NCBI GenBank assembly: GCA_963678705.1
Contig: OY783221.1
Span: forward strand, 1,054,001-1,118,000
Origin: Panorpa germanica
Taxonomy: Eukaryota > Arthropoda > Insecta > Mecoptera > Panorpidae
Reading direction: 5' to 3'
Length of the DNA: 64,000 bases
The translations under genes and the position numbers were made by a program. Below the pieces are notes generated by a model. That model did no database searches. It was given only the letters and a program-made list of their open reading frames with translations, and was not told the origin of the DNA. Below, piece by piece: positions 1 through 64,000 of the stretch. The number at the start of each line of letters is the position of its first letter. The first letter of the stretch is position 1.

Positions 1-100
1 ATATATCCAAAATTGGCTATCACGTGTTGCTCTTGTTTGTAAAGCTCAACTGTATCGTGGCTTCTGCAATTCATTTCTATAATATATACAAATAGAAAAG

Positions 101-175
101 GGAAGTGGATTCAAACTCACATCTTCTAATTAGTATATGGATACTTTATCAATTAAGCTATCCCGGAAGACATGA
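101..175 (-). repeat. tRNA-like sequence (decayed tRNA pseudogene or SINE head)
   Basis: On the minus strand it reads GGGATAGCTTAATTGATAAAGT, then a possible anticodon arm with T before ACT, then GTGAGTTTGAATCCAC. These fit RNA polymerase III A-box (TAGCTTAATTGATAAAG) and B-box (AGTTTGAATCC) elements. The acceptor stem pairs at only about four of seven positions and the T stem is one base short, so it is not a working tRNA. No A-rich SINE tail was recognised. Confidence 0.4.
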
Positions 176-736
176 AGTCATTGCGTAGTTTATTTAAACA
201 AAAGAGGTGTTTTTTATAGCATTCCTAACCCCATACATTGGCACCAGTCTCTGTCGTCGAACCGATAGCACTGTAGTGAAAATATTTAACGCGCTAACAT
301 TCAAAAATAAGATACTACTGTTCACAAAAATTGATAAATATTTAGAACTACAATCAATCACCTAATAAAAGATTTATTTGGCTTTCATCACAAATCGTAC
401 TACCTCTGAATAAGATATTTTTGTAATCTGTTATCCTGATACATTTTATTCTTAAAACAAACTTTGTGTTCGTTTATTTATATAGCAAGTATATAAATAA
501 TACATTGAATAAGCGTTCAGTGTTTCATTTCCCTGCCTCTCAACAGCTGTGTAGATAACGCGTACTTAGGTTTGGGCTCGAGGGGGACGGAGTGAAGGGC
601 ATGATAATAAATCAAATATTGTTCAAACAAATGTAAATTGAGTAAATTATTCCTTCCTTTACATTTAACTGTATACGTTAAGGCAACACGGTGTCAATTT
701 GCTTATCACAGTGTTCCAATGCATGTTTTTATGATT
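176..736. other. Intergenic, no gene seen
   Basis: AT-rich DNA with no convincing reading frame. A short G-rich island lies at about 575-600. Nothing else was recognised. Confidence 0.6.
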
Positions 737-1256
737 TAAGGAAGAGGTAAGGTTTCAACATATTTTTCTTATTTATTTATATTAATGTACAACATATTAA
801 GTTTATTGTGTGAAAATTTGAAGTCGATTGTAGTAAAACTGTTGGAGATATAGATTTTAAAAAAAATAAATTTAACGTATTTTAAAATAACAAAGTTTCT
901 GATTTTTTTCATGAAAAATCGGTATTTTGACTTAAAAGAAAAAAAACTTAAAAGAAAAAACTCGACAGCGTTACCTGCAGAAACTTATCAACTAATGAGA
1001 TCATTTTGGATTTTAGAAAATTCAATGGTGAGTTATGAGTGGCACCGCAATATTACTTTTTTTTTTGTAACGTCTGCGGAGATTCGCTGTCAATGCCTCA
1101 TTTCTTGATATTTTTTTATGAAAATTTCACAAAGTATTCTTCAAATGTTATTTTATCATGTAGTAATTATAGAAATAATTATATATTAACTATATCGTCA
1201 AAAAACATTATTGAAAATATGCTTTGTTTTTATCGTTTTGACCTTAAACCCCTAAA
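737..1256 (+). mobile_element. Family A MITE, copy 1
   Basis: It starts TTTAAGGAAGAGGTAAGG and ends GACCTTAAACCCCTAAAG, an imperfect inverted pair shared with the other family A copies. It lacks an internal block of about 200 bp that is present in the copies at 35965 and 56862. It carries the family's internal frame (SYEWHRN), shifted within a poly-T run. Open frames at 911-1108 and 1039-1272 belong to the repeat and are not host genes. Confidence 0.75.
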
Positions 1257-1648
1257 GTTAGAACTAGTTTAAAATTTTGTACGTGGACGGTGGTTTCAAT
1301 AATTCTGATCCATTGTCTTCTTAACGTTTAACAACTGGTATTGATTAACTGTTGCCCTTTGACCGATAACCCTCTGATAACAGTCTCATTAATAATTCCT
1401 TTTCCATTGTATTTTTGAATTCCCTTTTTAACACATTAGCACGACGAACGACACAAACACACACACAGACAAGCGCAGACACTGGGACTGGCACATCGCT
1501 TCTCGACCTTTGCCGTAGGTCAAGGCTGCAAAGGTCACGCATGTCGTGGATCATTGTTTTATTTACATGTATTCGTATTATGTTTGTTTGTGTGTGTGCC
1601 AGGGTCATTGTATGTGTTTTCACCTATTGTAAACTCATTTTTTTTTCA

Positions 1649-2440
1649 TCCTATATTATAATGTCCGAGGTGTATGTTTGTTTTCTTATATGTTTATATG
1701 TTTACGCGATTCGTATGGTAGCTCGAAAACGGCTCCATGGAAGTTTATAAAAATTTCCTATTTCGTAGAGAAAAAAATTCTAAGACTTTTGGCGTCCCCG
1801 GATTTTCCCCTGAATTTCCTGGAAACCCGTAATTTTGGAAAAACTGGAAAAAAAGTGAACCCTTTTTTGCTGTATTACTTTTAATTCGTAAAAGATAGAA
1901 AGTTGAAATTTTGCATGTGTATTAAGGCATTCAATGCTGACATTTCTCAAAAATTAGAAATTCAAAAATTGAAAAAGGGGGGGTTGAGGAAATTCTGGTG
2001 CCGAGTAGGGAACTTTGGAGAAAGTTCGTATTCTGGATTCTAGAATAAATAAGTATATTAATAATAAAAAAAAATTCAAAATTTCAAAAATTTTATTGGG
2101 GGGCACGGGGCAGTATTTGCCGAGAGTAAAAATTGTGCTAGAAAGTTGAAATTTTGTATATAGGCTAACCTTGGTAACTTATTTACGAATCGAAAAAAAA
2201 AATCCCAATTTTTGAAAAAAAGTTGGTCAAATAACGCATAAATTGAAAATATTTTTTATTTTGATAAAAAAAATATATTTTCTTAGTCAGTTTGTATGAA
2301 AAATTAATTGTTATTATACGTAAAAATAGTATGAGACGAGTTTATTTTTTATTTCAATTTAAAAATGGAATTAAATTTTGACATGAAATTCAAGCCACAC
2401 ACAAAAAACAGACGTCGCTTGCGACGGGGGTAAAAGCTAG
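1649..2440 (+). mobile_element. Helitron-like non-autonomous element with both termini
   Basis: The 5' end TCCTATATTATAATGTCC follows a host A. The 3' end is a perfect hairpin CGTCGC-TT-GCGACG (2413-2426), then GGGGTAAAAG, then CTAG, followed by a host T. This A|TC...CTAG|T layout with a hairpin about 10 bases from the end and no inverted repeats is the Helitron signature. Internal phrases such as AAAGTTGAAATTTTG are typical of insect Helitrons from memory. It is 792 bp and encodes no Rep/helicase, so it is non-autonomous. Confidence 0.75.
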
Positions 2441-2639
2441 TTATATAAATTGTTGTTTTCCGCTTTATATTTTTCACATTTAACTATCATCTAGCTCATT
2501 TATAACAGTTTAAATGAAATTAATTTAAAAAAAACATATAGAAAATAAATAATGTAAAATACATACGAGAATACCTTGCTTTCTGCAGCTTGTGACGCTC
2601 CACAAAGCATGGTCACATACATTTGCCTTGCAATTATTT

Positions 2640-2745
2640 CTATATTGTTTACACCATACCCTTCACCCCTTGTCTCGCCTCGACTTAACCGAACACCGCT
2701 ACATCGGTAAGCCGTTGACCTACCGCCAAGGCTAACCACTTTATA
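2640..2745 (-). repeat. SINE-like tRNA-derived fragment
   Basis: On the minus strand it reads AAAGTGGTTAGCCTTGGCGG, then GGTCAACGGCTTACCG, then GTGTTCGGTTAAGTCG. AGTGGTTAGC resembles a Pol III A-box and GTTCGGTTA is a weak B-box. It is GC-rich compared with its flanks. No second copy was found in this window, so the call rests only on the box-like motifs. Confidence 0.3.
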
Positions 2746-4590
2746 AATGAAGAGATGTATCATCTCAAAGTGATAGTTCGACATCCTGACAACAGATGTC
2801 ATCAGTGATGTTTGCTGAGTAATGTTGAAACATGTATGAAATGATTTTGTCAAAGCCTTGAAAATGAAAGGTGACGTCACTATTAATATCTTACCTTTGT
2901 AACAATTTGTGTCAGCCTGTGGCTAGATTATATCTTGCCTGTTGCACAGACGTGAGACGTTAGACATGAGTGTACTTAATTTGTTAAACTTTTATGGTTC
3001 AAACCAATGCTTCAATGCAATTCATATATATTTATCTATCTTTAAAATCTGCGAGGTATACGTGTATATATACCTTTTTATATTCTGCTTGTCGGTAAAC
3101 GCACAAGCCTTTGTACACTAGAACGAAAACATTATTTGCGTACATAGTATATGAAGCAGATGAACCACCACACGTGAAATAGATAGGTCTTATCACATGA
3201 ATAACCTGATAATGTTTACTTATAGTTTATCGTATAATTTTCGTGTCACCAAGCGCAAGCGACAAAGTGAAGCAGGCTGAAATTTAATCTCCGTGGATCC
3301 CTGCATCCCATGCACTACATTTACAGCGAGTGCATCTCCCCAAAATCAACAGTTTCGGCGTTTGCATTTATGCATTTCACGGCTGGTAGGACATAGAACT
3401 TTTAGATTATTTTATTGCTTGTTTATTTTTCTCTATGTGTACATTTCAAAGATAAAAATATGTTTTTTTTCTTCATATTATTTTGTAGAACTCTTCTTTA
3501 CCATAGATCCCTACTCCCGTTCCCATTCCTGTTCTGTTATCCCACAGGCTGAGCTGGTTCAGTCCTTGAGCCGGTTGAACATTGAGCTTCTTTTTTTCTT
3601 TTATTTTATTATTTTTTGTTGAAATGCAGAATCTTTGTACTGTGAGCAGAGTTTGGCTCATAATATTCCTCTTAAAAAATAATTGGATGGTTGGTTACAC
3701 CCCCTTAGTCATTTCCTGACAGGTTTAAAAAGGATAATGCATAACCTTAACCTTGCGTTTGGGGAATTGTCAAATGTTTTATGCCTAAAATATAAATTAA
3801 GTATAATTAACGTATATATACTAAAAAGTATAATTAATTTTAGAATTTTAATAATTAATAAGGGTTATTGAACTTACAAGTGAATTTTAAGTGTCTTTTG
3901 CTGTTATTATTATTTTTTTGTTTTTAGAAAATGCTAAACCTCAGTAAGAGTCGAACGAATCCGTGTTGTACAGATCGTATAATCCAACTTTTTCAATAGT
4001 GTGTATTTAGTACACATTATCATGAAATGAAGCTTCTACTTTAATGTTTATAAATAAACAATTGCATATTATATATCTGCATCTTTTCTTCATCTCCTCA
4101 TTTCGTCATTGAAATTAGTCCCAGCATGTTCTGAACATACACGACCACGAGTACATGGTAAGCCGCACTTCTGATACATACCTGGTACATACACTTCGCC
4201 TGAAAGTTTCTTTCTATCCATTTATTCTGTTTAATCCGCCTCTGCTTCTATTTAATAAATAAATATTATATACATTTTATTATTATGTATATAGTGGGTA
4301 GTTGTAATACGGAATAATTCGCTTTTGTTTCTCTATCATTATAATAAAGTGTTTAAATTGTTGCCTGCTGTAGGCGTTTTGCTAAAGTAATTCGTTTTTA
4401 TTATTTCAGAACATCGAATTAGATAATAAAATACTTCCAGTATCATTTTAATTTTGTTTATACCTATGTAACTTTTATATCTTCTATTATTTGCAGGATG
4501 TAATGTAATAACTACTTTGTCATCTCGATCCTTTATCAATTGGTAACGCTGTTTCAATGTTATTCATAGATATATTAAAACACTAAGAAA
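2746..4590. other. Intergenic, no gene seen
   Basis: AT-rich sequence with a C-rich island at about 3510-3545 and poly-T runs. The open frame at 3293-3622 has no recognisable protein character. Nothing else was recognised. Confidence 0.55.
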
Positions 4591-4636
4591 TGTTACATGG
4601 CCTATATAAATATAGTTTCAGTTTTTTCTGTGCAAG

Positions 4637-4765
4637 ATGTTTGTCTCCTACAGTTTGTGGTGGTTGACGGCTCTGACAGCGGCGGTGGTGGTATCTTTAG
4701 GGATGTGTGCCCACGAATCGCTGTGTTGTGTACAGAACAACTGTACAAGGGGGTGGGGGGTAATA
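4637..4765 (+). other. Short GC-rich frame with signal-peptide-like N terminus (unproven exon)
   Basis: The frame from ATG 4637 begins MFVSYSLWWLTALTAAVVVS, a charge-poor hydrophobic stretch like a secretory signal. It continues LGMCAHESLCCVQNNCTRGWG and then meets GGTAATAACG, a possible splice donor. The frame runs to 4831 but turns low-complexity after this point. A TATATAAA lies at 4603 and a TCAGTT at 4618, but their spacing does not suit a core promoter. It could be a first coding exon or a chance frame in a GC-rich island. A second frame here shares CPRI with a GC-rich block near 57820. Confidence 0.2.
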
Positions 4766-5309
4766 ACGTCCTTTCAACTGTTCGAGTATTCGTTGTTATC
4801 TTTATTTTTCAATCAGTTATTCTTAAAATAATATAAAAAAAGTTCTCTAATATATAATTTATAAAAGAAATTGAATTTGTTTGATACGATACATTCAACA
4901 CCATTTACACAGTTTTAGAACCGTTCATCTTTACTACAATTCATCTCATTGTTTTTCCGATCTGGTAGTTTCGTTTGTAAGTTTGTCTGACAGTCTTTTA
5001 CGAGTGGGTACTAATATACGTCGAGTTCTTCTCTTTCTTCAGGTTCACGTCCAGTTGTTGCATTGGACAACACTTTTATAGCCGTAGTTTTATTTCATTT
5101 CTGTTTTACAGGTTTTTTTTTGCATCAGTACTGTTTGATCACAAACTACAATATAAATTTTATATTATTGATATAAAATTCAGCTTAGAGTATGGTTTTG
5201 CTTATTTATTATGTAGTTGTTCTCCTTCAACCTACAATGCAATCGTTACATACATAAGCGGCCACCTTTTGGACACTGCTGCATTTTCTAATTAATGTAA
5301 AACACAGCG

Positions 5310-5590
5310 CTCAATAAGTTCGTAGGGTGAGATATATATGGCTCCATTATTTTATGAGTTACAGTGGTTTTATGGACACAAGTTTTGTAATTTTCAAAAC
5401 AATGGAAAAATCTGAATTTCGTGTGTTGATAAAGCAAAGTAGCTTCACTAAAATCACTGTAATTCATAAACTAATAATCGGAAAATCATAAAATTTTGGC
5501 ACATACCGTTTGAAGGTTAGTACTATCTAAAAATCATATGGATTTATCAATAGTGGCGCCATCTATATGTCATCCTTCGAACTTATTGAG
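5310..5590 (+). mobile_element. mariner-derived MITE with transposase start codon region
   Basis: The ends CTCAATAAGTTCGTAGG and CCTTCGAACTTATTGAG match as inverted repeats at 16 of 17 positions. From ATG 5402 the sequence encodes MEKSEFRVLIK, the familiar N terminus of mariner transposases (MEK.EFRVLIKHCFL in relatives), and then diverges. The right half repeats the left flank in inverse orientation, so the copy looks like a fold-back of the 5' end rather than a simple internal deletion. It cannot encode a transposase. Confidence 0.75.
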
Positions 5591-5789
5591 TGATATTATA
5601 TATATGGTTATTTATTTTTAATTTCTTTCCTATTTGGCACTACATTCTCGTGCCTTAACTCATTTATTTACATGTCATTGTGTTTAATTCAAGTTTGATC
5701 CTTATTAAATCTAAACATTCTCACTCCTTCCAAACGAAAAAAAAGAATATATAAATTTATCCTTATAAAAATAAAAACAAAACTGCTAT

Positions 5790-5897
5790 TGCTTCGCTCC
5801 TCTTGCTACTTTTCCTCCTGTTTCTACTCTTCACTGCCTCCTTTCAATAACTGCCCAATATTCTTTTCGCTTATTACCTTTTTCTCACAAAGTGACT
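5790..5897 (-). mobile_element. R1-like LINE, short 3' coding fragment
   Basis: On the minus strand it encodes EKNIGQLLKGGSEE, nearly the same as ERNIGQLLKGGSEG in the larger LINE tail at 14085-14692. It ends at a TA microsatellite that begins at 5903. It is a 5'-truncated scrap with no function. Confidence 0.65.
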
Positions 5898-5901
5898 GAT
5901 G

Positions 5902-5902
<1 letters not shown>

Positions 5903-5969
<67 letters not shown>
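5903..5969. repeat. (TA)n microsatellite, about 33 units
   Basis: An uninterrupted alternating TA run. The frame that reads YIYIYI through it is an artefact. Such runs can extrude cruciforms and are often polymorphic. Confidence 0.97.
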
Positions 5970-5973
<4 letters not shown>

Positions 5974-6194
5974 GTGGATGTACGAACTAAAAATGCAATT
6001 GGACGACACTCTCAGCAAACAAGCCGACTCCTGTGTTCATTGCATGTGTGTGTCACAATACATACATACCACGTACCGATACGACAGTACGCTAAGCCAA
6101 ATTTTATTTATCATCAGAGCAAACTTTTACTTTCATTTTTATCGATTCCTTCCAGTCTGAGCCTAGCGATAGGTTTAGCGTTGTAGCATGTATT

Positions 6195-6370
6195 CGCTTG
6201 ATTAAAATTCGCTGATATTCGGTTCCAATGTGAGAGCTACGTTACGCCCGTATTCGGACGGCTTTGTAGTTTGCAGTGTGCGAGTTCATTACATTTACAG
6301 GGTTCAAATAGTTAAAGCGTATAATTTCGGTCAAAATTCGCTTAAATACGCTTGCAATGTGCCTAAAGAA
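6195..6370 (-). repeat. Three related short units (CACATTGCAAGCG type)
   Basis: On the minus strand three spaced units start GCACATTGCAAGCG, CGCACACTGCAAAC and CTCACATTGGAACC, about 60-75 bases apart. Two of them continue to AGCGAATTTT. They may be tandem copies or part of a decayed element with internal repeats. The family was not identified. Confidence 0.35.
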
Positions 6371-7177
6371 AGTCTCACTTTACATTTATTTTGGTAATGA
6401 CTGATGTATCATGTTTCTAATGAAGTTTTACTGTTGCGCAGAGATCTACTCATTAAGAAACTTAATACTTTTTGTAACTGGAAAGAAAATGACTGTAGTA
6501 ACGATAAGTGCCTTAGTTAATAATATAAATAGCAGATTCCTACCCATTATAATTGTAAGATGGTACAAAATAATAATAACTAAGATATACCATAGCACGG
6601 TACGTAAAGTCAACATCATCTGTGGAACGAACTGAACGTGAAGCGTTTTGAGTTATCAACAAAACAGAGAACGGATCCACGTAATTTATAAGCCAGCAGT
6701 AATTGATACATTGGGATAATAGGTAACACTGTATTGTGTTAAGGTATCGTTTGTTAACTTATCAAACAAAACCTTGGTATAGTTAGAGACTTTGTTGTAT
6801 TCTCTTGTACTCTGTTCCGTTCCGCTCTGTTTTGAGAGTAAAGTAAACCGATTCTAAAACAGTTTCCTTAACTAAATAGCACCGTCGGAAGTACCAGTAC
6901 CCCTAGCAACTCGCAATACCAAGCCGTTATACTTGTATCGTTACAAGCATATCACGTTTTCGCGTTAGAAGACGTCCCCATACGTAGATGTTAGATTCCA
7001 GACGTTATCGATGATGTAATCACTTTTGGACGCTCTATATAAAAAAAATCTATCTGTTTTTAATGTCAGAGTTGTCTATATAAAAACATATTAATGATAA
7101 ATTTCAGACATATTTATGGACGACCAATAGAAGTTGTTACAAATTGAAGCAACAAAAATTTAGTTTCTCGTTGTAAG
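6371..7177. other. Intergenic, no gene seen
   Basis: The open frame 6411-6635 has no recognisable features. Nothing else was recognised. Confidence 0.55.
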
Positions 7178-7859
7178 AATGGGCTTGTGTCCTCATTTTT
7201 TAGTGGTCGATTCAATTGGTAATTAAAATTGATGTTAATAAATGTGTATTGGCGTGTCTATTTTATTAAATATCTAAATGTTGACGGAGATATAGCAGTT
7301 AAAAATTGGAATTGTAATTTTAGCGCTATAAATGGTCGGCCATATTTGTATGACATGAAATGCATTTTAACTTCAGTTATTTCTTGAGTAGATCAGTGCT
7401 GTGGTAGTCGAAATAATCAAGTCAAATCAAAGAATAATAAGTTTTTATTTTATTTAACCCTGTTATGGCAGACAATGGTTATTGGAATTTTATTGTTCCT
7501 TGAAATAACTGTAAATAATATTTGATATTTTGATGTATAAATACATATAGCAGAGATTTATGAGCTGTAAGGTTGGTAACCTGTAAACTTGTCAGAGTTC
7601 TGTCAAGAATATATCTCTTTTACGCTCTATCGTATAAAAGAGATAACTACTAGCGGTTATGATGTCACATGCAATTGGAATGTGTACAACGTTGAATCTA
7701 TTAATAATTAAAGAGACAAAATGACTATTTTAATTGTTAATATCTCCTAACATATAAGGAGTTATTCAAAAATAATTGAACATTTGAGATTCTAGTAACC
7801 AACTTTATCAATATATAGTACACTTTTATAGAAATTAAGACATAGGACACAAGCCCATT
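7178..7859 (+). mobile_element. Family B MITE, full-length copy
   Basis: It has perfect 16-bp terminal inverted repeats, AATGGGCTTGTGTCCT on the left and AGGACACAAGCCCATT on the right. It is about 680 bp with no transposase. The whole length aligns by eye with the copy at 25304-25941 (opposite strand), and the right part with 61258-61735. No clear target-site duplication was seen, so the superfamily is undecided. Part of the open frame at 7737-8003 lies in this repeat end. Confidence 0.85.
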
Positions 7860-10800
7860 GTCTTTGGTTTGTTGCTTAGTATATGTGCGAGTCAGATGTG
7901 GGTTTGAGGGTGGGGTGAACAAGTGGTGCAAGGAAACAAAGGGGAGTTGACAGATGCCCCTCTTTCCAACTCTTACCTTTCCGCATCCCCTAGAGAGATA
8001 CATGAAGAAGTCAAAAGTCCTTTCATATTTTATATTGTGTTTTTAGAGTTGTTACAAAAATATAATATACAGTTACGTTATAACACAGTTTGCAGTTTGT
8101 TAGACGATGATGTGCTAGCTATATAACGAAAAAATATTGTCCGAATACTCTTGTACTAGTATGTTAACTTTTCGTTATTTATTTCGGCCATAAATAAAAT
8201 ATATTGCCATTCTCTTAATATTCATTTGTTTTGGACACTTTATATTTGAAATTTTTTAGAATAAAACTGCAAAAACAGTTTTATCAGAATTCGTTACTGA
8301 ATGAATATTACTTGTTATTGAGGTACACATAATTTGTACTTAAATTTTATATCAAACACTGACCTTTTTAAGATTTTATTCTATTCCTTCGCCCATTATT
8401 TCTACATGTCCTAATCAATTCGTAAATTCGAGTATAATAGTCCTTTTAAAGTAAAGATAATTGAAGCACAAGCGTTTAAAAAGACTGTTACATGGAAAGT
8501 AAGTAAGAAATAAAAATAATAGATAAAATATAATTTTCTATATTATATTTATTATACTTATACAACAGATAAAAAGTGTATTAATGCATCTCCCTTCTCT
8601 TTCTCTCTCGAGTAACTCTCTTTCTCATTTCTCATATACTAATGGTATATTATGTGGTAAATAAAATGAATTTGTATTTACTTTAGAGTTTTTATTAAAA
8701 CTTTCCTTTTATGAGCATGTTGAATTATAAATCAGCATATTTTTAATAAAATAGACGACGAAGAGAACGGCGTGATATATACTATACGACATAACGTACT
8801 GTGGCATTGTAGTGTAGGGTGTACTTAAGTCTACTAAGTACCAAACATGTACTTAGAATTAAATATTTACATTATATAGAGTTGGAACTTATAAATTATA
8901 TATGTATACTTCTGTGCATTACTGTAACCAGTGGTGGCGTGGAAATATGATGCACCCTCTTGAAATAGTACAGTAGAAACTCTTTTATACAGATCATTTG
9001 AGACGTGAAGAGAAGTAGGATACGATAAAATCTGGATATCTGGAGCTAACAAAAAAAAGGAACTTATTTTTATTATATTTATTAAAAATACTTGCGTTTT
9101 CACAGTAAAATAAATGTGCTGCTAAACATATAAATAAATAATTGCGTAAAGTTCAGTAACTAGCCCTTAGCGTGACAAGTTGTATTACAAACCCTCTGAA
9201 CAATATTATTCTACGTCGAACTTGAAAATAAATATTCCTGATGGAATTAAAACACATATGTGCAATGTACATCCGCGCCAGAGGTAGCTATATTGAAGAG
9301 TAACATGTCTTCCATGAAAACTAAAGTATTTTCCACATGCCTTAGAATATTAAACAATAAAATCTTAATTAATGAAACTGTAGCATCTTTAATTGGTATT
9401 CTAATCCTAATGTGTAATCTACATGCAATACAAAGTAAAGTAGTCACTGATTGACGCATATGTCAAACAATCTGACATAATACATATATACTTATTTGTT
9501 TTTATAAATATAAATCTATTCTTTTCAGTTCAAAAAGTTTTATTTTTTATGTCTTATAGAAAAGAAAAATGTAAAAGATTTTTAAAATGACAGTCGATTT
9601 AAAACAATGTCATGTACAGACTTTAGTCGTTGGCTTAGAAAATGATGAAAACTGATATTTTCTGTTTGTTACAAACTAAGAAAACTTTATTTGGCTAGTT
9701 ATAGAAACTGTTCTATTTTTATTTATTCCAAAGATATTTAATATAAGAGTGATATACATGTTATAAGATATAGTATATATGTTTTGTAAATATACTGTTA
9801 TTTTACATACTTGTAGATTATTGTTAATAGTTAAAACTATACTAAGGGCATGTTCATTTGTTTGTAGATATTGGCCAATAGAAACTTGGCAAAAGTTACA
9901 ATGTGAGCGCACCTAAGATAATGTTAATCATATCTCCTTATATTTTTATTTTTAACAGTGTTACTTTGTATATATGTATATTTCAGCTTTATAAAAACTT
10001 TCTGTTCACAATTTTTCAATTTCAATATAAACTAAGAACTTATATTTTTATAAATATTGCAACCTATATATTTTAACAGCAGTATCTTTACAGATGCCAA
10101 CGTTTTTCTTGTTTATTTTAAGGTTTAATATGCCAAGCAATAAACATTTGTACACTGCCTGACTATTGCAAACCTTAAACGTTGATAATTTTAAATATCA
10201 AAACATAAAAATTAAAATTATATACTTGTCTCATTTGTTCCTATACTACGCATATACATTCCTCTCGCTTACGCATTGCTAGATGTTAACCAATAACGTT
10301 AAAGTTTAAGAAAAGAAATAGTTGTTGTTTTAAAATTAAATAAAAACAAATTTCGCAACGAATATGTAATGATTTTTTAATTTTCATTCAAATATTTTAT
10401 ATTATTTAATGATATCAACATCAATCTAGTTGCAATTTTTAATTAAATTTCCACTGCATTTATTTCACATTGTCCAATATAATTAATACATCATAATTAG
10501 TGAAATATTTTAATTTATGTTCATTTATAATTAAATGGAAATACACATCTGGAAATTTTTCGATCACGCTGGCATCATATCATAGACCATATTTTAATTT
10601 GGGAAATATTTTATGGTTTAAATCTACATGTTAATTTGTACATTTCTGTTTAATTAACTAAACTATAAAGTAGCACGTAGAATGCCAACCAAATGAAGCT
10701 AATTATGTTCCTCTAAGTATAACAAAGTGTTCTACAAATTGGAGACTTTGCACAACTCGTTGTGTTTTAAGTTTTGCTCTAGTTTATGGAGAATGTTTCT

Positions 10801-11107
10801 ACATAATGTTGTCACTGTGGAAAATAGGTACTAGGAACTAGGATTCGGGTCATTTTACTACGGGTAGGAGGAGGAGGGTATGGAAAACGTACTTCAGGAG
10901 GTCATAAGTATGCTGTGTTGTTCATGTTCCAAACGGGGACAATAATAAGTAACATATAAACAAAATACTATTTATAAAAACGATAAATAACTTTTATCTT
11001 TACCGCAGAAACGTTGAGAACTCTTGTGTTACAGACAACTCTGTCTTAAGACTTTTTTTTTGATTAGTATGTTTAATAAGAAAGCGAGAGACAGTTCCTA
11101 GATTATT
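7860..11107. other. Intergenic, no gene seen
   Basis: AT-rich throughout. A mixed purine/pyrimidine GC-rich patch lies at 7905-7995, a pyrimidine-rich tract at 8590-8630 and a G-rich island at 10860-10890. Short open frames around 8867-9912 look random. Confidence 0.55.
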
Positions 11108-11911
11108 TTAACAATCCACTACTGGGTCTTTTAAGGAACAGTTGAAATTTCAAACTCCTATTTCTCTCTCATAAGTACAGAGCGCGCTTCACCTATGCCC
11201 CCTAAAAAATCTAGGTAGTGGTAGGGACTTAATGTTTCAGTGTACAAACGACGTTAGTATTTTCCAATGTTAGTAAATGCACTTTTTTTTGCTTTTCTCG
11301 TTGTTTTTCAATTTTTTCATGTTTAAAATAAATGTTTTATGTAATTTAATATATTATTTCTTAGATTATATATATAGATCTTTTTACTACAATAAGTTTT
11401 TGAAGATGGGTGGCAATTCAACGTAAAATCTCTTTTTGACACTAATTATTATTAACTAATATTAATTATTATTTCATAACTTTTGTATTTTCATCAGTAA
11501 AACTTATTTTGTGCTGTTTATTATGACATGCCTGAATCCGTATAATATTCCCCACTTTTAGGTGCACAAATAATTCAACTTTTTGGAGCCCACGCCAAAG
11601 ACACTACATTCTTTCGAAAGCTTATAGTCTAAGGTAAAAATGTCTACAACCGTTTTTCTTAATATTTGTTTGTTATAAAGTTATGAATTTTTTAACAATA
11701 TTCCGTTTTTTCCGCGTTTTTCACTATTTGTGAATTTTTGTTAACAACGGTTTTAAAGTTTGGACTTTGGCAACTTCTGGACTATGTAGTAGACACTTCA
11801 AGAAGTAATTTTTACAGATTTCTTGAAAGCTCAGAAAACACCCTGTTCCCTCAAACACCCAGTGTACACACCATGTCTCGAAAAATATAGTGTTCTTCGG
11901 AGGAGGGTTAA
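11108..11911 (+). mobile_element. Family C piggyBac-type non-autonomous element, copy 1
   Basis: TTAA at both ends (11108 and 11908). The right end reads inward from AACCCTCC through AACACTATATTTTTCGAGAC to GTGTACACTGGGTG. The left end is degenerate but retains CTGGGTCTTTTAAGGAACAG as the inner inverted repeat. TTAA targets followed by CCCT suit the piggyBac superfamily. There is no transposase frame; the open frame at 11724-11921 (minus) is only the repeat. Confidence 0.75.
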
Positions 11912-13165
11912 GATTGCACAAGAAATAATTTTTGAGTATATTTCAGCTTGAGTTTGCCCGGCGGCTCACTGATGGTTGCCATCGTAGCAGCAACAGGAAT
12001 CGTCAGAAGTAAATAATTTTCCTGTAAACAAATATCATACCTATTAATAAATATTCATTGTTTATTGGTGTGGACGCTGCTTTTCAACCATTTCCTATGC
12101 ATATTTTGCAGCATGAAGTTCATTTAACAAACATTGAGTAAAATTAAATTGTTCGTTTTGATAATTAACCATTTCAAACACAAATAAACTAACTGTTCAT
12201 TACGGACGTCATTCAATGAGAATTTTAAATCAATTGTCAATTCGCACAGTTAACACACACACAGAGAGACCCACACATCGACAGATACACATCTACGTTA
12301 TTGGCGGAAGTCAAAGAGAGCTTCATACGTCACTGTGTCTGTACTTGTGCTTGTGCTGTGGATAGAACAATCACTGAAAGCGCACTGTAGAGCTTTAAGC
12401 GCTGAGTGATGCTCAAAGAGAGGATCAGCCACCCTCTCTACATCTCCCTCCCCTTACCACTATGATATTTAAAGTAATTACAATTTTACAATCGATTCCT
12501 GCTGTATCTGGTATCTCCATTGGTAACTGTACAATTTCAAAGTGGGGTCTACATTATTAACACGCAATGAAAAACGTATAGCAGTACGCTTGATATAAAT
12601 TGAACGTTAGCTTGATTTTTTTTTAAATATTATAGTCCTTGACTTATCAAATATCATCACGAATTAACACCTCAGGCATAATGTAACGAGTTAAGCCAGA
12701 CGAGAATGTTCCAGTGACACTATGTAAATCAAACATGAAATAACTGAATTACTAATTGCCGCTAACTAATTTAATAGTTTAGTAACAGTTTAGTTACATT
12801 CTGAATAGTTCTGATGACGTCATTTAATATTTACCTTAGATTTTCTTCCTCCAAGTTTTGCATGATATAGGGTGATTACCAACATTTGATTCTATACTTA
12901 TTTATAACGAGATATATTTCAGAAGGACATTTAAATATGAACCGGAATGTATTAATACAGATTTATTGGTGTTTCTTCAATAGAAATACATTTTCTCCAT
13001 CGGATAGGAATCTTTTTGATCTCTTTTTGATTTCATTTGAATCAGTAGCCAATTGCGCGCGTACCGTTCGACCACAGCATCGTCTTTAAGTCTTTCCTCT
13101 CTTTATTCAGTGAACTAAAGATATTAGTAGTCACGTGGCGATAAGTCTGAACTGTAAGGAGAATG
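11912..13165. other. Intergenic, no gene seen
   Basis: Contains a short CA-rich stretch at about 12253-12290 and a C-rich island at 12435-12465. The open frame at 12886-13089 shows nothing recognisable. Confidence 0.55.
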
Positions 13166-13485
13166 CAGGGGCGACCTTAGCCATTGCGAGGCATTTGTTC
13201 TTTGTATAATTTATGTAAATTGTAAGTAAGTATTTTTGATGATAATTGACGAGAAATCAAATTTTATATTGGAAGTTTTATAAAAGTTAACAAGCTCAAA
13301 GACGACAAATATTAATGATGATAAACTCAGGTACATGAATGCCTTAAAAGATATACGCAGTGATTCTAGTGAGATTTCTAAAGAGCGAGGCGCGAGATTC
13401 AGATACATATATAGTAATGAATTTTTCTACTTGGGTTGTTGGGCGAGAATGCAAGGCCCCGGGCGGTTGCCCTGCTTTTGGGAAG
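13166..13485. mobile_element. Decayed GC-ended DNA element, possibly hAT-type
   Basis: The left edge CAGGGGCGACCTTAGCC, an internal GAGGCGCGAGATTCAG and a right part GGCCCCGGGCGGTTGCC resemble a widespread animal DNA-element family that begins CAGGGGCGGAC and carries GGGCCCGGGGC blocks. The two GC-rich ends enclose AT-rich DNA. The match is from memory and the right terminus is badly eroded. Confidence 0.3.
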
Positions 13486-14084
13486 GTGTTCAAGAGGTTG
13501 CCAATGTAATTTAGTGAGTTGTATCACTACTGTTACTTCACTTATCTTCTCTTTCATGCTTGATACAATAAATCTAATGCGTTTCATTCGAGCAACACGG
13601 ACGCTTACCTTCAGTGAATTCCCTAAACATTGCAAGGATTACTTTATATGTACATCCTTTTTATGCAGTCTTGCTCTATACTTTATACATTGTGTTTGTG
13701 ATTGCTTAAAGGTTTTTAAACTTTTTAATAAATGAATGTTGTCTATTGTTGTTCATTTATTTAAATATATTTTTCTACGCTTATAGGTTGTAACGCATGC
13801 ACACCTGTCTATACCTATATGAAAAACGTTTTCTATATTTGATGCAATATATTCAACATGTCAAAAACAAATATTAAATTCATACGGATCTTCTTTTTAA
13901 AATCAAATAACACACCATCGTGTGTTACAAAGCATTTATATTTAAATTAAAAACCACATGTTAACAAATAATACTCTTTTTATTAATGTCAACCAGAACT
14001 TTTAACACGTATAACTGAAATATTTTGTTTGTATGCATTGTAGGTATGTTTAATAAACAAAAAGAAAAATAATTAACGGTTTAT
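13486..14084. other. Intergenic, short shared block only
   Basis: The segment 13540-13590 is about 70 percent alike by eye to 27809-27858 (TTGATACAATAAATCTAATGCG type), suggesting a short dispersed repeat. Otherwise AT-rich with nothing recognised. Confidence 0.4.
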
Positions 14085-14692
14085 TTTTTATTTTTATTTA
14101 TTATTAATTGTGTGTGCCTTTCGGCTTTACAATCTACCGTATTCTATTTCTTAATACATTTCATTCCTATCTTAACAATTCAACCTTAAAACTAAACTTT
14201 ATTAATTTTATTTAAAACTAATTATTTACTTAAAACTAAACTTTATTTATTAAAACTAAAAAAAAAATTATTCTAGACTTTTAGTACTTCTAAAAAGTGC
14301 TTTCTGCTTCTTCTTCTCTTGACCCTCTCTATTATTCTCCACCAGCTTATTTATTCTCCTGTTCTTCCTTTCCTTCTTACTATTTCCGCCATCCACCTCT
14401 TTCCTTCACTGCCTCCCTTTAGTAGCTGGCCAATATTCCTTTCGCTCGCTACTTTTTCCTTACACTCAAACTTAATGTGCTCCAGTGTTTCGTCCTCCGC
14501 TCCGCACATTCTACACTTTCTTTCCTCACTCTTTTCCCAGTATCTGTTTCCTTTTTCCTCATTTCCCAATCTAAACCTTGCTTTTCTTCTTATGTGTTTT
14601 ATGTCTTTTTCTATAAGGTACTGAGGCACATTATTTTCCCATAACCTCTTATATCTTTTATTGTAGTTACTTTGTTCTATTTTTCCCCTTAA
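14085..14692 (-). mobile_element. R1-like LINE, 5'-truncated 3' end with zinc-knuckle tail and 3'UTR
   Basis: The minus strand encodes about 110 residues of the C terminus of a non-LTR retrotransposon ORF2. In order: NYNKRYKRLW, VPQYLIEKD, ARFRLGNEEKGNRYWE, then CRMCGAEDETLEHIKFEC, a CCHC knuckle typical of these elements, then the GQLLKGGSEG stretch and a stop at about 14351. The 3'UTR runs to about 14085 and holds GCCGAAAGGCACA near its AT-rich end. The endonuclease and reverse-transcriptase domains are missing, as usual for a 5'-truncated insertion. The frame starts with V, not with a real start codon, and its coding part is open. Confidence 0.85.
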
Positions 14693-15199
14693 TCAACGGT
14701 TTATAATCTCAGGTTGTTGCGTCGGATAAATAATAGCACTAAACACACTAAATTCACTAGTTTTTTTATTACCAAATGATAAAGAAAGTACAACTATGTT
14801 AATACAACTAATTTACAAGTTATATATCTTTTTATACTTACATCTTTTCGTATTGACTTGCTTATTACATTACATGAGATGCTATCGTACTGAATTACAG
14901 ACTATGACTGACTATTTTTCTGCCAACCCAATGTTTATACCTTAACGGTCATCCTAAGGTTCACAGGAAACATACCGTAATTCTTACAAATCCTAAAGTT
15001 CGTAACTAAACATTAAATTGTCAAAGTAAAAATAAACTCTACTTACAATAATATAATTAAATATGAAATCAACCAAACTACTTAAACTGGAATTTCTCTT
15101 TTGAATCCTTCAGTACTTCAGACTCCCCCACTATTTCTCTACATTGTTCTACTATCCTCGATCTTTTTTACTGCGTCGTACCCTTCTGTTCTTTATTTC

Positions 15200-15420
15200 C
15201 TTTCAGTGATCCTTTCACTGATCTTGTTCTTTTCTCTCTTCTTTCTTCTTACTTCCGCCATCTATCTTCTTCCTTGCAACATTTCTTCTACATTCACTAC
15301 ACCTACTCCTAGTTTGCTTCAACAAATCTTCTTCCTCACACATCCTATATGTTATCTCTTTCTCTTCTCCCTAATATCTGCTTCCTTTTTATTCGATACC
15401 TAATCTAAATAAGACGTATT
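15200..15420 (-). mobile_element. R1-like LINE, strongly decayed 3' fragment
   Basis: The minus-strand DNA aligns by eye with the LINE tail at 14085-14692 around the RFRLGNEEKGNRYWE region and downstream to the MAEVRR-like part, but the frame is broken several times. The plus-strand open frame at 15101-15403 is a pyrimidine-rich shadow of it. Confidence 0.6.
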
Positions 15421-17769
15421 TTAAAAGTTGAAGGTTTAAGTTTCCATCATCTCCTTCTTAGGTGAAACAACGCGCCAGATAATTTAATAGTTACATTAAT
15501 TATAACCCGACGTGACGTTTGAAATAATAACTCCTATAACTTTGACGTGGATTTGAAGCAGGTGAAGCAGTAGTGCAGGTCTATAGATAATTCTAATCTA
15601 ATGCACAATTATCGTCATTTGAATATACGGGTAATTTAAATACTTGGTCAGCCGCCGCCGGTCATGAACACGAGCACAGAGCACAGAGCGCTGAGCGCTG
15701 GAGAACCACACTTACAATTACAGTTAATTCATTTATCTTGTTACACAAATACAGGTGCATTCCAATACAACTATAGGTATACCATATATGTATGTATATG
15801 TACCTGTCTGAAAACACACTTATTCAACCTAAATCACATTTCATTCATTTCTGACTGACTGCCACTAATATCTCAAGAACGAAACTAGCATATAATCATC
15901 TCAACAAAATTGTTTATTAAATATTTTATTTTTTAAATGTATTGTGATACATCTGTTTAAGATATAATAAGCAAGATAATGAAAATGCCACCGAAACAAA
16001 ACAGCAAAAAAACAACTTATTGTCTACCAAGCTACTTTATTTATTTCTTTAATTTTTGTTCATTTCATTTTAATTATATATTTTTCATTTTTATATTTTC
16101 TTTTTTCATTCATTTCTTTTCATTTTACATTTCTATATCCATATCTTTTCTTAACATTTTCATGAGACAATTATTATTACATTTTACGAGAGAAAAATGC
16201 ACTTAACCCCCCTCTTTTTTCTCATTTTCAATTTGTACAGAGTTGTAATTGACTACCATAAAGAATAATTTTATTTTCACATATAAGCAGTTTAATGTAC
16301 AAATATTCTGCCCGTTATTTGACAATTTCATTTATATACGTATACATAAATATATACGACTACTTCTAACGCTGACTTTTTCAGGTGTTGTTTCACATCA
16401 ATAAACTTTATCATAAAATAAAGCGTCTGCTCTAATATTTATTAATACACAATTGTATTGTGGTTCCACTATCACAGATCCGCTGCCTGTAAACACAAAA
16501 AATACCATTGTCGTTCTGCACGAAAATGCATGTCTCCAAGAATGTTCCGGATATATAAAACTTCGAGTAAAGCAAGTGCGGCACTTTGATATACATACGT
16601 TAAGCATTGTCTTAGCTCCTGACTCATCTATTAAACTTATACGATGTCTATTTCAGATACTCCCAATATTTTCAACTCCTTTTATATTTTAATTTACGTT
16701 TTATATTAGCCTAATAACAGAAGAATTAAATTGTTCTTTTTCTTCTCTTCTGGGCGGTAAGCTATTATCAATGAAGGCCAAGCACAGGGTTCTGTTGTTA
16801 CTTCTTACAAGAATTAACATGTCTTTAATTTTAATTTTTTTACATGTATTTAATAGTAGATATAGAGAATAGTAGAATAGTAGATGTTTAATCTCATGAT
16901 AAAGTGTATTAATTCGAATACACCCTACTAAAAATGTCCAGTGCGAGAGGAAGGTTGGACCATCAACAAGCCTTTAACAAAACAGAGTTTTCTATATTTT
17001 TTCTATCTAGGATTAGAAAGTTGTGTAGTACCGGTATCATACTGGAATAATTGTTCCATTCATTAGTCGATCCCTGCAGTATTCACCTTTGGCAACCCTT
17101 GCAAACCACCCCTGAACAACTGGTAAGAATACTTGAACGTTTTTAATTACATAAGTTTATTATCGTCGGCGAATGCAATGAATCTTCTTCTTGTTTAACT
17201 ATTATGTATTCTGGTACATAGAGAAGCAGGCTCAACTCCAGAAGTCTTGGTTATGGTGGTGCTTTGGTGTACCTGTACCGTGTTGCATTACTTCTAACCC
17301 CAACCCCTTCCTGCATTTACCTCCACCCTATCTCATCACCTCTTGGAAGCCATCAGGTAAAACTTCCTAGAATTTTACGTGAATTAATTTCTATAACGAA
17401 GAATATCTTTGGTAGACGCAAGACTTGATAATAATGAACTTTATTTTACTATAAGTTTTGTAAAAACAGTTGGAACAATAGATTGATTTTAATTTAGATT
17501 GCTATTTTAATTAGTGTTTTTAAATTATTACTATTATTATAGTTTGCTTTAGAAGAATGTGATTTTTAATTAAAATTTTGTTTGTTGTTTTTTTTTTATT
17601 ATGATTAACTTGATAAGACAATGGTGAAGTTGATTTCGACACTTGGACTGTGTTATATGTATAGTAATAAATATCCAAGATATTATTTATTTAATTCGTT
17701 CGCTGAAATTAAAAATTGATAGTAAAGGTAATAGAGATAATTATTAAGATAATAAGAATTATTATTATT
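15421..17769. other. Intergenic, no gene seen
   Basis: Long T-rich stretches at 16040-16150, a GC-rich patch at 15650-15705 with small CAGAG and GCTGAG direct repeats, and a C-rich island at 17297-17335. No coding signal was recognised. Confidence 0.5.
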
Positions 17770-18405
17770 AAGGAGGGGTAAGGTCAAAACGATAAAAGAG
17801 GAAGCATATTTTCGATAATGTTTTTTGACGATTATTTCTATAATTACTACATAATAAAATGACATTTGAAGAATACTTTGTGAAATTTTTATAAATCAAT
17901 ATCAAGAAATGAGGCGTTGATAATAATTCTCCGCAAACGTCACAAAAAAAAGTAACATTGCGGTGCCAGTCATAACTCATCACTGGATTTTCTGAAATCG
18001 ACAAACCAAAATGATTTCATTAGTTGATAAGTTTCTGCAGGTAACGCTGTTAAGCTTTTCTTTTTTTATTGATTTTTAAAAAATTTACAGCACTTAAAAG
18101 TCAAAATGCCGATTTTTCTCAAATACTCCACAGCGCTACCTCGGCATTTATGTAAAGAAAGAGTGTACAAAATTTCAAAAGAATCGATCCAGTAGATTTT
18201 GACCTAAAGATGCGACTCTGAAAAAGCTAAGTGTGAGAAATCGCATTTAAAAGTTTCAAAGTAACACGAAAGCAGACCAGAGAGGTGAAGACTTAAAACG
18301 CTATATCTCCGACAATTTTACTCCGATCGACTTCAAATTTTTACGCAATAAACTTAATATGTTGTACAACAATATAAATAAATTTTAAAAAAATTAAGAA
18401 AAAAA
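17770..18405 (-). mobile_element. Family A MITE, copy 2
   Basis: The end TTAAGGAGGGGTAAGGTCAAAACGA is the best-kept terminus of the family. The other end stops in an A-rich tract without its inverted repeat. The minus strand keeps a frame with SYDWHRNVTFFCDVCG and YRFDLTPP, parallel to the copy at 56862. The other termini of the family suggest an inverted repeat of about 13-15 bp. Confidence 0.8.
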
Positions 18406-19800
18406 GAGTGTGTCATACACCAGTGCTTGGAATAGGAATACTTATTTGTTTACTAATAATATACAAAATATCAGTACAATATGTTTAGAAAGAATAAAAA
18501 TTTTTGATAGCATTACTGTCCATGTCATTTACTGGCTTTTACAATTGTTGATAATTTACAACGCTGCCTGACGACATTTTTACAATCTAAAAGCTGCAAA
18601 TGATTATAAAAAGTTTGTTCGTTAAACATTAAAACTCCACATAAAACTATTAAACCTTTTATTACACGAAAATGTTAATAAAATTTATATATCTCTAGTA
18701 AGTTACCTTCGAAATGTACGAATATTAAAATAGTATAAACGTTTAAGACGCCTCCCCTCCCCTCGCCACCGTTTGAGTTATCTCACGTTGAGTCTAAAGC
18801 AGTCGGTCATCAACATTCAGCATCTGCCAAGGCATGTAACATAAAATGTATTTTATAAGACATTGCAAGAAATTATAGGACTGTAAAATGTAGAAGGTAT
18901 ATATTGTACTATATTCCTAGGATGTCTGGCTTGTTGAAACTTGCAGCTCAGGTGTGGAGGCTACGGGTTTATAACATGGACCATGTGTAAAGAAAAGGGA
19001 TGTTCACAAGGAGTGAATAATCTAAAAAAATATTAATTTCATTGCTAGTATTTTTACGTTTTCTTCCATGTTGAATTATTTACTGTAATTAGCTTGTAGT
19101 AAACTAACAAACGTGAAACATGCTCTGCAAGACAATTCTTTTTTAATAAAGTGTAGCCGATAGCTTTGCTATTCCTTTAAGCTGGTGAACCCGCGAATAA
19201 ATTCGCCTCTGTCTCTAATCCTACAATAATGAAAGTAAAACTTAAAATTAGTTTTAAACATAATAAAGTAATTAGCAAGTAAACAACTTTTTACTTGTTT
19301 GTGTTATAATTAATAATATAAATCTGTTTTCAAAATTAAATTGCTAAGTTAAATTAAATTGCAAAAAAATGTACAAGAAAGACAGACTCTGCTGGTTTGC
19401 AGAGATGCCACGAATCGCACCACTTCGCATCGCGGTTTCTGAAATCTTTTGGACCGTACATTGTAATTTATACTTATAATTACATTTCCTGTCTTTATTA
19501 CTCTCTTCTTAGTAATTATAAATTGAGAGAAATAAAAATAGTTTGTACAGTTTTGTTTTTATTTATAATAACTGTCAACAAAATGCCCTTCAACTCAACT
19601 TTGCACCGTTTTTTCGGGGCGGCTCTGCTATTAAACCTGTACCAAACTATACGGTGAAGGTTTGATTCAAGTATTGGAAGATTGATATAGCAAGTTTCCT
19701 GCTACACGGTGGGACGAATGTTTGACTCGAATAATTTATTTATTTTATTAATTTGTTGATATTATTGACACTGACACTGTTTAACAAAAACTTTCAACTA
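18406..19800. other. Intergenic, no gene seen
   Basis: One C-rich island at 18752-18765. The open frame at 19397-19657 is AT-rich and featureless. Confidence 0.55.
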
Positions 19801-19804
19801 TAAA

Positions 19805-19925
19805 ATCTTCCTTTGTTGGACGATTAGTGCAGCAGTGATTAACATGCGGATCGAGTGTGTGGTCGGGGTAGAAAAATTCCTTTTGACGCGGGTCAAAATA
19901 CCAACAACAGCCCGAACTTCTTCCA
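19805..19925 (+). repeat. SINE-like tRNA-derived fragment
   Basis: TAGTGCAGCAGTGATTAACATG resembles the TAGTG-GTTAACAC A-box region of tRNA-derived SINEs, and GTGTGGTCGGGGTAGAAAAA sits where a GGGTTCGA B-box would be, though eroded. It is directly followed by a strong inverted repeat (19931-19982). Confidence 0.4.
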
Positions 19926-19930
19926 ACATG

Positions 19931-19982
19931 AACGTTGGACACACTTAATTCCAGCATCGACCACAATATTGTGTCCAACGTT
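19931..19982. repeat. Perfect 13-bp inverted repeat (stem-loop)
   Basis: AACGTTGGACACA at 19931-19943 and TGTGTCCAACGTT at 19970-19982 are exact complements with a 26-base loop. It may be the fold of the SINE-like unit beside it, or a short hairpin in its own right. Confidence 0.9.
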
Positions 19983-22960
19983 AGAAGGTGTTCATAGCAT
20001 CGTTTGAAGCCGGCTTTACCAACGAGTGTCCCAAGATTAAGCTGTGAAGTACCAACATTTACAACTCAATAACTTGTTCACAGCGCTACGGCGTAGCTGG
20101 TAATGTCGTTGCTATGTTCATGTCGATGGAGAAACGTGGAGGGTTAGCGGCAACGCGTAACGTTCGGGATATTGGCAGATTGGAATTCAATACGGTTCTG
20201 TTTATTGACGATAGAATGTCTTTGTTATCAAACGGATTATGTCAGAGATTCTAATACTGTTCGGATTTAGAATAACATTATTAGGATGTCAGAGCGATAC
20301 CTGTAAATGTTGTGCTTTATTGTGGAAATTGCTGGTTGAATAATATAGAAGAGCATTCCTGAAGGGATCGTATCCTGTCCCCTACACATGGGCTTTCTAG
20401 GACACCTCTGAGGTCTTTTTGAAGCAAGTTGTTTTGTTAAAATACAGATGCTGCTATCAGTAAGATAATTATACAAATAAACATACCACTAGTTCCCTTC
20501 CCTTCTCTTCTATGTTTGAAATATAACACCGATGAGGTAATACTCACCTGTGTACGCTTACCTAAAGAGAGGTTCCATTTCCTTCAAGTTTTATGATTTC
20601 TTTTTTCTTACTACTATTTCTTTAAACGAGGCACCGCGGAACATGCAGCCCACACTGTTTTTCAGAGATGTGCGTTTTTCAAATACATATACTCAAAATG
20701 CAAATACCTATTGTCTATTGTATTTAAATATCTTTTAAGAGTATAGAATTTTATATTTTATTTGAAAACTTTTACAAACCTATTTCCTATTTAGAAAATA
20801 CAAAATACTTTTTTCATGTTTGTTACTTCATAGTGTTAATCAGTTAACATTATTTTTTGAATATAAACTTAAAACTCCACTAATAGTAGCACCATCTATG
20901 ATCTTAAAGTATCTGCACAATTATCTTAATACCATGAAGCATTTGTGCACATCTCTGCTGCTTATAATATAAATTTAAACCACCGGTAGGTATTGTACTG
21001 GTATTATTTAGGGAGTGTCAAAGGACTAACAATAAATACAGTATACGACGAGACATGTAGCTTGTCCTGCGTCCACAAAGTCTTTTGAGTCCATCATTGG
21101 CAATATTACCGGTGCCGAGCACTTTGTCTGACTAGTTTGTGAAGCATGTCTGTTTTCGGTGAGTCTGGCTAGTATTTAGAAGAGACATTTAATTATTTAG
21201 TGCAATATCGTGTTAGCTTTGCTTTGTTCTGCTCAATGCATTTTATGTTCTAATTAAATTCATATTTATGATAGTTTTCGAAAGTTAGTTTAGCCATGCG
21301 TTCATAAAACGTAAGTATTCATGGATTTAATTACTCATTTATTTGAGAATAATATTAAAATAATATAGTATACAGAGGCTAAGAGAGATGTCGTTGGGCT
21401 TGAGAAAAGGAAATCAGATTCCTCTCTATCCACTGATTTTATATCTCAGGTTCCATTGTATCAAATCAATGCGCGGTGAGTGAAAAGGAAAGTCGAAGGC
21501 GAACTACTGACTGACTCGTATATGTCAGTAACTTCAGGCGAACTCGCACCTTGTGAACTTGGTTTAAAGGACGCCGCATTCTATCTTAAGCAACTCTCTA
21601 GATTAAGACAAAAGACAGTCGTGTAAAAGGCAGTATATATATACAAGTATATTACCCCGTACTTGTGTATTGTACAATATACATATAATTCCACCCCTCT
21701 TTTAAAAGTTAAGATTAACGTTCTTTTTATGATCACAATTTACAAAACCCCCTCAATGGTGTATTCTAAAATGTAACGTTTCACTGAATCTTTTGTCCTT
21801 TTCTAATTTAATGTAAAGCAAATGTATTGTTGTCTTTTTCTATTACTAATTCCATTATACCATGTTAATGTTTGTTCTTGAAGTATTGTAAATTATATTC
21901 ATTATAATTTATGTTTTTAACCACATTTTATGTATTTATTGTTCAATTTATTCTAACTCGTAAGTCTTCAAATTTTATATCAAACGTCAAAACAAGATGG
22001 TTTTAATTATTGTAAAGGTTTGTGTAATTAAATATTAAATGCTTAAAATGATTTCTTTATTGTTGTGTATTAAATTATGTGTTAAACTATTTCTTTAATT
22101 CATTTTAAAGGCTTTTTGTATTAGCAAAGATCATTTATCGTACATTACATAAATTATAGTAAATATGTGCTCTATTTTTTAACAATTTCTTATAAAAATA
22201 TTACATGCTTATTTCTTAGACTCAGGGAGCACTATGAAAGAAAATCGTTCGGAAACTTCAAATACTGGCGCACTTATTTTTAAATTTTTATAAGTCAGGT
22301 GAAAATATATTATTGAAAATTTCAAGGTGTGCTAACCCTTTAAAGAATTCATGAAGGCATTATAAACTAATTGTGACATTTATTGCATTAATTATGCATA
22401 AGTAATTAAGCACGAACAAAAGGAATGCTAATCCAATTCGAAAGTTTTCCTGCTTTCATTAATTACAATAAAACATTAATTTAGTAATTAAGTATAGCCT
22501 AATGAACACAATCAATACGTAGTATTTGAACTTAATTTGCGGCACAGTTGAAGGTACTGTTCCATTAAAATCAAACCAACTATTGAAGATCATTTTTAAA
22601 CGTGTCTGCCTCATAAAATCCTACTGTGTAGATAAGATTCTTTTCTTTGAACTTGTGGAGGACTGGAATGGGAAGGGATTATGAATTAAGGTACCTAAAT
22701 AAATGAGCGGTGCTTTCCAGTGAGCATGTCGAGTCGACTAGTGAAATGAGAAAAGTAAAAAAAGGGTTTTTCCTTTGCAGTTGCGAGTTGAATAAATTAT
22801 GCAGCGTAATGAGATTTTGTGGGATGAATTTCTGGTTGTAATATCATTAAGAATAAGTTACGAACGTTTGTGATTAATGTCTACGGTACGTCTCTTCAAT
22901 TTTTAACCATTTTTAAATATGTTTTTTAATTTTGTCTTAGAGCTGAGAGCGTCCTACTAT
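19983..22960. other. Intergenic, no gene seen
   Basis: AT-rich with a moderately GC-rich stretch at 20080-20170. Nothing recognisable on either strand. Confidence 0.55.
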
Positions 22961-23219
22961 CCCAGTTAACAATTTGGTGAAGTGTGGTGTTTATATCACT
23001 ATTGCACTTCTATTATAGTTCGCACCAACGTGGCATCTTTATTTGTATTACTACAGGTGAAGTGGTTTCGTTATTTGTAGCCGATAAAGTAGATATTTCA
23101 TATGAACGATTGTGAGAAACTGAACTCTTCATAACAAAATCATACGCATCTTCAATATGATGGCAAAGTGACTCCAAAATATTTACTGGGATGTGTTTAT
23201 AGTGCTTGGCCGCTTCCAT
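22961..23219 (-). other. Unclassified coding-like repeat, copy 1
   Basis: The minus strand is open for 68 residues and includes HHIEDAYDFVMK, SVSHNRSYEIS and LSATNNETTSPV. A second locus at 28903-29150 encodes a clearly related peptide. The shared frame and block suggest either a relic of a transposable element's protein or a duplicated exon. I do not recognise the family. Confidence 0.45.
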
Positions 23220-25303
23220 AAATCTCGTTAAAAGTAACTAAGTTCCTGCAGCAACAGCATTTATCACAGGGTGCTCTTTACTAATGAAACTACACCCTGT
23301 AACAAAATGATTTTCTCACCCTTTATATATTTTACAAAAGCGCGAATTGCAAAATAAAAAGAAAAATATATATCAGTACAAATTCAGATTCGAAAACCAC
23401 ATTATGTAATGCCAAAAATCCATTATGTGTAGTATATTTTCGTTTCCGGAAGATCGCCCATATATCATCATTTTGACAGGACTGCAAAAATCCCTTTCGA
23501 ATGAAAAACCATCAGTAGACTTTTACTGTAAACTAAAATATATCCATGGGTTATAGAATGTACAAAGTTATATTAAATACAGTGAGGATATAAAGTAAGC
23601 TTTCAAAACTTAAAGATTGTATTAATCAAATTAATTTTAAGATATAAAAATTACTGTTACTAACAAACAATATGCTTGAAACATAACATATGCATTGCAA
23701 CACTTGTAATAAGTACGACAAAGGTATCCAAATTTTACAACCTTTACAACCGTACTGTATATTAGATGATTTAAAGAATGAGTTTGAAAAATATTTACTC
23801 TTTTACGCTGTAAATATTTCAAAGGCATCACTTTGTCATGTTCAGTCCTACAGAACTTTATAAATATAAGTGTATTTGTTTGTAGACGCTAACCGTATCT
23901 CCCCTTATCTATCCCTTTCCTCCATCACGACAGGTGGTGTGATGGCGCCACAAGTATTGTTTTAATCTATTTATAAGGCATATATCATGGGAAATTAAAT
24001 GTATTATGGGATAAAATTCTTCGCAGGAACAAAGAAATGGAATCGGAAAGTGGGCGAATTAGAAAAGTTTCTTTAAGGATTAAAGTATTATAATATGTCT
24101 ATGAATTCATAAAATAAGACCTTTTTAGATTAGGTATTACTCCGTTTTGCTTAGGTTACTTAAGAAGACAAAACTATGGGAGTGTCAAACTATGAGAAAA
24201 CTTCTGACGTAATTGCAGGGATCAAAGTGCTATCACATTTCATCATGTCATCTGTAAACTATTTTTATTTCAGTCAGTCCAGGCATAAATTGTCACAATG
24301 AAATTTTCCTTCTAAAGAACTGCTGTAAAATTGAGTGGAAAAACTGTCCATGAATTTTTATTCAGCTTTCATTGACAATATCAGATATAAAATATCTATT
24401 TCATAAACCACATAAGATTCTTTTAGTCTTTCGACATTTCGCCCAAGAGTGTCATTGATCAAATTTTTCCTTTTACTTTTTCTTTAGTTTTCTTGTCACA
24501 AATCGTGCAATATACATAATATAAATATATCTATTCCATTTTACTTACAATATAAACATATATCCTGCAGCTATAACCCATGGAAACTCTTGTATATTTC
24601 CATGTAACATGTCCTATTCTTTTTAGGTTTTTAGTTTTTTTGTTTTCCTGTTTTCTATCCTTTTGCGTTTTGTCTTTCATTTCGTTTCATTTCATGTATG
24701 GAAATTGTTTTCACTCACTGACTCACTGCAATGTTATTTTTGTAGCCGCCGGGTTAGATTTGTCATTCTGGTTTTATTAGATTCTCTTCAGAGGTGATTT
24801 TCTTTTGTAATCCATTTTGTTTATTGTCAGATCTTGTATACCGTGTACTGATTTGCTGGATTCGGAAGGATTTTGAAAGTCATTCGAATATATTTAGGAA
24901 TTTATTGCGATTCCACAGTATAAGAAAATTACAACGAGCGAATAAGAGGAAATGATGAGTTTATTATTTCTCTAATAATATTGTAATACAAGCAACTCCT
25001 GCTTTAAAACCTTATCCCTATTATTCATTACTACAAGCTTTTAATTAAAAATTGTTTCAGTTATTTTGGATTACATTTACTTTGACTGCAAAGTGGAACG
25101 GTTCATCCAAGCATAACTTCATTTTGTAGAAAGGGTTAACAAACAGAGTTGTCTATAAATTCATCTTACTGGTTTTTAATCATGGTACATTTAGAACGCG
25201 TTTTAAATGATGTAAGACTTTAAGGGCACAATACACTCAATAAGAGAGCATCTTGAACTTGATCGAATATTCGAGTTGTATCCAACAAGTTAATTTGCAT
25301 TGT
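23220..25303. other. Intergenic, no gene seen
   Basis: Contains an ACAGGGTG...CACCCTGT inverted pair at 23266-23300, a C-rich island at 23895-23935 and a T-rich stretch at 24600-24700. No gene seen. Confidence 0.5.
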
Positions 25304-25941
25304 AATGGGCGTGTGTTCTATGTCTTAATTTCTTACTAGAGGAACTTTTGAGGTTACTAGAATCTCAAATGTTTAATTATTTTTTAATAACTCCTTATAT
25401 GTTAGGAAATATTAACAATTAAAAAAGTCATTTTGTCTCTTTAATTATTATAGGGATTCAACGTTGTACAACATTTCAAATGTATGTGACACCACAACCG
25501 CTAGTTGCTATCTCTATATTCTTGACAGAACTCTGACAAGTTTACAGATTACCAACCTTACAGCTATGTATTTCTATATCAAAATATCAAATATTATTTA
25601 CAGCTATTTCAAGGAACAATAAAATTTCAATATTAAGTCTGCCGTAACAGCGTTAAATTAAATAAAAACTTATTATTCTTTGACTTGACTTGATTATTTC
25701 GACTACCAACAGCTACAAAATATTACCACAGCACTGACCTAATCAACAAATAACTGACGTATATTTCACGTCATACAAATGGTTCTCTAGTGCTAAAACT
25801 ACAATTCAAATATTTAATTGCTATATCTCCGTCAACATTTAGATATTTAATAAAATAGACACGCCAATACACATTTATTAACATCAATTTCAATCAACAA
25901 TTGAAAAATCGACCACTGAAAAATGAGGACACAAGCCCATT
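25304..25941 (-). mobile_element. Family B MITE, near full-length copy
   Basis: Ends AATGGGCGTGTGTTCT and AGGACACAAGCCCATT. The internal sequence matches the copy at 7178-7859 in reverse orientation nearly throughout, with small indels. Non-coding. Confidence 0.85.
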
Positions 25942-28484
25942 ATGTTTGTTTGCATTTACGTGTATAGAACACCGCGAGCATGCTCGGTTCGGCCGTTTAA
26001 AGCTACTCTAACATCAAATTATTCTCTAGTAACCAATATCATTATTATTAACATAGAAATGGTTAAATTTATTCATATAAATAAATGAATTCATTACCGA
26101 ACAACAAAGTTTTGTTATAATAATAACAATTTTTCAAGAGGTACTCTCAACTTAAAAGTTTCTCAGTTAATGTAAAGGTCCTGTTATTTGTTCAAGACTT
26201 TAACACTCTAAAACTTCTTCAAAAACTTTCAAGTAGTTTCAGGGTTTGTGGCAAACTCGATAATACTTACTAAACAAGATTTTATTCATTATACGAATTA
26301 GCAAAATTCTATGGAAACTAATATACTTGTGCTACATTTGTATACGCGCAGTCGTGCTCTGAAAAATACTGAAACACAGAGGCGTACGTTGGGAATGATG
26401 GGAGGGGAAATTTGCCAAAGGCTCTGATACCACTAGATTTGTCTGAATAATAGTTATAAGCTCCAGTACTGAGTAGCACCACAGCCCCCATAAATCTTGC
26501 TACGCCAATGCTGAAAGATACTTCGTAATTTGGTTTACTTGTTTTGTTTTTCTAAATATATTAAATATGTTCATAACAGAAGTGCAAACACGTACAAACT
26601 TAATCAACACTGAATAGAGTAGTCATCTGTAGTTGAAATGCAGTTAATGCAATACAATATGCATTTAATAAAAGTTTTAAAAATGTTAAAAAGTGTTATC
26701 TTTTGCTATGATGCAATTGCGATTGTACTGCGCATGAACCAAATACAGTGCAATGTAGCTAATCTAATGTTTATTTGTTTTTCAGCTTCGTAATATATAT
26801 CTTAGGTATCGAAACTTATCCATTTCTCTTTTCCCCTCTTTAATGTGTCCTATGCAATCTAAATAAGTATGTTATAAAAATAGAACTTTTTATTAATCAT
26901 TTTTATATTTATTTCAGGTGAGTCTTCAAATTAACACCTATACTGCTAAGGTCTCTGCATTTAACGTAAGTTTTAAAAATTATTAACACTATTTGTTTGA
27001 TTCATATAGTACTCCAAAATTGTGTAAAAATATTGGTAGGTTAAATTTCTGATTATAAATGAAAATCATAAGTGAAAAATACATGAAATATTAATAATTT
27101 TGTGTTTACCATTACATATATAATTCATTGTTTCACTCGCCGCACCCTTGATAGTTTTTCTCTCCCTGTGACGTCAAATGACAAGTCATTACGCCTTCAT
27201 TGTTTAAGGGTTTGCACTCAATTTCCGAGTGAATAACCAACCTGAATTATAATTGGATCTGGATAGAAATTCTGGGACAAGCAGACAATACTAAATAAGT
27301 AGGAGTATCTCTACAACGTGGGTTTCACAATGTTAAATTTTGATATTGAATTTAATCCGTTCTTGTTCTTAAATTAGTTTAATAAGCTTCTAAGATTCTC
27401 TTAGAGTGATTCTTGTTAATACCGCTAGGTTGATATCAAACGAACTCGTATATCTTAAGTAGCATCTTACCTTTATAATTCTGTATACTCAGGTTTTGAT
27501 GTATTTATTTTGTTCATGTCAATTTCAAAAGTCTACTAGGCTACTGTGTGCAACCGTCGTGATCTGGGTTTTTTATTGCCATTAAAAAAAGGTAATTGGG
27601 GTAGGCTGGAAGCTATTATATATAGATAGTTTTTTCTGGGTTTGTATAAGTTACAATCTGGGTTTATTTAAAATTTGTGAGTGTAAACACTGGTGGTACT
27701 TATAAGTCAGTCAGTATGAGAATCGGTAGCGAGAAGAAAAGCGCTGCGAGTCTTCTGGGATATAAACTGTTATCGACTATGCACATTACGTCATCGATAC
27801 AAATTCCCACTTCCCTCTTTTCCGCGTTTGATACGATAATTCCGATGCGTTCTTTGCATTTAGCGCAGTATGTATTACTTAAAAGAGTCCCTTGCTATGT
27901 AACTACATCTGCCTAAGGACGCAATTTATAGACCAGACATTAACCTCCAGTAGAAGTTGTTCACGACCCGAAGGACCATAATTAATATCATCTTTACAAC
28001 ATTTTTACTGTCAAACTACACCTGGAAGAAGTAAATATTCTCTAAGTACATTCTTATGTTATAATTATCCCTGGACAAGTCTAGTCACAAGTGTGACAGT
28101 CCTGGAACGTAGGAGCATGCTTTGTTGACATTATGTTCTGGCATGCACGCTGTGATGATGCTCTTCTTCGAGCACACGAGGGGATACTTGGAATATAATT
28201 GCTGTGTACTTGCTAGAGTAAACAAGTACAAGGTTGTGGGTCTATTGTGTGTTATAAATTAATCTGTTTAGCATATGAGACCGTTCTGCGTACAATGAAC
28301 AACGGCCCTGTCCGTTGTCTTTTGGGTTTAGATGTCATTTAGTTCAACAATTATGATTTGTTAAGTTTACGTTATATACTGGTGCCCCATATGAAACAAG
28401 TTACTGTGGACAGTGGCGGCTTAGCTCACCTTCTTTCACAAATTGTTACAGTTTCTTAAATCGAAGGAATAATAGTTTTTGTTA
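25942..28484. other. Intergenic, no gene seen
   Basis: A perfect 12-bp palindrome CGAGCATGCTCG lies at 25975-25986. The open frame at 27677-27916 overlaps the short shared block (27809-27858) and has no recognisable protein features. Confidence 0.5.
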
Positions 28485-28640
28485 TTTGGATTGTGAACTC
28501 ATTTTTATAAAGTCGGGTTTTAATTTGTTTTATTGATATATGGGTAAATATCCAAATGTTGACGAAGATGTTGTTGATGCTGTTTAAAATTTGAATTTTT
28601 TTACCACTTAATTTGTAGCCATACTTTTGATGTCTCTAGA
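28485..28640 (+). mobile_element. Family B MITE, strongly diverged relic
   Basis: It follows the left part of the full copy in order: TTGTG..CTCATTTTT, a GTCG step, then TAAATATCCAAATGTTGACG against TAAATATCTAAATGTTGACG. Similarity fades after that and neither end is intact. Confidence 0.5.
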
Positions 28641-28902
28641 TTTGTATTAAAGTATATTTATAAATCTAATTCTATTGCTAAAAGGGCCAATGTCATTTTT
28701 TCTCTAACATTTTTCAAAATATGAAATGCATAATCAGATTCTACGCAAACAAATCTATGTTTTAGACAAAGGTTAAACCAACATTCTTCCTTATGTCAAA
28801 TGAAATTAAAATAATTTTGGATCATAACTTTCAATTCTTTCCAACTGATCTCGGTCTCAAATTTGGAATTTTGATATTGACCCTTTTAGCACCAAGCCTC
28901 TG

Positions 28903-29150
28903 ATCCCGGTAAACAATTTGGTGTAGTGTTCCTTTTGTGACGTTTCTATCACTATTTCGCTTCAATTATAGTTCGCAATCAACTTTATTTTCATTTGTAT
29001 TCCGACAGGTAGAGTGGTATAACCATTTGTAGCCGATAAAATAGATATTTCATATGAACGACTGTGAGAAACTGAAGTGTAAATGAACTCTTTCATGACA
29101 AGAAAGTCATGTGCATCTTCAATATGATGGAATTTATCATTGTATCTACC
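28903..29150 (-). other. Unclassified coding-like repeat, copy 2
   Basis: The minus strand shows HHIEDAHDFLVMK, SVSHSRSYEIS and LSATNGYTTLPV, related to the locus at 22961-23219 in the same orientation about 6 kb away. Similarity includes the flanking motif AACAATTTGGTG. Family unknown. Confidence 0.45.
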
Positions 29151-30540
29151 AATACATTTTTACCGTAAACGTTATAAGTAGTGTATGATGTTTCGATTAT
29201 GCATTTTCTTTATACTCTGCTGTACAACGGAGATGGCAATTCCTTGAAGTGAAGTAAGTAGAAAAGGACGTGACAACAACTAGCCGCTTATCGATGCAGT
29301 GCATCTTTGCAAACTTGCCACAAGCTTCATTTTCTACTTATCATATAGATATTGTCTTGCAGTGCTGTTTCACTCTTGCTAGCTTACTACATGCTAATTA
29401 AAATGTAACATATTATACGTACGTTAAACTAGAAAATTATGATTAGGTATTAATTCAATAGAGATTCTTATTTATTGTTACTTTTTTAACTTTATCACTC
29501 AGGGCCTGCAGATAACGTGATCTGCCAGTGCTTGTGATATCTCAAGACATAAATCTGACTCTGCTTTTACAATCGTAACGTTTATTAGATGGTACACGTG
29601 CCAAGTTTGATATTACAACTTCTTTGTGTTTTGCATTTAAATATTTTATTTATTTGTCGAACAAAGTTGACCTATAAAGTTCATTTATTATAGTATGTGT
29701 GTATGTCAGCGTATTATTATGATAATAACAAACTTTGCATCTGAATGAATATTCTTAATTAATGAAAGCGTTTGTTTAGTTCATAACTTCCTTTCCAAGT
29801 AATAATAAAAGTTATAATTATAACTTCAGTTGCACTAAGGAACTGACAAAGACACGAATGATGTAGATAACCTCTTGCACTCTGTCTTCTGAACTGCTAT
29901 AGACTCTTACCATATCCATAGTATTGTCATGCAAAACTATTCTATGGCTTATAAATATATCTGATTTAATGAAGTTATTATTATTCTGATCATTATCCAA
30001 GAAATATTATCTTTACGAACAATGGTTTACAAAATCGAATATCTGGTTCTATTTTAAGATATACTGTGAATGTACCAGATACATTGATTTTGTTCTCAAT
30101 ATAATTTACTGCTGTCAAAGTAGTCATCATGTGTCATCATCATCGATTTGTTATCCAAAATACACACTAGAACGAATATACAAGTTACCATTGGATAGAT
30201 TGAAGTCTATGAGAAGATTATGCGCCGTCCACTATAGCGCTTAATGTACCTTTCATTCGTGTAATATAGTACAAAAAGATACCTTGTAATATTTCATCTA
30301 AAAGGGTCTTCTTAAGATTCTATAATACTTAAAATGGTCTTAGGAATGTTAGAACTTTGTTTGGCGGGCATCAATAATTAATATTTTACTTAATTCATCC
30401 GTACATCATTTTTAATAAAGCGAACAAAAAACAATTGAACATCATCCCTAGATAAAATTTCCTGTAACTTTATTTTTTAAATTAAAAATATATAAAAATG
30501 AAAATAAAAATAAATCCCTATTAGCTTCTCCATTTAACAG
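29151..30540. other. Upstream region of the V-ATPase D paralogue, no gene seen
   Basis: AT-rich. No TATA box stands out near the gene. ACAGTTTGG at about 30537 is a weak initiator-like site about 50 bases before the start codon. Confidence 0.4.
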
Positions 30541-30588
30541 TTTGGTCTCCGACCTTTATACCTTTGTTTCCAGTCGTAAAACATCACC

Positions 30589-33500
30589 ATGAGTAAACAC
30601 ATAGAAAGGTACCCAGTATTCGCCACTAGAGGCACTTACACTGCGATGGCGGTCAAATTGGAAGCTGCCAGACGAAGTTACAAAATATTGAAATCTAAAG
30701 CTGATGGTATCACTGTCAGGTATATTAATAACAACAAAAAATGTCCAATGTTTTTTTATTTTGTTTATCTTTATCATTCACAATTGATAACACTATCATT
30801 GACTTTCTATTTCACAAGGTTTCGAGCGGTTTCCAGAAATGTTGTGCATTACAAAGATCAGATTCATGCCGTCATGAAAGAAGCTTATTTGACATTTGCT
30901 GAAACTAAGTTTGTTATGGGAAATTTTAACACTTCTGTTATGGAAAGTATAAGTTTAGCAAAGGTATTATTATTTCTTGTTAAAGTTATATATGTATCGT
31001 TGGGATGTATAGAGTCAAAGTAACTCGGTTCCATATTTGCCATATGTTTCCATCATCGTAAACTTAATTGGCAGTAATTTAGGGCACATATATCAAACCT
31101 TGACATCATAAAGATGTCAATACTGTAAGACGACGACGACGGTGAGAGACTGAGCATAGGAAATGGACTGTAGTATCTAATTGTATCTTGTCACAATTGC
31201 CTTCAACGGTAGGCTTATTTCAAAGGCAAACCTAGCGCCTCCTGTGCCATAGTTAATACGGCTCTGCACAATTTGCAGGCTTCTCATTTGAAAGATTGCA
31301 ATTGCAGTGATAATGTGTTTCTACAAATATTAAAAAGCATTACGTCCCATACTTATTTTCTTTTGGTTTTTTAAAAGTAGTTTTCTCAACTAATCCATCT
31401 CCATTAATTACATCCGTTGAACAGAACTGCTGCGGCATCGTTAATTGTTTCATGTCGTAATAATGCAGAGATCCTGCTCGGCTGCTCCTGTATCATGGAA
31501 ACTATTTTCCTGCATTTATATTTTATTCATGATGTTGGCTGTTAGTCTTTAGCCATCTTCTATGTTTGTTGCACCATCATAAAGCCTTTAAGGTATGTTG
31601 GCAGCTTTGTTGTATGGAATAATATTAATAATATTATCTTGATCAGGGTAACATTGATGCAGCATCATCATCTCCATATAGAACTGAAACAAGGTGCTCC
31701 AAGAATCGTTTTTCTTCACAATCACTTTATTTCAATACAGTCGCATTCGTCTTAAGATAGCTGACTCTCTTTTACCGACACAAATTTGTGTAAGATACTA
31801 ACACATTTGTCTACTCATAGATGGCTATATGATCACTGTCGTTTCACTGTCTATTTTGATTTTCAGCGTATTAATAATTTGTTTGCGTTGTGGCAGTATA
31901 ATCATATTATGTTACTATGCACAAATATATTTATAAGTTAATAATTATGATCGCGCTATTATCATTACTTCTGCATACGACAACAAGCGGCCAGTAAATG
32001 AACGTATTTATATGTAATTAATATTCTGTTAGCCATAGTGTTGTGCATTAATACAAGTGTTTCCTTGTTAAACATATTATCGTATTATAAAATGTAATTT
32101 ATATATATAATTTCTGCCAGGCAAATCAAAAAGTAGACGCATCGACCGAGCACGTGGTGGGTGTTTTCTTAACCTATTTAAATGTCGTTGAAGATGGTCC
32201 TGATAATTATACGCTCATAGGTTTGGGTACTGGATACGCCATGATGATGAAATTGAAAGCATGTTTCAAAAGAGCTATTAAGTTACTAGTAAAGGTGACA
32301 TCTTTGGAAGCTGCTTTTCTTAAGTTCGATAGATCTCTAATAGATACGAACAGGTATGTAGAAAATGAAATAGCTGAAATTCAACAACAAGTACAATTTA
32401 ACGCAAACTGTGTCCACTTGTTACTGCAGGCGACTGAACGCATGTGGTCACGTGGTCATTCCGCGTCTTGAATTCACGCTCTGTTGGATTAATTCCGAAT
32501 TAAACGAAATGGAACGTGAAGAATTTTTCAGAATGAAGAAAATAAAAGCAAAGAAAGCACGCGAAGCAGAAGCCAAAGAGAAAGCAGAACGTGATGCGAA
32601 AAAGGAGTTATTGGGTGGAGGAGAGGGAGGACAATTTCCACCTTCTCCATGTCAGTCAGTTGTAGATCATGGAGATATTATGAAAGAGAAACCTTTCAGT
32701 GCTGCATATAAGGAAGAATTTGATCCGAGTTTAATTTGTCCAGGAAGAGGTGTTTGCCCCGGTGAAAAAGGCCGTCCACCTGCTGCGAGTGTCACCTTTA
32801 AAGAAGAGTTTGATCCAAGCCTAATTTGCCCAGGAAGAGCTGTTTGCCCCGGTGAAAAAGGCCGTCCACCTGCTGCGAGTGTCACCTTTAGAGAAGAATT
32901 TGACCCAAGCCTAATTTGCCCGGGAAGAAATGTTTGCCCTGGTGAAAAAGGCCGTCCACCTGCTGCCTTTAAAGAAGAATTCGACCCGAATTTAATTTGT
33001 CCAGGAAGAGCTGTTTGCCCCGGCGAAAAAGGCCGTTTACCAGCTGCTTTTAAAGAAGAATTTGATCCAAGCTTAATTTGCCCAGGAAGAGCTGTTTGCG
33101 CCGGTGAGAAAGGCCGTGCACCTGCTGCTTTTAAAGAAGAATTAGACCCAAGTTTAATTTGCCCAGGAAGAAATGTTTGCCCCGGTGAAAAAGGTCGTCA
33201 TGTAGAAGATCTGGCATCAACATCTCAACAACAATCAGACCCTGGATACTATGCATTCATTCCTGAATGTTGTAAAATGAAATACCCCCCTGCTATTCCA
33301 GACTGTTGTATTCCCGATAAGAAAGTGACTTCCCTAAATGTAGTATTAGAAATCCCTACTGATCCTTCAACTGTTGCTCTATCAATTGGAACCCAGGTAC
33401 ATGGTCATACTGTTGTTGTCCAAACAAGTGCACCCCCGATAGCATCTACTTCACAGCCCTGTGCACCAACGAAAGCAATTCTTTCACTTCAGCCTTATGT

Positions 33501-33780
33501 TCCTCCATCGGAAGGAAAACCTTTCTTACAAGGAATGAAATGTCGACAGAGAAGTGAAGGATTACGAGAAATGGAAGAATCGGCGGTACCAAAGCCAGGT
33601 GTTAGTGAAGCTTCTCAAGCATTCCGTTGCACGCCTGGAGGACCTAGGCCACCAGGAGGTTGTGTAGGCCAACATAGAGCGAAACGGTGCGATATATGCT
33701 GTAGGTTCTGTCCTAAATGTTCTAACCATGATCCCAGGCTTCACAACTGTTCCCACGGGAAGGACGAACATAATAAATAA
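30589..33780 (+). CDS. Vha36-like: V-type ATPase subunit D paralogue with long CPG-repeat, Cys-rich C-terminal extension (4 exons)
   Basis: Exons are 30589-30719, 30819-30963, 32121-32353 and 32430-33780, all with GT-AG introns of 99, 1157 and 76 nt; the joined frame stays open and gives 619 residues. Residues 1 to about 230 match V-ATPase subunit D along their length: the N-terminal ARR/KSKADGITVRFR block, then VMKEAYLTFAETKF, then TNRR...HVVIPRLE..L and SEL.E.EREEFFR.KKI, ending in a Lys/Glu/Ala-rich helix. Subunit D is the coiled-coil central rotor of V1. Known D proteins are about 250 residues, so residues 231-619 are extra: six CPG repeats (263-426), CC pairs near 450 and 462, and a Cys/His-rich end (581-619). 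The start has a good context (CATCACCATGA) and begins in the subunit D N terminus. From memory, Drosophila has testis-biased Vha36 paralogues, so a sperm role is my inference. A polypyrimidine tract ending CAG at 30573 could be a 5'UTR acceptor. The subunit D identity is secure; the function of the tail is unknown. Confidence 0.9.
32707..33198 (+). repeat. Six in-frame tandem repeats encoding the CPG motif array
   Basis: This is the array inside exon 4, residues 263-426. Each unit reads Y/F-K/R-E-E-F/L-D-P-S/N-L-I-C-P-G-R-x-V-C-P/A-G-E-K-G-R, with the two cysteines in a C-x5-C arrangement. Successive starts are 30, 30, 27, 27 and 27 residues apart, because the first two linkers contain PPAASVT and later ones only xPAA. 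Most DNA differences between units are at third codon positions (GAT/GAC, AGT/AGC, TTA/CTA, TGT/TGC). Amino-acid changes cluster at the x residue (Gly, Ala, Asn). Confidence 0.95.
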
Positions 33781-33847
33781 TGAAGTACGGCATCCATTTT
33801 AAAAGTTAATCAATTACAATTAATTCTTTTTCAGCTGTTCATTAGGG

Positions 33848-33853
33848 AATAAA
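33848..33853 (+). terminator. Polyadenylation signal AATAAA for the V-ATPase D paralogue
   Basis: A canonical AATAAA lies 68 bases after the stop codon, in a short AT-rich 3'UTR. It is the first such hexamer downstream of the coding end, and the distance is normal for a compact insect 3'UTR. Confidence 0.6.
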
Positions 33854-33859
33854 GATATA

Positions 33860-34794
33860 TTTGATTATAGCAAATCACTGCTTTCAATTCTATGATACGT
33901 AAGTGTGTTTTTGATGCCTCTATGCATGGCTCTAGGATTTGTCATAAATAAAGGTTATAAAATTTATGACAAACCTTTAGAAATGTTACCAGTCATATAA
34001 AAATTGGAATTTAACTAGAAAATATTGCAATATTCATATTCAAAACTTATTTTTACAGTTCCAACTCATTAAAAGTCAGTGGAAGAAAGCTTAAAATGTA
34101 GATTCGTTATTCATCTAACTAATTGCAGCTTTGGATTTTGATTCGCGTTTATAGTTACTTACATAAAACGATTTCAACATAATAAAACATGTTTTTTTTG
34201 ATAATATTTAACCTGCTGTATAGTATCGCCATCTATATTTCGCGACTCAAAAATGGCCAAGTATCGTTTCACCTTAAAAGGGTTTAGAAGATATGTATAT
34301 GACACTAGGAAGCCGTGCAGTTTTTCCTGCGCATTTTCCAATGTGGTAAACCACCGGAACAGCATGCGGTTTATTTCTAATTAATAACATGTTAACATTT
34401 ATAAAACGTCTCGTCTCATGGGGATCTAATCCATTAAACGTGTGTATGTGTGGGGTGTAGAGAACGAGGGAACGAGGAGGGGAGGGGTTGAGAGTTTACG
34501 AACAGAACTACGGGTCAAAGGTTTAGGTTAGTGGGATGAAGGTACTTTTCGATAAATCCTTACGAAATCCTTAGAGAACTCATGAAGAAGATCCTTTTAC
34601 TCAACTTTTCATCATACAAGATGCAGCACCGATAACGTTGATCCCTTTTCTTGTCTATTTTGTATCTCGTATGTTTACTAACACTTTTGTCTTCACTAAT
34701 TTATTGATGTTATCAGAATCAGAAGATTACTGTAAGCTATTAGCAACACTGGGTGATTACAAAACCCTTGTATGTCTTAAATTATGTTATTTTA
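33860..34794. other. Intergenic, no gene seen
   Basis: Holds a strong G-rich island at 34445-34495 (GAGGAGGGGAGGGG). Nothing else was recognised. Confidence 0.55.
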
Positions 34795-35205
34795 TTAACC
34801 CTTCGTGTGAACACTATATTTTTCGAGTCATAGTGTGCGCACTGGGTCTTTGAGGGAACAGTTTTTTTATTTTTCTAGGTCTCAAAAAAATTGAAAAAAT
34901 TCTGGATTACTTCTTGAAGTGTCTACTATATGGTCGAGAAGTTTCCAGAGTCCAAAGTTTAAAACCTTTGTTAATAAAAATTCACAAATAGTGAAAAACG
35001 CGGAAAAAACGGAATATTGTTAAAAAATTCATAACTTTATAAAAAACAAATATTTGGAAAAACGGTTGTAGACATTTTTACCTTAGACTATAAGCTTTTG
35101 AAAGATTGTAGTATCTAATATCTAATCTAAGAAATAATATATTAAATTACATAAAACATTTATTTTAACTATGAAAAAACTGTAAAACAACGAGAGATTT
35201 CTTAG
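34795..35205 (-). mobile_element. Family C piggyBac-type element, copy 2 (truncated)
   Basis: Starts TTAACCCTTCGTGTGAACAC, then TATATTTTTCGAG and CACTGGGTCTTTGAGGGAAC, the clearest terminus of the family. The body matches the right half of the copies at 11108 and 51071 in reverse, with an internal deletion. It stops near 35205 without the second end. Confidence 0.8.
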
Positions 35206-35964
35206 TAGATATTTTATTTGGCGTGTCGCCTTGTACGGCAAATGTATCCCCTCTGCTAATAAAATATCATATTTGATCGCGAAAGAAGATGACTTAATCG
35301 TGTGAAATCCAGGAACTCTTAAAAGGACAAATAGAAGGTTTCAAATGATGGTACTATTCGTCCATTTTTTTTTTTTTGATAAGTTCTAATACACTCTCTG
35401 TTTGCAATCCATGGCATTTAAATGATATCTACTTCATACAAACGAAGAATTTTTCATTGTTTGATGTTTTTCCTATGCAACCACACCGGTACATTTAGTT
35501 CACAATGTATGCATGCAGACATAACTGCATTGCTTTGCATTTCATCGCACTTTACTAAACACTAAGCTCTTTGCCTATCCACGTACTCGAACAAACCTGA
35601 ACACCCTCTCCTCCACTCCCCTATCTCCCTTCACCATTCCCCATTGTCAACTAGATTTTATATTATAAAAAACATCTCTGGTGTTTGGAGTACTTCAATA
35701 CAGCGAAACATCTAACACTGTACTATAAACGATATCGAGTAGAAAATTCAATCATTTCAATTCGCGAACAAGAAAATGTATGCACACGGTACAAAGTTGT
35801 ATAATACCACCACGCCGCGTATGGTATAGTTGGTATGGAATGGTTGGTATGACAGGAAAATGTTGCATGATGGGTTGATCGCGATATATCGATACTTTTA
35901 TTATGGTATAATCAGGGCTGATGAGATGCCGAAATTTGCAAGTGGCAGTATCATTGACAAATTT
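35206..35964. other. Intergenic, no gene seen
   Basis: C-rich island at 35605-35645 and a perfect TATCGATA octamer at 35887-35894 (DRE-type site). No gene seen. Confidence 0.5.
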
Positions 35965-36470
35965 AAGGGAGGGGTAAGGTTTCAATTTTTTTTTTAATTT
36001 ATTTATATTATTGTACAACATATTAAGTTTATTGTGTAAAAATTTGAAGTTAATTGGAGTAAAACTGTCGGAGATATAGTGTTTTAAGTCTTCCCCTCTC
36101 TGGTCTACTTTCCTGTTTCTTTGAAATTTTTAAATGCGGTTTCTCACACATAGCTTTTTCAGAGTCGGTGCCCTCTCTAGCTCAAAATCTACTGGACCGA
36201 TTCTTTTGAAATTTTGCACACTCTTTCTTTACATAAATGCCGAGGTAACGCTGTCGAATTTTTTTTTAGTTTTTTAATTTTAACGTATTTTAAAATAACA
36301 AAGTTTCTGATTTTTTTCATGAAAAATCGGTATTTTGACTTTTAAGTACAAAAAATGAAAAAGCAATAAAAAAATAAAAAGTTGACAGAGCGTTACCTGC
36401 AGAAACTAATCAACTAATGAAATCATTTTGGTTTTTCGATTTCAGAAAATCCAGTGATAAGTTATGAGTG
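35965..36470 (+). mobile_element. Family A MITE, copy 3 (3' truncated)
   Basis: Starts TTTAAGGGAGGGGTAAGG. Matches the other copies through the GGACCGATTCTTTTGAAATT block and the GTTATGAGTG step, then stops, losing the right terminus. Confidence 0.8.
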
Positions 36471-36529
36471 AGGAAATTCAAAGAATTTAAACTATTTTTA
36501 TTATTTAACAATCGATATTGTTTGCAGTA

Positions 36530-36549
36530 GCATCGATAAATATCGATGC
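36530..36549. repeat. Perfect palindrome with CGATA motifs
   Basis: GCATCGATA and TATCGATGC are exact complements separated by AA. A further ATCGATA lies just upstream at about 36511. CGATA clusters are binding-site cores of BEAF-32 and DREF in Drosophila; use in this organism is conjecture. Confidence 0.5.
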
Positions 36550-39500
36550 ATAAAAAGAATACGTTTTTAAAGTATGTACACCCGCGCCGCACTTTACCTG
36601 GACCTGTACCGGTACATACCGATATGCGAAATGCTAGTCATGCATATTTTGTTGTGTGGAAATGGGTACGTAAAAATGATAGGTTTATAATACAATATAA
36701 AGAAGGAAGGTACGAAGATGAGGACTGAGAAGCTACCTTCAGCTTCAGGACTGAAGACGAAGCTATTTTAAATATATTTTAAAAGCAGTGGAACTGTGAT
36801 TAGATTTTCATGAAGTTTTATGTTGAAATTCATATTTTTTTACAAATAAGGTATAAAATATGTATATCAGAATTTATTTATATATGGAACCATATTCAGT
36901 TCTGAAGGGGTAGAGAGGTGAAGGGGATTATCGTGTGAATCGATGTAATCTACTTCTATTTTTAAACAAACTTTAGAAACATTATAAATGAAACCTAAGG
37001 TACTTTTTGCCTTTGTTGTTCAGACATAGAAATAATAAGCAAACCTGAAATAAAACTTAAATTGGTCGAACATTTGAATACAAATTCACAGAATACTTCC
37101 TTTGTTTCTTTCCAGTGATTATTGATATGCAGGAATTACATACAAAAATACCTGATGATCTATGTAAATTTTTCCGATTCATTACTTAAAATAAGATTTA
37201 TGTTTGCTTATAACTTTTGTTCTATAAAAGTTCCAGCAAAAAGTTAATAATAAACCTTTTAGATAATATTATTACCTACAAAAATGCTCTTTACATAATT
37301 TTTGTGGGAGGCGTAGTTTTGAAAATAAATAAAAGAAACAAGATTATGCCCTTATTTTCAAGTTGGTGGCCGAATGGAGGTCCTCAGCGTGGACGATATA
37401 GTTGAACCGGTAACTACAATACTTTGTTCTCGTCAAAAACATAGTTTATGTTTTTTTCTTTATGTTCTTTATTAAAAAGAAAATTTTGTTTTCGTGTACC
37501 ATAATGGAAAACCAGTTATCCATTTAAATCTAACTGTTTTAATTTTGTATAAAATATTACTTTATCCTCCCCCACTCTAAAGTTATTTTAAAGTAAAAGA
37601 AATGTTTTAATTTTTTTTTAATTATAATATTCTAGTACCTCTATATTAGAGTGAAAATGACACAGTTGGTAGTACTGTAAGTACAAAAAATATAATCTAA
37701 TTTTTAAAAACTAACGTTATTCTATCCAGTCACAATATGTATAAAAGAATAAATGTCTATGAGTCTAAGAAATATTTAAAATCATTTAAAAGGAATTAAT
37801 CTACTCTGCCACACATTATTGTGAAAATTTGTTTTGAAATAATTTCGCTGGACCCAATGCTCATTTCCTTTAAAGGGTGGTCTCACATATTGTCATCTAA
37901 CTGACCACTAGTTCGGGTTCGGAACTTGAACCTAACTCAAAACTTGCCTTCTTGATATATTTTTCTTATTTTTTATCCTTTTCTTTCTTATTATTTTCTC
38001 TATTTATTTTCTTTCTTATTCCTTTCCCCTAAGGTGAAATCCATTTTCTGTTATCTGACGTATATCGCTGTCCTGATTTTTTTATTGAATCTGTTCTATA
38101 TGGTCTCATAATATACACTGTCAAAAGATATTTCTTAGATGAAAAATTCTTTAACCGTAAAATTAAATTTGGTAAACTATTTTTATATCATGATAGGAAG
38201 AGATTCTTTTATAGATTTATGAAGTTAGCAGTAAAACAGTGTTGTGTTGGGGTAGCTATATATGTACAAACATGTATACAGGATGTAGGTCACCTATCCT
38301 CCATGGGTCCATGTACAGATAATGGCAAATTTAATAGATCGAAATCGAATCATTGTTATCATATTATATAATAAGAATTTGGGAAATATCGAACATGGGT
38401 TACGCATCGTGAAGAAAGTCGAATGGAGCATCGTCCTAGCCATATGCGAGATTTATTTATTCATTTAATCCAATGAATTCAATTCACTGGTATTCTTCAT
38501 TTCACGGAGTGGTATTTGTAAGATTTCGTTTCAAAAGAAATACTCGATTCTATAGGGTTCTTTAGATTTCTTTTATAGAGGTAATGTTATTTCGATCCGT
38601 AGAATACAATATATGAATTATAATACGAATTTACAAGCGAAATTCTAATTAAATAATTCTTATTTTTATAATTAAGTATTTTTTAATTGCAAATATTTTA
38701 TACACTGATTTAAATTTAGCGGACTTTTATATACATTGTTTTACATACAGACATGCCTTACTTCTATTACTGACGTTACGCAGCGCCTCTAGCGGTAAGT
38801 TTTTTATTACCAGTAAAGTATTTGACAGCTGTGATCGTCTGATATATCAGTCCAAGTTTATTATATTTTATTAATTAGAAAACGTAATTGCGTGTTATAT
38901 AAATTGTGTTAATTGTTTATAAAACTATCCTTTACAATTTCAAAGTGTTACATTCCTTCCAACATATCGAAAAATACTTGTTTTGTTAGTTTTTAAATCG
39001 TATTATTTTTGGCAACAGGTAGCCATTTTTAATTTAGAAGTTGACATTCACAATAAAAATTAAATATAACAATGCAGAAATATCTAATATTTAATCAGTG
39101 TTACGTATATAGTTATGTGTTAATCTTAATTAATTGTGTCATAAACTTGTGCAACAGTCAGTGAAAGATATGTGAAGTGCCCGCTGACTCTCCGAAATGT
39201 CAAAAAGAATTTCTTTACTACAAATGTCTCTTAATGTAAAGAGCTGCTGTGATTTTCCATTTTGTCTTATCGTTCAATTAAAGTTTAACATTAATATTAA
39301 GATGTATAGCTAACTGAATCAACATACAAAAACATTTTTTTTTTAGATTGCACTACTCTTGTAATGCGTTTCCATTTTATTCATCTCTCGGTACCTTTGA
39401 CAGCAGTTTGCAAATATATTTTCTAAATTAAAATCTTTACATTAAATCACATTTGTTTTAAAGAAAGTACGTAATTAATGCATGCTTTTTAAATAGTGTT

Positions 39501-40594
39501 CATATATAATAGTGTGAGTGTACTGTGTTATGTGCTTGGCTCCGGTCACCGTGGTTTTCAACGTTCCTGCAATTCAAGGTTAGTTTTGTTGACATTGCTA
39601 TTATCTTTGCCTTTCGGACAATGTATTTTTATGCATTCGTTTCTTTGCGTAAACAGTATGTGTTTCAACATGTTTTAACCTGTCCAAACCAAAGTTTGCA
39701 TATGTACTAATCTATCAGATAAATAATTCACAGTTCTTACATGAATAAAATTGATTTTTTGAGTCTAACCTTTCTATAGGTTAGGTTGCTTCATATTTGA
39801 AACGTCAATACGTTGTCAGCTTGTACTTTTATACAAATAGTAGCAAAGGAGACATATTTTTGTATCTTTAACTAAATAAGTTGTCTAATGATTTGCTCCT
39901 ACTAGATTAAACATAGACCCTTAGTAATTATACCAGCCATTTCGCGACTTGCAATTTAGTTATGGTGATGTTAATATCTCATTATATAAGAGCTGGTCGC
40001 GAGCGTAGTGCAATGTGCGGGGAGCGAGGGATGCAGGGCGGTCCAGGGGTTCACTCGTATATTATATTTTGGTGCCAAATAACATTAACAGCGTAATATT
40101 GTTGCGGTAGTGTTTCTGATTTATGTTTTGGTATTATGTGATTCTATTTACTAGATGGTTACTATACTATATAACATGTTTGCTTTTTTTGTTGGTTCCT
40201 TTTCTGAAGTTATTTCATATATAAAGTGGCAGTAGATATATGTTTTTATTTATTACCTCAATACAAATGGAAAAACACAATTTGAATATTATTTTGTAAT
40301 ATTATTATACAGCAGTAGTATGAATCATAAAATGTTTTTGGGTTTTGATATTTTTTTCTCGCTAAAATAATATAAATGTTGCAAGTAATATTACTAAATA
40401 AGTTTTTAAAAACTGTCGTCGTTTTGCATAGAGTTTTTTTTAGTATAAGAGCCAAAAGAAATACTTTTTAAAGTTTCTTTTAGAGATGCGAAAACTATTT
40501 ATGCAAATTTATTCAGTATTCTTAAAGCAGTTTATTCTTCACTATTCATTTACTTGTAAAACTAAATAAATTTAGAAATTTCCTAATTATTTTT
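36550..40594. other. Intergenic, no gene seen
   Basis: AT-rich with G-rich islands at 36907-36930 and 40012-40045. TATACAGGATGTAGG at 38276 is a weak transposon-end-like motif. Open frames here are short and featureless. Confidence 0.5.
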
Positions 40595-40599
40595 TTCCT

Positions 40600-40830
40600 T
40601 ACATGTTTTTCACAAGTATTATTCGGACTCGGCATTTGTTCGCATTAAGAAGCAATGCTTTATCAATACACAAAATTCAGTTTTTCCATTGTTTTGAAAC
40701 TTACAAAAGTAGCGTCATTAAAACTACTGTAACTTGTAAAGCAACGGGCGAAAGTTCATGAAATTTTCACACATATCGGTTGAAGGTTGATACTATCAAA
40801 TTAATTCAATTTTTATCAAAATTTCCTCCG
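40600..40830 (-). mobile_element. mariner relic, 5' end with transposase N terminus
   Basis: The minus strand has ATG at 40689 followed by EK, then EFCVLIKHCFLMRTN after a one-base slip, the mariner transposase N terminus. The non-coding part matches the element at 5310 (TCGGTTGAAGGTTGATACTA). The rest of the transposase is absent. Confidence 0.65.
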
Positions 40831-43800
40831 CGAAGTTACTGATCACGTGATAGTAACATTATAAATACAAATATTATGAGTATTAGAAGTATTGTAACAG
40901 TCTTCGACACGGACGGCAACAAATTCTCATCGTTTGACGATTCAAACCATTATGCTTCTGCCTGCCACAGTTTGCTTTGATTTACAGCTGTAATTTATTT
41001 TATAATGTACAGCGGGTTGCATGGTTTTTAGGATGAGGGAGCAGGCTGTGCTTTAGCCGCATTTAAATAACAATTGTACAAGTAAAATATAGCAACTGGT
41101 TCCACCTGAGCTTTTAAATGTAATAAATGTGCTAGGAAAACGATATTTAATATATATATATGTACCTAGTAATAATAATAATAATATGAGATAGTAAAAA
41201 GTATCAACCAGAAAAGAATTAGGTTAAACATTTGAATATTTTGTATTTTGTTATGTCTTACAAAGCATTCGGAGATTTGTAAGAAAATCTGACTGTTGAA
41301 AGGAAATGTGCTGGCTTGCAAAAATATATAGAAGTATAAGGAAATGGATGTCACATCTGCAGAGCCGCAGGGATTATGTTTATTCCATGTCAGACGTATA
41401 TACGAAAATGGAAGCTCAGTTGCTATGTACGTATGCATCTACTAGCTTGTCGTCCCATTGCAAAGAGACGTATCGCATCAAACGCATAGCTTTATTGAAT
41501 AAATTGAATTTTGTAGCATTCGTATATTTATTAGTTCCATTTAGTTGAGCATTAGGTTCCTTTCCCACGTCGTTATTTACCACTGCATTACTAGAACTCT
41601 GTATACTACATTAGTAACAATAAAGTAAAGCTTCTATATACTATTGCTAACCATTTCAAAGTTTTCTTTTAACTTTATGATTGTAAAATGGCGAAAAACT
41701 TCGGAAATATTGCTGATAAGAAACCACTTACCGCAAATACATTTTAACTTTAAGAAACTACAAAGTAGCGTCCTCAGAAGTCATAAAATATCTGCAATAG
41801 TTCCTGAAGATAACTTCTTGCACTTTTAACATCCTGAAATCGTAAATGTAGAACGCGAGGGGTGTTGGAGGAGAAGTGGTGTACGTCGGAGCAACTTGTA
41901 GGAATCAACGATTCGCCGTGAATATTGAAATACTAGTTTATGTAAGACACATCGAATAACCAAAGATATTTAAAGTATTGATGTCTTCTTCAATTGCTAG
42001 ATAAAAATATGTGATAATCGAAGCCAAAAGCTGTGTCTGATATCAAAGTCAAATAATTAAATTAAATTAAAATTTTAAGCACTCATTGGTCATAATTATA
42101 TAATAAATAATGATTTAATTAATTTCAAAATAACAATCAGCCAATATAAAATAAATTACGTGAAGGTAATAAATGCCATAAATAAAACTGCATCCATCAT
42201 GGGACTATTATTGGATTTCACGGCCAAAATGGCGGTAGATCGATGCTATTTTCACTTCACTTAGCCATTGGTGGTATTTAATTAACAAGTTTTATTTGGT
42301 CAATAAACTGTACTATTAGTTTTAGTTTATTCGGTTCAACTATCAACTATTAATTCACTTCAACCTGACAAGTGAGTAGGACCCTGGACCACCCTCTCTA
42401 CCCCATCTCTCTATAGACCATTGGTTTAGTGCAAATGAACCATTTGCACGCTACAATTCGATTGATTTAGAACTAGTATCACAACAATCGTGTATTTATA
42501 TGTTGAAGCTGATAGTAGTCTGACTGTTCAGCTGTTCAATTGTTGTAACAATGTATTAACGACGTGAAAATAAACCTATTTCGTGTACTACATGAATTGT
42601 ACATCAGCTGCGAATAACAATTCGAAAGGGTTGTTGATGGTTGTGGATGCGTCTGATATAAAAACAACATCAGTATTAGAGATCAAATTAAAAATAATTT
42701 ATTTTGCTGAAAATCTATGCTAAAAATTATGCCACTCGCTTCTCTTTTCTTGCACGTGTCATACGATAAATCAACGCACTTGATGCGAGCTATTTATTGC
42801 AGAAAATTACTTTTTATAAAATCGAACTCATGCACATTATAACACGGTATCAATCACTTAACAATCGGTTATCGTGACGACTAGGTACTTGACATATCGT
42901 TACCACGTGATCACTCGATTCATACACCTAGACATTCGTTTTCCAGACGAAGCCGACCCGTGGTTTCTCATGTTGGGTACTATACAGTCATATACATCAC
43001 TAGTAAAGGGTCTACGACTATATTAGCCCTTGTAATTATTTACAATATCAAAGCAACGTAGCTTACTTCGTACAAGACACATTTACCACAAACTTTATAC
43101 AAAAACAGTCTGCACACCCACGATCCATCTTCTTTATTGAATCAGCTGACAAGTAGAGCGAATAGCCTAGCCCGCATAACTCATGAGCCTGGAGCCCCCC
43201 TCCCCTTCGACCAAACTACCAGTAATTCCAAAGCGTTACATCATCCATGGTTTTGATACCATTACACCAAACTCAAAGTCCTGTTTTGAGGTTGCTGTTG
43301 AGGAAACTGTTTCATCCAGAATGGTATTTATCACTACGCGAAATAGGTATGTCTTTAGGCACTCTGAAAATAAGGGCTCGCTTAGATAAGGTTATTATTA
43401 CTTGTGTAATAGTTAAAACTATGATAGCAAGTGATTTTAAACTTAAAAGGTCTCTCATAGATTGCTGAAAGTATTAGTTTCAAATCACAAGAAAGTCGTT
43501 TGGCAGTCCTAGAGCATTGATATTGGACATAAAAGTGCTTTACCACCTTAGAGCATATATATATGGAGAGTGAATGCTGGAGCTGAAAGTGTGTCCAACA
43601 TGTGTGCGAGAGAGAAAGGTATATGTTCCTATTTGTTCTCTATGCTGTAGCTTTCAGACTTTTGCATTATATTCAGTAAGATCCTTTCAGTTGTAGAAAC
43701 CACGAATAAAAACAAAAATATATCAACTTAAAATTCACTTCATTTCTATCTAAATGGTTTTCAGATACACGCGTCCCTCTCCCCTCTCTCTCTATCTCTC

Positions 43801-46800
43801 CCACAATCCTATTTCCCTTACAAGTACGATATGTTAACGTTCTAGTCAAAAACAAAACCATTCATCCGAATATAATAATGACTGATGCTGTAACATAGAG
43901 TTCTCTGTAAAATCAGCGACGTCTGGTGATGCTGTCTGGACCAGAACTTTAACTAAATCTCTTTATATATAATTTAGTTATTCATTTTCTCAGTAAGATT
44001 TTTCCTTTTCGTTGTTAATAGAGAAGGTTGAACTAAATGCGGCGAAATAAGTAGATTTATGAATTAAGGGGGCGGACCGTATTATAATTTTGTCAGCAGT
44101 TCTTTATTTAGAAATAGGTCTTGTTTCGTACATAGCAAGGGTATCCTAAAGGGACGTCTAAAACGAAGGCAATCACTCGTGATTTAATGTAGACCATATG
44201 AAAAATCCCCATAATATAAAAAGAAATCTATACCTAAAAAATAAAAATATAAAACTCAATCTTTTCTTTAACATGGGTCTAAACACATTTGCTACATAAA
44301 TAGTACATAAGTGTTACTTAAGTATGTCTTGTAATGATTCCAAAGCAATGTTTATTGTGTGATGTTTTAGAATGATGAAAGATACAAACCCTTTGTGCCT
44401 AATTAGCAAATTGCAACCGTTATATCATTTGTAAATAACCACAATTTATGACAGTCATTATAAGCAAATCTTTTACCGCCATGTCCTCCTCCTCTTCCAT
44501 TACCACCCACCAATCTCTGGCAGCCATGACAATCCTGACAGTCACAGTTCAGATTTTATATTTCATTTATTATAATCATTATTAGTGAATTGAAAGATGA
44601 TAAGTGAAACATATAATATTAATTAATTTTTGCAAATTAGAACACTTTTATGTTTAAGTTTCATTATATTTCAAATAGTTAGATTTTAATATATCAATAA
44701 GAGTTCTAACAAAATTAGATGCCGAATTTTACCTTTTTTTTATGTTAAGGTTGCATTAATTCAGTCATGTCATAACGTGATTTTAAAAACGTTTTCATCT
44801 TCCAGAACATACCCAGAAATGTTAATGACAGTTGTTTGTGTTTAAATTTAAATGCAACACGTATACCGGGCTAATTACCAACCGCAAAATGTTAAATACA
44901 CATGCATGATATTACAATATACATGTATGGTATAGTGTGTAACGTTGTAAAGCTGTAGAGTGTAGTGCATATATAAGGGAGAGAAGTGGCCAAATGGGTG
45001 CTCCAATTTACCATATATATGTATGTTAAAATGAAACAGTAATTAACTAAGGTGGATATGGGAGTCACGAGGATATAGCAGCTCGTTTGCATAGACCTGT
45101 GTTCGAGTGGACTGTGTATGGTACACTGCACAGTAGAAATGTAGAAGATCTGGTGCAGGAAGAGTAAAGTTAGGGCAAACTAGCCGAGCAACGAAGTTTT
45201 CAACGAAAACGAAAAACGAGGGTCGTATTATGAGGCACTTTTGAATAGTATTTATGCACATCTCTGCTCATGATGTCACCATCAAAAGCATGCAACGTAA
45301 TTGCTCTGCGATCAAGAAACATAGTCGCTCAAAACCAGTTTCAAATCAGTTTAGTTTCGTTCGTGCCGTGTGTGTTCTCTCACTCGTATACACGTGCGTT
45401 TTCTTACTATCAACATAGTAGCATTCTCATTCATTCTCGCGTTTGCAATCAGTCAACCCATGCAGACGGCCTTAAAGTATTATCATGAAAAGATTTATTG
45501 TCATTCGCATCTGCGTATAATTAGAAGTGTAGAATCTAGCAGAATGTCGTAGAACGCATTGTAGATGTTTACGTGTGTCGTAATTATTGGATTTTTAGTT
45601 TCAAAATAACTTTTTATAAAACTTAATAATATTTATAAGTTTGACGACTTTAAAAAGTAGTTTAATAAATTTGAAAATATATTTTTATAATAAAACTTTG
45701 TCTTTTAAAAGTAAAGTAAAGTAAAATAAAGTTTAGATGCTATCAAAATGAAAGAAACAAAGCTGCTATTTGTAAAATTCTATCCTAGAAAGTTGAAACG
45801 ATAGGGTTGCACATATAGTGAACAAAAGATTGTTTTTACAAAAGAATGACGTTGCATTTTGTTTCAGCGTATCATTCTTCTTCTTATTTATTACATACGA
45901 TAAAATATGTACGTCAAAATAAATGGTTATTTGTGTTAACTTAAAAGTCCGCCACTTTGTAAAAGAGCGAGTACTCGAGAGCTCTTCTTTGTTTTTGCCG
46001 GAGCTGTAGCTGCAGCATCAACAAAGTAAAGAGATGCACAGGCTTGCAACTTTGTTATTGAAATTGTTGTACGTACACGGGCGTACGCAAAGAGGACAAA
46101 CACTCACTCGCTATCGCGTGGAAATACAAATTCAAGAGAATAGTGTCTGTAACTAATACGTATTTTAACTTTGCGCCCAATGGAATATTTTCTGTGTACA
46201 CCCATGTTTTTATACCTTATATATTTTGCATAATGAAGTTTTTTATATTATGTACTGCATTCATAGATCTAATGAAAATTTACTGTGTGTTTATTTTTAG
46301 TTATGAATGTCACACATTTTATTGCGCTATTGAATTTAAATGTTAATTTTACTTTTTTATTATGTTTCTATATGTACGAATATACAAAAACGGTCTTCCG
46401 ACTAAGGAATAACTAAAGAAATTAATCAGATGGTTCCAAGAAGTTAATTACTGAGTTTTAGGTTCACTTTTGTTATGGATTACGTGTGTTTGTGATTCCC
46501 TGTTCTTTTTTTCGTTGTTACACTACAAAGTATTCTATATTGAAATGCTGAATCAATAGCTGCATTTAAGTGCTTTCTATATTTAAGTAAACAACTGCAA
46601 CTTAAAGAAAAAGAAAAATACATTCTATGATGTGTACTCCAAGAGATAGAATCTTTTGTGATGCTTATTGCAAAGAACAAATGATTATGACAGATGGGAA
46701 CGTGCCAGAAGTCTGACAATGCTCCAGGAGTCTAGGAAGTTGATAAATCTTTCATTCTTAGAATAGATGATGCACGAGTACAACTCCTTGTTTTGCGCAT

Positions 46801-47143
46801 TTTAATGAGAGCTCATGAAGAACTTGTTATTGTTGTTAGTTTGTTCTTCTATTTGCTGCTTACTAATTTAGTAACTTCTATGTTATTTTGAACAAGATTA
46901 TGTAACTATAAAAACTATAATTTTAAATATTACAACATTTCGAGTTCCGTCAAAAACGTATCAATCGAATAAATCGATAATAAATGTTATTAATAATTAA
47001 ATCAATTCCTTTTTTTATTTTGTAATGATATGCGTTACAATCTGTTACAATAAGTACCTATTCTAAAAATGAAGATTAACCTAGATAAGAAATAGTCGTC
47101 CAGTATGAATGACAATTAAAAACGTTGTGGTAGCTTTAACACA
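40831..47143. other. Intergenic, no gene seen
   Basis: (TA)n and (AAT)n runs at 41150-41186. Pyrimidine-rich islands at 42380-42415, 43195-43206, 43772-43805 and 44485-44515, and a G-rich island at 41858-41880. The open frames at 43183-43468 and 45270-45552 show no recognisable family. Confidence 0.5.
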
Positions 47144-47445
47144 CTATGCATCTTTAGTTTTAAAGTCAGACGTATGTTTATCTAGTAAATACACAGCTAG
47201 ATAGTTTGGATGCTTGTTTAGTCGCTGCTGGTATCTTTGGTTGAATTTGTTAATTTCTTCTTTAACAGTTGTAATGCCAAAGTCATGGCTGATGAATTTG
47301 TTGTTTATGAACCACGGGATATCCATAATGATTCTTACTGTTTTCGACTGAAATCTTTCTAGTTTTCTATGTTTGATACACTAGATGTTCCCCACAGTTC
47401 AATGCCGTTGAAGCGCAAAGAATTATTCTTAAATACCTTTTTCTT
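47144..47445 (-). mobile_element. Jockey-clade LINE, 3' coding fragment
   Basis: The minus strand encodes GIELWGTSSVSNI, then, after a one-base slip, RFQSKTVRIIMDIPWFINN, ISHDFGITTVKEEI and RYQQRLNKHPNYLAVYLLD. This is the end of a Jockey-type ORF2 after the reverse transcriptase (relatives read YGIQLWG, RFQSK, PWYV.N, HPN.LA). All upstream domains are missing, consistent with 5' truncation. Confidence 0.8.
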
Positions 47446-48808
47446 GTGGGTAATATAATTGTAAAGCAAGTGTAACAAACTCATATTTCTCAATTTATTA
47501 TTAAAATGTCTGCAATACTTTAGTTAGCTACTGCTTTGTAAATATGTTTAACATAATTTAAATAATAACATCTAATTTTTTTTGTTTTTCTAAACATTTT
47601 GAGCGGTCGCATCGGTTGGATAGCTTGAGATTATTTAACATTAAAAGTGATATACCATAACTAAATATTTCCTTCAAAGATATACATATGAAGAACTTTA
47701 TTTCCTGTTCTATTTGCTTTGGTTTCTTTTACCTACTTCTGTATAAAGCAAATGCTGAACAAATATTCTCTAGTACGAATATTTAACTATAAATAATGAA
47801 TTAATACCTTGAAACTTTAGTGCTTCTGTACTTCGCACCTGATGTATAAAGTACGTGCATAAATGATGATGTTATGCAAGAAAGAGTCTCAGTGCAATTG
47901 CACGGTAGTGTGTAGTACATGCAGATACTCACTGTTTATTCCTTAGATATTACTCTCTTTACACAATGCTTGATGTACCCCTACGTTGCTTTCATGCACT
48001 CAGAATAAAGCATCTAACATCACAGCAACGGGCGTCTGGTATTGGCGTCGGCGTCGTCGGAACACTGTATGCAAAATGATTTAAGAGATGTTCTCATAAA
48101 GGTAACATTAGCGCTGTATTTCAATGCTTTAAATTATAGGGACAACGTAGACGCAGTAGGTAATGCAGACAGAGTGGAATTTGGAGAGAAATTTCTAATT
48201 ACTATTAAAGTAACTATAAACTATCATTCAATATACACCCCTCCTCTACCCTGCACCTCTCCAAGCTTAATTTCCTATGTAAGTTCAATATTAGAAATGT
48301 ATCTAAGAACAAATCCGCGTCTGCTTGAACTAACTCTCTCTCTTCTGCACTTGTAATGAAGAATGATAAAGAACATTGCATTAGTCAAGTACATATTTCC
48401 ACTATGGATTTGAAGAGAGAGAGAAAGGGGTGTTGTAAAGTTAAAGGGAGTAGGAGGGGATCTGCAACCCTGTCATAAGCAGCAGGAAGCAATGACTAAT
48501 GGATTCAGTAAATTCTAAATACTATATAAAAAAAATGTAATGTCATGTTACATTATTTCATGAAAAATTAAGGATTAACTTTTGACATTTACAATTTGTT
48601 ACCAAAACCGTAAAAGTAATATTACTTTTGTATTAAATTGTAATTGATTTTTAGCATTATGACTGTATACTTCGTACTCTGATATTTTAATGGACAGTTA
48701 TATGACCCGCTCAGAAACCAACGTGGTTAAGTCCTTATTTTATGATTTTTGTAAATTTCAATGGAATCAATAATATTCATTTTACTTTTTCGAGGATTTA
48801 CACGCTCA
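47446..48808. other. Intergenic, no gene seen
   Basis: GC-richer patch at 48025-48065 and a purine-rich patch at 48412-48462. The open frame at 48042-48356 has no recognisable domain. Confidence 0.5.
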
Positions 48809-49441
48809 AGGTGTGGGTGAAGGTCAAACCGATAAAAAAAAGCATATTTTCGATAAATGTCAAATGTCATGATAAAATGACATTTGAAGAATACTTTGTG
48901 AAATTTTTATAAATAATTGTCAAGAAATAAGGCATTGACAGCGAATCTGCGCAGACTCATAACTCATCACTGGATTTTCTGAAATCAAAAAACCAAAATG
49001 ATTTCATTAGTTGATAAGTTTTTTTAGGTAACGCTGCCGAGTTTTTCTTTTCGTATTGATAAAAGTCAAAGTACCGATTTTTCATGAAAAAAATCAAAAA
49101 CTTTGTTATTTTAAAACACGTTGAAATTAAAAAATAAAATAAAACTCGAAAGCGTTACCTCGGCATTTATGTAAAGAAAGAGTGTACAAAATTTTAAAAG
49201 AATCGGTCCAGTAGATTTTGAGCTAGAGAGGGCACCGACTCTGAAAAAGCCATGTGTGAGAAACCGCATTTAAAAGTTTCAAAGTAACACGAAAGCAGAC
49301 CAGAGAGGTGAAGACTTAAAACTCTATATCTCCGACAGTTTTACTCCAATCGACTTCAAATTTTGACACAATAAACTAAATAAGTTGTACAATAATATAA
49401 ATGAATAATAAAAAAATTAGAAAAAAAAGGTTGACCTTACG
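48809..49441 (-). mobile_element. Family A MITE, copy 4
   Basis: Left end GTGTGGGTGAAGGTCAAACC and right end GGTTGACCTTACGC, an eroded inverted pair. The body matches copy 2 closely in the same orientation, with a deletion that removes the CxxCG part of the family frame. Confidence 0.75.
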
Positions 49442-51070
49442 CAGTTATTTTATCGCTAACGAAGCTATGAAATCGAGTGAAATTTTGAAGAGACTCCAAG
49501 CTACTCTGAGTAAAACCCAAGTATCCTTCAAATAATTTCGGTTTAGAATCGCTGTTAAAATTGCAAATTATTTTTCGTCTCAACGCGGATGAGGTGTTGC
49601 AACTACGTAATTTAACATTGAATGCACAGTAACGACTCATGCTAGAACCTAGTGAACAGCATCTTAACGATTACCTGCCGCTAACTACGTACCTGCTGGC
49701 ATCGGTAACACCCCCAGTCGAGTTGTGAGTTGTCCAGGAGGCAGCAGTCGCTGGTTATGTTTATGATAAAACCCTTTGACTATGTTAATTAAAGCTCCCA
49801 GTTGTAATTTAATGGTCTGCCGCGTACAATGCCTTTGTTTATCGATGGAGAGTCCAAGCCCATGCCCATATCCCGTATTTCTACTATATATATATATATA
49901 TTTCATATTTTAAAATAAACTAACACCTGAAATTTAAAACAGCGGAAACGTTTTATGTTCGGATATTAATTCATAAATGAAAAATGTATGCAAATTGTTT
50001 AACACACTAATTGATATTTTCACGGGACCTTGTCACATATTGTTTTTATGCATAGCGTTGATATAAATAAATATTCAAATTGAATGCAGAAATAAATTGC
50101 TTGGCATTATTATAAAATCACACGTTGTGTGCTACCCGAGTGTGTTTGTAGAAGAGGTGGACCAACCTCCAAAAAATCTAAATTTGTGGTGAATATGTAA
50201 AAGTGTACCCTCTATTCGTACTAATGCATATCCATTACGCTGCATCCCTTGGTGAGTCTTAATCTCCTTTAACTATTTTCGTATTTTTGACCGCCTTTAT
50301 CTTCCAATGTACAATTTTTATTTTCTTAGCTCTTCCTCTACTTGCTTTTTCAACTCACCCTGGGTCTTCCTTGTCGTTATCTTAAATCAATGGTGAACGT
50401 TATTTTGTGAATCTCTAAAATATGTTTCTGCCTGGAATTTATTGAAAAGAACTGTCGCTCGTGTAGTTACATACGTTAATACTATTTCTATTATTAAGAT
50501 AAATCAAACAACGCACTAGTTTCATTAAATATTTAATTAAATTCTCCAGTCTGTTAACCTATAATGTCTGTGTGGTGGTGGTGGCAGTGGTGCTGGTGTT
50601 GGTGAGGCGTCTAAGTAAGTTTATTTTCTGGTGTGTAATGTATCACTCTCAGTAACTACAACTGTAATTTATAATTAAATTTAACCATGAATAATGCTGC
50701 TTGTAACATTGAAATTCTCTGCACGAAACTTTGATAGATTAATTAGGTAACGGCGCCACACATTTAGTGTTTTGAATCTGGTGCTTCTGCATCTACGACA
50801 AGCTTGAACATGTTTATTTGCTTCGTTTAATCACGTGGATTTACCCGACCGCTACGTTATTGCCATGAACTACGGACGACTACTGCTCTGAATAGAGGAT
50901 TGCTGTGCTGGTCCTGGGAAAGCGACGTGGCATTCTACCTTAACAACGTAAATCACGTTTATATTGTGATTATAAAGCACTGCTAAATAACACACTTCAC
51001 ACCAAATACAATGAATCTGTAGCATCTTTAGGAAAAACTAGTAATCATCATTCAAAAATGTTCCTTTTGT
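49442..51070. other. Intergenic, no gene seen
   Basis: Short (TA)n at 49884-49901 and a GGT-rich stretch at 50571-50605. The open frame at 49685-49906 runs partly through the TA repeat. Confidence 0.5.
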
Positions 51071-52013
51071 TTAACATTCTGTTCAACTGTCTCAACTTAT
51101 TCCGGATTGTACGTGTGTACACTGGGTCTTTTAAGGCACAGTTGAAATTTCAAACTCTTATTTCTCTCTCATGAGTACAGAGCGCGTTTCACCTATGCCC
51201 CCTAAAAAACTAGGTAGTGGTAGGGACTTAAGGTTCCAGCAGCGTCCGGATCTGGCAGTTTACCGGCAAAGGCGAGCCAGTGATACTTGCCTCTGTACAC
51301 ACGACGTTAGTATTTTACAATGTTTGTAAATGCACTTTTTTTTGCTTTTCTCGTTGTTTCACAGTTTTTTCATGTTTAAAATAAATGTTTTATGTAATTT
51401 AATTTATTATTTCTTAGATTATATATATAGATTTTTTTTATTACTTCATCTTTTTACTACAATAAGTTTTTGAAGATGGATGACAATTCGACGGTTACGC
51501 ACCGTAAATTCTCTTTTTGAAACTAATTATAATTAACTAATATTAATTATTATTTCATAACTTTTGTATTTTCATCAATAAACTTATTTTGTACCGAATA
51601 ATCACCGTTCCGTTTATTATGACATGCCTGAATCCGTAAAATATTCACCACTTTCAGGTGCACAAATAATTCAACTTTTTGGAGCTCACGCCAAAGACAC
51701 TACATTCTTTCGAAAGCTTATAGTCTAAGATAAAAAAGTTTAAAACCGTTTTTCTTAATATTTGTGTGTTATAAAGTTATGAATTTTTTAAGAATATTCC
51801 GTTTTTTCCGCGTTTTTCACTATTTGTGAATTTTTATTAACAACGGTTTTAAACTTTGGACTTTGTCAACTTCTGGACCATGTAGTAGACACTTCAAGAA
51901 GTAATTCAGAATTGCTTCAGATTCTTTGAAAGCTTAGAAAACTCGACTGTTCCCTCAAAGACCCAGTGTACACACCATGTCTCGAAAAATATAGTGTTAA
52001 CACGCAGGGTTAA
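51071..52013 (+). mobile_element. Family C piggyBac-type element, longest copy
   Basis: TTAA at 51071 and 52010. The right end reads inward as TTAACCCTGCGTGTTAACAC, then TATATTTTTCGAGACATGG and GTGTACACTGGGTC; the left inner part has GTGTGTACACTGGGTC. It is about 940 bp, and keeps a GC-rich segment (51238-51300) missing from copy 1. No transposase frame. Confidence 0.85.
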
Positions 52014-55000
52014 ATTTGAGTTTCAGTATGTCCAGTGTCAATTTATCTAAAACCTATGTATAAAAATCAAAACTATGAATAGAACAACTTAGGAACAACT
52101 TCATCGAAGCACTCTGTGTTTGCGCTTTATGCTTCTGCACTGGGAATTCATTTAAAACTGTTTATTGGCACCCAGCCATAAATCTCAAATATTCTATAAG
52201 TTTCTAATAAGTTTAATGCACATGCACATGCACTGAAATAGTTTGCAAAATGTATATTTATGATTATGTGGATAATTCGTGAGTATCGTATTTCAATATA
52301 AACTGTATATACTCGAATAACATATTTTGTACCATAGCTATTGAATACACATAGAAAATACAGAGCCGTGTTAAGTATTAGCAATAAACTGACTTGGGCC
52401 CTGGTTCAAAAAATTACTGAATCACTTGCGCGACTGTTAGCAGAAAGGCGCTATAAATATTTTCAAATTTCAACCATTTAATTATGTTTTTTTACTAACA
52501 ATTTATTTCCTCTTGTTTCAGGTAAGCATCAATGATACGTTATCTTCTTGACTATAAATTAAAAGAAACTGAAAAATCGATGAAAACCCCATGGACTGTG
52601 CTTGTATACCGTAAGTACTAATGGCGGCATATCTAAACGAAAGATTTATGTTTATAGGTTCCTATAAACATACTAGGAAAACAATACGTTATTGGAAATG
52701 TGTTTAAAGATAAAATCGTTTATCTCGGGTAGTTAACAAAATATATAGCGGATTTTAATTACAAGGAACGTTGGAAAACGATCTTATAGGGGAAAATCGG
52801 CAATCACTTGAACTGTTTAAGAGTCAATTAAAGTTAAACATACAATTAGAAAAGCTGTTTGGAACTTTCTTGAAATATTGCAGAGAATTAAAATTTATAT
52901 GAACAAATTAAAAAGTAACACATAAAAACAAACATTTCTGTGGTTCAATTATTTAACGCCCATTTGCGTTGCTTAGTTTTATCACTAGGTTATGGTATAG
53001 AGTTGTTCTTATGAGTCGTTCTGAAGCGATGCGTGACGAAATTATGACTTGATACAATAGATTTTGCCCAAATCCAATTGCAACTACATAGATACAATTG
53101 ATTTCTCGTAAGAGAGTTTTAGAAAGGTCATTTCAGATTCAACATGTAATTTTTTGCTTCCTTAGTACCCAAAAAGTGTCCCTTTGTTCATCATTTTCTA
53201 CTTGATAATTCATAATTTGTAGCTCTATATATTTTTAAGCTAGCGGATAAATACAACACTATTATCTGTATACCCGTTCATCACCCCACTCATTGTCCCC
53301 ATTATACAACATCCCGCCCCCCTCTTCTGTTTCTGATTCAGCCAAACCGACAGCTCATGTAACAATGTTATCTTTTGATTGTTTTTCAAAGTAATCACAA
53401 TTTTCGAAGTAAATATAGTAATATGTTTTGTTTCTACATGTTAGCAACCAGTTTTCTTTACTTTACACTCTAGTAAACTTTCCTAAAGGGTTGTATCTCT
53501 ATTCTCAGTTCCAGTGTCAGTTTTAGTAGTAGTCTAGTGTACTCTCTCGAGCTCGAGCTCTGATTACCATGAGATGTGCTTGATGTGTTTATCTGAACAA
53601 AATAAGTTCTTGGTCCAGAAACTCAGAACGCTGGAGTTGACTAGATACTGGATGGATACTTCTTGAATAACATTGACTAATTGACTTTCATGAGCTTCAC
53701 AAACATAATATTACAGTTTGTTTATCTCCATTTACATATATACAGTGTGGTTTCATGTCCTAGATACACCATAAACTGTAACCCGATGTGTTGAAGTTGA
53801 CATTAAATACAAAACATTTTCACATGCGATTTGCTACAGTGTGGAAAAAGTGATTTCATATTATATTTGATAATTTATTATTAGTATTACTAAATTGTCT
53901 TTTAACACTACTTTTTAACCTTTTTGGGTTCGCTTTACGTTCGACTCACACCGCTATTGCCAGTACCCGGACGCTGAAAATGGAATACAAAATACAACTT
54001 CCGGTGTAGATGGTTTGGGTTTTGGGTAAATACAAATGTTGACTCGGGTGATTATCACACCGTAAAATCTTTTTGACTTCTTCTGTGTGTATCCAGTATA
54101 CTGGTGTACAACCTGGTTTATTCTTGCTTCTGTTTGTATCAAATTAAAAAATATATAGATTAGCTTGTGGGTGAGTTCATTAAAGATAAGTAAAAGTAGC
54201 CCACTCTAAGATTTTTTAGCTTAGATTTATTAAGCATGTTTTTAAGAATATTTTAAAAGTTTACCCATGCGTTGAATTATATCAATTTGAAGTGAGCGCG
54301 GCGGTATATATATTTAAACAATTTCCTTTTGCACCATATCTTCTTTATAAAATTATCTCTCGATTAACATAGAATTTTTTATTTACATTTTTAACACCAG
54401 ACTATCCTCGTATTGGCTTCGGGAACGCTCGTATTTTGATTTAGCATTAGCGAAACGATAACGTAATAATGCCTGTACGTCGTATTATCTAACAATAAAG
54501 ACAAACGCGGTAAACGTAATTTAACATTAAAATGCAGACGACACGCAGAAAACCTTTGCTATATTGAAGCTAATTAGATATTCAAAAGGTTTGTTGGAAT
54601 GGTTACTAGAGTAGAGATGCAGCTACAGCTATAGCTTCACCAGTCGTTTAGTCGCAGCTATCTTTACAAGTACATACGAAACGTAAATGCGAAGATCAGT
54701 GATTAACAACATTTCCGGTTAAAAAAAAATTATTTTAATTAAGTTTCTACTAATAAAGAATTATGTTCTTACCTCTACAATTACGAATTAAAGTACCTTA
54801 CATTACTTTACAAAATAATATCAATTCAAGATGAGATGTTAGTTTAATACAGAAAGAATTATAAATTCTAAAAGCCCACTTGTTTTTCAAATATCAACTC
54901 GCCAGCAATATATTGACAACTTCTGCCTTTATCTATATATTTGTTATAGAATAACTAGAGGACAGTAAATGTAGGGTAGAAGTGAAGGGGGTGAGAGACT

Positions 55001-56861
55001 AATGAGAGTTGGGAACCTTGTAATGAGAAACATAATAGATAAACAAATTTAATACTTAAAAATATATGTGTCTGTGTTTATTTTAAGGTGATAAAGGTAA
55101 AATGAAAATGTAGTTCTAAATATATAGTATTATCTGTACCACCTCCGTCGCAAGCGATGTGTATATAATATGTATCTAAAAGAAATTGTTAATGTAGGCT
55201 TAATGCTAGATATTAGGCTAGGTCAAGGTATTCATACGTATGAACATCATATCATATGAAATGTTTTTGGCATTTGATAACGCGCAATAGTTATTGTCAT
55301 GGAGAAATGTTACCGCCGTATGGAGATAGTATTTTCGCGTAATTATACAAAAACCTTATCCCACAGACTATATAGGTTAAATATAATATTTAAAACTATA
55401 AAATAAAATGAGTAATTCATAGGAAACTATTATATCCCGCTCACAAATGTAGTTTTCCATGATACCCGAGTGTATCGTATTAGTATAATGCTGTAGCACG
55501 GTGTATGACCAAAGGCAAACGTACGTGCTCTACGTTACGTAACCATCTAACCCCCCCCCCCTTGTCGTAGCACTATCTTCACAAGTACCCCTACTCTTTT
55601 CCTGTTAAGCTCGAGTCACAGACCTTATGTGCCTACCGAGTCGTAGCATATTTAGTTCAGAGCAATACATGCACAATATGTACTACGTCATTTTAAAGGG
55701 ATTCCGGACAACTGGTACTCGCATCCCAACCCCACTCGTTCCCATTCCCGCACCCAGAGCCAGTGAGCTTTTGTCTATAACGGTGTTATGTGTTGTGTTC
55801 TACTAAGGGGTCTATAACTTTATACCGAGTCCGTTCTTGAATTCATTTAAGTGTCTATTATATTAATTTTTGTTATTGTTAAGGGTTTATATTGTACAGG
55901 CGACTTACTTGGTTCTTGGAAACCTATTTCATAATATTATTATTATTCAAAGAACGCGAATTCGCCCAAGCCCGTTCCTTGTTCATAACATGTAAAAGCT
56001 TGTTGAATATTTTTTCTAATCAATATTATTTTCACGCATCAAGTCCCCCATAACGTGAAACTGATCTCAGCCGTGATTTTCTGCAGAGCATTACTCGAAG
56101 CTATTACGATCTAGTTCTAATATCTTCTTATACATCATACTCATACCTCTTAGAGTTCTCGAGAAGATGCTAGCTTAATAAAACATAGATGATGATAATT
56201 TGATAACGGTTAAAGAAGCCGATAATAATTTAGTTTCCTATGAGGAAATTCGAACTGAGCTTCTTCAAGGGTTTTCTCTTTGTTAGCGGAAATTGAACGC
56301 CATGTTTCCTTACCCCTGGAAAATATATTATAGGATGAATCATTGGGTGAAGTTATAAAAATTAAGAAATATGCTTTGTTACAATTCATTGTTTCTTATT
56401 CATCTATACATATTTCCAACTAAGTCAAAAGTGATTGATTTCAGACATTTTTTTACATTAAAATAGAAAATAAATATTACAGTGTGCTATTTAATGCACT
56501 TATGTGTTCAAAGAATATGTTGCTATAGTGAAATGCTGAACCCTCAAAAGGGATCAGCGAAACCAGCTTTCCAAATAAATCTTCCACAAAATATCTTTGT
56601 ATTTAATTTAATCTTATTTCAAGTGGGCGAAGTCTATATATCTTTTATGTATTTATAGGTAATTTGTCTGGGGAGATATATATATATATATACACACACA
56701 CGCACATTCAGAATCCAAATCCTCAATTTCTCGGAAACATGTCCTCATGTCCGAGATATCACTATGTAGATATTTGAAAATGGTTTCCAATTTTGGACCT
56801 GCAATTTATTTTTAGTTTACTCGGATGTTTTTAAAATGATGGGGCCTATTTGGATTTACTG
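52014..56861. other. Intergenic, no gene seen
   Basis: C-rich islands at 53278-53325, 55551-55600 (with an 11-C run at 55551) and 55720-55750, a purine island at 54975-55015, and a (TA)n(CA)n run at 56676-56705. A CCGTCGCAAGCGATG motif at 55147 weakly recalls a reversed Helitron hairpin. Confidence 0.5.
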
Positions 56862-57528
56862 GAAAGGGGGGGTTAAGGTTTCACTTTTTTTTTATTTATT
56901 TATATCACTGTACAACATTGTGTTTATTGTGTAAAAATTTGAAGTCGATTAGAGTAAAACTGTCGAAGATATAGTCTACTTTGGAGTTACTTTGAAACTT
57001 TTAAATGCGGTTTCTCACACTTAGCTTTTTCACTGTCCATGTCTTTTCTAGCTCAAAATCTACTGGACCGATTCTTTTGAAATTTTGCACACTCTTTCTT
57101 TACATAAAGTAGCCGAGGTAATGCTGTCGTAACGTATTTTAAAATAACAAAGTTTCGGATTTTTTTCATGAAGAATCAGTATTTTTACTTTTAAGTGCTG
57201 TAAAAAATTGAAAAATCCATAAAAATAGAAAAACTTCACAGCGTTATTTGCAGAAACTAATCAACTAATGAAATCATCTCGGTTTTATGATTTCAGAAAA
57301 TCTAGTGATGAGTTATGAGTGGCACCGCAATGTTACTTTTTTTTGTCGCGTCTGCGGAGATGCGCTGTCAATGTCTCATTTCTTGATATTTATTTATGAA
57401 AATTTCACAAAGCATTCTTCAAATGTCATTTTATCATGTAGTAATTATAGAAATAATTATATATTAACTGTGTCGTCAAAAAACATTATCGAAAATATGC
57501 TTCTTTTTCATCGTTTTGACCTTAACCT
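56862..57528 (+). mobile_element. Family A MITE, copy 5
   Basis: Starts GGAAAGGGGGGGTTAAGGTT and ends CGTTTTGACCTTAACC. It has both ends and most of the internal body. A 98-residue frame (57287-57583) with SYEWHRNVTFFCRVCGDAL is the best-kept version of the family frame. Confidence 0.8.
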
Positions 57529-57655
57529 ACGATTTGACTGCACTATTAACGTCACCACTAAAAATACTTACAAGCTACAATAGAATACTGTCATTTCTAA
57601 TTGGTAACTGCATTTAAACTTATATAAGTTTCACTAAAAATAATAAAATACAAAT

Positions 57656-58030
57656 ATGTTTTCCACAAATCATCAATCTTCATACGATTTAGCCGTCGCC
57701 GTCACAGGGTTACAGCGGTGGTTGTCGACGGTCTCACAGGTGGTCTGGACAACGTTATCCAACTCGCCAACCATGGTAGTGACGCCTGTTGGCGAAAGGT
57801 TATGGTGGGGGGACAAGCCTAAGTCTATGCAAACTGTCAGAGAAATGTGTCCACGGATTGTGTGGCTGACTAGGTGCGTCTGCAGTGGGTGTAGGGTGAA
57901 GATGGAATGGGGTAGGGGGTTGTGCGACTGTAGCTGTATGACGTATGTAAACGTGCGTCACTTGAAAGACATTTTGTGTCCTGCAAGAGAAATGTGTGTG
58001 AATGACAATACAGACGAATTTCATAAATGA
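57656..58030 (+). other. GC-rich 124-residue open frame of unknown status
   Basis: An ATG-started frame just after a family A copy, in a clearly GC-richer block. The product is Cys-rich in its second half (LTRCVCSGCR, GLCDCSC, LCPAREMCV) with no signal peptide or known domain. A G-rich strand yields few stops, so the frame may be due to composition. Parts of the block (GGTGGTTG, ACGG, CACAGGTGGT) recall 4660-4700. Confidence 0.2.
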
Positions 58031-58720
58031 TAGATAAATCAAACGTTATAAAATGAAATATGTTTTAACATTTCTATAAGTTTAAGTTTTGGAATCTTGA
58101 AAACCTAACACAAAATTGCGGCTTGGATACCATGAAAGTTTCCAACACGGTGACAGAACTCACCTTGTTGAAAAATAGTAGAAACTTGTAGTTTTAACAG
58201 GCTCATAATAAAATATTTGTATCGGGTTTTTTATTAACAGACCAACGAGGATTACTTTCCATCGCTTCGAATGTAAACATCGTTGTGTATATTATTACCA
58301 AGAAAAGTTTAATGTCAAATAGAATAAGAATCGTGTGCTACGAAGGAAACGCTCTGCATCGTAGAACACCGCGCCGTAGCACACCCCTACGTTTATTACA
58401 CCACCCTTGCAAGTCTCTTCGGATCCAACATCCAACGCTTTATATTACAAGTATAAAGTAGTTATAGTCAAAGTTGAAACTACTTACTTATACACTAAGT
58501 TTCTTCACTTACCGAACTAAGTTCTTGATTCTATATTATGGTACGTGGAAAATTGGGGTTAGGTATTATGTATATTTATTTTTATAGAAATTTTTGTTTT
58601 ATTTTTATTGAGGTTTGTGAATTTTATACGTTAGAAATGTTATGTTTTTAAACACATAAATTCATTTATATCCACTAAATGTAAAACCTTAAATTATATT
58701 AAAAAACATGTGCATGGCAA

Positions 58721-58850
58721 TAATAGATAGTATCAATCTTCAAACGATATGTGTTAAAATTTCATAACAATTACAGCGATTTTGGTGACGCTATTTTTTG
58801 CTTTTTAATGTGAATAAATGATTGTCTGAATAACACTTGTCAAGCCATTG
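58721..58850 (+). mobile_element. mariner relic, short 5' fragment
   Basis: GATAGTATCAATCTTCAAAC through GGTGACGCTA matches the mariner relic at 40600 in reverse. It then jumps to TTGCTTTTTAATGTGAATAA, matching its HCFLMRTN part, so the codons for MEK.EF.VLIK are deleted. Confidence 0.6.
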
Positions 58851-61257
58851 TTTTCCTTACAACGGTATTTTTAAGGTTTCTTTATTGCTTAATTAAGTAT
58901 GCTCTCGTACTATATTTTAAATAGCCCTAATTGTTTTTAATAACAACCGGATATTTCTTATAAAGGTTCATGAATGTAGGAGTTAGAAACGTTTAGAATT
59001 AAATAGGATCTCCAACAAAATGTCACACAGATATTATAATTAGATAAAATCAATTAATTAGTTCAATTAAATGTTGTGAAGATGCCGACGATTTCCGGAA
59101 GGCAATGTTTGTTAACTTAGTGATAAAGATTCAGTGATTAACTTATTGTACTATTGATGGGATATGCATGAATGAAATGTTATATAGTATGTATCTTTTT
59201 GAGGGAGATCTTCAGCGAGAAATTTCACACCGTGATCTAACTTCAGGTGGCAAAAAAAAAAACAACAAAATATATTACTTTTTCTTTTCTCATTATTAGC
59301 AAACCCTTTTTACTTTCTAATTTTAAAACAGACTGGAATATATGATTTAGATTATTCCAGATTGTTTTTACAACTTTCCATCTGTTTAGAAATACAATTT
59401 TCATTTTATAAAATAACTTCGAAATAAATGAAAACGATAAATGACTTTTCTGTATCGTGCTTTATTCTTGTATATAACATGAAATCACCCAGACGTTCGA
59501 AACAATGCTACAAGCACGCTACAAGTGTCATAAAATGAAAACACTAAATTATATAACTTAAGAATATATAAATTGTAGATTGTGTAAGAATAAAAAATAA
59601 GAAAATCACCTTTAAAAATAGAGGCAGGCTATAAATAAGAAAAGTATTTTTTAAATTGGATATCAAAACGAAAGAAGAATAATAATATGGAATTACCTTA
59701 ATACATTATTATTAAAGTAAAATTTTCTTCGCGAATATTACAAAGAATTATAATGGATTTTTATATAACAAAGAAAATACTGAATGATATATCTAGCTAC
59801 GTATCTTTTTTCATAATTATGCTATTATGTAACTACATTGAAATTCAACTGGAATCTGCATAAGTAAAATCTCCAGAGCATTAACGGCTACAATCCTGTT
59901 CATGCAGTTGGAGTTTCAGTCCGTCTGTTACGAGTAGGTATTTAAAAATATAACTGGAATAATCCAGGATTTTGTGCAGGAATCATATTTGAAATGGATG
60001 GAAACTGTGCAGCTTTGGATTAGTCTAGCTCTAGTGCTGGCGCTATCAAAAGACTCTGCTAAAATTAAAAAAACACAAAGCAATGTGCTTGAAATATTTG
60101 TCTATTTAAGATATTAAATAATGATTTGATTCTTAACAAAAGCATTATATACTCGTATTTTCTCTGGTTATACGCATATAAATTTAATAGTGATGTAATA
60201 CTCGAGGCACTATTCTGTCATCAACAAACAGGCGACACTTTTTTATCTTTAAAAGCATCACTTTCCCGCCAGTCTGGTAGCATTTTCCTCTTCACCCCAT
60301 CACCAACACCACCTCAAATCGCGTTAACAGCTAACATAACATCCGAGTCCACCGCATCCGTCTTCCATCCACCAACTACACGAGGGCGTCGAATAATAAG
60401 CCTTGATATCTTGATCATTTATGAAAAATGACGCGACGGACGAATTCAGCATTAGCAATGCTGATATACCCGCACCCGCATCCGCACCCTCACCCGCACG
60501 TACACAACAAAACCTCGTTATTTAATATAACTTTTGTTCGGCTTACTCCGTCATAATGATTATCATACTTTTGCAAATAAAAAAGCGGTTCTATTTATCT
60601 GCAAGATATAAATAATTACTGTTATAGGATTTGCTTTGTGGCAGATAAACTGTAAAACATTGCTTATAAAATGAAGTAATAAATAAAATAAACTGTTACA
60701 CTGCAAATGAATATATTTACTTACTACATAGTAACTTAGATTTTTATTATTCATTTTCAAGATTAACAAAAATCAATATAACTAACACCTTGTATAGTAA
60801 GATGTTATGTCATACTTTCTCCACACCCTGTATAACTCTCTATTCCAGAAACCTTTCTTAAAGTAGCTTTGGCTTCTTTGTACAACTAACTCTATGGCTT
60901 CCAATTTATTGATTTCGTAATTGTTAGTTAGAACATTTGTAATTTGACGACACAATTCGGCACTTTTTCCTTACAATCTCTCATTATGATTTCGATTGTT
61001 GAAACACAATGGCAAACCGATAAGAGAAGAAGAAGAATATAAACTGCGTGAGAAATGAAAACCGCCTATAAAGATTCGAATCTTTCTTTCAGCTTTTTTC
61101 AGCTCAGATGAAGAAATGTACTACACTATTACTACTGGCTTTACAAATCCAGTGGCGGGGGTATATACGTTTGTTTTGTTTGTTGTATAATTTATTTTAG
61201 GGTAACTCATTAGTCATAATGTTCAGTCTCATCTTCAGTTCATAATGTAACAGAAAA
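58851..61257. other. Intergenic, no gene seen
   Basis: A small CACCCG/CATCCG repeat at 60469-60500. ACACCCTGTATA at 60823 resembles a common insect transposon end. The open frame at 60126-60431 shows no recognisable domain. Confidence 0.5.
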
Positions 61258-61735
61258 CATCAGTGCTGTGGTAATGTTTTGTAGCTGTTGGTAGTCGAAA
61301 GTCAAAGAATAATAAGTTTTTATTTTATTTAACCCTGTTGAGGCAGACATAATATTGAAATTTTATTGTTCCTTGAAATAACTGTAAATAATATTTGATA
61401 TTTTGATATATAAATACATATAGCGGAGGTTTGTGAGCTGTAAGGTTGGTAACCTGTAAACTTGTCAGAGTTCTGTCAAGAATATATCTCTTTTACGGTC
61501 TGTTGTATAAAAGGGATAGCACCTAGCGCTTGTGATGTCACATGCATTTGGAATGTTGTACAACGTTGAATCCCTTTAATAATTAAAAGAGACAAAATGA
61601 CTGTTTTAATTGTTAATATCTCCTAACATATAAGGAGTTATTAAAAAATAATTGAACATTGGAGATTCTAGTAACCCACTTTATCAATATGTAGTACACT
61701 TTTATAGAAATCAAGACGTAGGACACAAGCCCATT
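61258..61735 (+). mobile_element. Family B MITE, 5'-truncated copy
   Basis: Matches the right two thirds of the copy at 7178 from CAGTGCTGTGGTA onward and ends AGGACACAAGCCCATT. The left terminus is missing. The minus-strand frame at 61613-61807 shares NGLVSYVLISIKVYYI with the frame at 7737-8003 because both cross this repeat. Confidence 0.8.
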
Positions 61736-63117
61736 CCAGATTTGGCACGTAGACATGTCGTTTTCTTTTGTCTGGTTTCTAGAAAGGGGACAATCTTCTG
61801 GGTACATAATTATCTATGATACTACGTCACTGTAGTCATCGGTAAGACAGATCCCTGTAATAACGATTCTTTACAACATGAGAATACAGTATCAATGTTC
61901 GTACGTCAAACTTCAAATTACTTTCTTTATAGTGGTGTAATGGCCGGCGTAGTGATATATAGCATGGACGATTTAACCACTGACTGTAATCATTGCCGAA
62001 GCCGTATCATGGTTGTAGTACGGTCTAGGTACTAGGTACGACTAACAAAGACTCTAAAGGAATTGCGACTTGGTTTTTTTATATAAAAATAAATCAATCT
62101 AAGAAAAGGTATTAAAGGTTGAAACCATTTCATCGTTGTATAATGCGGTGTAATCAGTCTACTTCGGAGTTATATAACTGAGAACTTTATACCTAATTAG
62201 ATATTTAAACGCAATAAATCGAGAACATTCCGACTGCAGGCTTTTAAAAGTAGTTTTAATTAAGGACAAACTTTCTTAATGAATGGAATCGATATAAAAA
62301 AATGAATAATTTTCAGATAACATTGAATTAGAAATAAGATATTTAGGTCGCCATTTATATTTCTCAGAGCCACGTAAATTTAAAATACTATTAAATGAAT
62401 CTTGCCAAAAATATTTACACTATGTTGTATTCCAATATATGTTCAACAGATTTGCTATGAAGGTTCCTAAAAATGTAGAATATTTTTCTTTAAGAAGTTA
62501 TACAACTAAATTCAAAATCATTTCTTTTCCAACTATCATTTTCACAATAAATAATTGTCTATGCTAGTCTTTATCTTATTTCTAGTTACATTTATTGTAA
62601 ACGATGCTACAACTTCCCCACAAATGTGTTCCACGGAACAGTTTATACCACCACCACCACTTCTTTATATAAATACATTCATTAGTAAAAGTTGCGTCAA
62701 CAAATTTGCGTCTTTTTTTACTAGTTTTACTAAGCTTAGTAATATTTAATCCAAAAATGTTTAAATTTTTCCTCAAATTGTTTTATTTAATGATTCCAAA
62801 AATACTTTATTGTTTAAAAAAATATTCCTAAAATTATATTTCAATTCCGAAAAAGCAAAAGAGATTTAGACAATAAGATCTTATTGACACAGAGAATTCT
62901 TTTTATTCCTTTAAGAAGTAGACCAACAAAACGTGTTACTAATATCTCTTTTCTTTTAATTATTATTAGGAAGTTACCTTACTTTGAAATAGGTTGAGAA
63001 ATATCGCACACGTGTAAATTAAACATTAAAGTGTCCTGCAAATAAACACGTGCCAAACTAATTTAAGTCAGATTAAGAAGAGTTTTATAGAAGGGTGGAA
63101 ATTAAAAACCAGTTAAG
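61736..63117. other. Intergenic, no gene seen
   Basis: AT-rich. Short overlapping frames at 62555-62776 are on opposite strands of the same low-complexity DNA. Nothing recognised. Confidence 0.5.
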
Positions 63118-63288
63118 ATGTCATCTACGATGGCGTTGATACAGGGAAAATGTGACAGCATCACCGATAGGGGTTGTTTGATCGACGTAGAGAAAGGTTG
63201 GGGTCATGACCCCACTCTTCAGGTGAAACACCACGGTGTGACCTCATTCTCTGCTCTGTTATTTTTTTGTTTAAATCTAAAATAAAAT
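63118..63288 (+). other. Small GC-richer open frame with possible splice donor
   Basis: A 56-residue frame starts MSSTMALIQGKCDSITDRG. CAG|GTGAAA at 63220 is a good donor match, so the first 34 codons could be an exon. There is no recognisable domain. The same stretch carries palindromic AGGTCA-type sites and may instead be regulatory. Confidence 0.2.
63200..63244. promoter_or_regulatory. Nuclear-receptor-like palindrome plus half-site
   Basis: GGGGTCATGACCCC at 63200-63213 is a perfect 14-bp palindrome formed by two GGGTCA half-sites with no spacer. TGACCT at 63239-63244 is a further AGGTCA half-site on the other strand. This is the known architecture of nuclear-receptor response elements; use here is not shown. 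Confidence 0.3.
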
Positions 63289-64000
63289 ATAAACTCTTCA
63301 CTGATATATTTAATATATTTGAATATGTGTGTGTGTGTGTGTATGTGACACGATTGTTATCTAACCATCTCCTCGAGTTCTTTGTTGGCAGGCCCTTGTA
63401 CTCATCTTAGGTTTCCCTTTGTATTCAATTTTCTATAGAGTTAGAGATAGGTTTTAGAGGTCCTCGGATGCGAAGTCCTCGAGTCTGCTAGAGTCTCTGC
63501 TTTTACTTTTTACATTTTTTATATATATTTTTTTTCTTCTTTATGTCTTTATTTCATTGTTGATTATGTATTGAGATTATTATTTAGATGTTTTTTTGCT
63601 AGTATTGATAAAAAAAATTACTATAGACACGCAACGCCATCTTGTGATAAAATATGAACACTGTTATTTTATTACAAGTTAAATAAGAAAGTGTCACAGT
63701 TTTTGAGACATCGGTGTTTACTTGCGGAGTACATAAAACGATCTTTCAATTATTTGGCTTCCGTATACATATATACTTAATTTATATTGGAGTCTTTTTT
63801 AGAAATAATTTTTATATCATTCGGAATCAATTTTAAGTCAATAAGTTCATTGTCTTGAAAAGTTTGTTTAGCTAATTTATCTGCTATATCGTAATCAATA
63901 TTTCTCAAGTTAATACCGCAACGTTAATGAGTTTGTTGAATACATTTACTAGGCAATTAGACATTAAATGTTTCAGACCACTTAAAAATAACATAGCCAA
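63289..64000. other. Intergenic with a (GT)n microsatellite
   Basis: A GT run lies at 63326-63342. GAGGTCCTCGG and AGTCCTCGAG at 63458-63482 are small inverted motifs. No gene seen before the window ends. Confidence 0.5.

Follow-up and report, generated by a model that had tools for sequence, protein, structure and literature searches.

A gene in a 64-kb window of Panorpa germanica (the window being the whole stretch of DNA that was analysed, 64,000 nt) codes for a protein which begins like subunit D of the V-type ATPase and ends in a long Cys-rich tail. Where the shaft of a rotary motor bears a long arm, the direct question is whether such a subunit still turns.

Gene structure

The gene model, rebuilt and translated, extends from the ATG at 30589 to the last stop base at 33780. 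It has four exons with 1860 nt of spliced sequence, corresponding to 619 residues and the stop codon. All three introns (99, 1157, and 76 nt) are of the GT-AG type. A preliminary description of this DNA had arrived at the same length (about 619 residues, where about 250 are usual). The features are as follows:

30589..30719, + strand: exon 1, residues 1–43 and two bases of codon 44; subunit D core, with the PF01813 match starting at residue 19
30819..30963, + strand: exon 2, up to residue 92; subunit D core
32121..32353, + strand: exon 3, residues 93–169 and two bases of codon 170; subunit D core
32430..32613, + strand: core part of exon 4, C-terminal piece of the subunit D core, up to residue 231
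32614..32706, + strand: linker, residues 232–262
32707..33207, + strand: repeats, residues 263–429, six units in tandem, each 27 or 30 codons long and built like FKEEFDPSLICPGRAVCPGEKGRPPAA(SVT)
33208..33780, + strand: C-terminal part, residues 430–619 and stop, with ECC and DCC pairs and the last module CDICCRFCPKC
32670..33197, − strand: antisense open frame of 176 residues across the repeats, regarded as a by-product
33848..33853, + strand: AATAAA polyadenylation signal, starting 68 nt past the last stop base

Exon 4 (32430–33780, 1351 nt) carries core residues 171–231 and the entire tail in one frame, which agrees with the earlier claim of a single open exon after intron 3. At the junction of intron 2, the alignment shows two residues more than mammalian D has at that place, and the exact splice sites of this intron are thus putative.

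It had also been claimed that core and tail are joined without a splice choice. This applies to the join itself: when GT sites were scored with simple, hand-set weights, using the three real donors of the gene as yardstick (5.2–10.1), none of the 15 sites ahead of repeat 1 was within the real-donor range, the best being that at 32651 (score 4.3 vs. at least 5.2). The claim does not extend to the full tail. In exon 4, 3 of 76 GT sites (32942, 33104, and 33397) have a score in the real-donor range, so that a shorter tail is possible. Early polyadenylation is possible as well, because two signals of this type are found within the core (AATAAA at 32541 and ATTAAA at 32499).

No second gene was recognised in the window (1–64000), in which small exons of other genes could be missed. 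There are 22 stop-to-stop frames of at least 95 codons, four of them overlapping the D-like gene. A Pfam scan covered 6 of the other 18 frames, together with three that are shorter and the antisense one; among these, the sole match above cut-off was to CDC48_2 in the antisense frame (27.1 bits, cut-off 22.4), where no stretch passes alone, and it was set aside as low-complexity. A frame of 113 residues at 14351–14692 (− strand) matches zf-RVT below threshold (20.2 bits vs. a cut-off of 27.5) and may derive from the end of a non-LTR retrotransposon that has decayed. Three families of dispersed repeats were encountered. Copies of the first occur in at least five places and in both orientations (763–1247, 17831–18406, 35980–36470, 48868–49429, and 56884–57525; 64–93% alike among the pairs listed). 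The second is found at 11121–11810, 34870–35195, and 51121–51941 (88–96% alike among the pairs listed), with one copy about 1.1 kb downstream of the D-like gene. The third occurs in two orientations (7211–7859, 25352–25905, and 61299–61735).

The subunit D core

The assignment of the N-terminal ~230 residues to subunit D is confirmed by two family models, both with scores above their curated cut-offs: PF01813 (residues 19–210, 141.6 bits, cut-off 25.7, profile positions 4–196 of 196) and TIGR00309 (residues 10–214, 127.3 bits, cut-off 72.25, profile positions 4–208 of 209). Each of the 12 PDB matches at E values of 0.001 or below bears the name of subunit D, from V-type ATPases or from ATP synthases. 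The D-like protein also shares two tracts with mammalian D, TNRRxNAxxHVxIPRxExTL and ELxExEREEFxRxKKI. Six narrower NCBIfam equivalog models, which represent prokaryotic D, also matched, all below their own cut-offs. Subunit D usually has about 250 residues and ends soon after its C-terminal helix (247–261 residues in eukaryotic-type PDB chains), compared to 619 residues here. As this length is usual rather than defining, we call the core a member of the family and the whole protein a variant.

The core was also compared to contigs from other sources. Two scans of viral contigs gave 3 and 600 pattern matches, respectively, none of which was confirmed. An alignment of the core matched 526 stretches in prokaryotic contigs, one of which was confirmed as a bacterial relative (L001, 24% identity). 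A match in a phage collection is restricted to core residues 10–204 (22% identity, E 4e-3). An L1 trimerisation domain at residues 190–210 was sub-threshold (E 0.072) and was set aside.

The core has diverged, as had been suspected. Its five best PDB chains, which we take to be mammalian (the PDB output gives molecule names only), score 160.9–162.5 bits, and the aligned core is about 40% identical to mammalian D. As a yardstick, a mammalian D query was scored against the chains 7uw9, 3j9t, and 36qu, which are named V-type proton ATPase subunit D and have 256–261 residues; the first is presumably from a plant and the second from yeast. This query reached 238.6, 233.2, and 229.8 bits, respectively. 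Judged by these scores (about 162 bits against 230–239), the D-like core lies further from mammalian D than the three chains do, unlike what is expected for a housekeeping animal D. The gene is probably a paralogue of that for the standard subunit D.

The Cys-rich tail

The tail (residues 232–619, 388 residues) contains 27 Cys and 53 Pro, while there are 3 Cys in the core. Its repeat units start at residues 263, 293, 323, 350, 377, and 404, with spacings of 90, 90, 81, 81, and 81 nt. Each unit has two Cys which are six residues apart, both being kept in 6/6 units, and also contains a KEEFDPSLI segment. The preliminary description had reported six CPG repeats. There are indeed six repeat units, but the number of CPG triplets is 11, two per unit except for unit 5, which has CAG at the second place. 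When the tail was shuffled 2000 times, CPG occurred 0.33 times on average and at most three times. The repeats are followed by the ECC and DCC pairs and a terminal CX2CCX2CX2C module. At third codon positions, the tail has a GC fraction of 0.25, against 0.37 for the core and a window average of 0.32; the high GC of the tail thus comes from its amino acids.

Residues 232–619 reached no curated cut-off in Pfam and NCBIfam and had no match among PDB sequences at E values up to 1, which supports the view that these modules are new to V-ATPases. Neither viral contigs (no stretch matched) nor prokaryotic contigs (36 stretches fitted a pattern, none confirmed) gave a confirmed relative of the tail, a result of little weight, since such contigs would hardly carry an animal gene. 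Sub-threshold matches to DUF7495 (E 0.03) and, at residues 355–366, to spore_safA (E 0.0011, no stretch passing alone) were set aside. The PG-rich repeat of sperm tails (SHIPPO; we take its model to be PF07004) did not appear when the protein and the tail were searched against Pfam at E values up to 1, a search in which the HMMER filters may drop weak matches. A structure predicted for residues 171–619 (no alignment) has a mean pLDDT of 38.8, with values below 50 for model residues 66–449 of 449. It shows a helix up to residue 230, strands ahead of that helix, and nothing confident beyond it. Subunit D is expected to be helical in the stretch before its C-terminal helix, and the model is thus poor. 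A disordered tail would fit this prediction, which is weak evidence.

Is the tail made as a protein at all? It might be a minisatellite of the 3′ region which is open by accident, with transcripts ending early. The strong tandem array would agree with this, as would the two early polyadenylation signals, the three donor-like sites, and the antisense frame, which is likewise open across the repeats. However, the chance of finding 388 open tail codons is about 5e-14 at the base composition of the window and still about 3e-10 at that of the tail itself. A further 190 codons are open past the repeats, and a polyadenylation signal closely follows the stop. Moreover, the repeat units differ mostly by synonymous changes. 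The pooled pS is 0.352 and the pN is 0.089 (15 pairs from six copies which are not independent of each other; 26-codon units were used, the final codons having drifted in copy 6). When 23-codon units are aligned, third positions make up 12 of the 19 columns that vary (P 0.007 if one third is expected). The repeat thus looks constrained as a protein. Frame arithmetic by hand places the third codon base of the antisense frame on the third base of the sense frame, which is why we take that frame as a by-product. Because the wobble bases coincide, the pS/pN values show coding constraint irrespective of strand, and the coding strand of the tail follows from its in-frame join to the D core. We consider the minisatellite reading hardly credible.

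Possible role on the rotor

Both termini of D probably sit at that end of the A3B3 barrel which is farthest from the membrane, and the tail would thus leave the enzyme there. Extracts from the literature describe D and F as the axle of the A/B hexamer in V-type enzymes, with D inserting a short helix and a loop into subunit d (PMC3899036, PMC5758568). The position of the D C-terminus is not stated in the extracts from these two papers and from PMC3470569 and PMC7367684.

We consider it somewhat likely that the D-like protein is a specialised, probably tissue-restricted D paralogue which is part of the shaft, with the tail as a flexible tether or cross-linking arm. Going by homology, its coiled-coil core can probably still occupy the shaft position. 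The protein would assemble as the shaft of a specialised V-ATPase, and the tail would emerge from the barrel as a flexible arm, whose regularly spaced Cys pairs may tether or cross-link either the whole pump or V1 to its neighbours. Disulfides might form between the Cys if the cell is oxidised, as in mature sperm, resulting in the disulfide-linked structure envisaged in the preliminary description; alternatively, the last CX2CCX2CX2C module might bind metal.

If a tail on a rotating shaft becomes fixed, rotation stops. Either this is the function, or the protein is no longer in the pump. According to the former, an oxidised or metal-bound arm in maturing sperm would lock the rotor or tie V1 heads into an array, leaving a stopped or structural pump, which we regard as distinctly improbable. 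The latter is the chief rival to a shaft subunit with a tether: the D-derived coiled coil would have left the V-ATPase and be reused structurally, e.g. in sperm tails or in their mitochondria, where the Cys-rich repeats would do the cross-linking. The diverged core is compatible with this, as is a repetitive, Cys/Pro-rich tail which is constrained at the protein level, and enzymes of another type provide a precedent, Sperm-Leucylaminopeptidases being described as components of the sperm paracrystalline material (PMC6388916, in part). However, the mammalian D tracts are kept and the family cut-offs are passed, which suggests that selection still acts on the shaft contacts, and we consider structural reuse to be unlikely.

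Use in the male germline is plausible by analogy to Drosophila, where Vha36-2 and Knon (both treated below) are the precedents. According to the available parts of the sources, 11 of 17 Drosophila V-ATPase paralogues which lack the dCLEAR motif are testis-expressed (PMC10452791), and the V-type ATPase complex is enriched in the Manduca sperm proteome; the authors put it under mitochondrial terms, however, which speaks against our reading (PMC5712127). The alternative is a specialised D subunit of somatic, for example epithelial, tissue, whose tail would anchor the pump or control how it assembles. The sequence itself holds no pointer to testis, and the third Drosophila D gene, Vha36-3, has a low signal in all tissues tabulated in the extract (PMC3734111). 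Against a somatic role stand the 11 testis-expressed paralogues and the statement that epithelia favour one gene per subunit (PMC3734111, in part), both being precedents only. We consider somatic use to be rather improbable. A D paralogue of this kind was not found described in the open-licence literature (partly judged by title), and V-ATPase terms do not occur in the text of PMC10721206 and PMC6154878.

Comparison with known systems

Compared to V-ATPase subunit D, the protein is alike at residues 10–214, along nearly the whole family profile; it is unlike by its 388 extra residues and by a core identity of 40% to the mammalian chain.

The tail had been likened to the Cys-Gly-Pro sperm-tail proteins of Drosophila. 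For ACATCNAAATTT, which we take to be the 5′ translational control element (TCE) of Mst(3)CGP genes, the best site in the 300 bases upstream of the ATG (counted from the ATG rather than from a mapped transcription start) has 3 mismatches in 11 positions. The Mst(3)CGP family (Mst84D, Mst87F) is characterised, in the available part of the source, by repeats of Cys, Pro, and Gly with the motif Cys-Gly-Pro (PMC10645079). Repeats of these three residues are common to both, but the tail has no CGP as opposed to 11 CPG in 388 residues, and its CPG triplets are within units of 27 or 30 residues that include the KEEFDPSLI segment. The likeness is thus superficial.

Drosophila Vha36-2 (CG13167) is a second insect D gene, as the D-like gene would probably be, and testis restriction is a feature of its array data: in the extract, its signal is 716 in testis, 0–3 in nine other tissues, and 45 in the whole fly (PMC3734111). 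For the D-like gene, restriction to a tissue is a probable feature.

The architecture resembles that of Drosophila Knon (knotted onions), even though Knon is an F-type subunit d of the mitochondrial peripheral stalk and is unrelated to the V-type rotor subunit D. Knon is described as a testis-enriched paralogue of ATP-synthase subunit d with 734 residues, of which 532 form a C-terminal extension that is mostly predicted to be unstructured and is devoid of known homology; the protein persists in mature sperm (PMC5364652, in part). Both proteins thus combine a rotary-ATPase subunit with a large C-terminal extension of no known homology, in our case as judged by Pfam, NCBIfam, and PDB. The extensions differ in composition, that of Knon being 28% Glu or Lys (PMC5364652, in part) and that of the D-like protein rich in Cys, Pro, and Gly. 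Together with Knon, the D-like protein would suggest that insects have extended a rotary-ATPase subunit more than once, possibly for sperm.
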